The translations under genes were made by a program, and so were the position numbers. A stretch of DNA of 64,000 nucleotides from Sulfobacillus thermotolerans (lineage in GTDB: Bacteria; Bacillota; Sulfobacillia; Sulfobacillales; Sulfobacillaceae). Positions 1 to 64,000 of the stretch are shown one piece after another. Below the pieces are notes generated by a model. That model worked only from the letters and a program-made list of their open reading frames with translations. It was not told the origin of the DNA and made no database searches. Positions within the stretch are counted from its first letter, which is position 1; the number at the start of each line of letters is the position of its first letter. The stretch is taken from the NCBI GenBank assembly GCA_002951815.1, contig CP019454.1, forward strand, positions 930,001-994,000, read 5' to 3'.

Positions 1-162
1 AACAGCGGATTTAGGTGGGTTTTTAAGCATTTTTTTGTCGAAAAAAGGCTTAGGTCGCTAGGATTTCTGATTGATGACGTAATAGGTCGTAACCCAAGAG
101 GTGTTCTGGGCGTTTTTTCTATGGGTTTTATACCGAGATCTTTTTTGAAAGGGGCTTGGAGT

Positions 163-1341
163 GTGGCGCGATGGGGATATCTTGCTGGAATAGGGGCCTT
201 GGTGGTGGTAGCGTTTGGGGTCCAAATGGTGCGTCCCGTGGGAGCCGCTCGTGTTCGCACAGTCATCGAACCGCCCACCATGGCGTCGTCTTTACACATG
301 GCATGGCCAAGTGGCGCTGAATCTTACCTTGCGGTCAGCCCGGTTGGAAAGGTCGGTCAAGCCGGACCGGATCAGGCGATTCCCATCGGGAGTGTTACAA
401 AGATGATGACGGCCTACTTGTTGTTAAAAAAATATCCACTGAGCGTATATAGTTCGGGACCTTCAGTGACCATTACAGCCAAAGATGTTCAAGAATATCA
501 ACAAGACATCAAGACGCAACAGTCTGTGGCAATGGTTACGTTAGGCGAGAAAATTTCTGAACGTAAACTGCTCGAGGGTCTACTAGTGGCTTCGGGGAAT
601 AATATTGCCCACATTGTCGCTCGTTGGGTTGCAGGATCGACACCGGCCTTCACGCGCGAAATGAATCAAGAGGCGCAGGCTATGGGGATGACTCATACGC
701 ACTTTGTCGGACCCAGTGGGCTGAATCCGGGCAATGTGAGCACCCCCAAGGATGAAACACTCTTTGCTGAACAAGCGATGACCATTCCAGTTTTTCGTGA
801 AATTGTCGCGATGCCTCAAATTTCGTGGCCGGGCGGAAATCAGCCCATTGAGAACTACAACTACCTAGTCGGGCATGATGGGATTACAGGGGTGAAAACC
901 GGTTCAACGCTATACGCCGGCGGATGTTTTGTGTTTTCCGCGCCGCGTACGGTGGATGGCCAGCCTGTCACCATTTATGGTGCAGTGCTTGGACAACAAG
1001 GAACCCAATCCATTCCCCAATTGCAAAGGTCTTTAGACGATGGGGAAAGTTTGATTAATCAAATTGCTGCCCAGTTGCGGGTTGACTCTATCGTGCACAA
1101 AGGGGAAACGGTGGCACAGGTGGACGTTCCATGGGGCCATTCGGTATCCTTGGTGGCGGATAAATCATTGAGTGCTGTGGTGTGGCCGGGTCTTGCTGTG
1201 CATGAATCTTTGCATTGGTCCGGTGGACCAGATGGCGTTCTAGACGTTAACGATGGGCGCCAGCATTGGACTATTCCGGTATCATTGACTGCCCCCGTTC
1301 CCAAGCCCAGCCTTATTTGGCGACTTAAACGCGGACTTTAG
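163..1341 (+). CDS. D-alanyl-D-alanine carboxypeptidase (penicillin-binding, S11 family)
   Basis: The product (392 aa from this start) trims the terminal D-alanine from peptidoglycan stem peptides outside the membrane. The three penicillin-binding motifs are visible: SVTK (SxxK, nucleophile serine), SGNN (SxN) and VKTGS (KTG), in the usual order and spacing. GTG at 163 is preferred over ATG at 121 because AAAGGGG lies 8 nt before it and translation then begins with a typical signal anchor (MARWGYLAGIGALVVV); the 121 start has no nearby ribosome site. A C-terminal beta-rich region of about 110 residues follows, as in DacF/DacA proteins, but I see no clear C-terminal amphipathic anchor. The gene stands alone, followed by a hairpin terminator. 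Confidence 0.85.
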   Translation: MARWGYLAGIGALVVVAFGVQMVRPVGAARVRTVIEPPTMASSLHMAWPSGAESYLAVSPVGKVGQAGPDQAIPIGSVTKMMTAYLLLKKYPLSVYSSGPSVTITAKDVQEYQQDIKTQQSVAMVTLGEKISERKLLEGLLVASGNNIAHIVARWVAGSTPAFTREMNQEAQAMGMTHTHFVGPSGLNPGNVSTPKDETLFAEQAMTIPVFREIVAMPQISWPGGNQPIENYNYLVGHDGITGVKTGSTLYAGGCFVFSAPRTVDGQPVTIYGAVLGQQGTQSIPQLQRSLDDGESLINQIAAQLRVDSIVHKGETVAQVDVPWGHSVSLVADKSLSAVVWPGLAVHESLHWSGGPDGVLDVNDGRQHWTIPVSLTAPVPKPSLIWRLKRGL

Positions 1342-1361
1342 GCGCCCACTAAGCGCCCAGT

Positions 1362-1412
1362 AAGGAGTGCGAATGCGGCCTTGGTGTCCTGTTCGCACTC
1401 CTTATTTGTTTG
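1362..1412 (+). terminator. Hairpin terminator after the carboxypeptidase gene
   Basis: A perfect 12-bp stem (AAGGAGTGCGAA at 1362-1373 with its complement at 1392-1403) closes an 18-nt loop and is followed by ATTTGTTTG. It lies 20 bp past the stop codon. Confidence 0.7.
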
Positions 1413-1472
1413 GGGGGGAACCCGCTTGCTGGCCAACATCTAAAGCCCTAGACTAAATGGAGGGTGATCGGC

Positions 1473-2105
1473 ATGGCGTATCACGATGAGATGGTGAAAG
1501 TACGGCGCAAACTCCTCGAACAGTATTGGCCGCGAGTTCTGCCTGCCGTGCAGCGCCTAATGAAACAACAAAATGCACCGTTAACCGCCAATCAATTTGA
1601 AGCCGTCTGTCTTTGGCTTCAACAGGACTTTCACATGGGTCAAGTGGACCGGGCTTATCTGGATTTGCTGATTAAGAATGCTGAAGCAGAAGTTCTGTAT
1701 GGCCAAACAACTCGTGCGACGTTCGGACGTTACGTGACAGTAGCCGATTGTGAAGATATGACGGCCCCCCAGTTTGCGCGTGTGATTCACAAACTCTTTG
1801 AACATTTTGGTTATCAGGTTGACCCGTTAGATGAGAGCGGGCTGATATTGCGTGCTCCCATGCGCCCACCCATACTGGTGGGCCTAGAAGTCCACAACAT
1901 TGTCATCCATCAGCCGGTCATCGACCACGTTATCCAGCGTCAGCGCGAGCATAATATGTCCCACGCGATTTTGGTGACGGTCGGGCGCTTTGGTGAGGAT
2001 ATCGTATTGCCGCCGGGGACGGGAACCATCGAATTATGGGACGGAGACCGTTTAGGTGCATTACTCGATCGCGTTCGGCTGGATCCGGCCGTTTTGCTGA
2101 GTTAA
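1473..2105 (+). CDS. Mrr-like restriction-endonuclease fold protein, probably catalytically degenerate
   Basis: The C-terminal half (about residues 110-205) follows the Mrr/PD-(D/E)XK layout: a helix ending FEHFGYQV, strands around SGLILR and ILVGLEVH, a helix with IQRQREHNMSHAILVT, and a final WDGDRLGALL, which matches the usual 'iiVT.g.F...i.L.Dg..L' ending. The catalytic D...QxK signature is not recognisable, because VGLEVH sits where Q-x-K is expected, so nuclease activity is doubtful. The N-terminal half is helical and unassigned. ATG 1473 is chosen because GGAGG is 9 nt upstream; GTG 1464 is an alternative. It is followed after 51 bp by ybaK. Assignment rests on motif reading only. Confidence 0.5.
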   Translation: MAYHDEMVKVRRKLLEQYWPRVLPAVQRLMKQQNAPLTANQFEAVCLWLQQDFHMGQVDRAYLDLLIKNAEAEVLYGQTTRATFGRYVTVADCEDMTAPQFARVIHKLFEHFGYQVDPLDESGLILRAPMRPPILVGLEVHNIVIHQPVIDHVIQRQREHNMSHAILVTVGRFGEDIVLPPGTGTIELWDGDRLGALLDRVRLDPAVLLS

Positions 2106-2156
2106 GGGGATATTAGCAGTCGGGAGATTCGTTGGGACCATAACGGGGAGGATCTC

Positions 2157-2639
2157 ATGGCTAAGAAAACCATGGCGTGTAGGATTTTAGATACCTACGG
2201 TATTGCTTATGAACTGCATGCCTATGCATGGTCCGAGGATGCTTTAGACGCACTGTCCGTTGCGAAAAAATTAGAAATTGAACCGGATAAGATTTTTAAG
2301 ACGTTGGTCTTGCGAGGAGACCGTACGGGGATTTTAGTGGCTGTAATCCCAGGGCCGTCGCACATCGACTTAAAACGCCTGGCAATGGTATCGCATAATA
2401 AGCGCGCGGAAATGGTTCCCGTGAAAGAATTGCCAGCTCTGACGGGGTATGTGCGCGGAGGGGTGAGTCCTTTAGGCATGAAAAAGTCCTATCTTTGTTA
2501 TGTGGACCGTAGGCTCAATCGAGAAGATGTGATCAGTATCAGTGCAGGTCAACGGGGACTGCAAATTTTTTTGCGCGGGACGGATTTGATTCGCGTCTTG
2601 AATGCCAAAATCGAAGACATCATCACGGATAGCGATTGA
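2157..2639 (+). CDS. ybaK: YbaK/EbsC-type Cys-tRNA(Pro) deacylase
   Basis: This 160-aa protein matches the YbaK family over its whole length. Members hydrolyse Cys mischarged on tRNA-Pro in the cytoplasm and act in trans with prolyl-tRNA synthetase. The family lysine is seen in IFKTLVLRG, followed by the VAVIPG strand, the LGM-containing segment GGVSPLGMKK and a closing SAGQRGLQI strand typical of the fold. GGGGAGG precedes ATG 2157 at good spacing. It may be cotranscribed with the upstream Mrr-like gene (51-bp gap), without obvious functional link. Confidence 0.85.
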   Translation: MAKKTMACRILDTYGIAYELHAYAWSEDALDALSVAKKLEIEPDKIFKTLVLRGDRTGILVAVIPGPSHIDLKRLAMVSHNKRAEMVPVKELPALTGYVRGGVSPLGMKKSYLCYVDRRLNREDVISISAGQRGLQIFLRGTDLIRVLNAKIEDIITDSD

Positions 2640-3157
2640 CAGGTATTTTTAGAGTGGGACTGGGACTCCGGTGCCGTAGTCTATCAAAGCGATATGATAT
2701 TTGTAAGGTTTTTGACACAAGGTTATTCATAACCAACAAAGTGCTTAGCAATCGTAATGCGGACGCATAACATATTTAGCATCGCTTTAGCATCGCATGC
2801 AGATCGTGATCTCTCGATAGTCAAGAGTTCTGTGTCATGTAAAGAGGCCTGAGTTCTCTCATGTGGAGAACTTCAGGCCTTTTAATCTCCTAGACAGGTC
2901 ATACAATGCCATGTTAACGGCGTTCTTTGTTAAATAATCCTCGAGTTCCATTGGCTAGATGTGTTGCATGTGAGAGTATGACGCCATATATTACGCACCA
3001 AGAGAAATATTTTTGATTTCCTTGTCAGGTATCTTGATTTGCGGCGAGAGTTTATGTAACATTACCTTAAATCGTTACTAAATATAAATGCGTAGATACG
3101 CATAATCTTGCAAATATGGTTTTGCTATCTTCCGCCAATACGGAAAGGAGTCAGCCG
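2640..3157. other. 518-bp intergenic region between ybaK and amt
   Basis: No convincing coding frame. It holds a TTGACA at about 2711-2716 followed by the inverted repeat GGTTATTCATAACC, a direct repeat of TTAGCATCGC near 2780-2800, a strong hairpin terminator at 2841-2884, and, close to amt, the inverted pair GTAAC...GTTAC near 3056-3080. The DNA is AT-richer than the genes around it. A small RNA ending at the 2841-2884 hairpin is possible. The GTAAC/GTTAC pair could be a nitrogen-regulator site for amt, but this is speculative. Confidence 0.4.
2841..2885 (+). terminator. Strong hairpin terminator in the ybaK-amt gap
   Basis: AGGCCTGAGTTCTC (2845-2858) pairs with GAGAAC-T-TCAGGCCT (2866-2880) through 14 bp with one bulged T, flanked by AAAG on the left and TTTT on the right. 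It lies about 200 bp after the ybaK stop, which is far for an ordinary gene terminator. Confidence 0.7.
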
Positions 3158-4531
3158 ATGTATATTCCTAGCCCGAGTTACTTGAATACCGGTGACAATT
3201 CGTGGCAATTAACAGCCGCGACGTTTGTGGGCCTTCAAAGTGTTCCCGGTCTCGCTATTTTATATGGGGGAATTGTTAAAAAGAAATGGGCCATCAACTC
3301 GGCTTTTATGGTGCTCTACGCATTTTCGGTAGTATTGATTACATGGGTCCTCTTCGGATATAGCATGGGCTTTGGGGATCCCATGAAACTTGGACCGGGT
3401 ATCTTAGGGGCTATCGTTGGCGTGCCGCATCCGGTGTTAAATAGTCTCTATCAACAGGGGCAAGCCTCCATTCCGCTCGTCAATGGGGCGATGCCGTCTT
3501 TCCGGTTTCCGCAATCTACGCTGGTCTATTTCCAGTTTGTATTTGCCGCAATTACTCCTGGCATATTAGCGGGTGGCGTTTTAGGACGGATGAATTTCAA
3601 GGCTTGGATGTTATTTGTGCCAGTGTGGTCAACGTTGGTCTATAGTGTGAACGCGTTTATGCTGTGGGGAGGCGGCTGGCTCTCACAATTAGGCGCGGTG
3701 GACTACAGTGGAGGCTATGTAATTCACGTGGCGGCAGGAATCTCCGGGTTTGTGGCGGCTGCCGTTGTTGGACCCCGTATGGTCAAAGACCGTAAAAATT
3801 TTAGTCCGAACAACTTATTGATTGCCTTAGCGGGCGCAGGCATTTTATGGTTAGGATGGAATGGTTTCAATGGAGGTGACCCATACTTTGCCAATGCGGA
3901 TGCGGCGGCGGCTGTTTTGAACACCAACTTAGCAACGGCATTGGCACTGATATCGTGGACGATTATGGATATGTGGGCTTCGGGCAAACCGTCGCTGGTT
4001 GGGGCCATCAACGGAATGGTCTGCGGGCTTGTGGCCATTACACCTGCTGCTGGGTACGTCAATGGTTACGGAGCGTTGGCGATTGGTGTCGCAGCAGGTG
4101 TTGTGCCATGGATTAGCATGAATAAACTGGGTCGGACGAAACTCTTCCAGAAGGTGGATGACACGTTAGGGGTATTTCACACCCATGCCGTTGCCGGGGC
4201 ATTAGGAGGGGTATTGACTGGAGTCTTTGCGGACCCGCATATGTTCGAATACCTTAGTACAAAACTTGGGCAAGGATCCTCTGTAACTGGTTGGGTGTAT
4301 GGGAACTTCCATCAGGTTGTAGTGCAAATCGAGGCATTGCTCGTGATTGTTGCTTACGATGCGGTGATGACATGGGTGATTTTGAAACTCATAGGCCTCG
4401 TCGTGCCGCTGCGAGCTACTGAGAAGGAACTGCATTCGGGCGATATCGCGGTTCATGGTGAGGTTTCACAAGAGGTTGAGGACGATGATGAGTACGATGT
4501 AGATGCGGGCAAAGTGGTCGCAGAATATTAA
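3158..4531 (+). CDS. amt: Ammonium transporter, Amt/Rh family
   Basis: The 457-aa membrane protein carries ammonium or ammonia across the cytoplasmic membrane. Family marks are GGYVIHVAAGISGFVAA (first pore histidine), ALAGAGILWLGWNGFNGG and FHTHAVAGALGGVLTG (second pore histidine), with about eleven membrane segments and an acidic C-terminal tail (EVEDDDEYD). ATG 3158 is used because AAGGAG lies 7 nt upstream; an earlier ATG at 3116 would add an unlikely leader. No glnK gene follows, which is unusual since amt and glnK are commonly paired. A hairpin terminator closes the gene. Confidence 0.93.
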   Translation: MYIPSPSYLNTGDNSWQLTAATFVGLQSVPGLAILYGGIVKKKWAINSAFMVLYAFSVVLITWVLFGYSMGFGDPMKLGPGILGAIVGVPHPVLNSLYQQGQASIPLVNGAMPSFRFPQSTLVYFQFVFAAITPGILAGGVLGRMNFKAWMLFVPVWSTLVYSVNAFMLWGGGWLSQLGAVDYSGGYVIHVAAGISGFVAAAVVGPRMVKDRKNFSPNNLLIALAGAGILWLGWNGFNGGDPYFANADAAAAVLNTNLATALALISWTIMDMWASGKPSLVGAINGMVCGLVAITPAAGYVNGYGALAIGVAAGVVPWISMNKLGRTKLFQKVDDTLGVFHTHAVAGALGGVLTGVFADPHMFEYLSTKLGQGSSVTGWVYGNFHQVVVQIEALLVIVAYDAVMTWVILKLIGLVVPLRATEKELHSGDIAVHGEVSQEVEDDDEYDVDAGKVVAEY

Positions 4532-4545
4532 AAGGGCGTAAGGAA

Positions 4546-4588
4546 CCCGCGTGCGCCAGCTCAGAGAAGCTGGGTGTGCGCGGGTTTT
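4546..4588 (+). terminator. Terminator after amt
   Basis: A GC-rich stem (CCCGCG at 4546-4551 with CGCGGG at 4579-4584, extended inward to CCAGCT/AGCTGG) is followed by TTTT. It begins 15 bp after the amt stop. Confidence 0.8.
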
Positions 4589-4598
4589 ATGCTATAAT
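4584..4598 (+). promoter_or_regulatory. Extended -10 promoter of the hem operon
   Basis: TATAAT at 4593-4598 is preceded by TATGC, giving an extended -10 (TGcTATAAT). The expected -35 position falls within the amt terminator stem and is not recognisable. The hemE start is 30 bp downstream. Confidence 0.55.
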
Positions 4599-4627
4599 GG
4601 GGCGATTATGCGAGGAGGGACCGAGTC

Positions 4628-5704
4628 GTGATAAGCACTAGCCGCTTTATTGAGGCGTGTTGGGGACGGCCTCATGATAAGGTGCCGGTTTGGTTTATGC
4701 GGCAAGCAGGCCGGTATCAAGACGGTTACCGGAAATTACGTCAACAATATTCGTTTCTCGAAATGGCGCATAACCCCGATATTTGTACTGAAGTCAGCTG
4801 CCGACCTGTGGAAGAACTTGGGGTCGATGCAGCGATTCTTTTTTCCGATATTATGATTCCGTTGGGGCCGATGGGTGTCGATTTTGAAATTCGAGAACAC
4901 TTTGGTCCGGTCATTGCGCATCCGGTGCGTACTGGCCGCGATCTCAAACAGCTCCGTGTGCTGGAACCTGAAGACGATTTGCCCGAGGTGTTTGAAGCAA
5001 TTGAAAAGATCTGTGAGCGGCTTGGTGCGATTCCCCTGATAGGATTTGCGGGTGCTCCTTTTACTTTGGCAAGCTATCTCATTGAAGGAGGTCCGTCGAA
5101 GAATTACCTGCATACCAAGCGCTTGATGTGGGAGCAACCCGAGGTTTGGCGCCAGCTTATGGATGTGTTAGCGGACGCTACTGTGCGCCATTTATCGGCT
5201 CAGGTGCGGCATGGAGCGCAGGCCGTGCAGGTGTTTGATAGTTGGATAGGAGCGTTGCCGGTTGACGATTACCGGAAGTATGTTATGCCGTCAATGCGTG
5301 CAGTCTTTGCCAAGTTGAATGCGCTGCAAGTGCCCACGATTTATTTTGGGACGGGAACGGCTTCACTCCTGCATGCAATGAAAGAAACCGGCCCAACGGT
5401 TTTAGGCGTTGATTGGCGAACGCCTATAAGGCAGGCACGCTCGACCGTAGGGTCAGAGGTGACGCTGCAGGGCAATTTAGATCCGATGACATTAGTCTGT
5501 GAGTGGGACATTGTTAAAGAACATAGCACGGCGATTCTTCAGGACATGCTAGGGGATCCTGCCTTTATCTTTAATTTGGGGCACGGCGTGCCGCCAGAGG
5601 CCCATCCTGACAACTTAAAACGGCTGGTCGAGTGGGTTCACCAATTTCCGGGCACCCCAGCCTCTCAAGAGGTTGCGGACCGCGCAAAGGGGGCATCATT
5701 GTGA
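4628..5704 (+). CDS. hemE: Uroporphyrinogen III decarboxylase
   Basis: It converts uroporphyrinogen III to coproporphyrinogen III in haem synthesis. The N-terminal signature PVWFMRQAGRY is intact, as are GFAGAPFTLASYLIEGG, the FDSWIGALP region and the C-terminal FNLGHGVPPEAHPDN. At 358 aa it has the normal family length. GTG 4628 is preceded by AGGAGGGA. Its stop overlaps the hemH start by 4 bp (GTGA), so hemE, hemH and hemY are translationally coupled in the Bacillus subtilis hemEHY order. Confidence 0.96.
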   Translation: MISTSRFIEACWGRPHDKVPVWFMRQAGRYQDGYRKLRQQYSFLEMAHNPDICTEVSCRPVEELGVDAAILFSDIMIPLGPMGVDFEIREHFGPVIAHPVRTGRDLKQLRVLEPEDDLPEVFEAIEKICERLGAIPLIGFAGAPFTLASYLIEGGPSKNYLHTKRLMWEQPEVWRQLMDVLADATVRHLSAQVRHGAQAVQVFDSWIGALPVDDYRKYVMPSMRAVFAKLNALQVPTIYFGTGTASLLHAMKETGPTVLGVDWRTPIRQARSTVGSEVTLQGNLDPMTLVCEWDIVKEHSTAILQDMLGDPAFIFNLGHGVPPEAHPDNLKRLVEWVHQFPGTPASQEVADRAKGASL

Positions 5705-6624
5705 CGGGCGTTCTCTTGATGTCCTATGGGGCTGCGCAAAGTCGGGATGACTTATTGCGCTACTATACGCATATTCGGCATGGGCTTCCGCCTTCGAATG
5801 AACAGTTGCGAGATTTGACCCTCCGTTACGACGCGATTGGTGGGCAATCGCCACTGACACTGATTACCAAACGGCAAGTAGCCGGATTGCAGGCTGCGCT
5901 CGATGGCGCATGCCCAGGACAATTTCAGGTGTTCTTAGGTATGAAGCACTCGCCACCCTTTATTGCCGACGGCGTTGCAGCCATCCATGAGGCCAACCTG
6001 AAGCGGTTTGTGGGTTTAGTGTTGGCGCCCCATTATTCCTCAATGAGTGTTGGGGATTACTTCCAAGAGATTACCCAAGCGTTGCAATCGTACAATCCTT
6101 CACCGAAGTTTTTTGGCATTAGGTCATGGCATATGGACCCGGGGCTGATTCGCTTGTTAGCGCAACGTCTTCGGGAGTCGATGGCGCTGTTTTCGCCTGA
6201 AGAGCGCGAGGACTTGGTTGTGGTGTTCAGCGCGCATAGTTTGCCCCAACGCATCTTAGCGCAGGGGGATCCCTATCCGGCACAATTGCGGCAGACCGGC
6301 GAGCTTGTGGCCGAGCAAGCAGGCATTTCACGCTATATATATTCATGGCAAAGTGCTGGCCGCACGCGCGAACCGTGGATGGGGCCAGATATTTTGGAGA
6401 CGCTTTCTTCTTTGCATACCGAGGGATATAACCATGTGCTGGTGGCTCCGGTGGGATTTGTCGCCGACCACTTGGAAGTGCTATACGATTTGGATATTCA
6501 GGCTCAGCAACATGCGAAGGGATTAGGCATGCATATTGAGCGCACGGCGTCCTTCAACGATGATCCAGCCTTCTTGCAAATGTTGGCGTCTGTCGTGTGT
6601 AAACATGCTGAACAAATGGAGTGA
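5701..6624 (+). CDS. hemH: Ferrochelatase (coproporphyrin-type)
   Basis: It inserts ferrous iron into a porphyrin. In Gram-positive bacteria with this operon layout the substrate is coproporphyrin III. The family marks are LLMSYGAAQSRDD at the N-terminus, the conserved histidine in VVFSAHSLPQRI and YSWQSAGRTREPWMGPD, and GFVADHLEVLYDLDIQ with the conserved glutamate. GTG 5701, overlapping the hemE stop, gives 307 aa and a start right at the first strand; a longer frame reading into hemE is rejected. GGGGGC lies upstream. Confidence 0.94.
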   Translation: MTGVLLMSYGAAQSRDDLLRYYTHIRHGLPPSNEQLRDLTLRYDAIGGQSPLTLITKRQVAGLQAALDGACPGQFQVFLGMKHSPPFIADGVAAIHEANLKRFVGLVLAPHYSSMSVGDYFQEITQALQSYNPSPKFFGIRSWHMDPGLIRLLAQRLRESMALFSPEEREDLVVVFSAHSLPQRILAQGDPYPAQLRQTGELVAEQAGISRYIYSWQSAGRTREPWMGPDILETLSSLHTEGYNHVLVAPVGFVADHLEVLYDLDIQAQQHAKGLGMHIERTASFNDDPAFLQMLASVVCKHAEQME

Positions 6625-6629
6625 CCAAG

Positions 6630-8051
6630 ATGACGCAGGTAGCAGTGGTAGGGGCAGGATTGACGGGATTGGCTGCGGCCTATTATCTAGAACAGACCTA
6701 TGATGGAGTTGAGATCGACCTGTATGATTCCCAACCGCATGTCGGGGGATGGATTCGGACAGATACGTCAAGAAATCTTGTCATTGAAGGTGGACCCGAT
6801 TCATTTCTAGCAACGAAACCTGATTTGGTGGCTCTATGCGAGGCCTTGGGTCTCGGAAATCGTCTGATTGGGACGAATTCGCAGGTGCGGGGGGCATATA
6901 TCTACTGGAACCATCGTTTCATGCCGATCCCGGAGGGAATTCAAACCGGCGTACCCACGAAGGCTAAACCGGTATTAGCCAGTCCGTTGCTGTCTCTTAC
7001 CGGAAAATTCGCGCTGGCGAAGGATTTTGTGCTGCCTCGCGGCACCACGGGCGATCAATCTTTAGGACACTTTCTACGCCGGCGCTTTGGCAATCAGATT
7101 GTCGACCGTTTGGCTGCGCCAATGCTTTCCGGTATCTTTGCGGGAGATATTGACCAAATGAGTCTTAAGGCGACATTTCCGCATTTACTAGAGGCTGAGC
7201 AGCAAGCGCGGTCTGTTTATGTAGGATCTAAACGCCGAAAACCGGCGCCACCTAGTCCTTATCTAAAACGCTATCACAGTGTTTTTCTGACCACGGATCA
7301 AGGCTTGCAACAAATTCCCGAGGCAATTGCTCAGAACCTAAAGCATTCGCATCTTTTATTGAACAATGGCGTGGAGAAAGTGGAACCCATTGCAGGCGGA
7401 GGATTTACCGTGTATGGGATGCAGGGTGCTAAACGGTATGATGCCGTGATTATGACAACCCCTGCGTTTGTTAGTGCCCGTGCGCTGCCGTTTTTGCCTG
7501 ACGCGGCGACAAATATTTTGCAAAGCATTCCTTACGCTGATTTAGCAGTGATTGGGGCCGCATATCATTCCGAAGATGTGCCAATGAAAACCGATAAGAC
7601 GGGGTTCTTAGTTCCGCATCAAACGGGGTTACGGATGACTGCCGTCACGTGGGTGTCCTCGAAATGGCGATATCCTCATGTCGATCCGCTCTTTGTTCTC
7701 AGGGCCTTCTATGGCCGTGCCACAGAAAATATTTTGACCTTAAGTGATGATGAGCTTCTCAATTTATACTATGACGAGATCAAAAAGACGATGGGAATCT
7801 CCCATGCAGCGGAGTACCAGCGGGTGTTTCGAATTCCTAAAGGGATGCCCCAATACATAGTGGGGCATTTAGACCGAATGCAACAGCTGCACCAATACCT
7901 CCAAACATGGCCTCAGTTATTTCTGTTGGGTGCGTTTGAGGGCGGCGTGGGCATGCCCGACCGCGTCCATCAAGCCTTGGTTATGGCGCAGGCCTTTGGG
8001 CCCCGTATGGGCTTAGAGCCAAAATCCGCGGCAGAGCAGGGTCTCCAGTGA
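6630..8051 (+). CDS. hemY: Coproporphyrinogen/protoporphyrinogen oxidase (HemY/CgoX)
   Basis: An FAD enzyme that oxidises the porphyrinogen ring to the porphyrin with oxygen. It starts with the dinucleotide-binding motif VVGAGLTGLAAAYYLE, continues with the GGWIRTD and EGGPDSFLATKP segments of the HemG/HemY type, and ends with FLLGAFEGGVGMPDRVHQA, the C-terminal FAD motif. ATG 6630 is chosen because GGAG is 8 nt upstream; GTG 6621 also overlaps the hemH stop. With hemE and hemH it covers three of the late haem steps. The last enzyme of the coproporphyrin route, HemQ/ChdC, is not in this window. Confidence 0.93.
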   Translation: MTQVAVVGAGLTGLAAAYYLEQTYDGVEIDLYDSQPHVGGWIRTDTSRNLVIEGGPDSFLATKPDLVALCEALGLGNRLIGTNSQVRGAYIYWNHRFMPIPEGIQTGVPTKAKPVLASPLLSLTGKFALAKDFVLPRGTTGDQSLGHFLRRRFGNQIVDRLAAPMLSGIFAGDIDQMSLKATFPHLLEAEQQARSVYVGSKRRKPAPPSPYLKRYHSVFLTTDQGLQQIPEAIAQNLKHSHLLLNNGVEKVEPIAGGGFTVYGMQGAKRYDAVIMTTPAFVSARALPFLPDAATNILQSIPYADLAVIGAAYHSEDVPMKTDKTGFLVPHQTGLRMTAVTWVSSKWRYPHVDPLFVLRAFYGRATENILTLSDDELLNLYYDEIKKTMGISHAAEYQRVFRIPKGMPQYIVGHLDRMQQLHQYLQTWPQLFLLGAFEGGVGMPDRVHQALVMAQAFGPRMGLEPKSAAEQGLQ

Positions 8052-8257
8052 CACTCATTCTGAATGGCAAGGAGTTTCAAACCCGTGTCAGGACCCTAGA
8101 CCAATTGCTCGCGGAATTAGCCCTATCCGGGGATATGGTCGTGGTATTGTGGTTTGGAGAAATCATTCCTAGTACTCGGCGGAGTCATCATCCGCTACAG
8201 GATGGAGACCATATTCAAATTGCGGCATTCTATGGTCAATGCGTGAACTTGGAGTAA
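8048..8257 (+). CDS. ThiS/MoaD-like ubiquitin-fold protein lacking the C-terminal diglycine
   Basis: This 69-aa protein has the ThiS pattern: an N-terminal strand LILNGKEF, then TLDQLLAELALSGDMVVVLWFGEIIP, and the DGDHIQIAAF strand that in ThiS leads directly to the GG tail. Here the protein ends YGQCVNLE with no diglycine, so it should not be adenylated or thiocarboxylated in the standard way. It overlaps hemY by 4 bp (GTGA), so it belongs to the hem operon and is probably made with it. It could be a repurposed sulfur carrier, perhaps using its cysteine, or a small structural partner; the function is unknown. Confidence 0.7.
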   Translation: MTLILNGKEFQTRVRTLDQLLAELALSGDMVVVLWFGEIIPSTRRSHHPLQDGDHIQIAAFYGQCVNLE

Positions 8258-8279
8258 CGGTTACTCGGCTATGGCCATG

Positions 8280-8314
8280 AAAAAAGGGAGGCTTGGGAGA
8301 AGCGTCCCTTTTTT
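8280..8314. terminator. Bidirectional terminator between the hem operon and the acyl-CoA ligase
   Basis: A-rich on the left and T-rich on the right: AAAAAAGGGA-G-GCTT pairs with AAGC-G-TCCCTTTTTT around a 5-nt loop. It can serve both convergent transcripts. Confidence 0.85.
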
Positions 8315-8326
8315 GGTCCTAGAGCC

Positions 8327-9880
8327 CTAGGATGCGGTCGATGTCCACGATTGGCGAAGGTCACGCTTTAGGATCTTTCCGCTGGGATTTTTGGGTAAGT
8401 CCTGACGGATTTGGAATTCCTTGGGGATTTTATAGGGCGCTAAATGCTGCCGGCACAACTTCAGCCAGTCGTCTGGGTTCGGAGTGGTTCCCGCTTTGGG
8501 CACGATGACCGCTACGACTTTTTCCACCCAATACGGGTCGGGCACACCAAATACAGCCACTTCGGCGATGTCTGGCGCACGGTAAAGAACTTCTTCCACT
8601 TCGCGACTTGCGACATTTTCTCCTCCCGTTTTAATCATATCTTTCTTGCGATCGACCACCGTAAGATATCCATCCTCATCCATGACACCCAAATCACCGC
8701 TGTGGAACCATCCGCCTGCAAAAGCGGCCGCGGTTTGTTCGGGGTTGCGGTAATAACCTTGCATAGCATGGGGCGTGCGGTGGCAAATTTCGCCGATTTG
8801 ACCAGGGGCCACGGGCTCGTTGACATCGTTGAGGAGTATCGTTTCGACGTTGAGTCCTGCTTTACCGCACGATCCGAGCTTCGACAGCTGTTCGTCGGGA
8901 CCTAGCACCGTAGCTAACGGGGCCACTTCGGTTTGTCCGTAAAAATTCCAAAAGCGGGTTTTTGGGAGACGAGTTTGCAGCTCTATCAGCACTTCTCGGG
9001 GCATAATCGCGGCGCCATAATGGCCTTTGGTCAATGTGGAGAGATTAGTTTTATCAAACAGGTCTGATCGCAAAAGACTAATCCACACCGTGGGTGGAGC
9101 AAAAAATTCCGTGACGCCTTCCGCTTCGATGAGAGGTAAAATGGTCTCCGCCTTGGGAACGGATAAAATGACGTGGGTGGCTCCAAGGTATACATAGGGG
9201 CCGAGAAAGACGTGTTGCTGAGCGCTGTGATAGAAGGGGAGGGCATGCAGTACGATGTCCTGCGGGGAAAATCCGCCATCGACGATGACGCTGACGTACT
9301 CGCTTATAAGATTGTCGTGCGTGAGCATGACGCCTTTGGGGCGCGATTCGGTTCCGGATGTATAGAGAATTTGAGCGAGGTCGTGGGAGTCTGGATAGTC
9401 GGTGTCATCGCTAATCATCGGGTCGGACGGCCCCGGATGGAGCGTCGGCAAATCGCCAAGAATAGTCGCCGTGTCGATGAGCAGAGCTAAAGGCGAATCA
9501 GCCAAAACTGAGCGGGCTGCTTGTACTGTTTCGAGAAATTCGGGAGTCGTGACAATGGCCTTCACGCCCGCATGTTCCATAATATAGGCAGTTTCTTCCG
9601 CCGATAGCATAAAGTTGATCGGGACCAGCACAATGCCTAGGCGGGCGGCCGCGAAGATGAGAGTGGCGTAGTCGAGAGAGTTTCTGGCGTATACGGCTAC
9701 ATGGTTATGCAGACGTAGTCCGTGACCGGCTAGGCGCTGGGCCATCCGTAAGACGTCATGTTCCCATTCCATGTAGGATTGTCGTGTGTTTTGGTAAATG
9801 ATAGCGGTTTTTTGGGGAAATCGTGCTGCCGATCGGTGAAGCAAATCATACAGCGTTTGGCGATGAATCATATCACTCAT
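8327..9880 (-). CDS. AMP-binding acyl-CoA synthetase / fatty-acid-CoA ligase
   Basis: The enzyme activates a carboxylic acid as an acyl-adenylate and transfers it to CoA. The P-loop-like motif YTSGTESRPKGVMLTH, the central FYGQTEVAP, and the GWFHSGDLGVMDEDGYLTVVDR motif are complete, and the C-terminal lysine appears in NPSGKILKRDLR. At 517 aa it is a full-length medium- or long-chain ligase; the exact acid cannot be told. The start with AAAGGA 8 nt upstream is preferred over an ATG three codons earlier. It is monocistronic or follows the S9 peptidase gene by 26 bp on the same strand. Confidence 0.9.
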   Translation of the reverse strand: MSDMIHRQTLYDLLHRSAARFPQKTAIIYQNTRQSYMEWEHDVLRMAQRLAGHGLRLHNHVAVYARNSLDYATLIFAAARLGIVLVPINFMLSAEETAYIMEHAGVKAIVTTPEFLETVQAARSVLADSPLALLIDTATILGDLPTLHPGPSDPMISDDTDYPDSHDLAQILYTSGTESRPKGVMLTHDNLISEYVSVIVDGGFSPQDIVLHALPFYHSAQQHVFLGPYVYLGATHVILSVPKAETILPLIEAEGVTEFFAPPTVWISLLRSDLFDKTNLSTLTKGHYGAAIMPREVLIELQTRLPKTRFWNFYGQTEVAPLATVLGPDEQLSKLGSCGKAGLNVETILLNDVNEPVAPGQIGEICHRTPHAMQGYYRNPEQTAAAFAGGWFHSGDLGVMDEDGYLTVVDRKKDMIKTGGENVASREVEEVLYRAPDIAEVAVFGVPDPYWVEKVVAVIVPKAGTTPNPDDWLKLCRQHLAPYKIPKEFQIRQDLPKNPSGKILKRDLRQSWTSTAS

Positions 9881-9906
9881 GACAACCATCCTTTCGAGAG
9901 ACTATT

Positions 9907-11826
9907 TCAGGAGATAATCTCGACGGGTTCTACAGGCGTGGGAAGGTCAAATCCGAGAATGCGGCTATAAAAATATAATTCTGCTTCGGTCGCTCGTTGT
10001 ATATTTTCGGCCTGTCTGAAGCCATGCCCTTCGCCGGCAAAAGTAAGATAGGCGACGGGAATATGGTTGCTTTTCATCTTGTTGACCATCATTTCGGCTT
10101 GGTTGGGTGGTACGATTTTGTCGTCGAGTCCTTGAAAAAAGATAATGGGGGCCGTGATGTTCTCTGCGTGATAGAGCGGCGAGCGCTCTATATAGACTGA
10201 TTTGGCTTCCGGCCAAGGCCCTACCAAATTGTCCATATACCGCGACTCAAACTTATGGGTTTCGCGGGCCAGAGCTCCGATATCGCTAACACCATAGTAA
10301 CTGGCGCCTGCTTTAAAAACTTTTTTGAACGTAAGACAGGCCAAAGTGGTAAATCCGCCTGCGCTGCCGCCCCGGATAACCATCCGGTTAGGGTCAACGA
10401 GTCCGTGCTGGGCGAGAAATATTGCCGCATTGCTGCAGTCGTCGACGTCGACAATCCCCCACCGGCCCATAAGGCGCTCACGGTAAGCCCGTCCGTAACC
10501 GGTACTGCCACCATAGTTAACATCCGCAACAGCAAATCCGCGCGTCGTCCAATATTGAATGCCGATTTGAAAAAGCGGGTTGCTCGCACTGGTTGGCCCT
10601 CCATGGCTTATCACAATGAGCGGAGGGCGTTCGTCTTCGGGAGCTATGACATTGTGATTGGTGGGGGGATAAAAGGTCATATAGCTGCTTTGGCCTTGCT
10701 CGGTTGGGAACTCTAGTAGTTGCGGCACGCTGATATCTTGCGAGTCTATAGGGAGCATTTGCGACGATTTGATGAGGGTTGGAACACCGCGCGTGAGAGG
10801 CAGTTCGACAAGAGCTTCGGGTTGTGTCCAAGATCCGGCGATAACAAAAATCGAGTCGTGGTCCAAAACCGGATGGGTGAAAAATGTATAGGGCGTTACG
10901 ATTTCATCAAGGTGTTGCGCAGGGATGTTGAGGAGTCCGATATGCCACGTACCATGATGAAAATAGGTCGCGACAATCGTGTCGGCATTTTTGTACACAT
11001 AGTTCGCCAATCCAAATACCCATGCGGGACGAGCAAATTCCGCAGCCATGGGATAGATTGCGCGTATTCGCTCATTTTCCCACCGGTAAAGATTCCAAAA
11101 GCCCTCGCGGTCAGAGATCCACGTGAGGTGACCATCGGGTGACCATACGGGTTGCATAACGGACTCTGAAGATGATCCCGTGATTTGCCGAGGATTTTGA
11201 AGATGACCCTGGGCGTTGATCGTCGCGGTCCACAATTGAGTGCCATCCCACGGCATTTGCGGATGGTTCCATGTCACCCATGCTAATGTCGCGCCGTCAG
11301 GGCTGATTCGTGGATCGGCGTAAAAGTCGTTGCCGTGTACTAAGACAGTGCCGTAGAGATCCCCATTGGGGTCGACACTGACGATGGACGTTTCGGCTTG
11401 GATATCGGATTGACGATGGTCCTCGCGTATACACAACAACCGGTTGTGTAAGGCATCAAAGACAAGGTCGGCATATCGCATAGCGCCTTCTGCGGTAATG
11501 GGAATAGGGGCTTGGCCTGGATTTAATCGGTATATCCGCTGATCGGAAAAGTTGGTGAAAAAAATGGTGTCTTCATGAACGGTGTAACAGCGGCCGCCAT
11601 ATTCGTGTGCGCGTGTGCGCGCGTTGAAGGGAGCAGGTGTCCTATCTTCAATCGTCCCATCGTCGCGACGACCGACAATCACATTACGGCCTTGATCAGA
11701 TGGACGCGATTCCACCCAGTAGATAGCGGAGGGGGTATGAGTTAATTGGTCAAGATGAATGGTGTCTTTTGTTAACATGGCTGTTGAGATCGGCGATGAC
11801 CAAGAACCATAGGGTTGGGTTTTCAA
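9907..11826 (-). CDS. S9-family prolyl oligopeptidase-like peptidase
   Basis: About 400 residues of beta-propeller-like repeats (blocks such as YADLVFDALHNRLLCI and WSPDGHLTWISDREG) precede an alpha/beta hydrolase domain. The catalytic serine lies in RGGSAGGF, the aspartate in GLDDKIVPP and the histidine in GEGHGF. This is the acylaminoacyl-peptidase/dipeptidyl-peptidase type. It has no signal peptide, so it is probably cytoplasmic and trims short peptides. TTG 11826 with AAAGGAG 10 nt upstream is chosen; the longer open frame to 11982 is in the divergent promoter region. A second S9 enzyme lies at 53.8 kb. Confidence 0.9.
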   Translation of the reverse strand: MKTQPYGSWSSPISTAMLTKDTIHLDQLTHTPSAIYWVESRPSDQGRNVIVGRRDDGTIEDRTPAPFNARTRAHEYGGRCYTVHEDTIFFTNFSDQRIYRLNPGQAPIPITAEGAMRYADLVFDALHNRLLCIREDHRQSDIQAETSIVSVDPNGDLYGTVLVHGNDFYADPRISPDGATLAWVTWNHPQMPWDGTQLWTATINAQGHLQNPRQITGSSSESVMQPVWSPDGHLTWISDREGFWNLYRWENERIRAIYPMAAEFARPAWVFGLANYVYKNADTIVATYFHHGTWHIGLLNIPAQHLDEIVTPYTFFTHPVLDHDSIFVIAGSWTQPEALVELPLTRGVPTLIKSSQMLPIDSQDISVPQLLEFPTEQGQSSYMTFYPPTNHNVIAPEDERPPLIVISHGGPTSASNPLFQIGIQYWTTRGFAVADVNYGGSTGYGRAYRERLMGRWGIVDVDDCSNAAIFLAQHGLVDPNRMVIRGGSAGGFTTLACLTFKKVFKAGASYYGVSDIGALARETHKFESRYMDNLVGPWPEAKSVYIERSPLYHAENITAPIIFFQGLDDKIVPPNQAEMMVNKMKSNHIPVAYLTFAGEGHGFRQAENIQRATEAELYFYSRILGFDLPTPVEPVEIIS

Positions 11827-12005
11827 AACGCGCAGGCTCCTTTCACGAACGCCTTGTCTTTGCTGTCTATCATACTGGAATTTTTGGCTTAAGCATGCCA
11901 AGCCGTTCAAAAAATTGCAGGAAAAGTCGGCGGGGAGGGAATAATCGCCGGTCATCCATGCTATAGTGCCCATGACACTCATGTTGCTGAAATGGGACGG
12001 CTGTA

Positions 12006-13211
12006 ATGTTGTTGAGAACGTGGAGCAATGCGCAAGTTTTTCTTCTCACCGAGTTTCCTTGGTCGGTGACTGCTGCATGGATGGGATCATACCTGTCTTT
12101 ATTTTTGCTGGACCAAGGTCTGTCTGCAAAAAATTTAGGATGGACGATTGGGGTAGGAGCTCTCGTCCAACTTTTGGGACTGGGCTTGTCTGGTACGTTG
12201 ACGCGGCATGTCGGACGGAAGATGACCATTATGTCCGGGGATTTCGCAGGGTGGATTGTCGTTTTAGGAATTTGGACACTGTCACATTCCCCTTGGGTGT
12301 TGGCATTGGGGCTTGTGCTCAATCAAGGGTCAGGGTACGTTGGGCCCGCATGGAATAGCTTGTTTAGCGAAGACGAGCAGGTGCATCGTTTGCCCCGCTA
12401 TTTTCTTCTACTGCAAGTTCTGACAATCACCGGTGGGTTGATTCTTCCTCTCATTCGAGGATTTGTCATGAAAGAGGGCGTGGTCGCTTCAGGGCATACC
12501 CTACTGGCAATCTTTTGGCCGAGTGTCGCTATGGCATGGACGATCAGAGCCTTAGCATTGCGCGAATCGACGGCGGGTAAGGTTTCTATGCAGCAACGCC
12601 AGCATGTGTCTTGGTCAGTCAGGCTATCTCATGTGCGTCAAGGGCTTCAGGGCCCAGGGTTTTATCTTGCCGTATTGCGGATCCTCGTTATGGTGCCACT
12701 GTTAATGGTGGCGGCCTTTGTACCGTTGTCGTTTGTGTCGCCTAAAGGATTACACTTGGTGGCCGCAGATTTGAGTTTGCTGCCTATCGGCGCAGTAGGT
12801 GGGGTCCTGATATTAGCCGTGGTTCGGCGGATGATGCCGACATGGACGCCTACCCAGCTTATGGGTCTGGGCCTTGTCTTTCTTGCTTTGGGTTATACCG
12901 GACTTACGTTAGGACCCCAGGGACAAATTTCTTGGGTTCTTCTCGCATGGGGCCTTGTGATGGCCGGACAATCGCAATTCGCGAGCAGCCATACCAGTGT
13001 ATGGATGACGTGGTTGCCAGATGCCGTGCGGGTCGACGTGCAAGGATGGATTGGCATGATTACAGCGGGTGGAGTAGCGGTGTTATCGCCTTTTTTGGCT
13101 GAGGCATTCATCCGACAGCCGCGGTGGGTATTTGCGGGCCTTGCCTTCTTATTTACGGTCTGCATGGCTTTGTGGGGGCTGTTGCAGAAATCTATGAAAA
13201 CACGTGGCTGA
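12006..13211 (+). CDS. Major facilitator superfamily transporter
   Basis: A 401-aa membrane protein with about twelve predicted hydrophobic segments. The loop after the second segment contains SGTLTRHVGRKMTIMSGD, which fits the MFS motif A region (GxLaDrxGRkxxl). The second half repeats the arrangement in LMGLGLVFLALGYTGL. The substrate cannot be inferred. It is divergent from the S9 peptidase gene. The ribosome site before ATG 12006 is poor (GGGAC). Confidence 0.75.
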   Translation: MLLRTWSNAQVFLLTEFPWSVTAAWMGSYLSLFLLDQGLSAKNLGWTIGVGALVQLLGLGLSGTLTRHVGRKMTIMSGDFAGWIVVLGIWTLSHSPWVLALGLVLNQGSGYVGPAWNSLFSEDEQVHRLPRYFLLLQVLTITGGLILPLIRGFVMKEGVVASGHTLLAIFWPSVAMAWTIRALALRESTAGKVSMQQRQHVSWSVRLSHVRQGLQGPGFYLAVLRILVMVPLLMVAAFVPLSFVSPKGLHLVAADLSLLPIGAVGGVLILAVVRRMMPTWTPTQLMGLGLVFLALGYTGLTLGPQGQISWVLLAWGLVMAGQSQFASSHTSVWMTWLPDAVRVDVQGWIGMITAGGVAVLSPFLAEAFIRQPRWVFAGLAFLFTVCMALWGLLQKSMKTRG

Positions 13212-13332
13212 TATTCTGATAGAAACGCGGTGGCAATACCCGAGATTATTTCGTGAATGCGCTACATGAATTGGGGATGAGCATCATAGAATCAGCCGAG
13301 GACAAAGCACAAGCATTAAGGGAGGGGTCCCG

Positions 13333-13605
13333 GTGGACTGGAAAGTATTATTTTCGACTTTTGGCTTGATATTTTTTGCCGAATTAGGTGACAAGACCCA
13401 ACTGAGTGTGATGACGTTGTCGGCACAGTCCGATTCCGCTTTGTCTGTCTTTATTGGGGCGGCGCTGGCTTTGTCCGTCAGCGCCCTATTAGGAGTAATT
13501 TTTGGCGAAGCGATTACGAAATTAATTCCGACGCAATACATTCATCTCGGGGCAGGAGCGGCTTTTGTGATTTTAGGATTTTTGTTGATGACGGGAAAGC
13601 TGTAA
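13333..13605 (+). CDS. Half-size GDT1/TMEM165-type (UPF0016) cation transporter
   Basis: A 90-aa protein with three hydrophobic segments and the family hallmark FFAELGDKTQLS (ExGDKT/S). Eukaryotic members with two copies of this unit move manganese or calcium; bacterial half-size versions must oligomerise, often as pairs of adjacent genes. Only one copy is present here. GTG 13333 has GGAGGGG 8 nt upstream. It converges with the next gene, leaving only 6 bp between stops. Confidence 0.85.
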   Translation: MDWKVLFSTFGLIFFAELGDKTQLSVMTLSAQSDSALSVFIGAALALSVSALLGVIFGEAITKLIPTQYIHLGAGAAFVILGFLLMTGKL

Positions 13606-13611
13606 TGGCCT

Positions 13612-14601
13612 CTAGGCTGACGCCGCCGGTTGTTCCACCACATATTGTTCGGGATGAGTCTTAGCCGCTGTGCTGGCGATGGACCAGATGAGGAGAAATA
13701 GCAAGGGAGCTGCGTTGAGATTAGCGCCATAGGCTGGACGCAAGCCAAAGCCTTGACCTATCCACCAAAATAATAAAAGGTCAATCAATATGATGCCCCA
13801 AAATAAGCCGTCATATCGTTGACGAAGCATCAATATCACGGCAAACGCCATCAGGGCAGACAGGATCATGTTGAAGAGCAAGGGTTGGCTGTGAATAATG
13901 AGTTGCGCACTGTGTCTCATTAATAGAGTCACAGTCGGTTGCGCTTTGTCGATATAGGGGATCCAGATAGGAGACCAGGCATTATAGGAGTTAAAGTGGA
14001 TGACTTGCCATATTGTGCCTATGCTCCATATACCGATGAGCCCTCTTGACAAGATGCGCGGTACTTGATGGTTGCGCCACGATGATACGGGCATGAGAAG
14101 CGCTGCCGATGCAGCGAAGGCAAGAATTCCTGCCCCAGGGCTGCCTAGTACTAACGACGCAGAACGATGTGTTAACCCGCCCCAGCTTTCTCCGGCGGAC
14201 CATAGAAACAAGGACCAGATTGCGGAAACTCCTAAGGCAATGCGTCCGGTGAGGTTTTCACGTTCCGTTAGTAAAAGGATGCCCAAAATCAACTGAATGA
14301 TGATGCTCCAGATGGTATTTGCCACGGTATGGCGTGCCCAATACGACGCGAGGTTCCATAATAGCGGGTGGGGTTTTAAGGCTTGTAATGACGCAATAGC
14401 CATCGTGGGCCATATTTGCAGTATCGCACTCAAAAACCAAAAAAGGCCAAGACCATACCATAGGCGTGTGCGTCCAACCGGGACTACAGGTTTTTTGGAT
14501 TGGAATACAAAGAGCATAATGACTTTAGCGCCAATGCCAAAAAACAGAAAGATGAGCACATCTTCCAATGTCTGCTGATAGGTTATAATCACATCAGTCA
14601 T
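13612..14601 (-). CDS. Unknown polytopic membrane protein
   Basis: I do not recognise the family. The 329-aa protein has about nine hydrophobic segments, with short polar loops containing GESWGGLTHRS, a glycine-rich GSPGAG and a conserved-looking GFGLRPAYGANLNAAP near the C-terminus. The histidines and the ordered glycines suggest an enzyme or transporter rather than a simple anchor. AAGGAGG lies 6 nt before the ATG, so translation is well supported. There is no operon partner on its strand. Confidence 0.65.
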   Translation of the reverse strand: MTDVIITYQQTLEDVLIFLFFGIGAKVIMLFVFQSKKPVVPVGRTRLWYGLGLFWFLSAILQIWPTMAIASLQALKPHPLLWNLASYWARHTVANTIWSIIIQLILGILLLTERENLTGRIALGVSAIWSLFLWSAGESWGGLTHRSASLVLGSPGAGILAFAASAALLMPVSSWRNHQVPRILSRGLIGIWSIGTIWQVIHFNSYNAWSPIWIPYIDKAQPTVTLLMRHSAQLIIHSQPLLFNMILSALMAFAVILMLRQRYDGLFWGIILIDLLLFWWIGQGFGLRPAYGANLNAAPLLFLLIWSIASTAAKTHPEQYVVEQPAASA

Positions 14602-14792
14602 AACAAGCCTCCTTGAATGTTAAAATCTATCGATATCCTCACTCGCTTACCTAACTCTGCGGTTGACACTAGTATCACCTTAAATGAAGCGCTATGATTT
14701 GTGCAACGCAGGGACAAACTCGTGTCCACCGTCTTAGGGGAATTATGATCTGCTTGCGTTTTGGGGTGCGGACCGAGAAGCGTAATTTATCC

Positions 14793-14821
14793 TTGCGAGC
14801 ACCTCATGAAAGTGTTATCAT
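14793..14821 (+). promoter_or_regulatory. Promoter of tRNA-Arg
   Basis: TTGCGA (14793-14798), a 17-bp spacer and TATCAT (14816-14821). The predicted start of transcription is about 6 bp before the tRNA. Confidence 0.6.
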
Positions 14822-14833
14822 GATAAAGCTGTT

Positions 14834-14908
14834 GCGCCCGTAGTGAAGCGGATATCACGCAGGCCTCCGAAGCCTGAAGCAGGGGTTCAAGTCCCTTCGG
14901 GCGCACCA
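14834..14908 (+). tRNA. tRNA-Arg (anticodon CCG)
   Basis: A complete cloverleaf can be drawn: acceptor stem GCGCCCG/CGGGCGC, D-arm GTGA/TCAC, anticodon stem CAGGC/GCCTG with loop CTCCGAA (anticodon CCG at 14867-14869, reading CGG), and T-arm AGGGG/CCCTT with loop TTCAAGT. The CCA end is encoded. Confidence 0.95.
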
Positions 14909-14918
14909 AACTTTTGAG

Positions 14919-14948
14919 CGCGATTTCTTTTAGAAATTGCGTTTTTTT
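14919..14948 (+). terminator. Terminator after tRNA-Arg
   Basis: A 9-bp stem (CGCGATTTC with GAAATTGCG, one G-T and otherwise paired) and a 5-nt loop followed by TTTTTTT. Confidence 0.8.
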
Positions 14949-15429
14949 CTTTTCCACAAATCAAACCGCTCCATTCTATGAATGCTTGTCTATTGATGAA
15001 CAGGGCAATATTGTACGAAACCGCAGCATAGTTCAATTTCTCCACGCTCACGCAGTTGGGCTCATTAGTACGGCAAATGAAGGCGGCCATTGGACCGTAA
15101 CTCTTTCCCGACATAGGATTAACTATAAGATGATGAAGGTTTTTAGCAGGGAAATCTTTCAGATCTGGTGTATTATTAAGGTGAGGAAGATTGTTGTCTC
15201 ACAGAACTCTTGACGAAAACACCGATTGATCCCATTGAAAGACGTAACGAGGCTAACATAGCTAAAACAAAGGATGCCCCTGTCCAATTTATAAAACTGA
15301 AGTCTAACACATGTAAATATCTGAGCTCATTAGCGGTCGTTGACATAGTTAGTAACGGACTTAGCAAGCTGGTAACTTCCAATGTGCTTGCTGGTCCCAT
15401 GGATGACGAAAAAAGTGGTGGGGCTCAAA
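14949..15429. other. 481-bp region without a supported gene
   Basis: AT-richer than its surroundings. Short open frames exist on both strands, including a 74-codon hydrophobic one at 15176-15400 on the minus strand, but none has a ribosome site or recognisable similarity. TTGACA occurs at about 15341 without a good -10. It may be decayed sequence next to the tRNA gene. Confidence 0.4.
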
Positions 15430-16323
15430 ATGGGTGTACTACACTTAGATGAACGTGTGCGCGCACACGTTGTTGCGATCACGGGGAACCCGGTGACGAA
15501 GGTGCCGATGATGGGCGTCGGAGGTCCCGGCATTCTGAAGTTTCAGGGACCGCAGGGTGAGGTGGTGTTAAAGTACACCAATGCACCGGAAGCCGTTTTT
15601 TATAAGAACTGCGCGCCGATCGTTAGAGGAAAAGGGCTAGGGATTCCGGATGTCTATGCCCAAGGTGACGTGGAGGGAAAGCCTTGGGTGCTAATGGAAG
15701 TAATTCCGACCATAATCGGGCCTCCTTACATTCCATGGCTATCCAACCAAATTGAATATTTGGCTCGGTTGCACTCGCTAGGCCAAGAGTCGCCTGATAT
15801 GTTGGGGACTTTACCTACACGTTTGGTGGCATGGACGCCCCAAGACGTTGACGATGCGGTGTCCCTCTGGGAGGGCGATGATGCCGCTGCATTGGTCGAT
15901 TTTCTCCATATGCCATGGCCTCCATTAACCGGTAAGCCGGTCCTTATTTCTGGAGACCCTAATCCGACAAATTGGGGGAAGCGGGTTACCGGGCAACTGG
16001 TGTTGTTTGATTGGGCCGAAGCATCGTGGAGCCATCCAGCGTATGATTTGGCAGTCCTTTGTGGAGGATTTCCTGATGAAGGTACAGTGAAGGACGTCGT
16101 GGAACGATATCTCGAAAGGACTACAATACCGGCCTCAGGCCATGTTGAACAGTGGGTCTCGTGGGTGCTGACCGCTAAATTGGTCTCCTTTGTATGGTTC
16201 GCCGCGTGGTGGAGGCGTGGGCGGCTGACCAAGGCCGCTACCGCTGGCATTAATGCGCTGCAAAAGGGTCTGGTGCCATGGAGTCGTGCCGTACGCCCGG
16301 CGATGTCCTCCATGGGCCTGTGA
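15430..16323 (+). CDS. Aminoglycoside-phosphotransferase-like kinase (APH family)
   Basis: The protein has the APH/choline-kinase catalytic signatures: ISGDPNPTNWG (the HGDxxxxN catalytic loop with Ser in place of His) and VLFDWAEASWSHPAYDLAVL (metal-binding Asp and the PAYDLA segment). The N-terminal lobe is short, with the lysine-bearing strand VVLKYTN. Such proteins phosphorylate small alcohols or sugars; the name does not imply drug resistance. ATG 15430 is preceded by GGTGGGG at 8 nt; upstream in-frame ATGs at 15382 and 15403 are weaker. Length from here is 297 aa. Confidence 0.75.
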   Translation: MGVLHLDERVRAHVVAITGNPVTKVPMMGVGGPGILKFQGPQGEVVLKYTNAPEAVFYKNCAPIVRGKGLGIPDVYAQGDVEGKPWVLMEVIPTIIGPPYIPWLSNQIEYLARLHSLGQESPDMLGTLPTRLVAWTPQDVDDAVSLWEGDDAAALVDFLHMPWPPLTGKPVLISGDPNPTNWGKRVTGQLVLFDWAEASWSHPAYDLAVLCGGFPDEGTVKDVVERYLERTTIPASGHVEQWVSWVLTAKLVSFVWFAAWWRRGRLTKAATAGINALQKGLVPWSRAVRPAMSSMGL

Positions 16324-16467
16324 ATGCTGCCGTAATGTGGGGGCAACCATCGATAAATTTGAAGGCGGGATTAGTTCTCCCAGCCTGATGAGGTTGTTCA
16401 ATGAGCCGTAAAGGGTGGCCCTCCACGGCCCGGAATGTGCACATGCGAATGGTAAGACGTTTGGGAT

Positions 16468-17391
16468 CTAGGCGATCTGAACCATACGTTCGAGTGGAAT
16501 AAGGGCTCGGTCCCGAATAGGAGAGGGTACGCGTACTTCATAACGATGATAAAGTAGAGCGTCGCGAATCTTTTCCAATGAAATCTTATTCATGTATGGA
16601 CAAAGCGCGTCGTCATGGGCAGCAATAAAGGTTTTATCCGGATTTTCCTTGCGCAATCGGTGCAAGAGTCCTACCTCGGTGGCCACAATAAATTGTGAGG
16701 CGACAGATGTACGGGCATGCAGCAACATCCCATCCGTTGACAGAACCAACCCAGGAGTTTTGGGAGGAATGGCCAATGCTCGCGTCGTGCAGCCACATTC
16801 GGGATGGATGAGTAGTTCGGCATCCGGATTTTTCTCTACCACCGCTGTCATGGCCTCATTGTCAATCGCTGCATGAACGTGGCATTCGCCGTGCCAGATG
16901 TGCAGGTTCTGACGTTTTGTGACGCGTTTGACGTGGGAGCCTAAGAAAAAATCGGGTAAAAAGAGGATATCTTGCTCGGCAGGAATGTGTTGCACGACCT
17001 GTACGGCATTCGAGGATGTACAACAATAATCCGACAACGCTTTAATAGCCGCGGACGTATTCACATAGGACACAACGGCAGCGTTGGGATAATTGGCCTT
17101 CCACGTCATCAACTCCTCTGGGGTGATGGTATCAGCGAGTGAACAGCCGGCTTCCGGGTCCGGAATGAGGACCGTTTTGTCTGGGCACAAAATGGAAGCG
17201 GTTTCCGCCATAAAGTACACGCCAGCCATCACCAGTATTCGAGCAGGAGTTGTTGCGGCCCACCTGGCCAAAGCCAAGGAGTCTCCGACAAAGTCGGCGA
17301 GGTCTTGCACGGGCCCCGGTTCATAGTTGTGCGCTAAAATCACTGCCTGTTCTTTTTCTTTTAATTCAGCGATCTCGTCTATGAGAGTCAT
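16468..17391 (-). CDS. nadA: Quinolinate synthase
   Basis: It condenses iminoaspartate with dihydroxyacetone phosphate to quinolinate, using a 4Fe-4S cluster. Cluster cysteines are visible in YCCTSSNAV, HPECGC and ALCPYMNKI. The substrate-binding HNYE and the MAGVYFMAE segment are intact. ATG 17391 (MTLIDEI) has AAAGGA 8 nt upstream. It is the last gene of nadC-nadB-nadA on the minus strand, 26 bp after nadB. Length is 307 aa, normal for the family. Confidence 0.95.
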   Translation of the reverse strand: MTLIDEIAELKEKEQAVILAHNYEPGPVQDLADFVGDSLALARWAATTPARILVMAGVYFMAETASILCPDKTVLIPDPEAGCSLADTITPEELMTWKANYPNAAVVSYVNTSAAIKALSDYCCTSSNAVQVVQHIPAEQDILFLPDFFLGSHVKRVTKRQNLHIWHGECHVHAAIDNEAMTAVVEKNPDAELLIHPECGCTTRALAIPPKTPGLVLSTDGMLLHARTSVASQFIVATEVGLLHRLRKENPDKTFIAAHDDALCPYMNKISLEKIRDALLYHRYEVRVPSPIRDRALIPLERMVQIA

Positions 17392-17417
17392 GATGTCATC
17401 CTTTCTGTTCGAACTCA

Positions 17418-18932
17418 TTAAACATGGGTTAGAGCTGTGAAATGAAGACCGTGTTCCACGTGTTGAATGAAGTGCCCTTGTTGTTCAGGGTCTGTCTTGG
17501 GTGCATCGGCGCGAAAGTGTGCTCCGCGGCTTTCTGTGCGTTCGTAGGCTGCACGTGCGATAAGCATGGCGAACCGAAAGAGCCAATGATCATTTTGGTT
17601 TATTAAGGTGTCGAGTATGGCTAATGCTTGGGTGATCGATTGCTTTGTTCTGATGACGCCAAGATGTTCGTCTAGCAAACGGCCCATGAGATCAAGTGCC
17701 TCGTCATCGCGAAGGACAGCGGTAGTCGGTGGATGGAGATTTATGGCCTCGGATTTGGGAGCGGGACGTGGATGGTGGGTAATGTGATAGCCAACACGCT
17801 GTCCGAATACCAGTCCTTCTAAGAGAGAGTTGGATGCCAAGCGGTTTGCGCCGTGGACTCCCGTGTGAGCCGCTTCGCCGACGGCATACAGCCCTTGGAC
17901 GGTTGTTTGGCCAAAGACATCGGTGCGAATACCTCCCATGCAATAATGAGCTCCGGTGTGGACGGGAAGGCGGTCTGACGATAATTCATATCCACGAGCA
18001 GCGACGAGGGCAGATAACTCACCAAATTGCTGATTCACTTCGGCTGGGTTTACGTGTTTTAGCGAGAGGTAGGCCGCTGGTTGCTGAAAGATAGCCCGAG
18101 CGACTTCATCACGTGGTGCCAACTCTTGTTGGGGATGCGTGAGCATAAACCGCCGATCCTCTGGATCTAGGAGATGCGCTCCGATTCCTCGGAGGGCTTC
18201 CGTCAGCAATAACGCGTTGCCACGGGGCACATCTTCAGCGAGTACGGTGGGATGAAACTGCACAAATTCGAGGTCTGCCAACTCCGCGCCCGCTTGATAC
18301 GCCAGCCAGTGGCCGTGGCCTATTGATGTTGCGGGATTTGTTGTCGTGTGCCATAGCGCTGCGTACCCGCCGGTAGCTAGTACGGTTGCAGATGCCCATA
18401 AGGGAAAGGGAGGACCGGACGGGGGACGGACCCAGACACCTAGACAATGACCGTTTTGGTTGGTAATTAATTGTATGGCGCGTCCTGTAACCCAGCGGAT
18501 GCGGGGATTTCGGCGCGCTTGCTCATAAAGAAAATGTGCGATAGCCTGCCCTGTTAAACCTCCAGGCGCGTGTACAATGCGTGGATGTGAGTGGCCTGCT
18601 TCCAGCCCCAATGCCGGAATGCCGCTTTGCCGCATGGCGAATATGCCGGCTTCAATCATGGGCAACAAAATCGTCGGAGCACTTTTGGTTAGAATATCTA
18701 CTGCTTCCTCATGACATAATCCACGCCCCACCCGTACGGTATCGTTGTAGTGATGGTGGGGATAATCATCAGCGCCGAGGGCTACGGCAATTCCACCTTG
18801 TGCGCGGTAAGTACTGCTAGTGGTCCATCCCTGAGGAGGCACACAGACTGCGACGTCCGCAAAGCGTGCGACCTCTAAGGCTGTCATCAGACCACTAATT
18901 CCTGCCCCGACAATGACTGCAGAGATCTTCAC
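17418..18932 (-). CDS. nadB: L-aspartate oxidase
   Basis: An FAD enzyme making iminoaspartate, the substrate of NadA. It has an N-terminal Rossmann motif IVGAGISGLMTALE, the QGGIAVALGADD loop, the catalytic-region HSHPRIVHAPGG, and TGVHGANRLASNSLLEGLVFG near the FAD. GTG 18932 with GGGAGG 7 nt before it overlaps the nadC stop as GTGA, so the two are translationally coupled. Length 504 aa is typical. Confidence 0.95.
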   Translation of the reverse strand: MKISAVIVGAGISGLMTALEVARFADVAVCVPPQGWTTSSTYRAQGGIAVALGADDYPHHHYNDTVRVGRGLCHEEAVDILTKSAPTILLPMIEAGIFAMRQSGIPALGLEAGHSHPRIVHAPGGLTGQAIAHFLYEQARRNPRIRWVTGRAIQLITNQNGHCLGVWVRPPSGPPFPLWASATVLATGGYAALWHTTTNPATSIGHGHWLAYQAGAELADLEFVQFHPTVLAEDVPRGNALLLTEALRGIGAHLLDPEDRRFMLTHPQQELAPRDEVARAIFQQPAAYLSLKHVNPAEVNQQFGELSALVAARGYELSSDRLPVHTGAHYCMGGIRTDVFGQTTVQGLYAVGEAAHTGVHGANRLASNSLLEGLVFGQRVGYHITHHPRPAPKSEAINLHPPTTAVLRDDEALDLMGRLLDEHLGVIRTKQSITQALAILDTLINQNDHWLFRFAMLIARAAYERTESRGAHFRADAPKTDPEQQGHFIQHVEHGLHFTALTHV

Positions 18933-19768
18933 GAAAGTGCCTCCCAATCCATGCCAATATCAACGTGAGGTGCGGAGTGTGTGAGATATCCTAATGACAC
19001 GGCGTCCACCCCTGTTTCCGCGACGGCTCGCACTTGGTCGGGGCCGATACCCCCTGATGCTTCGACAAATACCCGGTGGTCTATCATCGCGACTGCTTGT
19101 GCAAGCATGGTGAGAGGCATATTGTCTAAAAGAATTCCATCGACGCCTGCTGCTAGTAGCAGGGGAATTTGGCTCAACATATCGGCTTCGGCTTCTACAA
19201 AGAGAACGTGAGACGCATGTTGTTTCACGTGGGACACGGCTGCGGTAATACCGCCCATGGCGGCAATATGATTGTCTTTAATTAAAATGGCATCATATAA
19301 CCCTTGACGATGATTCGTTCCCCCACCCGTTCGCACGGCATATTTCTCCCACAGGCGCTGACCAGGACGGGTTTTCCTGGTATCTAAGATGGTGACCGGA
19401 AGACCTTGCACAGCTTGTACAGCAAGCTGGGTAGCGGTTGCAATGCTACTAAGCCAGGTCAGAACATTGAGCGCGGTACGCTCTCCTGTGAGCAAAGCCC
19501 GAGCAGGCCCTTCAATCTCAGCAAGGACAGCATCTGTTTGATGGTTTTCTCCGTCTTGACTATAAAGCGTGATCGTCACATCATGACTTAGCTGATCGTA
19601 GACGGCTTTTAAAATGGGTAAGCCACAGACCACTAGCGGTTGTCGGCTCTTGACAAGCACTCGACCTGTCCGGTGGGGAGGAATTGTGAGCTCAGTGGTA
19701 ATATCCCCTGCACCAACATCCTCTTCAAGCCCTAACCGGGCCAATCGATTCCATGACCATGCTTCCAT
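18929..19768 (-). CDS. nadC: Nicotinate-nucleotide pyrophosphorylase (quinolinate phosphoribosyltransferase)
   Basis: It turns quinolinate and PRPP into nicotinate mononucleotide. Markers are LEEDVGAGDITTE at the N-terminus, ILDTRKTRPGQRLWEKYAV with the phosphate-binding TRKT, GGGTNHRQGLYDAILIKDNH, and EASGGIGPDQVRAVAETGVD. The start at 19768 has AAGGAGG 5 nt upstream. It heads the nad operon, in the order opposite to the pathway, and is divergent from the acyl-ACP-reductase-like gene. Confidence 0.95.
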   Translation of the reverse strand: MEAWSWNRLARLGLEEDVGAGDITTELTIPPHRTGRVLVKSRQPLVVCGLPILKAVYDQLSHDVTITLYSQDGENHQTDAVLAEIEGPARALLTGERTALNVLTWLSSIATATQLAVQAVQGLPVTILDTRKTRPGQRLWEKYAVRTGGGTNHRQGLYDAILIKDNHIAAMGGITAAVSHVKQHASHVLFVEAEADMLSQIPLLLAAGVDGILLDNMPLTMLAQAVAMIDHRVFVEASGGIGPDQVRAVAETGVDAVSLGYLTHSAPHVDIGMDWEALS

Positions 19769-19786
19769 AGCATCCTCCTTGTCAAC

Positions 19787-19830
19787 TGTCTTGACACCTG
19801 TAGTATAAGAGGCTGATGGGGCTATGGCAA
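19787..19830 (-). promoter_or_regulatory. nad operon promoter with NiaR-like palindrome
   Basis: On the minus strand TTGCCA (19830-19825), a 17-bp spacer and TATACT (19807-19802) form a good promoter. The perfect palindrome TGTC-AA-GACA (19787-19796) lies over the expected transcription start. TGTC/GACA half-sites are the pattern I associate with NiaR, the niacin-responsive repressor of nad genes in Gram-positive bacteria. The promoter is seen directly; the regulator is inferred. Confidence 0.6.
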
Positions 19831-19928
19831 GAGTCTTGCGCACGGTAGCGTGAAACGAAGAGTGGTCTGTCAATGCCACAGCGTTTTTCAATGGAATCAC
19901 TCATTGTATCCTGATCGTTGTGAGTGGG

Positions 19929-19976
19929 TTGGGGTTGCCTGTGAGGTATGGTAAAATGTGCACATAGCTGTGCACA
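19929..19976 (+). promoter_or_regulatory. Promoter and tandem palindromic operator of the acyl-ACP-reductase-like gene
   Basis: TTGGGG (19929-19934), a 17-bp spacer and TAAAAT (19952-19957) are followed at once by two copies of the self-complementary octamer TGTGCACA (19957-19964 and 19969-19976) separated by TAGC. The 20-bp element covers the start of transcription, as a repressor site would. Confidence 0.6.
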
Positions 19977-19989
19977 GGAGGTGTCCCGG

Positions 19990-21099
19990 TTGCGTCGTTT
20001 TGCCTTTATTCTTCATCCTTTGCGTTTTGATGACTTTGCTCGCAAGTACCCTTTTACGCGCTATCTTCCCCAACGATTGGTCGAGTCGGCATTTAAACAT
20101 GTGAACCCAGTATTAGCTGGTCATGTGACGGGGGTTCGTTCGTTGACGGGTGAAGAATTGGAAGGATGGCTGATTGGCTTGCCCCTCACGCCCGAAATCA
20201 TTTTAAATTCTCCTTATGACTGGGTTTTGAAAAAGTTGGAACGGGCTGGAAAAATGGCAGAAGACTTGGGCGCCGAGATTTTGGGTTTGGGGGCGTTCAC
20301 AAAGATTGCAGGAGACCGGGGAGTGACGTTGGCGGAGCGTCTTCAGATTCCTGTCACGACGGGGAATTCCTACACGACTGCAACGGCTGTCGAAGGTACA
20401 TTGGCGGCGGCCGAACGTATGGGGATAACCCTGCCAGATGCGCAGGTTACAGTGCTTGGCGCCACGGGATCGATTGGGCGGGCGACGTGTTTTGTATTGG
20501 CGCCATCGATCCGTCGATTGCGTATTGTGGCGCGTCATCAAGAGACGTTGGACCGCCTTGCCTACGACTTGGCGCAGCAGTTTCCCCAGTTGTCCGTGGA
20601 AACTGCTACGAATGCCCGCACGGCGGTTCATGATGCAGATATTGTGGTCGCGGTCTCATCGGCGCCTGGGGCTATTATTGAACCGGAAGATTTAAAGCCC
20701 GGAGCGGTCATTACGGATGTAGCCCGCCCTCGCAATATTTCTTCGGTTGTGACCAAGGCGCGTCCCGATGTCCTTGTGTTAGATGGTGGTGTTATTGAAG
20801 TGCCGGGTGATCAAGCGGACATGGGTTTTAATTTTGGCTTTCCTCCCAAAATGGTCGAGGCTTGCATGGCGGAGACGATGATTTTAGCCTTGTCTTCCCG
20901 CCTAGAGAATTTTACTATTGGAGCAGAAATTGAAGTGCCGAAGGTGGAAGAAATTCACCGACTGGGGAAAACGCACGGGTTTCATCTCGCGGGGTTCCGG
21001 CGCTTTGAGCGGGCTATTGACGCATCGGAAATTGAACTGATTCGCAAGCGAGCACAGCTTGGGGAAGGTCAGCAAGAAAGTGCGGCGGACAAGGGGTAA
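19990..21099 (+). CDS. Long-chain acyl-ACP reductase-like dehydrogenase (AAR family)
   Basis: The protein follows the cyanobacterial acyl-ACP reductase layout along its length: ILGLGAFTKIAGD (ALGGFSSI in cyanobacteria), TTGNSYTTATAVEG (TTGNTHTAY), the NAD(P)-binding VLGATGSIGRATC, and a late GGVIEVPG followed by MVEACMAETMILAL. The catalytic cysteine of AAR may correspond to one in CMAE or the ATC segment; I cannot decide. It could make fatty aldehydes, or serve as a more general dehydrogenase. No aldehyde deformylating oxygenase is nearby. TTG 19990 is chosen with AGGAGGT 7 nt upstream. Length 369 aa. Confidence 0.7.
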   Translation: MRRFAFILHPLRFDDFARKYPFTRYLPQRLVESAFKHVNPVLAGHVTGVRSLTGEELEGWLIGLPLTPEIILNSPYDWVLKKLERAGKMAEDLGAEILGLGAFTKIAGDRGVTLAERLQIPVTTGNSYTTATAVEGTLAAAERMGITLPDAQVTVLGATGSIGRATCFVLAPSIRRLRIVARHQETLDRLAYDLAQQFPQLSVETATNARTAVHDADIVVAVSSAPGAIIEPEDLKPGAVITDVARPRNISSVVTKARPDVLVLDGGVIEVPGDQADMGFNFGFPPKMVEACMAETMILALSSRLENFTIGAEIEVPKVEEIHRLGKTHGFHLAGFRRFERAIDASEIELIRKRAQLGEGQQESAADKG

Positions 21100-21102
21100 A
21101 GA

Positions 21103-21131
21103 GGTCCTCGTTCCGAAGTGGAGCGAGGACC
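21103..21131. terminator. Inverted repeat between convergent genes
   Basis: GGTCCTCGTTCC pairs with GGAGCGAGGACC through 12 bp (one wobble) around a 5-nt loop. There is no clear T-tract on either side, so it is a weak terminator candidate. Confidence 0.5.
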
Positions 21132-21138
21132 CTTGGGG

Positions 21139-22467
21139 CTAATACACCGTGAGATATTGGTCGACTTCCCAGTCATGGACCTGCTGGCGGTAGACTTCCC
21201 ATTCAATCCGTTTAGCTTCCAAGAAGCGTGAGAAAATATGATCACCCAAGGCTTCGCGCATGACGCTGTCGCGTTCAAAATAATCCAAGGCTTCTCCTAG
21301 GTCTTCAGGGAGATTCTGAATGCCGTATTCCTTCCGTTCAAAGTCGTTCATGCGGTAGATATTGCGTGTTACAGGGGCGGGCGCATCAAGTTTACGACGA
21401 ATGCCGTCCAGTCCTGCTTTTATCGTGGCAGCTAAAGCTAAATACGGGTTGCCAGAAGGGTCCGGGGAGCGGAGTTCAATGCGCGTGGCCGGCCCTCGTG
21501 ATTGAGGGACTCGAATCATGGGACTGCGGTTACCCATAGACCAGGCAATATACACCGGTGCTTCAAATCCCGGCACTAAGCGCTTATAGGAGTTGACTAA
21601 AGGATTTGTGACGGCTGTAAAGGCCTTGGCATGTTCGATGAGTCCTGCAATATAACGCAACCCGACTTTGCTGATGCCATCAGGGTGTTTGGGGTCTTGA
21701 AAGGCGTTACTGCCCTCGTGAAATAAGGCTTGATGAAAATGCAAGCCAGACCCGTTGACTCCTTGGAGAGGTTTCGGCATAAACGTTGCGTGGAAATTGT
21801 GTTGTAGGGCAATCGTCCGCGCGACAAACCGGAAGGTGACAATGTTATCGGCCGTTTTCAACGCGTCATCATAGTGGAGGTCGATTTCATGCTGACCAGG
21901 AGATACCTCGTGATGCGTGGCTTCGATCATGATGCCCATTTGTTCTAACGCGAGTACAATCTCGCGTCGAATCTCTTCGCCCATATCGACGGGGGACAAA
22001 TCAAAATACCCCGCTTGGTCAACAGTATGAGTGGTTGCCTTACCATCGGCATCCCGCTGGAATAGGAAGAATTCGGGTTCGGGTCCTACCGTAATTTGAT
22101 AGCCCATTTCCTCTGCTTCACGAATAACGCGTTTCAAAGTGGTCCGTGGGTCGCCAGCAAAAGCCGTCCCATCGGGATTCTTAATGTCGCACATTAACCG
22201 AGCGGTCAAAGCTTCTTTGGGAGTCCATGGGAAAATGGCAAAAGTATCCGGATCGGGGTCTAAATACATATCAGATTCTTCAATCCGCACAAACCCTTCA
22301 ATCGACGAGCCGTCAAACATAATCTTGCCATCAAGAGCTGAGGACAATGAATGCAGCGGGATGGCCACGTTTTTTACGATACCTAAGATATCAGTAAATT
22401 GCAGACGAATGAACTTGACGTTCATTGCCTCTGCTTGCTTTAGCACTTCGTCCTTGGTCAATCCCAT
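21139..22467 (-). CDS. glnA: Glutamine synthetase type I (GSI-alpha)
   Basis: It forms glutamine from glutamate, ammonia and ATP. Motifs include MFDGSSIEGF, VGPEPEFFLF, the SPGQHEIDLHYDDAL metal-site segment, NGSGLHFHQALF and VPGFEAPVYIAWS. At 442 aa it lacks the insertion and adenylylation tyrosine region of the GSI-beta type, so control is expected through feedback and GlnR-like proteins, as in Bacillus. AAGGAGG precedes the ATG. No glnR gene is adjacent. With amt at 3.2 kb it covers ammonium uptake and assimilation. Confidence 0.96.
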   Translation of the reverse strand: MGLTKDEVLKQAEAMNVKFIRLQFTDILGIVKNVAIPLHSLSSALDGKIMFDGSSIEGFVRIEESDMYLDPDPDTFAIFPWTPKEALTARLMCDIKNPDGTAFAGDPRTTLKRVIREAEEMGYQITVGPEPEFFLFQRDADGKATTHTVDQAGYFDLSPVDMGEEIRREIVLALEQMGIMIEATHHEVSPGQHEIDLHYDDALKTADNIVTFRFVARTIALQHNFHATFMPKPLQGVNGSGLHFHQALFHEGSNAFQDPKHPDGISKVGLRYIAGLIEHAKAFTAVTNPLVNSYKRLVPGFEAPVYIAWSMGNRSPMIRVPQSRGPATRIELRSPDPSGNPYLALAATIKAGLDGIRRKLDAPAPVTRNIYRMNDFERKEYGIQNLPEDLGEALDYFERDSVMREALGDHIFSRFLEAKRIEWEVYRQQVHDWEVDQYLTVY

Positions 22468-22540
22468 AAATCCTCCTTGGTTTAGGCGATGGTGCTTGTC
22501 CTTGAAGGTTCTCGTAACAAGCAGCCCATATCATTTTTTA

Positions 22541-22546
22541 ATTATA
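22541..22546 (-). promoter_or_regulatory. -10 box for glnA
   Basis: TATAAT on the minus strand about 75 bp before the glnA ATG. A matching -35 is weak. The 180-bp divergent gap shows no clear TnrA/GlnR box. Confidence 0.4.
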
Positions 22547-22647
22547 CCCTTCAGCCGTTGTTTGGCGCTAATACCTGTCGAATGTTGCATAGCTTGACTC
22601 GTTCACGTAAACGCTACGACTAATATTATCGGATAAGGAGTGAGCTA

Positions 22648-23124
22648 GTGGAAGAGTTATTGACGTTATTATGGCGGACAGCTCTATTATGGCTCGTGGC
22701 CCTGTTAGTTTTCCGCATGATGGGAAAGCGGACGTTGGCGAAAATGGGCCCTTTCGATTTTGCCGTGATTATTATGATTGGTGAGGCGGTTGCCATCGGC
22801 ATGGAGGACAGTCAAACGCCTCTGATTAATGCGATTGGAATCACTTTGTTACTGGGTATTTTGCAGTATGCATTAACATGGCTTAATGTTCGTTTTCGCT
22901 GGTTGGAAAAGCTGACACAAGGCAATCCTTCCGTAATTGTACAAAACGGGCAAGTGGATTCTCGTGTTCTGAAAAAAGAACGCGTCTCAATGGCCGATTT
23001 AAACATGGAATTGCGTAAAAATGACATTCCTCTAAAAAAAGTGCAAGAGGCGCGTTTGGAGCCGACCGGAGATATTACCATTAAGAAAAAGTCTAGCAAG
23101 AAAAATGGAGGGTCTCAGGGCTAG
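22648..23124 (+). CDS. DUF421/YetF-family membrane protein
   Basis: A 158-aa protein with three N-terminal membrane segments and the DUF421 soluble region: FRMMGKRTLAKMGPFDFAVIIMIGEA is the family core (GkR.....pfD.v..i.iG), followed by NPSVIVQNGQVD and the MADLNMELRKNDI helix. A lysine-rich tail follows. YetF-like proteins are membrane-bound and linked to spores in Bacillus, but their molecular role is not settled. GTG 22648 has AAGGAG upstream. It is a short version; some members have a second soluble domain. Confidence 0.85.
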   Translation: MEELLTLLWRTALLWLVALLVFRMMGKRTLAKMGPFDFAVIIMIGEAVAIGMEDSQTPLINAIGITLLLGILQYALTWLNVRFRWLEKLTQGNPSVIVQNGQVDSRVLKKERVSMADLNMELRKNDIPLKKVQEARLEPTGDITIKKKSSKKNGGSQG

Positions 23125-23142
23125 GGAGCTTGGAATTTGTTC

Positions 23143-23177
23143 TTGTATAAACATTCCTTCGTTCGTATAATAATTCC
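23143..23177 (+). promoter_or_regulatory. Arginine operon promoter with two ArgR-like boxes
   Basis: TTGTAT (23143-23148), 17 bp and TATAAT (23166-23171) make the promoter. The same DNA contains two similar 15-mers, TTGTATAAACATTCC (23143-23157) and TCGTATAATAATTCC (23163-23177), which resemble half-conserved ARG boxes (TGAATAAAAATTCA type). They are 20 bp apart, so both face the same side of the helix, which fits hexameric ArgR blocking RNA polymerase. Confidence 0.7.
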
Positions 23178-23192
23178 TGAGGTGACCCGGGG

Positions 23193-24185
23193 ATGCGAGC
23201 GGCAGTGGTAGGGGCTACAGGATATGCAGGGCAAGAGATCGTACGCATTATCATGCGTCATCCAATGCTCTCCTTAGTGGCCGTGACGTCAGAGAGGGAA
23301 GCAGGCTTGTCGACAGACCGCTTGTTTCCCTTTTTGCGTGGAGAGCCGAAAATATTTGTCAGTCCTGACCAATTAGAATACGAAAGTTTCGACATTATTT
23401 TCAGTTGTCAAGGTGCCAAACAAGCGACCCCGTTTTTCACGCAGTGGCTAGAACGTGGGGTTAAGATAATGGACTTATCCGCAGATTTTCGCTTTGTTGA
23501 CCAAGGCATCTATGAAACAGCCTATGGCTCTCATCCGGCGCCAGATTTATTGCGCTTGGCTCAAACAGGATATGCCGATGAATTAGACATTACCTATGCA
23601 CCAGACCGTCCTCTCTTTGGCAATCCCGGATGCTACCCGACCGGATTTTATCTGGCGGTTGGCCCTTTGGTCGATGCGGGGCTGGCATGTCCACTTGTTA
23701 TTGTCGATGGGAAATCCGGCGTGAGTGGCGCAGGACGCAAACCGCAAGTGCACCTGATGATGGGAGAAATGGCAGAAAATGTGGCGCCATACAATAATCC
23801 TGGGCAGCATCGCCATACTTTTGAAATGGAGGCGGTAACGGGCGGTTATGTGACGTTTCAACCGCATCTTATGCCAATGGCGCGAGGAATGGAGCTCAGC
23901 ATATATATTCCAAATTGCTCCTTGTCCCTTGACCATATCGTGGACTGTTGGCATACGGCCTATGACGGGAATGCTTTTGTCGACGTGTTAGCCAAGGGAC
24001 AAAAGCCTGAAACACAGCGCGTGCGTGGCACGAACCGAGCAGAGTTGGCAGCGGCATGGGACAATCGTACGCATATGGCCGTGCTATACGTGACGTTGGA
24101 TAATCTAGGCAAGGGTGCCGCGGGTCAAGCGGTACAGCATGTAAATCAGTGGCTGGGGTGGCCCCAGACTTTAGGGTTGGAGTGA
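23193..24185 (+). CDS. argC: N-acetyl-gamma-glutamyl-phosphate reductase
   Basis: It reduces N-acetylglutamyl phosphate to the semialdehyde. Visible are the N-terminal VVGATGYAGQEIVRI, the catalytic cysteine in FGNPGCYPTGFYLAVGPL, and GKSGVSGAGRKP. It is the first gene of argCJBDGH, all on the plus strand with gaps of at most 22 bp, behind the ArgR-type promoter. The ATG has GAGGTG 8-9 nt before it. Length 330 aa fits a type-1 ArgC. Confidence 0.95.
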   Translation: MRAAVVGATGYAGQEIVRIIMRHPMLSLVAVTSEREAGLSTDRLFPFLRGEPKIFVSPDQLEYESFDIIFSCQGAKQATPFFTQWLERGVKIMDLSADFRFVDQGIYETAYGSHPAPDLLRLAQTGYADELDITYAPDRPLFGNPGCYPTGFYLAVGPLVDAGLACPLVIVDGKSGVSGAGRKPQVHLMMGEMAENVAPYNNPGQHRHTFEMEAVTGGYVTFQPHLMPMARGMELSIYIPNCSLSLDHIVDCWHTAYDGNAFVDVLAKGQKPETQRVRGTNRAELAAAWDNRTHMAVLYVTLDNLGKGAAGQAVQHVNQWLGWPQTLGLE

Positions 24186-24193
24186 GAAGGACC

Positions 24194-25426
24194 ATGCAGC
24201 AATTCATTGAACCGCCGCTCTCAGGTATGATGTGGCAAGATGCGACAGTAACCTATCCGCAAGGCTTTCAGGCCTATGCGGCGGCCGCAGGCTTGATTGT
24301 CGGGCGCCTCGATATGGCATGCCTTTGGTCAGTCGTCCCGGCGGTGTTTTCTGGGTTGTTTACCACCAATCAAGCGGCGGCGGCACCAATCACCGTTACA
24401 AAACAAGTTGCCGCCAAAGGCTGGTGTCAAGCGATCATCATCAATGCCGGTAATGCGAATGCAGTGACGGGCCAAGGGGGACTTCAAGACGCCTATACGA
24501 TGCAACAGTATATGGCCGACCATCTGGGGGTAGCGTCTGAGCAGGTGGCGGTGGCGTCAACGGGCGTTATTGGTGTACCGTTGCCGATGGACCAGGTTCA
24601 ACAGGGCATGAGCCAGTTGGTGGACGCTTGGCAGCAGCAGCATTCCGACGGAGTCAAGGCCAGTGAAGCCATCCTTACAACCGACCGAGAACCGAAAACT
24701 TTGGCCTGTGACGTGACGCTTAGCTCAGGTGTTGTTCGTATCGGAATGATGGCGAAAGGCTCGGGCATGATTCATCCACAAATGGCGACCATGTTAGCAT
24801 TTTTCACCACAGATGCGGCTATTGAAAAATCCATTTTGGATGAATTAATGCGCCAAGCCGTATCTCGGAGCTTTTTGCGGGTGTCAGTCGATGGGGACCC
24901 ATCGACCAATGACATGGCAGTGATTCTAGCGAACGGACAAAGTGGAGTCCACGTAGGAACACCAGAGGACATCGAGCAGTTTGGCAAGGCTTTAGCGCAT
25001 TTGGCGCGCCAAGGCGCTCGGATGATTGCGCATGATGGGGAAGGCGCAACTCGTCTCATTACCGTGCGCGTGCGGGGGGCTGCCACGGAAGAGGATGCGG
25101 CCCTAAAGGCGCGCACGGCAGTTCGTTCTAATTTAGTCAAAGCTGCTGTCTATGGAGGCGATCCCAATTGGGGGCGGGTCATTGCATCCGTGGGGAGCGT
25201 GGGGCTCCCGTTTGATCTCTCCGCAGTGTCCTTATGGATAGGGACCGTATTGGTTCTCGAAGGCGGGTTGCCGGTGCCCATGGCAGAAGACCAGGCGCAT
25301 AACGAGTTAGAGGCCGATGAAGTCGTCATGGATGTCCTCATTGGCAATGGACCAGGATTTGCCGAAGCTTGGGGATGCGATTTGACCGAGCAGTATGTCG
25401 AAATTAACGCCCATTACCGGACTTAA
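24194..25426 (+). CDS. argJ: Glutamate N-acetyltransferase / ornithine acetyltransferase
   Basis: The enzyme recycles acetyl groups from N-acetylornithine to glutamate. The precursor cuts itself before the nucleophilic threonine in VASTGVIGVPLP, giving alpha and beta chains. Other family segments are FTTNQAAAAPI, NAGNANAVTG, GSGMIHPQMATML, and the C-terminal INAHYRT, which is characteristic. Whether it also uses acetyl-CoA (bifunctional form) cannot be read here; argA is not in this window. ATG 24194 has GAGAAGG upstream and gives 410 aa. Confidence 0.94.
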   Translation: MQQFIEPPLSGMMWQDATVTYPQGFQAYAAAAGLIVGRLDMACLWSVVPAVFSGLFTTNQAAAAPITVTKQVAAKGWCQAIIINAGNANAVTGQGGLQDAYTMQQYMADHLGVASEQVAVASTGVIGVPLPMDQVQQGMSQLVDAWQQQHSDGVKASEAILTTDREPKTLACDVTLSSGVVRIGMMAKGSGMIHPQMATMLAFFTTDAAIEKSILDELMRQAVSRSFLRVSVDGDPSTNDMAVILANGQSGVHVGTPEDIEQFGKALAHLARQGARMIAHDGEGATRLITVRVRGAATEEDAALKARTAVRSNLVKAAVYGGDPNWGRVIASVGSVGLPFDLSAVSLWIGTVLVLEGGLPVPMAEDQAHNELEADEVVMDVLIGNGPGFAEAWGCDLTEQYVEINAHYRT

Positions 25427-25440
25427 GTGGGGGTGGAACA

Positions 25441-26202
25441 TTGCGCGTTGTAGTAAAGCTGGGCGGTAGCGTGTTGCAGCCAACAGACTCAGAGCCGGCT
25501 GGGATTCAAGAGATTTCCCGCTTTGTCCAAGAAGGACACGAAGTGGCCGTTGTGCATGGAGGTGGCCCGGCAATCACGAATAGTCTGACCGAAGCCGGAG
25601 TGCCGGTGACTTTCTATCAAGGACAGCGTGTCACGACTCCGGACGTTTTGCGTCATGTTGTCCGGGTTTTGCGAGGTGAAGTGAACATGGAACTAGTTCT
25701 ACGGATGAACCATGCCGGCATCGCGGCGGTTGGCTTAAGCGGTGTCGATGGGCAGCTTTTCCGTGCCTCGCGTATGCATCCGCCCGAATTGGGCAATGTC
25801 GGCGTCATAGACTATGTCGCGACCAATGTCGTGACAGCACTGTGGCGCGCAGGTTTTGTGCCCGTCATTGCGCCCTTGGCCCTAGGGTCAGACGGTAACG
25901 AAATTTTGAATTGTAACGGAGATGGGGCCGCATCGGCACTCGCCAGGTGGCTGAAGGCGGATGTCTTGGTGTTTTATACCGAAAGCGGGGGGCTTAGGGA
26001 GAGTCCGGAACCCAGCGCCGGATTGGTGAGGCGTATTTCGGAATTAGAGATTGGTCAGTGGATAGCTCATGGACGGGCCACCCAAGGAATGGTTCCTAAA
26101 TTGCAAGCGGCCCAGGACGCTCTTAAACAGGGAGTGAAAACGGTGCTGATTGGTTCCTATTACGATTTTGAACAGGGCGCTACGGAAGTGGTCAAGGGGT
26201 AA
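25441..26202 (+). CDS. argB: Acetylglutamate kinase
   Basis: It phosphorylates N-acetylglutamate and is usually the feedback-controlled step when argJ recycles acetyl groups. The kinase fold shows VVKLGGSVL, VVHGGGPAITN, RVTTPDVL, and the NCNGDGAASALA segment, with a lysine near MVPKLQAA. At 253 aa it is shorter than arginine-inhibited ArgBs, which have an extra N-terminal helix, so it may not be arginine-sensitive. TTG 25441 follows GGGGGTGG. Confidence 0.93.
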   Translation: MRVVVKLGGSVLQPTDSEPAGIQEISRFVQEGHEVAVVHGGGPAITNSLTEAGVPVTFYQGQRVTTPDVLRHVVRVLRGEVNMELVLRMNHAGIAAVGLSGVDGQLFRASRMHPPELGNVGVIDYVATNVVTALWRAGFVPVIAPLALGSDGNEILNCNGDGAASALARWLKADVLVFYTESGGLRESPEPSAGLVRRISELEIGQWIAHGRATQGMVPKLQAAQDALKQGVKTVLIGSYYDFEQGATEVVKG

Positions 26203-26220
26203 AGAAAGAGGGTAAAGATT

Positions 26221-27396
26221 GTGATACCAAGCAATCATTTAATGCCGGTATATAACCGGTATCCGGTGGTATTGACGCATGGTGATGGGGCGGAAGTTTA
26301 TGATGTGCAGGGACGTCATTTCTGGGACTTTTTAGCGGGCATTGGCGTCAATTCATTAGGCTACAACCATCCGGCAATGCAAAAAGTCTTGGCGGATAGT
26401 GCGGCTTTGATTCATACGTCGAATCTCTTCTGGACCGCCGAGGGCATTGCGTTGAGCAATAAAATGGCAGAGATAACAGGTGGCTACCTCTCTTTGTGGT
26501 CGAATAGTGGTACAGAAGCCAATGAAGCGGCGATCAAACTCATGCGCCGGTATGGCAAATCGGTCAATAAGCAAGCCATTTTAAGTCTCACGGGTGGGTT
26601 TCATGGCCGCACGATGGGTTCTTTGTCCGCTACATTTGTCGCAGCGTATCAAGAGCCATTTGCGCCGTTAGTCCCGGATTTTTACGAAGTTGAAGCGGGC
26701 AATATTGAAGCCTTGAAACAGGCCATGGAACAACACCATCCCTGCGGTTTGATGATAGAGTCTATTCAGGGTGAAGGCGGTGTGGTGCCGTTGCCAGAGG
26801 GATACTTAGCGGAGGCGGCGGCTGTTGCCCGGCAATACGACTGCTTGTTGATGCTGGATGAGGTCCAAACGGGCATGGGCCGAACGGGTCAATGGTTTGG
26901 GTTTCAGCACGAAAAAGTATCGCCAGATATTATTACGGTAGCCAAGGGCTTAGGCTCGGGAGTGCCCATTGGAGGGATGTTGGCCAAGCCTGAGATAGCG
27001 CAATATTTTGTTCCTGGCGATCACGGGACGACGTTTGGGGGCAATCCCTTAGCAGCACGGGCGGGGCTCTGCGTAATTGAATGGCTCGAACAGGGCGGGC
27101 TAGACCATATCCAACGGGTTAGCGGGCTGTTGGAACAACGCCTACAACAATTGGTGCGCGAATACCCCGATATTGTCGAAGGATACAGAGGGCGGGGCTT
27201 AATGTGGGGTCTTATGGTAACGGCACCGGCAAAAGATTTGGTGCAGGCGGCTTTGGATCAGGGACTCATTTTAAATGCGCCCAAACCTCATGTAATTCGT
27301 CTATTGCCGCCACTGGTGGTAGAAGAAGCGGGTATTACGGCGTTTTATGATATTTTGAGTACAGTGTTAGAACAGTGGCGTCAAGGGGCGCACTGA
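26221..27396 (+). CDS. argD: Acetylornithine aminotransferase
   Basis: A class-III PLP aminotransferase converting N-acetylglutamate semialdehyde to N-acetylornithine. The PLP pocket is seen in SGTEANEAAIKLMRRYG, GGFHGRTMGSLSAT, LLMLDEVQTGMGRTG and the catalytic lysine in ITVAKGLGSGVPIGGML. At 391 aa it is of usual size. GTG 26221 is preceded by AGAGGG. It sits in the arg operon 18 bp after argB. Confidence 0.94.
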   Translation: MIPSNHLMPVYNRYPVVLTHGDGAEVYDVQGRHFWDFLAGIGVNSLGYNHPAMQKVLADSAALIHTSNLFWTAEGIALSNKMAEITGGYLSLWSNSGTEANEAAIKLMRRYGKSVNKQAILSLTGGFHGRTMGSLSATFVAAYQEPFAPLVPDFYEVEAGNIEALKQAMEQHHPCGLMIESIQGEGGVVPLPEGYLAEAAAVARQYDCLLMLDEVQTGMGRTGQWFGFQHEKVSPDIITVAKGLGSGVPIGGMLAKPEIAQYFVPGDHGTTFGGNPLAARAGLCVIEWLEQGGLDHIQRVSGLLEQRLQQLVREYPDIVEGYRGRGLMWGLMVTAPAKDLVQAALDQGLILNAPKPHVIRLLPPLVVEEAGITAFYDILSTVLEQWRQGAH

Positions 27397-27418
27397 AACT
27401 TCGAAGGAGTGTGGCAAC

Positions 27419-28642
27419 GTGGTTAAAGGTGTAAATCCCGGTGATACGGTGGTTTTGGCGTATTCGGGAGGACTCGATACGTCTATCATTATTCCATGGT
27501 TGAAAGAGCATTATGGTGTTGAAGTGGTTGCGTTTTGCGCGGACTTAGGACAAGGCGAAGACCTCGATCAGGTACGGCAAAAAGCATTGGCGTCGGGGGC
27601 AAAAGATGTCGTGATTAAGGATTTGCGTCAAGAGTTCGTCGCGGACTACCTGTTTCCGATGCTGAAGTCCCAAGCGGTCTATGAGCATGTCTATCTCTTG
27701 GGCACGGCAATTGCCCGCCCCTTGATCGCTAAATATTTAGTGGAGGTAGCGCACGAGTATCAGGCGTCCGCGGTGGCCCATGGGGCCACGGGTAAAGGGA
27801 ACGACCAAGTGCGGTTCGAGCTTGGTGTTATGGCGTGGGATCCCGCGTTGAAGGTGATTGCACCGTGGCGCGAATGGGATATTACTGGGCGCGTTGAAGC
27901 AATGGAATACGCCAGACGTCACAATATTCCCGTCACAGCGACCAAAGAGAGCCCCTACTCTCGAGACCAAAATCTTTGGCATATTAGCCATGAAGGTGGG
28001 GTGCTGGAAAACCCAGCTGTTCCAACCCCTCAGGATGTCTATACGTGGACAAAATCGCCTGTTGAGGCACCCGATGCTCCGCAATGGGTAACGATAGCCT
28101 TTGACCAAGGGGTGCCAGCGGGCCTTGATGGGGAGCCCCTTGAGGGATTAGCCTTAATGAATGCCGTGAATGAACTGGGTGTACGTCACGGCATTGGGCG
28201 GGTCACAATGGTGGAAAATCGACTGGTTGGAATGAAATCGCGCGGGGTGTACGAAACGCCAGGAGGAACCATTCTTTATGCGGCGCATCAAGGCCTCACC
28301 AGCATCACGTGGGACCGGGAAACGGCGTTGTTTGCTCAAACCGTTGCCTTACGGATGGCTCGTTTAATCTATGATGGACAGTGGTTTTCAGCGCTACGGG
28401 AAGCGTTGATGGGGTTTGTAAATGAAGCCAATCGCGTAGTGAGTGGCAATGTTACATTGATGTTGTATAAAGGCTCTGTCACGGTCCATGCGGCGGTCTC
28501 TCCGTTTTCGTTGTACTCGGAAGACTTGGCAACATTTGATGGCGGACAATACGATCATCATGATGCGGAAGGATTTATTCATCTTTTTGGATTGCCTTTA
28601 GCGGTTCGCCAACGGGTCATGCGCCGGGGAGGACGACATTAA
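27419..28642 (+). CDS. argG: Argininosuccinate synthase
   Basis: It joins citrulline and aspartate using ATP. The PP-loop is VVLAYSGGLDTSIIIPWL; further conserved parts are AHGATGKGNDQVRFE, SRDQNLWHISHEGG and the C-terminal VHAAVSPFSLYS region. The start GTG follows GAAGGAG. The stop TAA overlaps the argH ATG (TAATG). Ornithine carbamoyltransferase (argF), needed to supply citrulline, is absent from this operon. Confidence 0.95.
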   Translation: MVKGVNPGDTVVLAYSGGLDTSIIIPWLKEHYGVEVVAFCADLGQGEDLDQVRQKALASGAKDVVIKDLRQEFVADYLFPMLKSQAVYEHVYLLGTAIARPLIAKYLVEVAHEYQASAVAHGATGKGNDQVRFELGVMAWDPALKVIAPWREWDITGRVEAMEYARRHNIPVTATKESPYSRDQNLWHISHEGGVLENPAVPTPQDVYTWTKSPVEAPDAPQWVTIAFDQGVPAGLDGEPLEGLALMNAVNELGVRHGIGRVTMVENRLVGMKSRGVYETPGGTILYAAHQGLTSITWDRETALFAQTVALRMARLIYDGQWFSALREALMGFVNEANRVVSGNVTLMLYKGSVTVHAAVSPFSLYSEDLATFDGGQYDHHDAEGFIHLFGLPLAVRQRVMRRGGRH

Positions 28643-30033
28643 TGGAGGATATGGCGCGTAGTCCTCGCTTGGCTCAAGGCTTGGACCGCAATGCGGCGCA
28701 TTTTACGGCTTCTGTTTTTTTTGATTGGCGACTATTGCCTTACGATATCGCGGGGTCCATGGCGCACATTACGATGTTGGCAGAACAGAACATTGTCACT
28801 CAGGAAGCGAAAGAGCAAATTCTCGCAGGCTTAGAACAGGTCCGTCAAGAGTGGGAGCAAGGTACGCTGACGCCCCGTGTCGAATGGGAAGACGTGCATA
28901 TGAATGTGGAGGGTCGCTTGGGGGAAATTATTGGCCCCATAAGCGGCGTGCTGCATACGGCACGAAGCCGCAACGACCAAGTCGCTGTCGATATGCACTT
29001 ATATATGCTTGATGTAGCGGAACGCTTGAAATCGTTGCTTTATGCGTATATCAAGGCGCTTACTGACCGTGCGGAACAAGATTTCGGCGTGATTATTCCC
29101 GGATACACGCACATGCAAGCGGCGCAGCCGATTTTGCTCTCACATCATTGGCTGGCCTATAAGAGTATGGCCATCAGAGATTTCGAACGCCTTCAGCAAT
29201 GGCAGCAACGGACCAACTTGTCGCCGTTAGGCGCGGGTGCCTTAAGTGGGACTCCATATCCGACAGACCCCGCGCGAACGGCTTCTTTGCTGGGGTTATC
29301 ATCTGTCTATGACAATTCCGTAGACGCCGTGTCGGACCGTGATTTCTTGCTGGAATTTTTGGCTTGGGCTGCCATTACGATGGTTCATTTGAGCCGATTA
29401 GCTGAGGAATTGGTATTGTGGTCCAGTGTGGAATTTGGATATGTGCGGATTTCGGATGCCTATTCTACCGGGTCCTCGATCATGCCGCAAAAACGCAATC
29501 CCGATGTGGCGGAATTGACCCGGGGCAAAGCCGGCCGAGTCATTGGACGGTTACAAGGGTTGTTGACGACCATGAAAGGATTACCTCTTGCGTATGATTC
29601 CGATATGCAAGAAGACAAAGAAGCGGTTTTTGATGTCGTCGACACAATGGACGGAGTCCTCACAGTGGTGCCGGGTATGCTAAACACTTTAGAAGTCAAT
29701 CGCGAGCGCATTGCCCGGCGCATTGGCCAGGACTATACGGCAGCCACTGACCTCGCCGACATATTGGTACAAAATGGGATGACGTTTCGCGAGGCGCATC
29801 ATTTAGTTGGAATGTTGGTCACAGAACTTGAAAAACACGGCAAAGGCTTTGGGGATGCGGACCCTGACTGGTTGCATACAGTGGCCCCGAAAATTCAGCC
29901 TGAATGGTTGAGAATGTTGACGCCGGAAAGGCTCGTGGCGAAGCGACTGCAGCCGATGGGGACGGCACCGGAGCGGGTCACGGAGCAAATCCAAGCAACC
30001 CGCCGGTGGCTTGCGGAGCATCAGCCAGTGTAG
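28642..30033 (+). CDS. argH: Argininosuccinate lyase
   Basis: It splits argininosuccinate into arginine and fumarate. The superfamily signature is in GSSIMPQKRNPDVAEL with the catalytic serine; other anchors are HTARSRNDQVAVD and PGYTHMQAAQPI. The N-terminus (VFFDWRLLPYDIAGS) is typical. Length 463 aa. It is the last gene of the operon and converges with the FTR1 gene, with only 3 bp between the two stops and no clear terminator. Confidence 0.95.
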   Translation: MEDMARSPRLAQGLDRNAAHFTASVFFDWRLLPYDIAGSMAHITMLAEQNIVTQEAKEQILAGLEQVRQEWEQGTLTPRVEWEDVHMNVEGRLGEIIGPISGVLHTARSRNDQVAVDMHLYMLDVAERLKSLLYAYIKALTDRAEQDFGVIIPGYTHMQAAQPILLSHHWLAYKSMAIRDFERLQQWQQRTNLSPLGAGALSGTPYPTDPARTASLLGLSSVYDNSVDAVSDRDFLLEFLAWAAITMVHLSRLAEELVLWSSVEFGYVRISDAYSTGSSIMPQKRNPDVAELTRGKAGRVIGRLQGLLTTMKGLPLAYDSDMQEDKEAVFDVVDTMDGVLTVVPGMLNTLEVNRERIARRIGQDYTAATDLADILVQNGMTFREAHHLVGMLVTELEKHGKGFGDADPDWLHTVAPKIQPEWLRMLTPERLVAKRLQPMGTAPERVTEQIQATRRWLAEHQPV

Positions 30034-30036
30034 GTG

Positions 30037-30855
30037 TTAGGGTTTGGCCGTTTGGTGTCCCCATGGCTTTAGAAAGAGGTAAATGCCTGGCGCTAATAAG
30101 CCGAGATATAAGACGACTTGAAGAAGAGTGGGAGATTGGGCATATCCGATAAAGGTGTGAAGCAGGTCGCCTAAGGCGCCTGATTCGCGTAGGTAACGTC
30201 CACTGTGCCACAAGACGCGTCGTCCCCAAGGAATCCAGTGCAGGGCTTGGTAGTCTTCAACCCCGTCACTTATTAAGGCATCCGCAAATAGCAGCAGCAA
30301 GACCCCAAAGGTGCTAAAAAATGTCCGCAGCGGGATGCGGCGGCCCAAATGGTACATCCAATAACTAAGGCTAAGGCCCATAGCAATACCGAGAACGGCA
30401 CCTGTCAAGAGTTGGGCAGGTGCCGTTCGAAACGAGAGGGCCAGCACGAAAATAGTGGTTTCCAAGCCTTCTCGACCGACCGTCACACCTGACAGCAGTG
30501 CCAGCGTCCATCGAGAAGAACGAGTGAGCGACCGGGCGACGTCGTGTTGTATGTGATATTTGAGATGCTGGCTTTGCTTTTTCATCCAAAAACTCATGGC
30601 CGTCAGCATCACGGCTGCGGCAAAATAGGTGGTGCCTTCGAACCCGATTTGTAAGCGTGTTCCTCTGTAACGGTGGATGTTTTCCCAGACGAAGGTGCCG
30701 ATAGCTGCATCACTCACTAAGGCGATAACGGTGCCGGTCCATACCATAAACGTGAGGTCACGGCGTCCGATTTGTCGCAGATAGCTCAAGATGATCGCTA
30801 CAATCATGCTGGCTTCGACCGATTCACGGGCAAAAATCACGAGAGTTGGCAGCAA
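30037..30855 (-). CDS. FTR1-family iron permease
   Basis: A membrane protein with about seven hydrophobic segments and two REXXE iron-binding motifs, RESVEAS in the first segment and REGLETT in the fourth, as in Ftr1/EfeU. It probably imports iron, here without adjacent EfeO or EfeB. TTG 30855 is my preferred start because AGGAAGGGG lies upstream, though at a long spacing of about 12 nt; a TTG at 30888 has no ribosome site. Length about 272 aa. Confidence 0.85.
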   Translation of the reverse strand: MLPTLVIFARESVEASMIVAIILSYLRQIGRRDLTFMVWTGTVIALVSDAAIGTFVWENIHRYRGTRLQIGFEGTTYFAAAVMLTAMSFWMKKQSQHLKYHIQHDVARSLTRSSRWTLALLSGVTVGREGLETTIFVLALSFRTAPAQLLTGAVLGIAMGLSLSYWMYHLGRRIPLRTFFSTFGVLLLLFADALISDGVEDYQALHWIPWGRRVLWHSGRYLRESGALGDLLHTFIGYAQSPTLLQVVLYLGLLAPGIYLFLKPWGHQTAKP

Positions 30856-30958
30856 TGAATTTGACGCCCCTTCCTGGTGTCGTGGCAAGAGCGTACGAGT
30901 CTGTGCCTATTGGTGTCAAGCATTGCAATGATAGCGATGGTCTTTTGAAACGGTTGAT

Positions 30959-30984
30959 AAAAAAAGCCCCCGAAAGGGGGCTTT
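30959..30984 (-). terminator. Terminator of the copper-delivery operon
   Basis: On the minus strand AAAGCCCCC, TTTC loop, GGGGGC then TTTTTTT. It lies about 25 bp after the P-type ATPase stop codon. Confidence 0.85.
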
Positions 30985-31007
30985 AACACGAGGGGATCTG
31001 TCTATCT

Positions 31008-33452
31008 TTAAATGCCTAAAAATGCCAGAAGCGCCAGACTGGTACCAACACCGATCACGACACTGGTCCCGACCACATACCGCTTGGGGGAAAATCCTAA
31101 AATGCGCAAGGAGTTGGCCAAGACAAATGCGGATGACAAGAGCATAGCGACCGCCGCAATGAAGGGGCCGGTATATCCCATGGCAGCAGCGGGCAAAGCT
31201 AAGGCGTTGTAAAACAATGCCCAGAGCAAGTTTTGCTTGATGATGCGCGTCACTTGTTTGCTTGTGGTTAAGGTATCCACCAGACTCATCAAATTGGGGC
31301 GGGTTAGTGTCAAATGGCCAGCTTCGATAGCAATGTCTGAACCTGTGCCCATGGCAATCCCCAAATGCGCTTTCACTAAGGCTGGCGAGTCGTTAATGCC
31401 ATCGCCGACAAATGCTACATGATGGCCTTCTGCTTCGAGTTTCTCGACCAACGCAGCTTTGTCCAAGGGTTTTTGACGGGACAAATAATGTTCGATGCCG
31501 ACTTGGTTGGCCACGAGCGCAGCAGCTTCGGGAGAGTCACCAGTGGCCATCCATATCGCTAGTCCTTGCGCCTTCAGTTGGCTGATGGCCTCACGGGCCT
31601 GTGCTCGCAGTTGGTCTCCAACGCTGAGAATGGCACGGACATGACCATCGACTTCCAGTTTGGCAATCGTACGACCCTCGTCGCGCCATGTGGCCACGCG
31701 CTCAGCCATGGCGTCATCGAGCTGTTCGTGCCCTTCTAGCGCTCCAATCCGTAAATGGTGGTTGTCAAGCTCTCCCGCCACACCCCATCCGGGCTCCTCG
31801 GAAAAGTTTGCTATCGGACGGAGGGGAGTGCCGGTCTGTTCCACATATTTCGAGACTGCAGTGGCGATGGGATGTTCGGATGCGATTTCCAAAGAGCCTA
31901 CCATCTGCAGTACTTCGGGGGTTTCGGGCCATAGACCGGTTAAGGTCATTTGCCCCGTCGTCAATGTTCCCGTCTTATCTAAGATTACGGTGTCGACCTC
32001 CGCGGCGCGCTCAAGAGCGTCATCACTGCGCAACAGCATTCCATAGCCCCCTAGGCGCTGCGCACCTGCCAAGACGGCTAAAGGGGTCGCTACGCTCAAA
32101 GCGCAGGGGCAGGCAATCACAAAGACTGCAATCATGTTTAACAGCGCAGGGGCGGTACCGACTTTGGCAATCAACAACCAATAGAGGAGCGTAAGCACAC
32201 CGGCGACCAGAACGGCGGGAACAAAAATCCGGAGAACACGGTCGGCTAATTTCCGCCATTGGCCTTGAGCGCCTTGTGCCGCTTTCACAAAACGAGCAGT
32301 TTGTGCCAAAATCGTATCGCTTGATACACGCAGGGCTTGAATCACAAGGCGTCCTGTCGAGTTGATGGTTCCAGCATAGACCGTGGACCCGATTGATTTG
32401 TCGACGGGCACGGCTTCACCAGTTAAAAAGGCTTCGTCAATGGCCGAGTGTCCATCAAGCACGGTGCCGTCTACCGGAACTTTTTCCCCGGGCCGGACGA
32501 CAACGTGGTCGCCGACTTGGACTTGGTTAATATCAGTCTGGACTTCATGGCCGTCTTTAAGCACCCACGCTGACTTGACACTGAGCCGCGATAGCATGCG
32601 CACAACGCCGGCTGCGCGGTTGCGAGTGCCCACTTCCAAATTGCGACTCAGGAGTAAAAAGGTAATGAACATCGTGGCAGTATCAAAATACAGATACCGC
32701 CCACCGGCAAAAATCGTATAGACACTATAGCCATAAGCGGATAAACTGCCGATGGCAATCAACAGGTCCATGGTCGGCACGCCGTGCCGCAAAGAGGACC
32801 AAGCGCCGCGCAAAAAAGGCCAACCACTCCAGAAAACACTAGGTGTAGCGATAGCCCAGAGACCGTATTCTAGCGCCTCACGTAGGCTGGGAGGAAATGT
32901 CGGTAAATAGCCGGACCACACCGGTACACTGAACATCATAACAAAGACGGTGAGAACGGCCGAGACGCCAAAGCGACGCAACAGCGTCAAATCTCGATCG
33001 GACTCAAGGTCTTCGTCATCACGGTCGCGCTCTTTCGCATCATAACCTAATTTAATAATTGCGTCTTCCAAGTCCTTGGAAGACGTGGTGGCAGCGTCCA
33101 TCGCCACTTGCGCGGTGCTGGTGGCAAAGTCAATTTGAGCGCCAAGAACACCGGGCATGCGTGTCAGGACTTGCTCAACCAAAATGCTGCACGACGCGCA
33201 CCACATCCCGTCGATATCAATGGTCACAGTTTTAGGATCCGCATTTAGGCTAATGACCGGCGGGGTGGGCACGGTAATGTTCTCCCGTAAATTCTCCCAA
33301 TTAATTCCCGGCCGGCTCTTCAATTCTTTGATTTCTTCATCGCCTAATAACCGCCAGAGTTCTCGGCAACCATGACAGCAAAAGATGTGCCCATCGCCAG
33401 GCACCTCAGTAATAACAGGCTGCTCGCATAAATAGCACGTTAAAACAGCCAT
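31008..33452 (-). CDS. CcoI/FixI-type copper-transporting P1B ATPase
   Basis: An 814-aa heavy-metal P-type ATPase. At the N-terminus is the zinc-ribbon-like metal-binding region of CcoI proteins (CYLCEQP...FCCHGCRELW, about residues 5-40), followed by an HMA domain with GMWCASC (about 80-150). Then come eight membrane segments with the CPC motif in ACPCALSVATPLAVL, the phosphorylation site DKTGTLTTG, SEHPIA and GDGINDSPAL. CcoI proteins deliver copper to haem-copper oxidases rather than detoxify. The ATG at 33452 follows GGAGGTG and overlaps the upstream gene by 13 bp. Confidence 0.9.
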   Translation of the reverse strand: MAVLTCYLCEQPVITEVPGDGHIFCCHGCRELWRLLGDEEIKELKSRPGINWENLRENITVPTPPVISLNADPKTVTIDIDGMWCASCSILVEQVLTRMPGVLGAQIDFATSTAQVAMDAATTSSKDLEDAIIKLGYDAKERDRDDEDLESDRDLTLLRRFGVSAVLTVFVMMFSVPVWSGYLPTFPPSLREALEYGLWAIATPSVFWSGWPFLRGAWSSLRHGVPTMDLLIAIGSLSAYGYSVYTIFAGGRYLYFDTATMFITFLLLSRNLEVGTRNRAAGVVRMLSRLSVKSAWVLKDGHEVQTDINQVQVGDHVVVRPGEKVPVDGTVLDGHSAIDEAFLTGEAVPVDKSIGSTVYAGTINSTGRLVIQALRVSSDTILAQTARFVKAAQGAQGQWRKLADRVLRIFVPAVLVAGVLTLLYWLLIAKVGTAPALLNMIAVFVIACPCALSVATPLAVLAGAQRLGGYGMLLRSDDALERAAEVDTVILDKTGTLTTGQMTLTGLWPETPEVLQMVGSLEIASEHPIATAVSKYVEQTGTPLRPIANFSEEPGWGVAGELDNHHLRIGALEGHEQLDDAMAERVATWRDEGRTIAKLEVDGHVRAILSVGDQLRAQAREAISQLKAQGLAIWMATGDSPEAAALVANQVGIEHYLSRQKPLDKAALVEKLEAEGHHVAFVGDGINDSPALVKAHLGIAMGTGSDIAIEAGHLTLTRPNLMSLVDTLTTSKQVTRIIKQNLLWALFYNALALPAAAMGYTGPFIAAVAMLLSSAFVLANSLRILGFSPKRYVVGTSVVIGVGTSLALLAFLGI

Positions 33453-34171
33453 GGGTTCACCTCCGGAATCCAACCATTGACAGCAAAACCTCTCAACATG
33501 AACAAAATCCCGCTCAAGGCAATAAGGGCAGCCGCAATATAGGTGAACTTGCGCCCTTTGAGTCTCTTGCTACCATACCAGCCAGCAGCGGCAACGCTCA
33601 AGAGGGCCGGGCTTGTGCCGATGCCAAAAGCCAGCAAGGTTACGGCGCCCGCCCAAGCAGAGCCCGTCGCTGCTGCAGATAAGAGCATGGCAAAAATCAG
33701 ACCGCATGGATGAAATCCTAAAATCAGCCCCGCAAAAAATGCGGCTTGAGGAGTTCTCACACTCATCAATCTACGGAAGACTTTTTGAACGGGTTTCCAC
33801 TGCAAAAGAGACCAGCGTTCCAAAAATCCCCCACCATGACCAGTCCGAGCTTCGTCGATGGCCCAAAGAATCATCATGCTTCCGCCAATAATTCCGGCCG
33901 CGGCTTCAAATCCCGTGGCATGCGCTGCTGTGTTTACAAAGTGACCGAGAGCGCCAAAAATCGCGCCCATAATCACAAAAGACAAAATGCGCCCTAGGTT
34001 ATGGGCAAGATGACTGGTGACAACCTGTCGCCCCGGATGACGGGCGGTGTCATCGGACGACTTAAAGGACATGCTAAAGGCCAGGACAAATGGGCCGCAC
34101 ATTCCTGTGCAGTGCAAAAATCCCTGAAGAAGACCTACACCCAGTGCCCAAACAATAAGCGTGCTGCTCAT
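33440..34171 (-). CDS. DsbD_2/UreH-type (TauE/SafE-like) membrane protein
   Basis: A 243-aa protein with six to seven membrane segments and the motif LHCTGMCGPFVLAFS near the N-terminus, plus FHPCGLIFAMLLSAAATGS in the middle; this paired LHC/HPCG pattern is seen in the membrane proteins often encoded beside ccoI. Cysteines at both sites could bind copper or exchange disulfides. AAGGAG precedes the ATG. It overlaps the CcoI-type gene and precedes it on the minus strand, so a joint role in copper handling or oxidase assembly is likely. Confidence 0.8.
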   Translation of the reverse strand: MSSTLIVWALGVGLLQGFLHCTGMCGPFVLAFSMSFKSSDDTARHPGRQVVTSHLAHNLGRILSFVIMGAIFGALGHFVNTAAHATGFEAAAGIIGGSMMILWAIDEARTGHGGGFLERWSLLQWKPVQKVFRRLMSVRTPQAAFFAGLILGFHPCGLIFAMLLSAAATGSAWAGAVTLLAFGIGTSPALLSVAAAGWYGSKRLKGRKFTYIAAALIALSGILFMLRGFAVNGWIPEVNPWLF

Positions 34172-34226
34172 CTAAGTACTCCTTGTATACGGTTCGCCGC
34201 GTTGACCGAACGCGTCTGTAGGACGG

Positions 34227-34796
34227 CTAACACCATCCGTGTCCCGCTAATACACTGCCAATAATCATCAGAGCCATGGCAGGGGTCACCAACAAGCCCA
34301 GCCAAGATTGACGGTCTAAAATGATGTACCATGAGGATCCCGCAATCACGCCCATCAGATACAACAAGAGATCTGCTTCGACCAATAAAGGGATATGGGT
34401 ATCTATGAATACGTTGAGGGACGGGATGATAAACAAAAAATCCACGGCCATTCCCAATAATATCAATGCGATGGATAGAGCTTTTATGCGCCTGGTACGC
34501 ATCTCCTCCGATGAGTCGGGCATGAGTGCCTTAAGGGCACTACTTGACCATCTAGCTACCCAAGGTCCTAATGCCAATCCACCTAACAACCCTGCAATGA
34601 GAATGAACGTATATTGTAGAGTATGGTTATCCACACAGCCATGAGCATCCGCAATATCGCTCAGGTGTTGAATATGATAAGAAACGGCAACCGCGTAGCT
34701 CACAAAAGAAACGATGAGAGCCACATATCGCCATGCCTTATTTCTAATATCGACGCCGGTGGCGGCATTGTGAGAGGACCCTTTAATCGCTGACAT
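34227..34796 (-). CDS. Unknown membrane protein in copper-delivery cluster
   Basis: I do not recognise the family. The 189-aa protein has five hydrophobic segments, a short loop with HIQHLSDIADAHGCVDNHT between the first two, and a charged stretch SSEEMRTRRIKAL in the middle. The histidine-rich and cysteine-containing external loop could bind metal. The start (MSAIKG) overlaps the end of the upstream YtkA-like gene by 14 bp, so translation is coupled. Confidence 0.6.
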   Translation of the reverse strand: MSAIKGSSHNAATGVDIRNKAWRYVALIVSFVSYAVAVSYHIQHLSDIADAHGCVDNHTLQYTFILIAGLLGGLALGPWVARWSSSALKALMPDSSEEMRTRRIKALSIALILLGMAVDFLFIIPSLNVFIDTHIPLLVEADLLLYLMGVIAGSSWYIILDRQSWLGLLVTPAMALMIIGSVLAGHGWC

Positions 34797-35220
34797 TGAC
34801 GGAAATGTTCTCCTTTGTATGATGCCCCAACGCATCCACGTTCGCGGTCATATCCCAAGTACCTGCCATAAGAAATATGCCATGACCTCGGTAATGGCCA
34901 TGCCCCACATTCTGAAGCACCATTGTTTGATGGGGCATATCCATAATGGTCATATGCAGTGAGACAACAATATGGGCATTCGTGACAGGTTTCCCATTTG
35001 CCGTACGTAATGATACATTCACGTTAAAGGGCTTTAGGGCCACGAGCGGATGGGGGTGATAGCTCCAAAGGCTCGTCATGCCTGAACTTTTTATTGTGAT
35101 GGTGCTGGGCTGGTGGGTAGCGGATGAGGCTGTCTGCCCACACGCTGCTAAGGATAACGTCAGCAAGGCGCTTCCAAAGACCATGCCCAGGGTTCGTTGC
35201 TTCCTTATAAATGTAGGCAT
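34783..35220 (-). CDS. YtkA/FixH-like lipoprotein
   Basis: A 145-aa exported protein with a lipobox (LSLAACGQ), then a beta-sandwich domain with PLVALKPFNVNVSLRTANGKPVTNAHIVVSLHM, MPHQTMVL and GTWDMTANVDALG, which is the YtkA/FixH pattern. The domain is rich in Met and His (SLHMTIMDMPHQ, GHGHYRGHG), which suggests copper(I) binding outside the membrane. The start at 35220 (MPTFIRK) gives a normal signal peptide; GTG at 35250 after GAGGAG is an alternative. It heads the operon leading to the CcoI-type ATPase. Confidence 0.75.
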   Translation of the reverse strand: MPTFIRKQRTLGMVFGSALLTLSLAACGQTASSATHQPSTITIKSSGMTSLWSYHPHPLVALKPFNVNVSLRTANGKPVTNAHIVVSLHMTIMDMPHQTMVLQNVGHGHYRGHGIFLMAGTWDMTANVDALGHHTKENISVNVSD

Positions 35221-35290
35221 AAGCGAGTTATCGGCGGCTCTCAACAGCACCATCTCCTCAATGGCTATGACAGGATGCATTTCTTTCGCT

Positions 35291-35296
35291 ATTATA
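35291..35296 (-). promoter_or_regulatory. -10 box for the copper-delivery operon
   Basis: TATAAT on the minus strand about 70 bp before the YtkA-like gene; the -35 is poor, which would suit an activated promoter. Confidence 0.4.
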
Positions 35297-35425
35297 GCGC
35301 AAGTCGACGGAATCGGACGAGGTGGTGCATGAGGGAGATGGTGCCTTTGAATCCTAATCATGGACTAGATGGGTGAAATACCTGGTTCCAAAGAACTATA
35401 AAGCCTAGGGGAATATGGCGATTCC

Positions 35426-35453
35426 TTGTTTTTGCGTGTGTTTGGGATATGAT
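35426..35453 (+). promoter_or_regulatory. Promoter of the 35.5 kb operon
   Basis: TTGTTT (35426-35431), a 16-bp spacer and TATGAT (35448-35453), 43 bp before the first start codon. Confidence 0.5.
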
Positions 35454-35495
35454 GAATTATTACGGTAAGGCTCAGAGCGTTAAGGAGGCAGACAA

Positions 35496-36374
35496 ATGGA
35501 AGAGCATATTGGCTTTGTGGGGCTTGGAGTGATGGGTCAGAAAATGGCGGCTAATCTGATGCGCCATCAAGCTATCGCCATCACGAATCGTACGCCCTCT
35601 CGGGGTGCAGCTCTCGTCGAAATGGGGGCTGACTGGTGTGAGACGCCTGCAGCCGTGGCAAGGGTGAGTACCATTATTTTTACCATGGTGTCAGACGATG
35701 ATGCCTTGCGGGCCGTCCTAGAAGGAGAAGGGGGTCTGTTACACGAGATAAAACCAGGGACAGTTGTTGTCGACCATTCAACGGTATCGCCCGCGCTGAC
35801 CAAAGACTTGGCGAAGAAGGTTCAAAGCCGGGGAGCTGCGTGGCTTGATGCACCTGTTACGGGGGGCGATGTCGGGGCTCAGAATGGGACTTTGACCATC
35901 ATGGTTGGCGGCGAGGAGGGTGATTTTGCTCGGGTTCGACCCTTCTTGGAACAAATGGGACAGCGCATTTTACATGTGGGAGCCGTTGGTCAGGGACAAA
36001 CTTTGAAACTGATATCCAATATGGTCTCTGCCATTAATTTGATGGCGGCGGCGGAAGGTTTGCAGTTTGGTCTACACCAAAATCTAGCCCTTGACGACTT
36101 AGCGGCGGTCATGAATTGGGGATCCGCGCAATCGTACGAGCTCACCAAAGTCCTGGATCGCTACAGCCACAACAATTTTGCACCGGGATTTTCCGTGGCC
36201 AATCGCCTCAAAGACTTAAGATTAGCGGTGAACTTAGCCAAGGAATCGGGTTATACAGCGGACTTAGGAGCATGCGCGCTTCCATTTTACGAAGCGCATG
36301 ACCGACAAGGCTACCATGATCAGGATGAAGCAAGCTATGTCTTGCGGTGGCAGTCTGCGGAGCGCGAGAATTAA
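35496..36374 (+). CDS. 3-hydroxyisobutyrate dehydrogenase-like (beta-hydroxyacid dehydrogenase)
   Basis: The N-terminal Rossmann motif FVGLGVMGQKMAANL, the HSTVSPALTKDLA segment, the substrate-binding DAPVTGGDVGAQNGTLTIMVGG and the catalytic lysine in GQGQTLKLISNM place it in this family of NAD(P)-dependent enzymes. The exact hydroxy acid (3-hydroxyisobutyrate, tartronate semialdehyde or similar) cannot be told. AAGGAGG precedes the ATG. Its stop overlaps the start of the HAD gene (TAATG). Confidence 0.88.
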   Translation: MEEHIGFVGLGVMGQKMAANLMRHQAIAITNRTPSRGAALVEMGADWCETPAAVARVSTIIFTMVSDDDALRAVLEGEGGLLHEIKPGTVVVDHSTVSPALTKDLAKKVQSRGAAWLDAPVTGGDVGAQNGTLTIMVGGEEGDFARVRPFLEQMGQRILHVGAVGQGQTLKLISNMVSAINLMAAAEGLQFGLHQNLALDDLAAVMNWGSAQSYELTKVLDRYSHNNFAPGFSVANRLKDLRLAVNLAKESGYTADLGACALPFYEAHDRQGYHDQDEASYVLRWQSAEREN

Positions 36375-37048
36375 TGGCTCCAGGGGCGGTTCTTCTTTTT
36401 GACCTGGATTGCACAATTTTGGACACCACCGAGCTCATTCTTGCCAGCTTTTTCTATACCTTTAAAGAAGGGCTGGGTGAGACCGTGAGTCGCGAGCAAA
36501 TATTGCAACACTTTGGGCGCTCGCTGGATGACCAATTTCGTATCATGCGACCTAATTTGAGCGGTGAGGAAATCGATCGCTTGGTGGCCTTATACCGAAA
36601 GCATAATCACGCCTACCATGATCAGATGATTGCGCTCATCCCCGGTGCGGATGTGGCGTTGCATCGGTGGGCAGAGCAAGGTGTTCCGATGGGGGTGGTA
36701 ACATCCAAACGATTAGATATGACGAAACGTGGACTTCAGCAATACGGGCTGTGGTCGTTGTTCCAAACAGTGGTGCATCACGACAGCACTTCTCGTCATA
36801 AGCCTGATCCTGAGCCATTGCAATGCGCTTTGGCCAATCTGAAAGCGCGTCCGGAGGACACGTGGTATATTGGTGACAGCCCCTATGACATGCGAGCGGC
36901 GAGGGCGGCTCAATGTGAGGCTGTTGGTTTTAGTTACAATACTTTTAAAGCGGAAGAGCTGGTGGCAGCTGGTGCCGGTCATTGGGTTCGGAGCTGGTCA
37001 GAACTTTATTCATGGTGGGAAATCAATCATCACAAAAGTGAGGGATAA
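36374..37048 (+). CDS. HAD-superfamily phosphatase (PpaX/Gph-like)
   Basis: Motif I is DLDCTILDTTE (DxDxT, with Cys where Gly is usual), followed by a helical cap, motif II in VVTSKR, motif III lysine in SRHKPDPEPL and motif IV in WYIGDSPYDMRAA. It resembles pyrophosphatase PpaX or phosphoglycolate phosphatase. ATG 36374 is coupled to the previous stop; an earlier in-frame ATG at 36347 lies inside the previous gene. Length 224 aa. Confidence 0.88.
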   Translation: MAPGAVLLFDLDCTILDTTELILASFFYTFKEGLGETVSREQILQHFGRSLDDQFRIMRPNLSGEEIDRLVALYRKHNHAYHDQMIALIPGADVALHRWAEQGVPMGVVTSKRLDMTKRGLQQYGLWSLFQTVVHHDSTSRHKPDPEPLQCALANLKARPEDTWYIGDSPYDMRAARAAQCEAVGFSYNTFKAEELVAAGAGHWVRSWSELYSWWEINHHKSEG

Positions 37049-37050
37049 AT

Positions 37051-37758
37051 ATGGGACTTGATGGCGCAGAATTGACATGGCTGGGACACGCCTCTTTTAT
37101 TTTAAAGTCTCCTGGCGGGAAATATTTAGTGTTCGACCCTTGGTTGGAAGGCAATCCAAAATGCCCTCCGGCCTTTTATGCATGGGATAAAGCCGACTAT
37201 ATTTTATTGACCCATGGCCATTTTGACCACATGGGAAGTGCGGAGCCTTTGGCTAAGGCGACCGGTGCGACCGTGGTATCGAATTTTGAAATAGCGACCT
37301 ATTTGGGATCTAAGGGTGTGACCAACACGGTTGGCATGAATAAGGGAGGGACCGTCGACTTTGGCGACATTAAAGTGACGATGGTTTATGCTGACCACAG
37401 CTCAGGCATTAGCACGGAAAACGGTATTATTTATGGCGGCGAAGCCGCAGGCTTCGTGGTAACGCTTGAAAATGGACTGACGTTGTATCATGCCGGAGAC
37501 ACGAATGTCTTTGGAGATATGGCGCTCATTAAAACACTTTATCAACCCGACATTGCGCTATTGCCCATTGGCGGGCACTTCACTATGGCTCCTAAAGAAG
37601 CCGCGTATGCAGCAAAACTGCTAGGTGCGAAGACCATTGTTCCGATGCACTATGGTACATTTGATGCCTTAAAGGGTAATCCCGAGGCGTTAAAGGACTT
37701 ATTAGTGGGAACCGAACATACGGTCATGGTATTGGCTCCGGGACAAACGGTGGCTTAG
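37051..37758 (+). CDS. UPF0173-type metal-dependent hydrolase (metallo-beta-lactamase fold)
   Basis: A 235-aa protein with the UPF0173 pattern: LTWLGHASFIL, LLTHGHFDHMG (HxHxDH), YHAGDTNVFGDMALI and LLPIGGHFTM, ending with IVPMHYGTFD. It binds two metal ions and hydrolyses an unknown substrate. It starts 2 bp after the HAD gene stop and precedes the Cas4-like gene by 11 bp, so all lie in one operon. Confidence 0.9.
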   Translation: MGLDGAELTWLGHASFILKSPGGKYLVFDPWLEGNPKCPPAFYAWDKADYILLTHGHFDHMGSAEPLAKATGATVVSNFEIATYLGSKGVTNTVGMNKGGTVDFGDIKVTMVYADHSSGISTENGIIYGGEAAGFVVTLENGLTLYHAGDTNVFGDMALIKTLYQPDIALLPIGGHFTMAPKEAAYAAKLLGAKTIVPMHYGTFDALKGNPEALKDLLVGTEHTVMVLAPGQTVA

Positions 37759-37769
37759 GAGGACATATC

Positions 37770-38474
37770 ATGGCAGAGAAAAAGCCTCGGAAACCGAAGA
37801 CGTTTGCACCGTCGCTATCAGGACGGTGCTTGCGGTATACGGTCATGGACCTCTTGGGATTTGGGCGACACATTGCTCCCGAGGCGCTTGTTGCCATGCA
37901 TGATGGAGCCTCTTTACACAAGCGATTTCAGCAAAGCTTGGTCGATTTATATGACGTCGTGGGGGTTGAAGTGCCGTTGAAAGATCCGGTACTTCATGTT
38001 TCAGGGCGTATTGATGCGGTGTTGAAAGAAGGCGACCACCAAGTTGCTGTCGAATATAAGACGGTTCGCGATGACAAGTTTGCAGCGGTGCGGGTAGCGG
38101 GCCCCTTTTTTGACCATTGGGCGCAGTTGGCGTTGTACGTCAACATTGGCGGTTATGATGCCGGGCGTTTAGTGGTTGAAAATCGGGAAACGAATGAACG
38201 GCTGATGTGGCTGCAGTGGCCTGATGTGCATTGGAAGAGCTGGTTGGTCCAGCGCATTAACACAGCCCAAACCTACCAAGAGAAGCGTACGTTGCCTCCG
38301 CGCGAGGTGAGTCTGAATTGTCGCCATTGTGATCGGTGGCAGCGTTGTTTTAAGTCCGAGGCGGAACGTGAAGCAGCCATTGCTGAACATCCGCTTTGGG
38401 AACCGCACCCAGCGGCTCCCGAGATTATTCAAGAGGGCGATCCGGTTTGGCGGCAACGAGAAGATATCCAATAG
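37770..38474 (+). CDS. Orphan Cas4/RecB-like PD-(D/E)XK nuclease with putative Fe-S cluster
   Basis: The nuclease core is present: SGRIDAVL supplies the Asp and VAVEYKT the E-x-K of the PD-(D/E)XK motif, followed by a helix with HWAQLALYV (QxxxY type). One cysteine near the N-terminus (SGRCLRY) and three near the C-terminus (NCRHCDRWQRC, CxxCx5C) match the four-cysteine 4Fe-4S site of Cas4 and AddB-like nucleases. No cas genes or repeats occur in the window, so it is probably a Cas4-like DNA repair exonuclease. AGGAGG precedes the ATG. Confidence 0.75.
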   Translation: MAEKKPRKPKTFAPSLSGRCLRYTVMDLLGFGRHIAPEALVAMHDGASLHKRFQQSLVDLYDVVGVEVPLKDPVLHVSGRIDAVLKEGDHQVAVEYKTVRDDKFAAVRVAGPFFDHWAQLALYVNIGGYDAGRLVVENRETNERLMWLQWPDVHWKSWLVQRINTAQTYQEKRTLPPREVSLNCRHCDRWQRCFKSEAEREAAIAEHPLWEPHPAAPEIIQEGDPVWRQREDIQ

Positions 38475-38513
38475 CAATCCATGGAGATCCAAAACTAGGA
38501 GGATTGAACGCAC

Positions 38514-38954
38514 ATGGCGCACGTCGATGTTAAATTTACGGGGGGCATGCAATTTGTCGGCACAGCTCCCACAGGCCATTCCATTGTAATGGATGCTGCT
38601 CCAGAGGTTGGTGGTCAAAATTCTGGGGTGCGACCGATGGATTTGACGTTGATTGCTTTAGGAGGGTGTACGGGAATCGATGTGGTGTCGATTCTGCAAA
38701 AAATGCGTGCACCCGTCAAGAGTTTTACGATGGACATTGATGGGGATAGAGCGCCTGATCATCCCAAAGTTTATACCACGATTGTTATCAATTATCGGTT
38801 TGAGACCGAACACGATATTCAGGACAAAATTTCGCGCGCGGTGCATTTAAGTCAAGAAAAGTATTGTAGTGTGTCCCAAATGCTCGTCAAAGCCGCGACG
38901 ATCGAAGCCAGGATTTACATTAACGGCAATTTAGCGGAGACGATAGCGCATTAA
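38514..38954 (+). CDS. OsmC/Ohr-family peroxidase
   Basis: This 146-aa protein has the two redox cysteines of the family in LGGCTGIDVVSIL and YCSVSQML and the RPMDLTLIALGG helix. The YhfA-like branch fits better than Ohr. It reduces organic hydroperoxides, or acts on other thiol-reactive compounds, in the cytoplasm. AGGAGG lies 11 nt before the ATG. It may be the last gene of the 35.5 kb operon. Confidence 0.88.
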   Translation: MAHVDVKFTGGMQFVGTAPTGHSIVMDAAPEVGGQNSGVRPMDLTLIALGGCTGIDVVSILQKMRAPVKSFTMDIDGDRAPDHPKVYTTIVINYRFETEHDIQDKISRAVHLSQEKYCSVSQMLVKAATIEARIYINGNLAETIAH

Positions 38955-39045
38955 CATTCCTTCCCCTTTTTGCACATGAACCTGCTAGGGCTCGGACATT
39001 CTAGCTCTAGGCCAACGTTCCATGGTCGGGAAAGGGGAAGAGGAA

Positions 39046-39225
39046 TTGGACGAACACGAACAAGACAAGAAAAAAATTGCGGACCTCAATCGGGAGCGTT
39101 TTCAGCAAGAAGTGGCGCGGGAGCTCGGAATTGATTTGAGTGCAGCTGATGCGAGCCGCCGCAGTATCCCGCTGAACGATGACCCGGCAACTCAAGAGGA
39201 GGCCCAGGACCACTCTCCAGAGTAA
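39046..39225 (+). CDS. Small charged protein with weak resemblance to small acid-soluble spore proteins
   Basis: A 59-aa acidic, helical protein. The stretch RFQQEVARELGIDLSAADAS resembles the 'KYEVAQELGI' helix of alpha/beta-type spore proteins, but the rest (PLNDDPATQEEAQDH) is not like them. TTG 39046 has AAAGGGG 8 nt upstream; an ATG at 39022 has none. It is followed by a perfect 21-bp hairpin. The function is unknown. Confidence 0.5.
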   Translation: MDEHEQDKKKIADLNRERFQQEVARELGIDLSAADASRRSIPLNDDPATQEEAQDHSPE

Positions 39226-39235
39226 GCCGAGAGAG

Positions 39236-39284
39236 GAAGACAAAGAAACCTAAAGCTATGCACGCTTTAGGTTTCTTTGTCTTC
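39236..39284 (+). terminator. Perfect 21-bp hairpin before ychF
   Basis: GAAGACAAAGAAACCTAAAGC (39236-39256) pairs without mismatch with 39264-39284 around a 7-nt loop. The right arm is T-rich but no separate U-tract follows. It probably ends the upstream transcript, but its length and perfection are unusual. Confidence 0.6.
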
Positions 39285-39294
39285 TCCCATTGAG

Positions 39295-39300
39295 TATAAT
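39295..39300 (+). promoter_or_regulatory. -10 box of ychF
   Basis: TATAAT 25 bp before the chosen TTG start, with a weak -35 (TTTCTT at 17 bp). A start at ATG 39311 would leave almost no leader, which supports TTG 39326. Confidence 0.45.
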
Positions 39301-39325
39301 CGGGAAAGAAATGGGGGGCCAAATT

Positions 39326-40393
39326 TTGGACGTAGGATTAATCGGTCTGCCACTTGCGGGCAAGACGACAGTATTTAATTTGTTGACAGGAGCCAAGGCG
39401 GAAACCAACGATTTTGGTTCAGGCAAAACAGAATCGCGACGCGGCCTTGCGCCAGTTCCAGACAGCCGACTGGATCGTCTGGCGGAGTTATATCACCCGC
39501 GTAAGGTGACGCCTGCGCAAATTGCGGTGGTCGATGTGCCCGGGCTTAATCGCGCGGATAACGGAGGACCCAACCGATTTCTTAATGATGTGCGGCTGGT
39601 GGATGCTCTAGTTCATGTAGTGCGTGGCTATGCTTCTGATATTGTTGGACCCGCGGATCCGCTCCGCGACATTGAAGAAATGGAATTAGAATTAGGATTA
39701 TCTGATTTAGATTTATTGGAGAAACGCCGGGTCCGGATTCAGACGGGGAAAAAGATCACAGCGGAGATGAGACAGGAGCTGGATTTAATTGATCGGTTGA
39801 TAAATGCGTTAGAAAATGATCAGCGCTTGAATCAAATGACGTTGCAAGATGACGAGCTGCGTTTAATTCGCGGGTATCAGTTTTTAACATTGAAGCCAGC
39901 CGTTTGGGTTATCAACTTAGACGATGAGGCATTTCAAGCCGGAGACTTTCCCAACCGTGAAGCAATTTTAGCCTTAGCACAAGATAAAGATGTCCCAGTC
40001 GTCCTGATGGCTGCGGCATTAGAGCAAGAAATGGAAGAACTGGATCCAGAAGACCGTGCCGCCTTTATGCAAGACTTGGGAATTCAGCAGTCGGGGCTTA
40101 AACGTGTGGCGCAGGCTATTTATGATAAATTGGGGCTCATTTCTTTTCTTACGGCAGGCGAGGATGAGGTGCGCGCCTGGACTATCGCTCATAATACCAC
40201 GGCTAAAGTGGCTGCTGGGAAAATCCACTCGGATATTGAACGGGGATTCATTCGAGCCGAGGTCGTAGCTTTCAGCGATTTGGATCAATGGGGCAGTATG
40301 GCTAAGGCGAAAGAACATGGCCACGTCCGCCTTGAAGGAAAGGATTACGTGATGAAAGATGGAGATGTGGTCAATTTTCGCTTTAATGTCTAG
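39326..40393 (+). CDS. ychF: YchF/OLA1-family P-loop NTPase
   Basis: A ribosome-associated ATPase of the Obg-related group. G1 is GLPLAGKTT, G3 is DVPGLN, and in place of NKxD it has NLDD, as in the ATP-preferring YchF proteins. The C-terminal TGS domain is recognised by LISFLTAGEDEVRAWTI and the closing YVMKDGDVVNFRFNV. TTG 39326 with GGGGGG 7 nt upstream gives the normal start MDVGLIGLP. Length 355 aa. Confidence 0.93.
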   Translation: MDVGLIGLPLAGKTTVFNLLTGAKAETNDFGSGKTESRRGLAPVPDSRLDRLAELYHPRKVTPAQIAVVDVPGLNRADNGGPNRFLNDVRLVDALVHVVRGYASDIVGPADPLRDIEEMELELGLSDLDLLEKRRVRIQTGKKITAEMRQELDLIDRLINALENDQRLNQMTLQDDELRLIRGYQFLTLKPAVWVINLDDEAFQAGDFPNREAILALAQDKDVPVVLMAAALEQEMEELDPEDRAAFMQDLGIQQSGLKRVAQAIYDKLGLISFLTAGEDEVRAWTIAHNTTAKVAAGKIHSDIERGFIRAEVVAFSDLDQWGSMAKAKEHGHVRLEGKDYVMKDGDVVNFRFNV

Positions 40394-40410
40394 TGGGAGG
40401 AGATGTTGGG

Positions 40411-41679
40411 ATGGAACACTATTGGGAGAAAGCGCAGCAGCTGATTCCCGGCGGCGTCAATTCGCCGGTTAGGTCATTTAAAGGTGTGGGGGGCTCGCCG
40501 TTTTTTGCCCGTCAAGGCGAGGGGCCCTATCTAGAAGACGAGGAAGGGCGACGTTATATTGACTACGTCATGAGTTACGGTCCATTAATTTTAGGTCATG
40601 CGCATCCTGCGGTCGTCAACGCTGCCTCTGCCCAAGCCGTCAAAGGATTGAGCTATGGGGTTCCTACGGTGTTGGAAGTGGAAATGGCGGAGCTTTTAAC
40701 CCAAGCCGTGCCGGGCTTGGAAATGGTGAGAATGGTTAATTCTGGAACTGAAGCCACCATGTCTGCCATTCGGGTGTCTCGTGGAGTCACAGGACGGAGT
40801 CGAATTGTGAAATTTGCCGGATCCTATCACGGACATGGCGACTCGTTGTTAGTCAAGGCGGGCTCTGGGGCAGCGGCTATGGGGATACCAGATTCTCAGG
40901 GCGTTCCGATGGCCTTGGCGGAGCTAACCTTGACGGTACCCTATAACGATATTGAGGGGTTAAAAGCTGTCTTTTCCCGATTTGGTCACGAGATTGCAGC
41001 GGTGATCTCGGAGCCCGTTGCCGGCAATATGGGCACGGTGTTGCCTTCCGAGGAATTCTTAGCGACCATTCGCCATCTTACCCGTCAAGCCGGAGCTTTA
41101 TGGATTGTGGATGAAGTGATGACAGGATTTCGGGTAGACTGGGGAGGGGCGTCCCGACTTTTTGGCCTAGAACCCGATTTGGTTTGTCTGGCTAAAGTTA
41201 TTGGGGGAGGAATGCCCGTGGGGGCTTACGGAGGGAAGCGGGACTATATGGAACAGGTCGCTCCTCTAGGACCCGTGTATCAGGCCGGCACGCTCTCTGG
41301 CAATCCTGTAGCTATGGCTGTGGGGCTTGCACAGTTACGAACTATTGGCGGACCGCAGTTCTACCCTCCCCTTGTCGAAAGGACGCGGACATTGGCTACC
41401 GGATTGGTCGAGGCAGGAAAGAGACATGGGATTGCTGTGAGTGCTAACACGATTGGTGCCATGTTTACTCTTTTCTTTCGCGAAAGTGCTCCGCACAATT
41501 TTGATGAGGTTAATGCCTCAGATCGTGCACGCTATACCCGGTTTTTCCATGGGATGTTGGAAGAAGGGATTTTCTTTCCCCCTTCACCGTTTGAAACAGC
41601 TTTTCCTTCGGCAGCGCATAATGATGAAACGACGCAGGCGACATTGGAAGCAGCGGAACGGGTGTTTGCGCGGATCTAG
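40411..41679 (+). CDS. hemL: Glutamate-1-semialdehyde 2,1-aminomutase
   Basis: A PLP enzyme that makes 5-aminolevulinate from glutamate semialdehyde in the C5 haem route. Diagnostic parts are IPGGVNSPVRSFKGVGGSP, VNSGTEATMSAIRVSRG, FAGSYHGHGDSLLVKAGSG, and the catalytic lysine in LVCLAKVIGGGMPVGAYGG. ATG 40411 follows GGGAGGAG; the open frame to 40393 is rejected. Other hem genes are at 4.6 kb, so haem synthesis is split. Length 422 aa. Confidence 0.95.
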   Translation: MEHYWEKAQQLIPGGVNSPVRSFKGVGGSPFFARQGEGPYLEDEEGRRYIDYVMSYGPLILGHAHPAVVNAASAQAVKGLSYGVPTVLEVEMAELLTQAVPGLEMVRMVNSGTEATMSAIRVSRGVTGRSRIVKFAGSYHGHGDSLLVKAGSGAAAMGIPDSQGVPMALAELTLTVPYNDIEGLKAVFSRFGHEIAAVISEPVAGNMGTVLPSEEFLATIRHLTRQAGALWIVDEVMTGFRVDWGGASRLFGLEPDLVCLAKVIGGGMPVGAYGGKRDYMEQVAPLGPVYQAGTLSGNPVAMAVGLAQLRTIGGPQFYPPLVERTRTLATGLVEAGKRHGIAVSANTIGAMFTLFFRESAPHNFDEVNASDRARYTRFFHGMLEEGIFFPPSPFETAFPSAAHNDETTQATLEAAERVFARI

Positions 41680-41705
41680 ACTGATTCAAAGAAAGAGGAC
41701 AAACC

Positions 41706-42512
41706 TTGGATATTCCGTGGCTGAACCCATTTGCTTTTAAGATCGGGCCAATTGGGGTGCATTGGTATGGTATTTTTATGGTCATGGCCATTTTAGGCGG
41801 TGCATATTACCTGATTGAGCGGGGCAAGCAATTGGGAGAGGATCCGGATTATCTCTCGAACGTCACGTTGTGGACTGTCTTATGGGGGGTCATTGGGGCA
41901 CGTCTTGTGTTCGTATTGGCGAATGAACCCCAATGGATATGGAACGATCCCTCACAAATCGTGCGAATTTGGGATGGGGGATTGGCCTATGATGGAGCTA
42001 TCGGATTGGGAGTATTGGCGTTATGGTACCAATTGCGCCAGAAACCCTTGGAATTTAACTATCTTGTCGATTGGACTGTGCCTGGTATTGCCTTAGGCAT
42101 TTTTATGGTCCGCATTGGTAATATCTTCAACCATGAAGTACTGGGTCGCATGACAGAACTAGGCTTCGGACGATGGCCCGAACAGTTAATTGGCTCCTCT
42201 ATAGGCATTTTTCTCTTAGTGCGGTATTTTTGGATCGAACGCTACCGTACACCACCGCCGGGATATCAATTTTGGTCTGCGATGTTTTATTATGCTTTGT
42301 TGCGCGGTTTTATTGGAGAAACCACGAGGGACAATCCGCTGTATGTTTGGCACTATCTAAATCCCTATTGGGGCATTGGGTTTACGACGTTGATGCAACT
42401 CTTTACGCCTGCCATTTTAATTTTTACAGGGCTGATGATGCGTAGAACTTGGCGAAAGTCAGCGACGCGGCTTATTCCTTTGGATACGGCACTGGATTCC
42501 CCAAAGCCTTAG
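41706..42512 (+). CDS. lgt: Prolipoprotein diacylglyceryl transferase
   Basis: The membrane enzyme that adds diacylglycerol to lipoprotein cysteines. Seven hydrophobic segments, IGVHWYGIFMVMA near the N-terminus, the signature VRIGNIFNHEVLGRMTE (GRIGNFINxE in most), and LLRGFIGETTRDN are consistent with Lgt. TTG 41706 has AAGAGG upstream. It would act on the YtkA-like lipoprotein and others. Its 3' end overlaps the L,D-transpeptidase gene on the other strand by 41 bp. Confidence 0.92.
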   Translation: MDIPWLNPFAFKIGPIGVHWYGIFMVMAILGGAYYLIERGKQLGEDPDYLSNVTLWTVLWGVIGARLVFVLANEPQWIWNDPSQIVRIWDGGLAYDGAIGLGVLALWYQLRQKPLEFNYLVDWTVPGIALGIFMVRIGNIFNHEVLGRMTELGFGRWPEQLIGSSIGIFLLVRYFWIERYRTPPPGYQFWSAMFYYALLRGFIGETTRDNPLYVWHYLNPYWGIGFTTLMQLFTPAILIFTGLMMRRTWRKSATRLIPLDTALDSPKP

Positions 42513-43269
42513 GGGTGTGTCCAAAAACAATGACGGGGGTGCCTACTGCGCTGAAATCCCACACCCAACGCGCATTATTCACGCCTTCGGTGGATAGTTG
42601 AATGCAGCCATGGCTCTTAGGGACGCCAAAGTGATGGTTCCACCATGCCCCATGAATCGCGATGCCACGGAAAATGTACTGGGCGTACGGAACATGCTCA
42701 ACATCCCAATAGTCTTTTGTACCGGGGATCCCTCCGACCATATGATCATCGACTACGCGCTTGTAAATCCAAAACGTACCGGTGGGGGTGGTCCATTGGG
42801 GAGATACGCCGGTGGAGACGGGCATGATGCGCACACGGGTGGAGCCTTCATAGGCTTCAAGTGTCTGATCAGTGAGGTTGACGCGCAGTATGTGCGCGTC
42901 ACCCGTCGCAAAGGTGGTTGTGGTATGAAATTGACCTTGATGGAACGATACCGTTATGATGGAGTGGGCTGGCCAAAATCTATCGGGCATAAGGGTATAG
43001 TCGGTGGGGGTGGTGGCCGTGACGTGAAAGGCCAAAGCCGGATGAACATGGAGGTCTTCTAGCAAAATTGCACGGGCCTCTGGATGGTCGGTTTCGAGCT
43101 GGACGCCGTAGTCGATGCCAACAGGGCTATGGGTCGGTGGCGTAAAGTAAGCGGGGGCGTCTGCCGTATCATGCACCGAGGGGTTTAGGCGGTTAAGGGA
43201 TAAAGAAATCGTCCATACAAAGATGACTGCCGCAAAAAGTGCAAACTTAAACTGTCGGTAACGAATGAT
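42472..43269 (-). CDS. L,D-transpeptidase (YkuD domain), apparent ATC start
   Basis: The C-terminal YkuD domain is complete: IAIHGAWWNHHFGVPKSHGCIQLS holds the catalytic His and Cys (SHGC). It cross-links peptidoglycan at diaminopimelate or attaches substrates outside the membrane. An N-terminal membrane anchor and a beta-rich domain with HVTATTPTDY precede it. AGGAGG lies 6 nt before an ATC codon at 43269 that starts a typical anchor (IIRYRQFKFALFAAVIF). No ATG, GTG or TTG is near; the only GTG, 43284, begins inside the ribosome site. ATC is therefore the likely start. Confidence 0.8.
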   Translation of the reverse strand: MIRYRQFKFALFAAVIFVWTISLSLNRLNPSVHDTADAPAYFTPPTHSPVGIDYGVQLETDHPEARAILLEDLHVHPALAFHVTATTPTDYTLMPDRFWPAHSIITVSFHQGQFHTTTTFATGDAHILRVNLTDQTLEAYEGSTRVRIMPVSTGVSPQWTTPTGTFWIYKRVVDDHMVGGIPGTKDYWDVEHVPYAQYIFRGIAIHGAWWNHHFGVPKSHGCIQLSTEGVNNARWVWDFSAVGTPVIVFGHTPKALGNPVPYPKE

Positions 43270-43322
43270 GCAGTACCTCCTCACATAATGGGGGGTTTTT
43301 CCAACGAAAGAGGGTGCCCGCC

Positions 43323-43562
43323 ATGTCGATTATGGTCTTATTCTTTTCTTTTGCTGCTGATCGTATGAATGCGCGCCAAAAACTCTATGATCTTGATGGC
43401 ACCATGACAGTCAAGGAGTTTTTTGAAAAATTTTTAGTAAAACCTTTAGGGGATCCGTTTGACGCGTGGCTTTTCAGTGTCAATCAAGAGTGGGTAGACG
43501 GAGATGCTCTGCTGCACGATGGGGATGAAGTGGCGGTCGTTCCCCCTGTTAGTGGAGGGTAA
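43323..43562 (+). CDS. moaD: Molybdopterin synthase small subunit
   Basis: A 79-aa ubiquitin-fold sulfur carrier ending in VVPPVSGG, the diglycine that is thiocarboxylated for molybdopterin synthesis. The FFSFAADRM start and the DGDEVAVVPPVSGG end fit MoaD. ATG 43323 with AGAGG upstream is chosen. It precedes moaE by 29 bp; together they form molybdopterin synthase. Unlike the ThiS-like protein at 8.0 kb, its tail is intact. Confidence 0.9.
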   Translation: MSIMVLFFSFAADRMNARQKLYDLDGTMTVKEFFEKFLVKPLGDPFDAWLFSVNQEWVDGDALLHDGDEVAVVPPVSGG

Positions 43563-43591
43563 TATGGGAAAACGTATCCCAAGGAGGGTTT

Positions 43592-44011
43592 ATGGACGTT
43601 TATCAGATTACACAGCAAGTGATTGACCCGTCGGCGCTCCTCCAAGCGTTGGAAGATCCAGGCGCAGGGGCGCAGGTATTATTTCTCGGGACGGTGCGCA
43701 ATGAATTTGAAGGCCGTGCCTCACAAGGCTTGTTTTATGATGTCTACCCACAGATGGCGGAAGCGCAAATTCGTAAGATAGGCGAGGAATTGAAAGAGGA
43801 ATTTTCTGTACGTCATATTGTCATTGTCCACCGTATTGGCTCTCTTCCGGTGGGGACGATAAGCGTGGCCGTTGCCGTCTCCGCTGCCCACCGGGATGCG
43901 GCATTTGCCGCTGCGCGCGCGGGGATTGATCGGGTAAAAGAACGTGTGCCGATTTGGAAAAAGGAACATTGGGCCGATGGGTCAAGTGCTTGGCACGATG
44001 ACAAAAGTTGA
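43592..44011 (+). CDS. moaE: Molybdopterin synthase large subunit
   Basis: MoaE inserts dithiolene sulfur from thiocarboxylated MoaD into precursor Z. Landmarks are LFLGTVRNEFEGR, YDVYPQMAEAQI, HRIGSLPVGTISVAVAVSAAHR and the active-site lysines in RVPIWKKEHWADG. At 139 aa it is complete. AAGGAGGG precedes the ATG. It converges with the LytTR regulator gene, 19 bp between stops. Confidence 0.94.
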   Translation: MDVYQITQQVIDPSALLQALEDPGAGAQVLFLGTVRNEFEGRASQGLFYDVYPQMAEAQIRKIGEELKEEFSVRHIVIVHRIGSLPVGTISVAVAVSAAHRDAAFAAARAGIDRVKERVPIWKKEHWADGSSAWHDDKS

Positions 44012-44030
44012 GAGAGTGTCTTTAGAACTC

Positions 44031-44759
44031 CTAGGTAATATTAAAGAGTTCCTTGACCTTTTTGACGTTGGATCGACTAACGACCACTTCACTGCTCTGT
44101 TTGTCTTTCATTTTTAGAAGGTAAGTACCATTAAAATAGGGCATGATTTCTTTGACCTGGTGCATATTGGCAATAAAACTGCGGTGGGTCCGCAAGAATG
44201 TCTCGCTAGGCAAGCGCTCTTGCAATTCTTGAAGAGTAAAACGCGTCGGATAGCGGTCGTGATAGGTGTAAATGTAAATAATTTCATGTTCAGCCATAAT
44301 AAAAATGATGTCATTGGTATTGACCGGAATGGTATGACCTCCGGATTCACACGGCACCCAAGTGAGGACATCGGATGTGGTCTTCGGCGTGGCGGTATCA
44401 AGATCGGTCAAGCGACGAATGGTCTCGGCAATACGTTCACTACTGACGGGTTTAAGCAGATAGTCGACGACTTGGACCGCAAACGCATCCACGGCGTACT
44501 GTTCGTGCGCTGAAATAAAGACCACGCTTAGTTGAGGACGCTTGTCTTTTAGAATGCGAGCGAGCTCCATGCCTGACATGCCGGGCATCTGTATGTCGAG
44601 AAAAACCACGTCATAATCGAGAGCTTCGATGAGCGAGAGTGCTTCTTTGGCCGTCTGCGCTTCCCCAATGACTTCCAATACATTTTGGTAGGGTTCGAGT
44701 AAGAAACGCAGTTCTTGGCGAGCGGGATATTCATCTTCAACGATTAGGGCTTTTAGCAT
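44031..44759 (-). CDS. LytTR-family response regulator
   Basis: An N-terminal receiver (residues 1-120: VEDEYPARQ, phosphorylation site VVFLDIQMPGMSG, KPV) joined to a C-terminal LytTR DNA-binding domain (FIMAEHEIIYIYTYHDRY, LRTHRSFIANMHQVKEI, VVVSRSNVKKVKELF). It follows the histidine kinase gene on the same strand with a gap of 48 bp, so the two form a LytS/LytT-type pair. The start at 44759 follows GAGGAGG. LytST systems often respond to pyruvate or membrane energy state; the signal here is unknown. Confidence 0.93.
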   Translation of the reverse strand: MLKALIVEDEYPARQELRFLLEPYQNVLEVIGEAQTAKEALSLIEALDYDVVFLDIQMPGMSGMELARILKDKRPQLSVVFISAHEQYAVDAFAVQVVDYLLKPVSSERIAETIRRLTDLDTATPKTTSDVLTWVPCESGGHTIPVNTNDIIFIMAEHEIIYIYTYHDRYPTRFTLQELQERLPSETFLRTHRSFIANMHQVKEIMPYFNGTYLLKMKDKQSSEVVVSRSNVKKVKELFNIT

Positions 44760-44807
44760 AGACAATCCTCCTCTATTTATGCGACGGTCGGTGCAGTGTT
44801 GGGCGCT

Positions 44808-46094
44808 TTAGGCTCCTGTGCTAGCGGTCGAAGACGGCTGGCAAGGAATTACGACTCGTACCGTGGTTCCTTTATCTTCGGAAGATCGCAAGCGTAGGCG
44901 ATATTTAACACCGTAAAGACCGATAAGCCGTTCCGAAACATTGGATAGCCCCAAGCCCATCCCTTGACCGTGTCCCATTTCAAAAATTTCCCGCTGGCGT
45001 GATTTGGGGATGCCATGCCCATTATCAGAGACATAGATAATCGTATGATTGCCTTGGTTGCGAATGCTAACGCTGACCATACCGGGACCTTCTTTTTCGG
45101 CAATGCCGTGAATGACTGCGTTTTCAACCAGTGGTTGAATAATGAGGACAGGAACTGAGCGGTGCAATGCCTCGGGTTGGATGCGCAATCGGTAACGGAG
45201 CTTATCCCCGTAGCGAGCTTTTTCTAAATTCAAATAGGTTTGTACATAGTCAATTTCGTCTTTGACGAGCACCATCGATCCTTTATGCGCTAAGGAACGC
45301 CGAAAGAACGAGGCCAGCTGGATTAATAAGTCTCGGGCTTTATCCGGGTCGGTGCGGGAAAAGGAGATAATCGTGTTAAGGACGTTAAACAAGAAGTGCG
45401 GACGAATTTGAGCTTGCAGAGCCTCCAGACGGGCCGTTGAAGCGAGGCTACGCTGCCGGTCCAATTCGGCCACTTCCAATAAAATAGAGAGGAGTTGGGC
45501 AATCCCCTCGGCAAGTCGGCCTGCGCGCTTCGGCAAAGTGCTCTGGTTTGCGACATAAAGTTTAATGCAGCCTACTGATTGACCATGAGAGATCAACGGA
45601 GTAATAATGACAACGCCGAGCTGACATTCATCGTAAGCTCCTTTGAGTTCCTCGGTTTTTAAGATTCTTTGGACCCGTTGCTCCATCACTTCTCTAGTGG
45701 TATTCGAAAGGCTTGAGCCCGGATTATGTTGCGGGCAGGGCTTGCCAGCCCATCCTAGGACACTGTTCGTGTCGGTAATCGCCACAGCTTCAACCCCAAC
45801 CGTTTGCTGAATGATATTGGCGATATGCTGCGCTGTCTCCCGATTGAGGCCTTGGCGAAGATGGGGCAAGGCGGCATGACCAATTTGAAAAGTGGTTTCC
45901 GCTGCATCTAATGTTGCGACCGAGGAATCTTGTAACAACGTGGCAGGACGACGCCGCTTTTGGTTGACGAGCCATCCTAGGGGAACAAGGATGGCCAAAG
46001 CGGCTAAGACTTGTTGCCATAACGTAAGGGGCGCCGTGACAATCAGCACGACCAAAGCGACAACGGGCAGGATAAAGATTAGTCCTCGTTTGAT
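44808..46094 (-). CDS. LytS-type sensor histidine kinase, apparent ATC start
   Basis: The kinase has two membrane segments, a GAF-like sensor (about residues 60-190: VEAVAITDTNSVLGWAG, CQLGVVIITPLI) and a His_kinase domain with the histidine in IRPHFLFNVLNTI, then the HATPase domain (IIQPLVENAVIHGI, DNGHGIP, GMGLGLSNV). ATC at 46094 is the likely start: GAAGGTG lies 7 nt upstream and it yields the N-terminus IKRGLIFILPVVALVVLIV, a clean membrane segment; a TGA is just before it. The next usual start, GTG 46055, cuts the first segment. Only two segments are left of the usual LytS membrane part. Confidence 0.85.
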   Translation of the reverse strand: MKRGLIFILPVVALVVLIVTAPLTLWQQVLAALAILVPLGWLVNQKRRRPATLLQDSSVATLDAAETTFQIGHAALPHLRQGLNRETAQHIANIIQQTVGVEAVAITDTNSVLGWAGKPCPQHNPGSSLSNTTREVMEQRVQRILKTEELKGAYDECQLGVVIITPLISHGQSVGCIKLYVANQSTLPKRAGRLAEGIAQLLSILLEVAELDRQRSLASTARLEALQAQIRPHFLFNVLNTIISFSRTDPDKARDLLIQLASFFRRSLAHKGSMVLVKDEIDYVQTYLNLEKARYGDKLRYRLRIQPEALHRSVPVLIIQPLVENAVIHGIAEKEGPGMVSVSIRNQGNHTIIYVSDNGHGIPKSRQREIFEMGHGQGMGLGLSNVSERLIGLYGVKYRLRLRSSEDKGTTVRVVIPCQPSSTASTGA

Positions 46095-46110
46095 AAATGG
46101 TCACCTTCTT

Positions 46111-46701
46111 CTATAATGTCCAAGGCTGTAAGGTGACGCCTTTTTGGCGCATGTCCTCAAGTGCTTTGGCGCTGTCATCCGGTCGAACATTGACGCCTTT
46201 TATGGCATTGGTGACCGCAATCGTATGAAAGCCTTCCGTGACGGCATCAAGGGCTGTAGCCCGGACACAGTAGTCGGTTGCTAGTCCGCTAATATAGACG
46301 GTCTCGACGTCGAGTCGATGGAGCCACGTTGCCAACCCGATAGAGGAAATGTGGCCGCTTTCGGCCAGAAATCCTTCAAAGCCACTGTAAGCATCCACAG
46401 CGGGGTCAAATCCCTTGTAAAAATATGCAGCGCCTTCAGGAATCGTCAGCGACGGATGGATCTGGCAGCCCACGGTGCCTTGCACGCAATGGGGAGGCCA
46501 TGGGCCCCCTTGGGCCTGAAAAGACACATGGTTTTCAGGGTGGAAGTCTTTCGTCAAGACAATAGGTTGGTCTTGCAGCGAAAAATAGTTAAGCAAAGCT
46601 TGAATGGAAGGAATAATTGTCTCCGCATTCGGCACCGCTAATGTTCCTTGAGAACAAAAATCGTTTTGGAAATCCACTACAATTAAAGCGTTTTGTCCCA
46701 T
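46111..46701 (-). CDS. pncA: Nicotinamidase / isochorismatase-like hydrolase
   Basis: Nicotinamidase turns nicotinamide into nicotinate for NAD salvage. The catalytic Asp is in LIVVDFQNDFCSQGTLAV, the lysine in the YFYKGFDP stretch and the cysteine in ISGLATDYCVRATALDA. The metal-binding segment is in KDFHPENHVSF. At 196 aa it fits PncA. The ATG at 46701 has AGGAGG 9 nt upstream; a longer open frame to 46968 covers its promoter. It complements the nadCBA operon at 16.5-19.8 kb. Confidence 0.9.
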   Translation of the reverse strand: MGQNALIVVDFQNDFCSQGTLAVPNAETIIPSIQALLNYFSLQDQPIVLTKDFHPENHVSFQAQGGPWPPHCVQGTVGCQIHPSLTIPEGAAYFYKGFDPAVDAYSGFEGFLAESGHISSIGLATWLHRLDVETVYISGLATDYCVRATALDAVTEGFHTIAVTNAIKGVNVRPDDSAKALEDMRQKGVTLQPWTL

Positions 46702-46733
46702 CAATCGTAACCTCCTGAGGCCTATCTTATGCC

Positions 46734-46762
46734 ATTTTAGTGTGGTGGACACAGTGATGCAA
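46734..46762 (-). promoter_or_regulatory. Promoter of pncA
   Basis: On the minus strand TTGCAT (46762-46757), a 17-bp spacer and TAAAAT (46739-46734), 33 bp from the start codon. Confidence 0.6.
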
Positions 46763-47205
46763 ATCCCTTTTACACTGAATTCGATACAGAATGGTGGCCA
46801 AAGATGAATGGGTACAGCCCTGAAAGGACGTCTGATATATCGCACAGGGGACAACGGCTGAAAATCCGAGGTTTGGTCCAAAATAAGGACGGAACGCGAT
46901 GTCCCTTCGCCTAGGAAAATATGCTGGCTGCGTCCATATTTAATCGGGGTGTAAATCGGTAAAATCAAGCAAATGTGGCGATAGAAATAAAATACTACTC
47001 AATGCATGAAAAATTAGTTTGGCAATTAGGAAGGAAATCAGACATTTATGTCGAAGTATTATAATGTGCTGTGACCACGTTTAATAAAGGACGCCCACAG
47101 CCCATAAATTATTTCTTATCTTTTTGGTTGAACGTGGGAGGCTCTCCGTTTTCAGACAACATGTAGGTTTTAGACAAAATGATACCGTAAAAAGGAGGCA
47201 CCACA
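46763..47205. other. 443-bp gap with the leader of the amino acid permease
   Basis: AT-rich, no coding frame. TATAAT occurs at 47060-47065 (plus strand) with a poor -35. Downstream, CCACGTT near 47077 can pair with AACGTGG near 47130, enclosing about 45 nt, and two similar segments TTTTCAGACAACATG and TTTTAGACAAAATG follow near 47150-47181. The transcribed leader could be about 135 nt long. I see no T-box or known riboswitch motif. Confidence 0.35.
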
Positions 47206-48837
47206 TTGATTAATTTAGAGCGGGGCTTGAAACGTGAATTATCGTTTCTCGATTTGACCATGTCCTCGCTAGGGGCCATTATTGGATCAGGTTGGTTGTT
47301 TGCGGCCTTTACGGCCGCCTATTTGGCGGGACCGTCATCCATTTTCAGCTGGGTCATTGGCGGTGTGATTGTCTTGTTCATTGGCTTGGTCTATGCTGAG
47401 CTAGGTTCCATGATTCCGGAATCCGGGGGGATTGCGCGCTATACGCAATACTCGCATGGGCACTTGACCAGTTTTATCGTCGGGTGGGCCGCGGTGATTG
47501 CATATGCCTCCGTGCCCGCCGTAGAAGCCGAAGCCACGGTGCAGTATATGAGTCACTTTTTCCCGGGACTGTATGTCAAGTCCACGTTGACTACGTCGGG
47601 CTTGATTTTCGCCGCCCTGTTGATTGTGGCTTTTTTCACGGTGAACTACTTTGGCATTAAAGTATTTGCACGGATTAACACACCGCTCACGATCTGGAAA
47701 TTCTTGATGCCGACGTTGACGGTAATTGTGTTGGCCATTGTCGGGCTGCATGGCACCAACTTCAGCCACATTGGGGGCTTCATGCCGATGAAATCGTCGG
47801 GAATGTTGGGCGCGGTCGCGTCGGCCGGGATTGTGTTTTCCTACTTGGGCTTTCGGCAAGCGGTGGACTTGGCGGGAGAAGCGAAAAATCCCCAACGGGA
47901 CGTGCCTCGCGCCTTGATTGTGTCGATTGTGATCGGCATTATTCTCTACACCTTGTTGCAGGTGGTCTTTATTGGGGCGCTCCCCACGTCGGTGTTAGGC
48001 AAAGGCTGGGCGGCGATTGCGTCCAATGCGCAAATTGCAGGGGCGCCATTTGCCCAGTTGGCCATTTTCGCGGGGTTGTCGTGGTTGTCGACCCTGTTGT
48101 TTATTGATGCGTTCTTGTCGCCCGCCGGCACGGGCAGTATTTATCTGGCCTCCACGACGCGCGTCTTAGACGCGCTGGGCCGCAATGGCTATATGCCCAA
48201 GGGCTTAGCGAAAATCAACCCCAAGACGGGGATTCCTAGCATTGCCTTGGTGGTCGCGGCCATCATCAGTCTGATTTTCTTGGCGCCGTTCCCGGCGTGG
48301 CAGTCGCTGGTGGCGATTGTGTCGGGAGCCACCGTCTTTACCTACATGGTGGGGCCGATTTCGGCCGCGGTGTTTCGCCGTACGATGCCCAATGTACCGC
48401 GGCCCATTCGCTTAGGCGGCTTGTCGTGGATTGCGCCGGTGGCGTTTATTGGCGCCTCCTTGATTATCTACTGGGATGGCTGGGTGGCCGACGAGAAACT
48501 CTTGGGCATTATCTTGATTGGCGTGGTCTTGTACTTGATTATCAGTGCCATTGTGCCGCAGACGATTGCGAAGCCCTCGGCGCAGTCATTTAAGTCCAGC
48601 GTATGGATGGTGTTTTATCTGCTATTCATGCTGGCGATGTCTTATTACGGCTCGGGTGTCTTTGGAGCCCCGGCTAACCACGGCAAGGGCTTTATCCCGT
48701 ATCCGTGGGACTTGGTAGTGATTGCGGTCGTCTCGTTGCTGTTTTACTACTGGGGGGTATCGAGTGGCTACCGCAGCAAAGCGGCGGATGAAGTGTTGGA
48801 AGCCCTTGAAGAAACCCGCGAGACGGGCGCGTTATAA
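47206..48837 (+). CDS. APC-superfamily amino acid permease
   Basis: A 543-aa membrane protein with about twelve to thirteen membrane segments. It opens with FLDLTMSSLGAIIGSGWLFAA, the APC signature of the first, unwound helix, followed by ELGSMIPESGGIARYTQYSHG. The substrate is not evident; amino acids or polyamines are candidates. Codon choice is more GC-ending and more uniform than in neighbouring genes, suggesting strong expression or transfer. TTG 47206 follows AAAGGAGG. A hairpin terminator ends the gene. Confidence 0.9.
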   Translation: MINLERGLKRELSFLDLTMSSLGAIIGSGWLFAAFTAAYLAGPSSIFSWVIGGVIVLFIGLVYAELGSMIPESGGIARYTQYSHGHLTSFIVGWAAVIAYASVPAVEAEATVQYMSHFFPGLYVKSTLTTSGLIFAALLIVAFFTVNYFGIKVFARINTPLTIWKFLMPTLTVIVLAIVGLHGTNFSHIGGFMPMKSSGMLGAVASAGIVFSYLGFRQAVDLAGEAKNPQRDVPRALIVSIVIGIILYTLLQVVFIGALPTSVLGKGWAAIASNAQIAGAPFAQLAIFAGLSWLSTLLFIDAFLSPAGTGSIYLASTTRVLDALGRNGYMPKGLAKINPKTGIPSIALVVAAIISLIFLAPFPAWQSLVAIVSGATVFTYMVGPISAAVFRRTMPNVPRPIRLGGLSWIAPVAFIGASLIIYWDGWVADEKLLGIILIGVVLYLIISAIVPQTIAKPSAQSFKSSVWMVFYLLFMLAMSYYGSGVFGAPANHGKGFIPYPWDLVVIAVVSLLFYYWGVSSGYRSKAADEVLEALEETRETGAL

Positions 48838-48875
48838 AGGTCAGTCTCGTAAGCTCAGCAATCCCATAAAACAAG

Positions 48876-48905
48876 AGGCGGCTCGTAATGAGCCGCCTTT
48901 ATTGT
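48876..48905 (+). terminator. Terminator after the permease
   Basis: Perfect 9-bp stem AGGCGGCTC/GAGCCGCCT with a 5-nt loop, followed by TTATTGTTATTT. Confidence 0.75.
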
Positions 48906-48950
48906 TATTTATTAGACGCGAGACTGATGAGACGCGCCTGTACCAATCTT

Positions 48951-49949
48951 TCAACCTGAAAGGGTTAGGTGGCGCGAGAGCTCATCGCTCACTTTTTGTA
49001 CTCCGCACTGAACCACCTCTGCGGGCACTGGCGTGGGAGGAGAGATTGTTTCTGCAATACGTGCCCATGCTTTATGATAGGCCTGTGCGTAGAGAAAATA
49101 TAAATTATCTAATTCATCACGAGCGCCAGCCGTGAGGCTGGCTTGTGTTAAGTCATAAGTGACGTCCGTTGTGTGCGGGACTTGCCAGTGCGGAGCAACG
49201 CAATGACTGATTAGCCACTGTGACTGCGGTAGATAGAGATGGTCGAAATGGTCGGGGTTAATGCCGCAATGCAGAAAAAGAACAGAGTGCCCCGACGCCA
49301 GAGCCCGTTTGCCGACGGCGGCCATGAGGGCGTGAATCTCTGATCCCGGGGGACTGATAAGGAGGTGGCGGCGTTTTGCGGGCCAACTTGCATCAGTCAC
49401 AGGCGAATAAGGCCCATGGGCGGATAAGGCTGTCCCAAATGCATGGAAGCTTTGACCGGCCTTTGGTATTGGGCATACAGAGACCGCATCCAATAACCGT
49501 TGTTGAACATCATGTACGGCCGCGGAGAGTTGGGGTACTGTACGCCAAAACTCACGGATATCTTGCAGATAGTCACTGGCGATGCGGAGGTGCCGGTAGA
49601 CATCAGGAGGCAGCGAGGGATAACGCACGGTAGGCGCGTCTAAACTAACCGTGTCAATAACGGCGGTTACTCCGCTGACCTGCCATGATGAGTGATCCAT
49701 GATAATAGCGGTATGACGTGATGGGATGACAAGCCCTGTCAAAAGGTTGGGATTTAAGGGTTCATGAAAGCGCCACAGCTCTATACCGTCTAGGCTATCG
49801 GCGAACGCTGTAAGAACAGCGGATATCGTCACATAGTGTCCCTTAAGAGCGATGATGTGGCGGGCATTTTTCAGCCATTTGGCATAATAAGAACGATATC
49901 CGTGGGCGGTATGAGCTGCGGCTAGGATATCATAATGTGCGACGGCCAT
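48951..49949 (-). CDS. PRK06851-like two-domain protein with eroded P-loops
   Basis: The 332-aa protein looks like two diverged copies of one unit. Each half runs from a nucleotide-binding-like turn to a segment naming a place and a 'sham' motif: first LKGHYVTISAVLTAFAD then IELWRFHEPLNPNLLTGLVIPSRHTAIIMDHSSW; second LISPPGSEIHALMAAVG then VLFLHCGINPDHFDHLYLPQ and VAPHWQVP. This is the layout of the Bacillus family PRK06851, which has GxPGTGKST in both halves. Here both P-loops have lost the lysine, so ATP binding is doubtful. The family role is unknown. The start has GGAGGTGATG upstream. Confidence 0.6.
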   Translation of the reverse strand: MAVAHYDILAAAHTAHGYRSYYAKWLKNARHIIALKGHYVTISAVLTAFADSLDGIELWRFHEPLNPNLLTGLVIPSRHTAIIMDHSSWQVSGVTAVIDTVSLDAPTVRYPSLPPDVYRHLRIASDYLQDIREFWRTVPQLSAAVHDVQQRLLDAVSVCPIPKAGQSFHAFGTALSAHGPYSPVTDASWPAKRRHLLISPPGSEIHALMAAVGKRALASGHSVLFLHCGINPDHFDHLYLPQSQWLISHCVAPHWQVPHTTDVTYDLTQASLTAGARDELDNLYFLYAQAYHKAWARIAETISPPTPVPAEVVQCGVQKVSDELSRHLTLSG

Positions 49950-50020
49950 TCTTCATCACCTCCGGCGTTGCTAATCACCATACGTGGGAAGGATGAAAGT
50001 GTGCCATTGCGGCGAAGTTA

Positions 50021-50050
50021 TTGCCGTTAAAATACCTCTAGGGGTATAAT
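50021..50050 (+). promoter_or_regulatory. Glutaredoxin promoter overlapped by a CsoR/CstR-like palindrome
   Basis: TTGCCG (50021-50026), an 18-bp spacer and TATAAT (50045-50050). The imperfect palindrome ATACCTCTAGGGGTAT (50032-50047; 7 of 8 positions pair) occupies the spacer and the -10. It is close to the TACCC-TAGGGTA-type operators of CsoR-family repressors (copper, persulfide or formaldehyde sensors). No csoR gene is in the window. Confidence 0.6.
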
Positions 50051-50089
50051 CAAGGCAACATATATTGTTTCTATGCAGGAGGTGGGCAT

Positions 50090-50326
50090 ATGGCCGTTAT
50101 TGTGTATACCACACAAACTTGACCCCATTGCCGGAGCGCGAAGCGGTTCCTGCAAGAGAGGAAAGTGCCTTTTAAAGAGGTGGATGTTTCTAAAAGCGCC
50201 CAGGCCGCACAGGAATTGCAACGCAAATCCGGACAAACCGGCGTGCCGGTGATCATTGTCAATGGGACAGTCATTGTGGGTTTTAATCGCCCTAAATTAG
50301 CTCGAGCACTAGGGGTGAGAGAATAA
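50090..50326 (+). CDS. Selenocysteine-containing glutaredoxin (UPHC active site)
   Basis: A 78-aa glutaredoxin/NrdH-like protein if TGA at 50120-50122 (codon 11) is read through. The expected strand VIVYTTQT leads directly to U-P-H-C, where the usual motif is CPxC. The remainder is a normal glutaredoxin: a helix (RSAKRFLQERKV), strand PFKEVDV, the cis-proline loop TGVPVIIVNG and VIVGF before the last helix. ATG 50090 has AGGAGG 7 nt upstream. A hairpin follows the TGA. It would reduce disulfides or persulfides, with Sec as attacking residue. TGA ends many other genes here, so a local recoding signal is needed. Confidence 0.85.
50120..50155 (+). promoter_or_regulatory. UGA codon plus SECIS-like hairpin in the glutaredoxin gene
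   Basis: After the TGA, TTGC-C-GGAGC (50128-50137) pairs with GTTCC-T-GCAA (50155-50146 read backwards) through nine pairs, one G-U wobble and one C-U mismatch. The apical loop is GCGAAGCG (50138-50145), beginning 15 nt after the TGA with G first. Bacterial SECIS elements are hairpins with a G in the first loop positions at about this distance. Confidence 0.7.
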
Positions 50327-50356
50327 AAACAAGGCCCGTCTTGGGCCTTGTTTTTA
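50325..50356. terminator. Bidirectional terminator between the two TGA-containing genes
   Basis: AAAAACAAGGCCC, a 5-nt loop and GGGCCTTGTTTTT form a perfect 12- to 13-bp stem with A- and T-tracts, serving both convergent genes. Confidence 0.9.
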
Positions 50357-51007
50357 TTATTGACCAGCTGCCTCTAACACAATTTTTAACAATTGGTTCT
50401 CGGGGACAGCTCCTGTGACATCGAGCTTGCCGTTGACGACGGACTTGGGAACACCATAGACATTATATTTGCCTGCGAGGTCTGGGAACTCGCTTGCGTC
50501 CACCATGTCTGCCACTACGTTGGGTGATTCTAGAGCCATATCATGTGCCAGGCGTACAGCCCGGGGACAATATGGTCACGTAGGGGTGGTAAATACCTGG
50601 ATGTGCACAGGTTGTGTTAACTGCGCCAGCGCTTCTTTGGCTTTGTCTGTCAAGTTGACCGTGTGGGTTGAAACGGCTTTGATGTCTTCAAGAAACGCAC
50701 CAAATTCATGCCCACTGGGAATGCCGACAAAACGTATGCCGGTTGCACGGCCTTGGTTGTCTAGCAAGTTGGCAATAGGACCAGAAATTGGCTCGTTACC
50801 GGGATGTCCGGGTTCTAGAACAGGCGCTTCGGAGGTTTGGCTCACCATGACCAAGTCGGAAAGATCCGCTACTTCATTGGCCAAATCGGTAAAGACTTGA
50901 GCGGTTTCCGCTTCAGGACCCGGATAAATCTGAATAGTAACCGAATCCTTTAAGTCTTGAAAGAACTGGGTGACTTGGTCACGAATTTTTTCATCCAAAT
51001 AAGCCAC
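50357..51007 (-). CDS. Selenocysteine-containing glutaredoxin-like protein disulfide oxidoreductase (UPYC)
   Basis: 216 aa if TGA at 50578-50576 (codon 144) is read through. It has two thioredoxin-fold halves, as in the PDO/YruB-type family. The N-terminal half (VTIQIYPGPEAETAQVF..., then GIRFVGIPSGHEF) lacks an active-site CxxC. The C-terminal half has strand VHIQVFTTPT leading into U-P-Y-C, then a helix and the cis-proline loop VYGVPKSVVNG. GTG 51007 has GGAGG 8 nt upstream. After the TGA a hairpin is predicted. Without read-through the product would stop just before its active site. It follows the DUF2892 gene on the minus strand, with its own promoter between. Confidence 0.85.
50536..50578 (-). 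promoter_or_regulatory. UGA codon plus SECIS-like hairpin in the PDO gene
   Basis: Reading the minus strand, CCATAT right after the TGA pairs with ATATGG 40 nt on, then UGU/ACA, CC/GG and GG/CC continue the stem with small bulges. The apical loop is GCUGUACG, 8 nt, beginning 15 nt after the TGA with G first. Loop length, first base and distance equal those in the glutaredoxin gene although the stems differ in sequence. Confidence 0.7.
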
Positions 51008-51149
51008 GTTTTTCACCTCCTTATGTACTGGGGTAAAGACCGCAGGGCAGATGGACGAATCGGGATGCATCAGCCAAGATAGTGCTGCAATCTGGAACCC
51101 AGGAAAATTGTTAAAGACCACTGGTTGAAGGTGATCTCCCGATGTGTTT

Positions 51150-51177
51150 ACCTTAACATGTAACCAATTCTTGTCAA
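51150..51177 (-). promoter_or_regulatory. Promoter of the PDO selenoprotein gene
   Basis: On the minus strand TTGACA (51177-51172), a 16-bp spacer and TAAGGT (51155-51150). It leaves a leader of about 135 nt, in which I see no known motif. The same TTGACA/TAAGGT pair occurs before panD. Confidence 0.5.
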
Positions 51178-51198
51178 GAGCTTTCTTGTCGCACTGGT

Positions 51199-51426
51199 CT
51201 ATGCGTGGGAATGGCGCCTGACCGTCGACCAGTTTAATACATCGTATAGCAAGCAATAGCCGGTAACGGCGGTCACAAGAATGATCCCACCTAAAGCCGA
51301 CATTATCGCAGTGCCGACGGTCGACATGGCAGTGGTTAGGGGCCAAATCCATAAAACGGCAACGATGGCTAGGCGCACGAGACGATCAATAGGTCCGACA
51401 TTTTTTTCTAGACAGGATTTCTTCAT
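51199..51426 (-). CDS. DUF2892/YgaP-like small membrane protein
   Basis: A 75-aa protein with the pattern KNVGPIDRLVRLAIV at the start, two membrane segments and TAVTGYCLLYDVLNWST at the end, which is the DUF2892 family. Such domains occur alone or joined to rhodanese in sulfur-handling gene groups. Position upstream of the PDO gene on the same strand suggests a shared role in thiol or persulfide metabolism, though a separate promoter may lie between. The ATG follows GGGAGGATT. Confidence 0.85.
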   Translation of the reverse strand: MKKSCLEKNVGPIDRLVRLAIVAVLWIWPLTTAMSTVGTAIMSALGGIILVTAVTGYCLLYDVLNWSTVRRHSHA

Positions 51427-51587
51427 GTCAATCCTCCCGTCTTATTGTGCTAAGTCATCGTCCTATTTATGTGTATGCTTCGAGATTCTTGTAGTGTTTT
51501 TTCGCTGAAGGGATGAAAAAAATGATTAAACCGCAGTAGAATGACAGTAAAAGCTATGACGAAGATAGCTCGAAAGGAGGAGCCTGA

Positions 51588-52130
51588 ATGGGGCATAAAA
51601 TTTATGTCATTCGGCATGGACCCGTTCAAATGAACCGGCAAGGCGAGTGGTCTTTATCGGCGACTGGGGTGGCGCTCACCATTGAATTAGCTCGGAATGA
51701 ATCGTGGGAACACATGGGATTTTTGTATTATAGCCCCGAACGGGCAGCCCGCCAGACGGCGCGTATTATCGCACGTGTTATAGGTGTCCCCTTACGGTCT
51801 AATGAGGAATTACGCGATATCAACGGTTGGGGATTGGCAACGAGCCAAATCATAGGAAGGCCAGAGGGGGAGGACCGCAAAGCCGCCATTGACCGTATAA
51901 GTACGTGTCTTAAAGAGTTAATGCGAGCGAATCCCGGTCGGTCCATTGGTGTCGTCGCGCATGGGCGGATTTTAGCCTTGTTTTATAGTCATATGCTGGG
52001 GCGCTCGGTGTCGCTGCTGGAGTGGTTGTCGGTTCCGGTTCCCGCCGTGTGTGTCATCGACGGAGATTCATGGAAAATAGAACGAGCTTTTCAATACAAA
52101 GAATTGTCTGATAATAATCAAGATTGGTAA
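51588..52130 (+). CDS. Histidine phosphatase family protein
   Basis: The catalytic RHG motif is in IYVIRHGPVQMN and the second histidine in GVVAHGRILALF, the hallmarks of the phosphoglycerate-mutase-like phosphatases. A YYSPERAARQTA segment matches the SxxxRAxQTA stretch. Substrate unknown. ATG 51588 is preceded by AAAGGAGGAG at good spacing. Length 180 aa. Confidence 0.88.
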   Translation: MGHKIYVIRHGPVQMNRQGEWSLSATGVALTIELARNESWEHMGFLYYSPERAARQTARIIARVIGVPLRSNEELRDINGWGLATSQIIGRPEGEDRKAAIDRISTCLKELMRANPGRSIGVVAHGRILALFYSHMLGRSVSLLEWLSVPVPAVCVIDGDSWKIERAFQYKELSDNNQDW

Positions 52131-52137
52131 TAAAGCC

Positions 52138-52416
52138 CTACCAATCTTGCGAAGGCGATCGCGATTTTAGCAACCGTTCAACAACTTGTTCAAACTCTTT
52201 GTCTGTGAGCTCTCCTCGAGCATAGCGGTCTTGAGCGATTTCTAAGGGTGTGGGCTTCGGTTCCGGCAGGCGATGTGCTACCGTGGGGTCGACTAACCAC
52301 CGGCGCCGATTCCTAGGCCGGCGCAATAAGCGCAAGGAGAAACGCCACAATAACAGCAGCATAAAGAAGTTAAAAATCGCGGTAGGAATTTCGGTAGACG
52401 ACTGCGGCAACATCAT
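52138..52416 (-). CDS. SHOCT-domain small membrane protein
   Basis: A 92-aa protein with one N-terminal membrane segment (AIFNFFMLLLLW), a very basic stretch (RRPRNRRRW) and a C-terminal SHOCT motif (PLEIAQDRYARGELTDKEFEQVVERLL). SHOCT proteins are often small and of unknown role, perhaps in oligomer formation. The gene converges with the phosphatase gene, 7 bp between stops. Confidence 0.8.
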   Translation of the reverse strand: MMLPQSSTEIPTAIFNFFMLLLLWRFSLRLLRRPRNRRRWLVDPTVAHRLPEPKPTPLEIAQDRYARGELTDKEFEQVVERLLKSRSPSQDW

Positions 52417-52526
52417 TGGGCACCTACCCCCTTGGCAAGGCTAGCGTTCTTCCTTTATCTTAATAGCTAATGCGGGAATGCTCAATGCTAGCGGTGACAG
52501 AAAATTTTGGAGGATGGTTAAATATT

Positions 52527-53027
52527 GTGGATGTGTCGATAAGAGTCGCGCAAAGTCAGGACCTTGAGGCGATTCGTGGGATTTACAATCAAGGCATACT
52601 GGACCGTATCGCGACCTTGGATGCTGAGCCCAAGAGTCCGGACGATATGATGATATGGTGGGATGCTCATCGAGGACGCTATGGAGTTTTGGTCGCCGAG
52701 ATTGGACATCAGGTGGTGGGTTGGGCATCCCTCAATCCTTATTCTTCTCGTCAGGCCTACCGCGGAGTAGCAGAGCTGTCCATCTATGTGCACCGTGAGT
52801 ACCGAGGACAACACATTGGACAGCAGCTGCTAACGCAGTTAGAAATCTTGGCGCGCCAACACCTCTTTTATAAAATTGTTCTCTTTACATTTCCCCATAA
52901 CATGGCGGGTCAACGGTTGTATACCAAAATGGGTTACCGAGAAGTGGGCATTTTCCAGCGTCAGGGATATCTTGATGGAGCATTTGTCGACATTATGGCC
53001 ATGGAAAAATTTATTCAAACACTATAG
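52527..53027 (+). CDS. GNAT acetyltransferase, phosphinothricin acetyltransferase-like
   Basis: A single GNAT domain: IRVAQSQDLEAIRGIYNQGI at the start, AELSIYVHREYRGQHIGQQLL (acetyl-CoA loop, RGQHIG) in the middle, and NMAGQRLYTKMGYREVG at the end. It resembles the Pat/MddA group that acetylates amino-acid analogues such as methionine sulfone. The start is uncertain: GTG 52527 lies 12 nt after GGAGGA, while ATT 52524 lies 9 nt after it. Length from GTG is 166 aa. Confidence 0.83.
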   Translation: MDVSIRVAQSQDLEAIRGIYNQGILDRIATLDAEPKSPDDMMIWWDAHRGRYGVLVAEIGHQVVGWASLNPYSSRQAYRGVAELSIYVHREYRGQHIGQQLLTQLEILARQHLFYKIVLFTFPHNMAGQRLYTKMGYREVGIFQRQGYLDGAFVDIMAMEKFIQTL

Positions 53028-53038
53028 CCTTGCCGGGA

Positions 53039-53626
53039 TTACAGAAGCCCTCGGGATAGGGTCAGATGGCCTAATCCGGGAGCGATCATCGCAATCAGTG
53101 TCGCTATCATTACGATAGTTGTTGTCCAATGCGACTCAGGCCCGTAAGGGCAATCGGGAATGGTGCGCATGTGGGGAGAGGGGAGAAGAGGTCGGGTTTT
53201 TTCTCCACTTACCGTAAACCCTAACCACCATTGCGCGAGATTCCAGCCAAAATGCGCCGCGACCGCGGCCCAAAATCCCCACCAAATAAAGATCGCCCCT
53301 AAAATCGTACTGACTAGAATGAGGTTGATAACAGCACTATAGGATAGAGTGCCGTTTGTACGGTGGGCCACCGTAAACGCCGCGACTGATACAATAAATG
53401 CGGGCCCTAGTCCAATAAAGCGGCTCGCCACTCCTACCAATAGCCAGCGAAAGAGGCCTTCTTCGAACAATGCCATGACGAGCAGCCACATTCCCAGACG
53501 TAATTGCCTAGGAAATGCAACGGGGTCGCGGACAGGGTGTTGAATCACCTGATTGCTAAGACGCAATAAACCCCAGACCATCAAAAACGCGACGATACTG
53601 CCACCAAAACATGCCATAACGGTCAT
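53039..53626 (-). CDS. CPBP-family intramembrane metalloprotease
   Basis: The three CPBP (Abi/CAAX) motifs are visible in membrane segments: FEEGLFR (EExxxR), FTVAH (FxxxH) and HFGWNLAQW (HxxxN-like). The protein (195 aa) has five to six membrane segments. Such proteases process prenylated or bacteriocin-like peptides, or act in immunity; target unknown. The ATG at 53626 follows AGGAGG. It is close to the GNAT gene at its 3' end, convergent. Confidence 0.85.
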   Translation of the reverse strand: MTVMACFGGSIVAFLMVWGLLRLSNQVIQHPVRDPVAFPRQLRLGMWLLVMALFEEGLFRWLLVGVASRFIGLGPAFIVSVAAFTVAHRTNGTLSYSAVINLILVSTILGAIFIWWGFWAAVAAHFGWNLAQWWLGFTVSGEKTRPLLPSPHMRTIPDCPYGPESHWTTTIVMIATLIAMIAPGLGHLTLSRGLL

Positions 53627-53828
53627 CGGGAACCTCCTGCGAATGGGACGAGACATTGGTTGGATCGATGTAAAGCGGGCCATACACGTACGGTGACGGA
53701 TGGCGGCCCCGTAGGCAACGTCTCATGGTTTGTTCTCTTTCATCATAGTACAATGAAACAGGTATGACGAGAAACAACGATACGACTGACCAGAGATAGT
53801 GAATTGGCGATTAGAGGGAGTAGAAACA

Positions 53829-55955
53829 ATGCAAACTGACAAGAAAGTAACGTGGGAGCAAATAGCAACGGTCCCCGCGCCTGGGCTTAATGTCCCCATT
53901 CATTGGAAGTTTACACCAGATAATCAACATCTGACCTATTTGGCCCCGTCTGGTGAGAATCCTGCGCTGTCGTTATGGGCGCTTGACTTGTCAACCATGG
54001 CGTCTCGGGTTTTGGCGGGTCCAAAGAGCACGCCAGGTCATTCTCTGGAGGAGGAATTGCGACGCGAACGGCAGCGCATGCCGTGGGAAGGCATTACCCA
54101 CTATCAATTTGCGCACTCTAAGGCACATCGTGTGTTGATTCCACAAGGCAGTCAATTATGGCTCCTAGACATCGACAGCATGGAACAATTTTTCCTGGCA
54201 CCGGCCGAAGGCGCAGAAGATCCCTACCTGTTGGGAGATGGCGAGCGGGTTGTGTTTGTACGAAATGGTCAGTTGTGCTTGTTCGACTCCGTGTCTGACA
54301 CCGTGCGCGTATTGGCTGAGCCGCGCGAAGCGGGGATGACGTGCGGGCTGGCGGAATATGTTGCCCAAGAAGAATTTGATCGACCCCACGGATATTTTGT
54401 GAGTCCGAATGAAGAGTGGATTGCGTTTGAAGAAGTGGATGATCGCCACATCCCGATTTATCCTATTGTTCATTGGGATGAGGAAGCTACGCGAATCGAG
54501 ACGCATCGCTATCCCTTCGTCGGGCATGCCAATGCGCTTTTTCGCCTAGGTGTGGTGGAAATCGCTTCGGGCGCTACCGAGTGGGTAGACGTCCGAGGTT
54601 TTGCCGACGGTTACTTGGTGGATGTCCATTGGTCCCCAGATAATCGACTGGTGGTATCGCTGTTGACGCGTGATCAAAAAACGCTTACGGTGTTCGCCTA
54701 TAACCCGCAAACCCATCAGCAGACGATTTTGTGGACGGAGCACGCTGATGATTGGATCAACGTAACCCACGATATGTGGTTTTTAGATTCGCGGACCATT
54801 GTGACGACTAGCGAGCAAAATTCAGACGGGTTTCGTCATGTGGTTCTTCGGGAGCCAGGACGCCCAGAGCGTTGGGTGACGTCCGGGGCGTTTATGGTCA
54901 CGCGGATTGTGGCGCTTGCGCCATCGCAGGACTATCTATTTGTAGAAGCCACCAAGGAGTCGCCGTTGGAACGCCATCTCTATAGGGTGGAGTTAAGCAC
55001 GGGTCTTATGGAGCGTCTAACGGAAGAAACTGGGGTGCATTTCACAGTTTTCTCCAAGGACTGCCGCTGGTATGTTGACCAGATATCCAACTTATCGCAT
55101 AGTCCAGCTGTACGCTTGGTTCAACGCAGCCACGAGGTTGCGCCGATCGTGTTGCATCAGCCTATCGATGCACGAGACGTGGCCCTATCAGAGCCAGAAT
55201 TAGTGGAAATCCCCGCTCATGATGGCACCATCTTGTATGGCGCAGTGTACCATCCCCAGCAGATGACGGAGGAGAAGGCCCCTGTTGTCGTCGCGGTCTA
55301 TGGGGGGCCTCACGCGCAGATGGTGACGAGAGACTGGCGTCTGACGGTGGATTTGCAGGCTCAGTATTTAGCTCAACACGGGTTTTTTGTCCTTAAGGTC
55401 GATAACCGGGGAAGCGCCAACCGCGGCAAAGCTTTTGAAACTGCGATCAATCGCCGCTTTGGTACAATTGAGCTCGACGACCAGATTGCCGGAGTGCAGT
55501 GGCTCGGCGATCATTATCCGGTCGATCTCAGACGTGTGGGGATCTACGGGTGGAGTTATGGGGGCTATATGACGCTTAGTGCGCTCCTTAAGGCGCCGGA
55601 TGTATTTTCTGTTGGCGTAGCAGGCGCTCCCGTGGCAGATTTTCGCTGGTATGATACAGCCTATACCGAACGCTATATGGGTACCGATGAGACAAACCAC
55701 GAAGGATATGAATACGCATCCACGCTAAATTTTGTACACAATCTGCAGGGGCAGCTGCTGATTATTCATGGCTTCATTGATGAAAATGTCCATTTCCGTC
55801 ACACAGCCCAAATGATACAAGCGTTGACAGCTGCTCATAAAGACATTGCGCTGTTGGCGTTGCCTAAGACCCGCCATATGCCTCGTGGATATGATGTGTT
55901 GTACATGATTGCGAAAGCCCGCAGTGAATTTTTTGAAAAGCATTTAATGGGCTAA
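53829..55955 (+). CDS. S9B-type dipeptidyl-peptidase (DPP-IV-like)
   Basis: A 708-aa peptidase with an N-terminal propeller and a C-terminal hydrolase domain. The paired glutamates that hold the substrate amino-terminus are in AEYVAQEEFDRPHGYF, a DPP-IV trait. The catalytic serine is in IYGWSYGGY, the aspartate in HGFIDENVHF and the histidine in KTRHMPRG. No signal peptide is present. ATG 53829 with GGGAG upstream is preferred over 53799. Together with the S9 enzyme at 9.9 kb it suggests growth on or turnover of short peptides. Confidence 0.92.
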   Translation: MQTDKKVTWEQIATVPAPGLNVPIHWKFTPDNQHLTYLAPSGENPALSLWALDLSTMASRVLAGPKSTPGHSLEEELRRERQRMPWEGITHYQFAHSKAHRVLIPQGSQLWLLDIDSMEQFFLAPAEGAEDPYLLGDGERVVFVRNGQLCLFDSVSDTVRVLAEPREAGMTCGLAEYVAQEEFDRPHGYFVSPNEEWIAFEEVDDRHIPIYPIVHWDEEATRIETHRYPFVGHANALFRLGVVEIASGATEWVDVRGFADGYLVDVHWSPDNRLVVSLLTRDQKTLTVFAYNPQTHQQTILWTEHADDWINVTHDMWFLDSRTIVTTSEQNSDGFRHVVLREPGRPERWVTSGAFMVTRIVALAPSQDYLFVEATKESPLERHLYRVELSTGLMERLTEETGVHFTVFSKDCRWYVDQISNLSHSPAVRLVQRSHEVAPIVLHQPIDARDVALSEPELVEIPAHDGTILYGAVYHPQQMTEEKAPVVVAVYGGPHAQMVTRDWRLTVDLQAQYLAQHGFFVLKVDNRGSANRGKAFETAINRRFGTIELDDQIAGVQWLGDHYPVDLRRVGIYGWSYGGYMTLSALLKAPDVFSVGVAGAPVADFRWYDTAYTERYMGTDETNHEGYEYASTLNFVHNLQGQLLIIHGFIDENVHFRHTAQMIQALTAAHKDIALLALPKTRHMPRGYDVLYMIAKARSEFFEKHLMG

Positions 55956-55966
55956 GCTTGACTGAC

Positions 55967-56791
55967 TTATGATGTTGCCATGGGGACGACCATCATCGCT
56001 TTGGTGTATCCCATGACAAAGCCCAACTCGCTAGCGTGACGCTCCGAGGCGCTGCCGGGGTCGGTTTGCATAATCGCCCACTCGCAGTGTGCCTCGGCGG
56101 CCATCTCTAAGCGCTTGGCAATGAGCATGTGATGGAGCCCTTGATTGCGGTGGGTGAGCTGTGTGCTGGCGGCAAAAAGCATGGCGATGGGGCCTTGAAT
56201 AGAGATTGCGGCCGCGGCTCCCCAGACGCCATGCACTTTTGCTAACACACCCGTCGAGCTGTCGTGCTGCAAAAAGCATGTAGCAAATGTGATGTCGTCA
56301 AGAGAAGGCGGCCCATCGATTTTAAAGCCGGATGCCACAATGTGTGCCCATTGGGGCACAAGCGGCGTGTTTTCTTCAACTATCTCGATCGAACCGACTG
56401 GGGGGAAGAAATGATGCGGCCGAGAACAGAGTGGCTTATACCAAACGTGGGTAAAATGGTCGAGGCAATACCCGTGGTGCGCCAACACGCTGAGCCATGT
56501 GGGGTCTGAAAACGATGTAACCTCTATACGTGCAGGCATGTCAAACTGATCATAAAAGGACTCGATTGCGGCCAGGTCGTTTTCATTGGCACGCCGTGGC
56601 AGGCCGAACCCTGACGCATAACTAAGTGGCGACAGGTGACCTGCAAAAAGTGCTTGTCCTCCGTCCCGGGACATGTCTGCGAAATCCCCACCTGGCTCAT
56701 AAGTCACATAGCGCGCTAAATGCTGCCGGTGCATGGTGGTTTCGGTTTGTTCAAAGGCTTCTACCAAGTCTCTATCCAATACGGTCCTCAT
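55967..56791 (-). CDS. GNAT-family acetyltransferase
   Basis: The C-terminal part has the GNAT acetyl-CoA pattern, AASTQLTHRNQGLHHMLIAKRLEMA (RNQGLHxxL) followed by CEWAIMQTDPGSASERHASELGF. The N-terminal half (about 130 residues) is a second, degenerate GNAT-like region with QFDMPARIEVTSFSD. Its substrate is unknown. AGAAGG precedes the ATG. The gene converges with the DPP-IV-like gene, 11 bp between stops. Length 274 aa. Confidence 0.78.
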   Translation of the reverse strand: MRTVLDRDLVEAFEQTETTMHRQHLARYVTYEPGGDFADMSRDGGQALFAGHLSPLSYASGFGLPRRANENDLAAIESFYDQFDMPARIEVTSFSDPTWLSVLAHHGYCLDHFTHVWYKPLCSRPHHFFPPVGSIEIVEENTPLVPQWAHIVASGFKIDGPPSLDDITFATCFLQHDSSTGVLAKVHGVWGAAAAISIQGPIAMLFAASTQLTHRNQGLHHMLIAKRLEMAAEAHCEWAIMQTDPGSASERHASELGFVMGYTKAMMVVPMATS

Positions 56792-56877
56792 ATTCCGCCT
56801 TCTTTCGATGACGTAGATAGCAATAATCTTATCAGGGCGTCGGGGCTTTATGGGAGTGTGTTCACATCTAGCGTGAG

Positions 56878-57636
56878 CTAAAGGACTCGCAAGGTGGCGT
56901 TGAATGGGTTCGTGGGCTTCGTGGCGAGAAAAAAGGCGCGGCCTGAAAATTGTGGGTCAGTGGACAGAGAGACGCCTTTCATTATCTGTATCGCAGAGAA
57001 TCCGGTCTCACGGAGCAGCTGCGCCACCATTGATAGTTTATAGGCTCGTTGTTGCAGGACAACATCGGACCTAATCCATTGGCGGTCGTGCAAGATGAAA
57101 ATAGTCGCATTGAAGGTAGCCAGTCGGGACCGTAAGTCGAATTCGCTGTGAAACATTGCGACGTGGTCGGGATGAATCATGGCGTCAGTGCGAGCCCACT
57201 GTGCCTGATATTTTTGTAAAGTGTTGACGTCAAAGAAAAATTTTCCTCCTGGCTCGAGCGTGGCGAAGACGCGCGAAAAGACTGCCATTAAATCCTCTGC
57301 CGTGAGCATGTGATTTAAGCTGTCAAACAGCGAGATTACGGCACTCGCCGGGTGGTCGCATGCGAATGTGCGGGCGTCTTGCAATAAAAGCTGTGCGCCA
57401 GGTGCTTCCCGTTTAGCATAAGCGAGCATGTTGGGTGAGTTGTCGATTCCGGTCACCGCAAATCCTTGAGAGACCAGATAACCGGCGGTCTGTCCGGTTC
57501 CACAGCAGAGATCGATGATATGTCCCCCAGGCGCTAGCGCTGACAACAATACCCGGGATAACACGGGGCGCACCGTATAAGAGTAGCCCGCCCAATGCCG
57601 ATAGTACAGCCAAGCAAAATTATCATACTCGGTCAT
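56878..57636 (-). CDS. SAM-dependent methyltransferase
   Basis: A class I methyltransferase of 252 aa. Motif I is HIIDLCCGTGQTAGYL, followed by VTGIDNSPNMLAYAKREAPG, LLQDARTF, the post-motif SLFDSLNHM and LEPGGKFFFDVNT. The start MTEYDNFAWLYYRHW is typical of the small-molecule methyltransferases of Gram-positives. Substrate unknown. AAAGGCAGG precedes the ATG. No operon partner. Confidence 0.87.
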   Translation of the reverse strand: MTEYDNFAWLYYRHWAGYSYTVRPVLSRVLLSALAPGGHIIDLCCGTGQTAGYLVSQGFAVTGIDNSPNMLAYAKREAPGAQLLLQDARTFACDHPASAVISLFDSLNHMLTAEDLMAVFSRVFATLEPGGKFFFDVNTLQKYQAQWARTDAMIHPDHVAMFHSEFDLRSRLATFNATIFILHDRQWIRSDVVLQQRAYKLSMVAQLLRETGFSAIQIMKGVSLSTDPQFSGRAFFLATKPTNPFNATLRVL

Positions 57637-57792
57637 GCTGAGCCTGCCTTTCTATGGGGAACATGAAGCCATAGTCTCTTCGAGTCAATCCATCACGTGG
57701 CCAAAGAGTTTATGGTTTGTCACAGACGAAGTGTATGATGGCCCCATGGATGCGTCAAGACTGAAGGCCGACGGGCCTAAGGTTCACAGCGT

Positions 57793-57821
57793 TTGGAGCG
57801 AGTATTGTTCCATGCTATGAT
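57793..57821 (+). promoter_or_regulatory. Promoter of the J-domain gene
   Basis: TTGGAG (57793-57798), a 17-bp spacer and TATGAT (57816-57821) with TGC just before it (extended -10). Confidence 0.6.
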
Positions 57822-57851
57822 GAGGTTAATGATAAAGGGACGGTGACGACA

Positions 57852-57896
57852 ATGTATATGGGAGATTTTGCTTATGGAGGCGAGGATGGTCCATGA
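57852..57896 (+). CDS. Possible 14-codon upstream peptide coupled to the J-domain gene
   Basis: ATG 57852 opens a 14-codon frame (MYMGDFAYGGEDGP) whose TGA overlaps the ATG of the next gene as ATGA. Its ribosome site (GGGACGG) is weak. The GGAGG of the J-domain gene lies within it, so translating it could change access to that site. Confidence 0.3.
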   Translation: MYMGDFAYGGEDGP

Positions 57897-58309
57897 CACG
57901 CCAAGATGCGGCGGATTTGTTAGGCGTTGGTGTGGATGCTAATCCTCAAGAAGTCCAGCAAGCTTTTCGGCGACAATCGCGGCGCCTTCATCCCGATAAC
58001 GGGGGAGAAGCGTCCCAATTTATTTTGTTGCAACGCGCTCGGGATGTTATGCTGAATCCTGCTAATGCAACTCAAATGAAGGCACAGATTAGTCCTGCAC
58101 CCTCTGTTAAACCCTTGTTATCCTATCCGGTGCGGTTGTCTATTGCCGCGATAAGGCACCCCCACTTGCGTTCTCGCGCCTTGAAGACATGGATCGCTAT
58201 TATCGTCGGGCTACCGCTGGTCTATTTGATTGCGCATGAATTGTTCGCGATCTTCATGCTTCCCCTTATGGTGGCTTTGATAATTTGGATGGTGATTCGG
58301 TCGCGGTAA
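57893..58309 (+). CDS. J-domain membrane protein
   Basis: The first 55 residues are a short J domain: DAADLLGVGVDANPQEVQQAFRRQSRRLHPDNGGEAS, with the HPD tripeptide that stimulates DnaK. After a proline-rich linker come two membrane segments (TWIAIIVGLPLVYLI and FMLPLMVALIIWMV). It probably recruits DnaK to the membrane. The ATG at 57893 lies 12 nt after GGAGG, with GAGGATGG closer. Length 138 aa. Confidence 0.8.
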   Translation: MTRQDAADLLGVGVDANPQEVQQAFRRQSRRLHPDNGGEASQFILLQRARDVMLNPANATQMKAQISPAPSVKPLLSYPVRLSIAAIRHPHLRSRALKTWIAIIVGLPLVYLIAHELFAIFMLPLMVALIIWMVIRSR

Positions 58310-58352
58310 AAATCGGGCCCCCATCATAGTGCAGGGGGCCAACGATATCTAC

Positions 58353-58838
58353 TTAGTGAGACGGGCTGACTTCAAAAATTCCATAGAGGCCGATACCGCC
58401 ATCCTCTGAAACAGGGCAAATATACGTATAAATGCCAGCTTGGTTTGCCGTGAAATGGGCTTGGCCGCTTTCTTGGGGATTGGTGACGCCAACCTCAGAG
58501 CCTACAAAGGCAAGCGGCTTGTGTGCTGCACTTTGCGGGTTCTGAAATGGTGGCTTATCAGCAATCAAGCGCCACCCATGTGGATTGGCTGTGTCTTGGT
58601 TTTGGAAATTTACGGTGACGTCGGATCCTAAGGGAACAATGATGCGCGGATCGTCGAGTCCACCAATATGAAACATCACATCTGAAAACTCTCGCGAGAG
58701 GGCTGCGACGTCCATCTGGACGTGTTGGTTGTGGAAGATAATGCGATTTTCTTGGGAGTCTACACTAGCGTCCGGAGGAGGTGTCATGGCAAAATGCGTA
58801 AAGTGGGTACTAGTCGCTGATTGCAAGTGCTGGTCCAT
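58353..58838 (-). CDS. Sulfocyanin-like cupredoxin with incomplete copper site, no signal peptide
   Basis: The 161-aa protein has the cupredoxin strands DPRIIVPLGSDVTVNFQNQD, the first copper histidine in NPHGWRL and the late strand GIYTYICPVSEDGGIGLYG. In blue copper proteins this last part reads C-P-x-x-x-H-x-x-x-x-M. Here the cysteine stays but His becomes Asp and Met becomes Leu, so a normal type 1 site cannot form. No signal peptide or anchor precedes it (MDQHLQSATSTHFTHF). It may bind no copper or act in the cytoplasm. AAGGAG precedes the ATG. Confidence 0.75.
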   Translation of the reverse strand: MDQHLQSATSTHFTHFAMTPPPDASVDSQENRIIFHNQHVQMDVAALSREFSDVMFHIGGLDDPRIIVPLGSDVTVNFQNQDTANPHGWRLIADKPPFQNPQSAAHKPLAFVGSEVGVTNPQESGQAHFTANQAGIYTYICPVSEDGGIGLYGIFEVSPSH

Positions 58839-58940
58839 TGTTTTCGTCTCCTTGTCTGACCCAAAGTGCCCTAAACAAAATCAGGACGGTCCGTGCTATT
58901 ATGCGCGCAGCAGACGGTGGGCATACCATGCGACGCGGAT

Positions 58941-59897
58941 TCAGCAGATATCGGTGGCGGTTAAAAAGAGCACGTGATCGTCCGCCTCCAGTACAGGATC
59001 GTGTTCGACGCCTAAAATCACATGGTGCTCATGCACAATACCCAGCAAAATGCCGGGATAACGGTGGCGAACTTGGCTCAAAGGCAGGCCGACCCACTGT
59101 TCTTCTATGGTCCGCTCGCGGAGCACATAGCGCTCTGAGCCTAATAAGCTCAGTAAGAGGTCGGCAGCGTGCGGAGTTTCAAGGCTTTTGGCTACAGTCT
59201 GGCCTAATAAATTATCGGCGGCGACGGTATGCTCTACACCTAAATCCTTTAAGGCTTCAGCCACTTTGGCACTTTGGGTGATAGCCATAATTGGTAAAGT
59301 TGGTGCTAAATGTTTTAAAGCAATAGCTGTTAAGAGCACCTCGCCATCCGTGGCTCCTGAAACCAACGCTTGCCGTGCCGTCTGTGGACGCGACTTGGCC
59401 AATACTTGGGGATTTGTTGCATCACCGGAGATCAATCGAACGCCTTCAGGAACCGAGCTAGGAGGCACATCAGCTACGACCACGACTTGAGATTTTTCCT
59501 CGATAAGGTCGTCGAGCAGATGGGCGACAGTGGCGCTAAATCCATACACGATCAAATGGCCGCGATGGTCCCAAACTTTTTCCAACCCTAACACTCTCCT
59601 TATGTGTATCGACGCAAGAACTGCCGCCCAACCAGCAAATACCGCACCCATAAGCGGAATGGTCGTTAACATGACCCCCATCGCAATGACGCGGCCTGCA
59701 GTATTGTGCGGGGTGACATCTCCGTATCCTACCGTCGTCGCGGTGGTGATGGCCCAATACAGGGCAATGAAGAACGAGGTATGCTGCGTGATGGCAAATA
59801 ACGTCGCACCACCAATCATGCACAAGACGGCCATCACAAATAACACGAGAATCTGGTGTTGTCGAATTTTTTTCCAGAGTACAATAAAGATAGTCAC
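58941..59897 (-). CDS. Potassium channel with RCK (TrkA-N/TrkA-C) domains
   Basis: Two membrane segments flank the selectivity filter ATTVGYGDVTP. Then comes an RCK N-domain (HLIVYGFSATVAHLLDDL, VVVVADVPPS, ISGDATNPQVL) and a C-terminal TrkA-C domain (GILLGIVHEHH ... LEADDHVLFL). This is the MthK/GsuK design, gated by a cytoplasmic ligand. The first RCK glycine motif GFSATV differs from GxGxxG, as in calcium-gated rather than NAD-binding types. GTG 59897 follows AAGGAGG; the longer frame to 59936 is not needed. Length 318 aa. Confidence 0.9.
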   Translation of the reverse strand: MTIFIVLWKKIRQHQILVLFVMAVLCMIGGATLFAITQHTSFFIALYWAITTATTVGYGDVTPHNTAGRVIAMGVMLTTIPLMGAVFAGWAAVLASIHIRRVLGLEKVWDHRGHLIVYGFSATVAHLLDDLIEEKSQVVVVADVPPSSVPEGVRLISGDATNPQVLAKSRPQTARQALVSGATDGEVLLTAIALKHLAPTLPIMAITQSAKVAEALKDLGVEHTVAADNLLGQTVAKSLETPHAADLLLSLLGSERYVLRERTIEEQWVGLPLSQVRHRYPGILLGIVHEHHVILGVEHDPVLEADDHVLFLTATDIC

Positions 59898-60039
59898 GCG
59901 TCCTATCCTCCTTGGCGTTATTTTACCGCGAACCACGGCAGGACGCCTGCCGTGGTGGCTTTATCAAGACGTAAAACGATGGCGTGGCACAAATTAGTGA
60001 TGACGGCAATAGCGCTGTGAGTTTAGAAAGGTGGACACT

Positions 60040-60669
60040 ATGTATATTCCCAAAGCCTTTCAGCTTCCCCCAAGCGAATTAGCGAATATCTTGTGGCAAT
60101 ACCCTTTTGGCGTGTTGACTTCTGTTCAAGGACAAGACGTCGTGGCGACACATCTTCCTTTGTTGTATCGAGACGGAGAAAATCCGCAATTACTGGGGCA
60201 TTTGGCGCGGGCGAATTCTCATTGGCAAGGATTATCGGGGGCGTCTGTTTTGGCCATCTTTTCCGGACCGGATGGGTATATTTCCCCGGAATGGTATGGG
60301 GAAGAGTTCAGTGTGCCGACGTGGAATTATGTAGCAATCCATATTCGCGGGACCTGTGAAATTGTCGATCAGGCTCAGGGTATTGCCGACATTCTTCACA
60401 CCCTATTAAAGCGCTTCGAACCCCAAACGAAGGCTCTGTGGGAAGAAAACTTAACCAGGGCGCCCTATGTGCAGATGTTAGAAGAAATTGTTGGGGTGCG
60501 TATTCATATTACAAGTATCGAAGGCAAAGCTAAACTGGGGCAAAATCGCTCGGTGGCGAGTCGGACCGGGGCCATCTTAGGACTGAGACATACGAATGAC
60601 CCGGTGAACCACCGTCTTGCCGCTCTTATGGCAGAAACCCTGGGCCGCGATGATTCATTGGAGTCATAA
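60040..60669 (+). CDS. PaiB-like FMN-binding protein
   Basis: A 209-aa protein that fits the PaiB family throughout: MYIPKAFQLP, PFGVLTS, THLPLLY, HLARANSHW, IFSGPDGYISPEWYG, VPTWNYVAIHIRG and VGVRIHITSIEGKAKLGQNR. PaiB represses sporulation and degradative enzyme genes in Bacillus with PaiA, and also has a split-barrel flavin-binding fold. No paiA neighbour is seen, though acetyltransferase genes are nearby. ATG 60040 follows AAAGGTGG. Confidence 0.9.
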   Translation: MYIPKAFQLPPSELANILWQYPFGVLTSVQGQDVVATHLPLLYRDGENPQLLGHLARANSHWQGLSGASVLAIFSGPDGYISPEWYGEEFSVPTWNYVAIHIRGTCEIVDQAQGIADILHTLLKRFEPQTKALWEENLTRAPYVQMLEEIVGVRIHITSIEGKAKLGQNRSVASRTGAILGLRHTNDPVNHRLAALMAETLGRDDSLES

Positions 60670-60799
60670 TAGCAACGGAAGGATTCATTGGACAAAATTT
60701 CCGTAGAAGAATATGGCGTCAAGAGGCCGCGATTGTTGGCATAGTCATTCCAAGGCGAGCTCAGGGAGATAAATAGACGATATGGGACTTTATGGCGTT

Positions 60800-60828
60800 T
60801 TGACAGTCCTATAAGCGGGTGGTAAGGT
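60800..60828 (+). promoter_or_regulatory. Promoter of panD
   Basis: TTGACA (60800-60805), a 17-bp spacer and TAAGGT (60823-60828), about 50 bp before the start codon. Confidence 0.6.
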
Positions 60829-60881
60829 ATGGACGGTAGTTGGTAACATGACGCGGGGTTAAAAGAAAAGAGGTGTCGGCT

Positions 60882-61274
60882 TTGCAGTATCGCATATTAG
60901 CCGCAAAAATTCACCGGGCTACGGTGACCGAAGCCAACTTAAATTATATTGGGTCTATCACTATTGACCAGGCGATTTTGGACCAAACAGGGCTAAAGCC
61001 CTACGAAATGGTTCAAATTAGCAACCTATCTAATGGGGCGTTGTGGCAGACGTACATTATTGCGGGGCCTCGTTTTCAAGGGGATATTTGCCTCAATGGT
61101 CCTCCTGCGCGGTTGTTTAGCCCCGGAGACTTGGTCATTATCTTGGGATTTCGTCTCTATAGCGAAGAGGAATTAACGTCATATCACCCAGTGGTCGTGT
61201 TTGTGGATGAACACAACCAAGTCACCGAAGTCGTGCACGAAGAAGCGCCGTTTGAGGTACATGGGTCGACCTAG
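60882..61274 (+). CDS. panD: Aspartate 1-decarboxylase
   Basis: PanD decarboxylates aspartate to beta-alanine for pantothenate and CoA. The precursor cuts itself between Gly and Ser in NYIGSITID, making the pyruvoyl group. The rest (AKIHRATVTEAN, LWQTYIIAG, GDICLNGPPARLFSPGDLVIILGF) is a normal PanD. TTG 60882 has AAAGAGG at 8 nt; an in-frame GTG at 60873 is less likely. Length 130 aa. panB and panC are not adjacent. Confidence 0.94.
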   Translation: MQYRILAAKIHRATVTEANLNYIGSITIDQAILDQTGLKPYEMVQISNLSNGALWQTYIIAGPRFQGDICLNGPPARLFSPGDLVIILGFRLYSEEELTSYHPVVVFVDEHNQVTEVVHEEAPFEVHGST

Positions 61275-61291
61275 GATTAGAAGCATCGTGC

Positions 61292-61330
61292 AAAAGCCGT
61301 CTGCTGGGTCTATGCCCATGGCGGCTTTTT
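61292..61330. terminator. Bidirectional terminator between panD and the GPH symporter
   Basis: AAAAGCCG (61292-61299) pairs with CGGCTTTT (61322-61329), with an inner GGG/CCC pair; it has A- and T-tracts and overlaps the stop codon of the convergent gene. Confidence 0.7.
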
Positions 61331-62618
61331 ACACGGTCAAAGACTCTGGTGCTTCCACGACACTTTCAGGGACACTAAAGCGGTAAATGGTCCAGAAGGC
61401 CAATGCCAAAAAGACGAGGGGAATACCGCTGATGAGGGCACGAAAGCCGGCTTGCACGCTAATAGAGGCATATCCGTGCGCATTAGCATGGTATCCTGTA
61501 CTGTGAAGCACAATATAGAGCAACAGCGCTTGCACGGAGACGCCGAGACGGAGAATAAATCCATTGATGCCGTAGAAAATGCCCTCACGACGGCGGCCCG
61601 TTTGGCGTGCATCGTAGTCAATAATTTCGGCCATCAATACATCAGCCAACGTTAAAAATCCTGCCAATCCCGAACCTAAAAACACGGCGCTCACAAGGAC
61701 TATAAGCGGTCCGTGGGCCCATAACAACGGCAGTAAGCCTGCGGCAATCCACCCTATGGTCCAACGTATGGACTGGTGTGAACCAATTTTTCTCACCACC
61801 CGTGTCCACGGTAAGATCAGAATCATAGCAGTGACAAAGATACTGGCTAAGACGAGAGACAGCATACTGTGGGATAAATGCAGAACATACTTCGCATAAA
61901 ATGGAAGAACCGCCGGCACGAGCCCTAATGTCAATTGGACGAGAAAATTCATGGCGAGGAACTGGCGAAAGCCTTGCTCCTGCCTTAGAATGCGTGGGCT
62001 TTCCCATAAAGACCAGTGTGGCAGAGACGCTATGGTGGGTTCCTCGTGGGACCCGAAGAGGGAGAGGAAGAATCCAGCGGTTCCGATAGTCCCGAGGATG
62101 AATCCCATGGCCGTCCACCCCAAATGGCCGTATAAAAGGGGAGGGGCGGCAACCCCAATCAACAGAGCAATAACTCCCACGACTTGTCGGGGGAATTGGG
62201 CCCGTGTGCGCTGTTGGACAGAACGAAACATTTCCGGGAATAAACTCGTCCAATTAAGTACCACGGTCAAATAGGTCAGGTCAAAGAACATGACAATGAA
62301 TAAAAAGTATGCCGGAAGCCATTGGTGGGAAACCACCGGGTGCCAGAGAAAGAAAAAGAGAATGCCAACCGGGAGGCTCAATCCGGCAATATACGGGATA
62401 CGGCGTCCAAACCGGGTGCGAGTACGGTCTGACCATTGGCCAATGGCGGGATTTAACACGGCATGCCAAACACTTTGAACGGCCATTGCGGCGGTAATCG
62501 CGCCTAAAGGAGCTCGAAGATGGTCAATATAGAAGAAAAGGGCAAAGGTAGCAAACGCTTGACTAAAGATATTGCTGCCTAAGTTACCAAGCGCATACCA
62601 TTTAGGCCGAATAGCCAT
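61329..62618 (-). CDS. GPH-family sugar:cation symporter
   Basis: A 429-aa membrane protein with about twelve segments. It has the GPH pattern: YALGNLGSNIFSQAFATFALFFYIDHL at the start, NPAIGQWSDRTRTRFGRRIPYI in the second loop and DVLMAEIIDYDARQTGRRREGIFYGINGF later. These carriers take up glycosides, pentosides or hexuronides. It follows the GH31 gene with a 17-bp overlap, so it likely imports the sugar that this enzyme cleaves (an alpha-glucoside or alpha-xyloside). The start has GGAG 9 nt upstream. Confidence 0.9.
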   Translation of the reverse strand: MAIRPKWYALGNLGSNIFSQAFATFALFFYIDHLRAPLGAITAAMAVQSVWHAVLNPAIGQWSDRTRTRFGRRIPYIAGLSLPVGILFFFLWHPVVSHQWLPAYFLFIVMFFDLTYLTVVLNWTSLFPEMFRSVQQRTRAQFPRQVVGVIALLIGVAAPPLLYGHLGWTAMGFILGTIGTAGFFLSLFGSHEEPTIASLPHWSLWESPRILRQEQGFRQFLAMNFLVQLTLGLVPAVLPFYAKYVLHLSHSMLSLVLASIFVTAMILILPWTRVVRKIGSHQSIRWTIGWIAAGLLPLLWAHGPLIVLVSAVFLGSGLAGFLTLADVLMAEIIDYDARQTGRRREGIFYGINGFILRLGVSVQALLLYIVLHSTGYHANAHGYASISVQAGFRALISGIPLVFLALAFWTIYRFSVPESVVEAPESLTV

Positions 62619-64000
62619 CACGGGAATCTCCTTTCTTATCATGCCATAAGCGAACGATACAGGTTAATGGGGTTACAGCGCCGTGCAAAGAAAGTGCGAC
62701 GGCGCCCTCAAACGCCGCAAACTGGCAACGGGTACCGGGGTTTAAGCGTACCTTGACGGCGCTATGAGTGCCTTTTGGCAGGTGCGTTGCGTAAACGGGC
62801 ATAGCTATAGAATCATCCATGGGACACAAACTCCCAGCGCTCGGTTGATACTGCCAGACCAACGTGCCGCCACTTGGCAATGCCCATTCTCCAGTGGTGG
62901 GATCATCACCACAACTCATATAGAGGGTGAGGTATTCAAGGGCGTGTGGCAGATCGGTTCCAGGCCCTTGTCCAATGGGGATGAATGAGTCTACAATGCC
63001 TTCCATTACTTCATCTGCAATCTCAACCCCTTCCATCAGGGGGAGGGTGGCGCCAAGGCGTACGTACAAAGGCAGGCGGTCATCGGGAATGGCCGCTGAG
63101 ATCCACTGTGGGCCCGTATATATTGTATTGGTCCACCAGCAGCGCCACGATCCGGTGGGAAAATAGAGACGGTGTTGCTTAGAAGATCGTTTCGTCACTG
63201 GAATGACCAAGAGATCGGATCCGAGCATAAATTGTTGATCCAGCGTCCAACTGACGGGGTCGGTGGGAAAAACCATATACATGGGACGCACGAGGGGCAG
63301 TCCGACCTGGGTGGCTTGCACGGCTAAGTGGTGAAAATACGGATAAAGGGCAGTATGTAAGCGGGTATAACGGGTATAGACCACTAAAGTTTCCTCATCT
63401 TTGGTGAAATGCCAGTTTCTGGGGCGTGCCGTGCCATGATGGGTGCGCATAACTGGCAATAGGGCGGCCAGTTGGAGCCAGCGCCAGTATAAGAGACGTC
63501 CAGAGGGCTTGGTCAAGCCAAACGTCATATAGCCCGCGATATCAGTAGCCCAGTAGAAAAATCCTGCGACTTGGGCGGAAAGCACTTGGGGAATGACAGT
63601 GGGCAAGCCGTCAGCTTCTTCAAAGTCTGTATCGGAGTCTCCGCCCCACATGACCGGAGCCAGGCGATGCGTTCCAACCCATGCGGAACGGACAAAAAAC
63701 GTATAATCTCCTGATGGGCGGGCGTTGTCCCAAAAAGTCCGGTTAATCTGCTGCCAAAGTAAAGGATAGCGATTATGGGTATGCCAGCCTGTCGTCTTAT
63801 CGGCCATGATGGCGTTAACTGGGAGATATTCGCCAAAATCGGCCATCCACCCATCGAAGCCTAGCTGCCGCGCTGGCTCAAAGAGATGCGTCGAGATCCA
63901 ACTTTGGGCGTTGGGATGCGTCAGGTCAAGCTCGCCATGGGCAATTCCTAAAATGGGAATGCGGACAGGTAAGCCTGATGCATCTTGCACGAGCATGTGG
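62602..64000 (-). CDS. GH31 alpha-glycosidase, C-terminal part (gene runs off the window)
   Basis: The catalytic barrel is present from just before the nucleophile: FDGWMADFGEYLP holds the catalytic aspartate, and VMWGGDSDTDF the acid/base aspartate. The ATD-containing FFYWATDIAGY and MRTHHGTARPRNWHF are GH31 sugar-binding segments, followed by the beta-sandwich domains. The first 200-300 residues of such enzymes lie beyond the window edge; an ATG at 63996 is internal, not the start. Activity could be alpha-glucosidase, alpha-xylosidase or sulfoquinovosidase. It is cotranscribed with the downstream symporter. Confidence 0.9.
   Translation of the reverse strand, partial: HMLVQDASGLPVRIPILGIAHGELDLTHPNAQSWISTHLFEPARQLGFDGWMADFGEYLPVNAIMADKTTGWHTHNRYPLLWQQINRTFWDNARPSGDYTFFVRSAWVGTHRLAPVMWGGDSDTDFEEADGLPTVIPQVLSAQVAGFFYWATDIAGYMTFGLTKPSGRLLYWRWLQLAALLPVMRTHHGTARPRNWHFTKDEETLVVYTRYTRLHTALYPYFHHLAVQATQVGLPLVRPMYMVFPTDPVSWTLDQQFMLGSDLLVIPVTKRSSKQHRLYFPTGSWRCWWTNTIYTGPQWISAAIPDDRLPLYVRLGATLPLMEGVEIADEVMEGIVDSFIPIGQGPGTDLPHALEYLTLYMSCGDDPTTGEWALPSGGTLVWQYQPSAGSLCPMDDSIAMPVYATHLPKGTHSAVKVRLNPGTRCQFAAFEGAVALSLHGAVTPLTCIVRLWHDKKGDSRDGYSA

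Follow-up and report, generated by a model that had tools for sequence, protein, structure and literature searches.

A glutaredoxin and a protein disulfide oxidoreductase of Sulfobacillus thermotolerans are very probably selenoproteins

Two convergent genes carry TGA at the first position of a CxxC motif

The stretch of DNA analyzed here (referred to as the window) comprises 64,000 nucleotides, positions 930,001 to 994,000 of CP019454, the chromosome of S. thermotolerans Kr1, a single contig of 3,317,203 bp (PMC6803676). Coordinates refer to the window, unless prefixed C1 (genome) or L (locus records). Two thiol-redox genes lie side by side in it, one for a glutaredoxin-like protein (Grx) and one for a protein disulfide oxidoreductase (PDO), each with a single in-frame TGA. 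An earlier note on this DNA had placed both TGA codons exactly at the first cysteine of the CxxC motif, giving UPHC in Grx and UPYC in PDO, and we arrive at the same coordinates and reading.

The Grx gene (50090..50326, plus strand) encodes 78 residues of the Uxx-star/YruB-like type. Its start reads MAVIVYTTQT-U-PHC, with TGA at codon 11 (50120..50122, plus strand), beyond which the frame is open as far as TAA; the sole selenocysteine (Sec) or cysteine residues, U11 and C14, both belong to the UxxC motif. The gene is preceded by a strong Shine-Dalgarno sequence, AGGAGGT (50077..50083, plus strand), and farther upstream by a σ70 promoter-like site, TTGCCG-18-TATAAT (50021..50050, plus strand), a consensus match not above chance. 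The protein matches Pfam Glutaredoxin (6.3e-21) and passes the curated cutoff of the NCBIfam model NF041212, "Uxx-star family glutaredoxin-like (seleno)protein" (70.1 bits; cutoff, 66). Its score against NCBIfam TIGR02196 (GlrX_YruB), 88.3 bits, lies below the cutoff of 88.55, and it is therefore not filed as a GlrX_YruB equivalog.

The PDO gene (50357..51007, minus strand) starts with GTG, encodes 216 residues, and follows the strong Shine-Dalgarno sequence AAGGAGGTG (51014..51022, minus strand). The region around its TGA at codon 144 (50576..50578, minus strand) reads IQVFTTPT-U-PYC, and the frame beyond is again open as far as TAA, so that the intact frames and good ribosome sites that the note had described are borne out for both genes. 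PDO scores 205.6 bits against TIGR02187 PDO_seleno_TRX (cutoff, 185), covering profile positions 2 to 209 of 209. In agreement with the two-domain architecture suggested earlier, an AlphaFold2 model (mean pLDDT, 94.8) predicts two tandem thioredoxin folds; its best PDB matches are the PDOs of Pyrococcus furiosus and Pyrococcus horikoshii (1a8l and 1j08; TM, 0.87), and it also matches the N-terminal domain of AhpF. Archaeal PDOs carry one CxxC per half. The S. thermotolerans protein shares its whole fold with the Pyrococcus enzymes but keeps a single motif, in the C-terminal half and with Sec: the N-terminal fold contains no cysteine, and U144 and C147, both in the UxxC motif, are the only Sec/Cys residues, so that the archaeal arrangement of a CxxC in both folds is absent from PDO.

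The two genes are convergent and meet at a 16-bp hairpin that extends over both stop codons (50322..50358; −23.9 kcal/mol; z, −7.8), which is probably a shared two-way terminator.

The genome encodes the selenocysteine machinery

We consider it very probable, judging from sequence comparisons, that Grx and PDO encode selenoproteins through cotranslational insertion of Sec at UGA. SelA and SelD would make Sec-tRNA-Sec(UCA), SelB would bring it to a stem-loop just downstream of UGA, and the ribosome would read the in-frame UGA as Sec, which would thereby become the nucleophile in the one thioredoxin-type active site that each protein has (UPHC or UPYC). The four components that the note had named as a check were all found in the genome: a tRNA-Sec (C1:1824194; 96 nucleotides [nt]; anticodon UCA; 65.8 bits against a cutoff of 47), SelA (6.4e-141), SelB (1.2e-105, above the cutoff), and SelD (1.2e-106), whose gene carries a TGA of its own at the site SGUGC.

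For comparison, we used 42 genomes of the order, including 8 of the genus. Two genomes of one genus (G018 and G019, 96 to 97% complete) contain no tRNA-Sec above the cutoff. SelA had no match in G019 and only a 19.8-bit match in G018 (24.4 bits with neighbors in frame), a score like those of the weak additional matches that accompany the true SelA elsewhere in the order. TGA occurs in none of the 13 Grx/PDO matches of these two genomes, in which both genes have Cys at the Sec position (TGC in PDO); in the remaining 40 genomes, one or more of the matches contain TGA. The order includes a genus seemingly without Sec machinery through loss. There are exceptions to this pattern. G013 keeps TGA genes, yet its assembly of 140 contigs yielded neither SelA nor tRNA-Sec; G017 is without a SelA match; G002, G004, G024, G037, and G039 have SelA and no tRNA-Sec above the cutoff; and G040 and G041 are without a SelA match, but their assemblies are 63 to 71% complete. 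The missing SelA and tRNA-Sec in TGA-bearing genomes are likely due to assembly gaps.

The same codons could in principle be decoded without selenium, as cysteine or some other residue, by an opal-suppressing tRNA such as tRNA-Cys(UCA). Some tRNA-Cys of the selC* type carry a UCA anticodon (PMC7609411), and the genome has an odd, tRNA-Sec-like tRNA-Cys, but the anticodon of the latter is GCA. The presence of a complete Sec system, together with the disappearance of TGA from both genes in the genomes that are without it, makes this explanation very unlikely.

Candidate SECIS elements follow both TGA codons

Sec insertion at UGA by SelB would depend on a stem-loop, and candidates lie downstream of both codons. 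The candidate SECIS of PDO (50536..50575, minus strand; z, −2.5) includes the apical hairpin CCGGGC-UGUAC-GCCUGG (50548-50564, minus strand), whose five-base loop lies 18 to 22 nt past TGA and contains an invariant GU. In the E. coli fdhF element, the loop is found at about the same distance from TGA. Across 30 sequences, the apical stem CCGGGC/GCCUGG is 97% paired and nearly invariant, the lower part of the stem is not conserved, and covariation does not exceed that of shuffled controls, so that it is conservation and position that support the element. Synonymous variation in the 14 codons past TGA is among the lowest of the gene, ranking 2nd of 204 windows among close relatives and 5th of 208 across the order. 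On this basis, the putative SECIS of PDO is well supported.

For Grx, the minimum free-energy hairpin 6 to 33 nt past TGA (50128..50155, plus strand; z, −2.0) is a plausible candidate SECIS. The stem is weakly conserved, with pairing in 75% of the cells of an alignment of 23 sequences, among which no covariation above shuffles was detected. Past TGA, the Sec forms share an invariant Cys codon TGC and a nearly invariant Arg codon CGG, neither of which is a feature of the Cys forms.

Release factor 2 is a competitor of Sec insertion, and the TGA codons might on that account serve for regulated termination, with short products made most of the time and the full-length Sec protein under some conditions only. 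The 143 residues of PDO up to TGA would make up the entire N-terminal thioredoxin fold; however, this fold is without cysteine and therefore has no redox site on its own, and the truncated Grx would be a peptide of 10 residues. The analysis gave no sign of such regulation. We regard regulated termination as extremely unlikely.

TGA is conserved and is followed by sequence under purifying selection

The earlier note had argued that two such TGA codons in neighboring genes could hardly be due to chance, and the comparison with relatives bears this out: TGA is found in frame at the same codon in 8 of 8 genomes of the genus, for Grx and PDO alike. At position 11 of Grx, 23 of the 30 translated loci have TGA and the remaining 7 (L066 to L068 and L073 to L076) have TGC or TGT. 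Among the closest Grx and PDO matches in the 42 genomes, most have TGA and some have a Cys codon (TGC in the PDO loci L031 to L033, L089, and L090), so that the alignment proposed earlier does place Cys codons in the TGA column of some orthologs. The Sec form of PDO also occurs in records of Tepidibacillus, Paradesulfitobacterium, Desulfosporosinus, Chloroflexi, and Cloacimonadota, and the Cys form occurs in Thermococcus and others.

Against the closest relative, we counted 23 synonymous versus 3 nonsynonymous substitutions downstream of TGA in Grx and 38 versus 0 in PDO. Coding selection is visible on both sides of TGA and is strongest downstream and for PDO, the upstream part of Grx being only 10 codons long. 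These patterns indicate that Grx and PDO are working genes under strong purifying selection past TGA. Elsewhere in the window, TGA is an ordinary stop codon that ends 13 of the 54 long open reading frames, and no UxxC was found among the 40 entries covered of a list of its TGA read-through frames, ranked by their length downstream of TGA, a set that did not contain Grx or PDO themselves. In one genome taken alone, a nonsense mutation would look no different, and both genes might be shortened or passed over in automatic annotation, but the reading of the two TGA sites as pseudogenes or sequencing errors has practically no probability left and is refuted by the conserved codon and frame, by the identical TGA in many independent assemblies, and by the strong purifying selection downstream. 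The selenoprotein reading put forward in the note is supported by the machinery, the Sec/Cys pairs, the selection downstream of TGA, the PDO stem-loop, and the TGA-free genes of the genomes without machinery.

The seven Grx loci with Cys codons reflect a repeated exchange of Sec and Cys inside one bacterial family. Some of these Cys-form genomes still encode SelA, and the exchange therefore affects single genes as well as whole genomes. With close relatives that differ in whether a given gene has Sec or Cys, the order offers a natural setting for studying the benefit of Sec in thiol redox reactions.

The genome contains at least five putative selenoprotein genes

Targeted searches of the genome, whose count is a lower bound, returned at least five predicted TGA selenoprotein genes, namely, those for Grx, PDO, a second PDO, SelD, and FdhA, and probably six. 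The second PDO paralogue (UPHC) lies at C1:1269901-1270533 (plus strand; L034), just upstream of a panC-like gene, and its closest match in G005 has TGC. FdhA carries TGA at CNRTUHAPSV (C1:3189918-3191786). The probable sixth gene is an AhpC/TSA-like frame whose TGA falls within the motif TUSAC (C1:151575-151736, minus strand; L175), the weakest of the 10 AhpC/TSA matches examined in the genome and the only one with TGA. The note had known of no described selenoproteome in this lineage, which holds only in part: as early as 2014, all Sulfobacillus genomes were reported to have a Sec formate dehydrogenase (PMC4378227), and a "PrxU" protein has been reported from S. thermotolerans (PMC7409299), a name that may derive from similarity alone. 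None of the thioredoxin-family (PF00085) matches of the genome has a TGA.

Sulfobacillus is a bioleaching acidophile that oxidizes sulfur and metal sulfides. Six selenoproteins are the threshold for calling an organism selenoprotein-rich, and selenoprotein-rich bacteria are reportedly anaerobes for the most part (PMC5029168), a pattern to which Sulfobacillus, with several putative Sec thiol-redox enzymes, is a counterexample. Genes of this kind may be missed or truncated by standard annotation.

Grx and PDO are new members of catalogued selenoprotein families

Both proteins belong to families that have already been catalogued. A Sec homolog of the AhpF N-terminal domain (Grx-like domain protein) with a UxxC motif is a listed selenoprotein family (PMC9312934), noted in 2006 in Carboxydothermus and Symbiobacterium (PMC1794560). 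PDO has in common with it the TIGR02187 model, the two thioredoxin folds, UxxC, and the bacterial Sec system; it differs in its new host lineage, in an N-terminal fold without CxxC, in the pairing of its gene with a Sec glutaredoxin gene, and in the additional Sec paralogue at C1:1269901. Sec glutaredoxin with UxxC is likewise a listed family (Kim 2011, as cited in PMC9312934 and PMC13188914). With the known Sec glutaredoxin (Uxx-star, NF041212), Grx shares the fold, UxxC, and Cys orthologs in relatives, and it is set apart by the motif UPHC and the acidophilic lineage. The Sec formate dehydrogenase of Sulfobacillus comes from the same genus and would use the same Sec machinery as Grx and PDO, but it is an unrelated enzyme. 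What is new here is the number of predicted selenoprotein genes (at least five), the linkage of Grx and PDO across the order, and their CsoR-type, DUF302, and rhodanese neighbors in related genera.

Gene neighborhoods in related genera point to a possible function in reactive-sulfur and thiol redox

Of the 42 genomes, 25 have Grx and PDO at most 5 kb apart, in convergent as well as same-strand arrangements, and the two are therefore probably partners. Genes found next to Grx in other genera include those for a repressor of the CsoR family (14 of 30 loci), DUF302 (13 of 30), and a rhodanese (7 of 30), none of which is present next to the pair in the S. thermotolerans window. In a related genus, a cluster at L080:1156-3161 (minus strand) combines PDO, a CsoR-like repressor, DUF302, Grx, and a rhodanese, and further genera have similar sets. 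In the CsoR-like protein encoded at L080, there are two cysteines and no histidine four residues before the second one; we take it to be unlike the copper-binding CsoR and nearer to CstR. Repressors of the CstR type sense reactive sulfur and often control rhodaneses (PMC10318464). By analogy with these neighborhoods in related genera, the context suggests a role for Grx and PDO in reactive-sulfur and thiol redox.

In proteins with a thioredoxin fold, nucleophilic attack is made by the first residue of CxxC, and Sec at this position is more acidic and more reactive. It would suit an acidophile that handles metals and sulfur, and Grx and PDO most likely act as fast cytoplasmic thiol-disulfide (or persulfide) reductases. 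It is possible, if somewhat doubtful, that Sulfobacillus and its order are little-described selenoprotein-rich acidophiles that use Sec for thiol and reactive-sulfur redox reactions, with Grx and PDO as the conserved core of a persulfide-handling set (CsoR/CstR-like repressor, DUF302, and rhodanese) that has repeatedly swapped Sec for Cys.

A tRNA-Cys resembles tRNA-Sec

The odd tRNA-Cys(GCA) of the genome (L002:1497-1587, minus strand; G000:C1:184372-184458) is 91 nt long, has a long variable arm and an 8-bp acceptor stem, and scores above the Rfam tRNA-Sec cutoff. It is located immediately downstream of a Cys glutaredoxin-like gene and is like the selC* tRNA-Cys of Mukai et al., as these are described in a review (PMC7609411). 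Many genomes of the order have a second match to the tRNA-Sec model that is similar to this tRNA-Cys(GCA).
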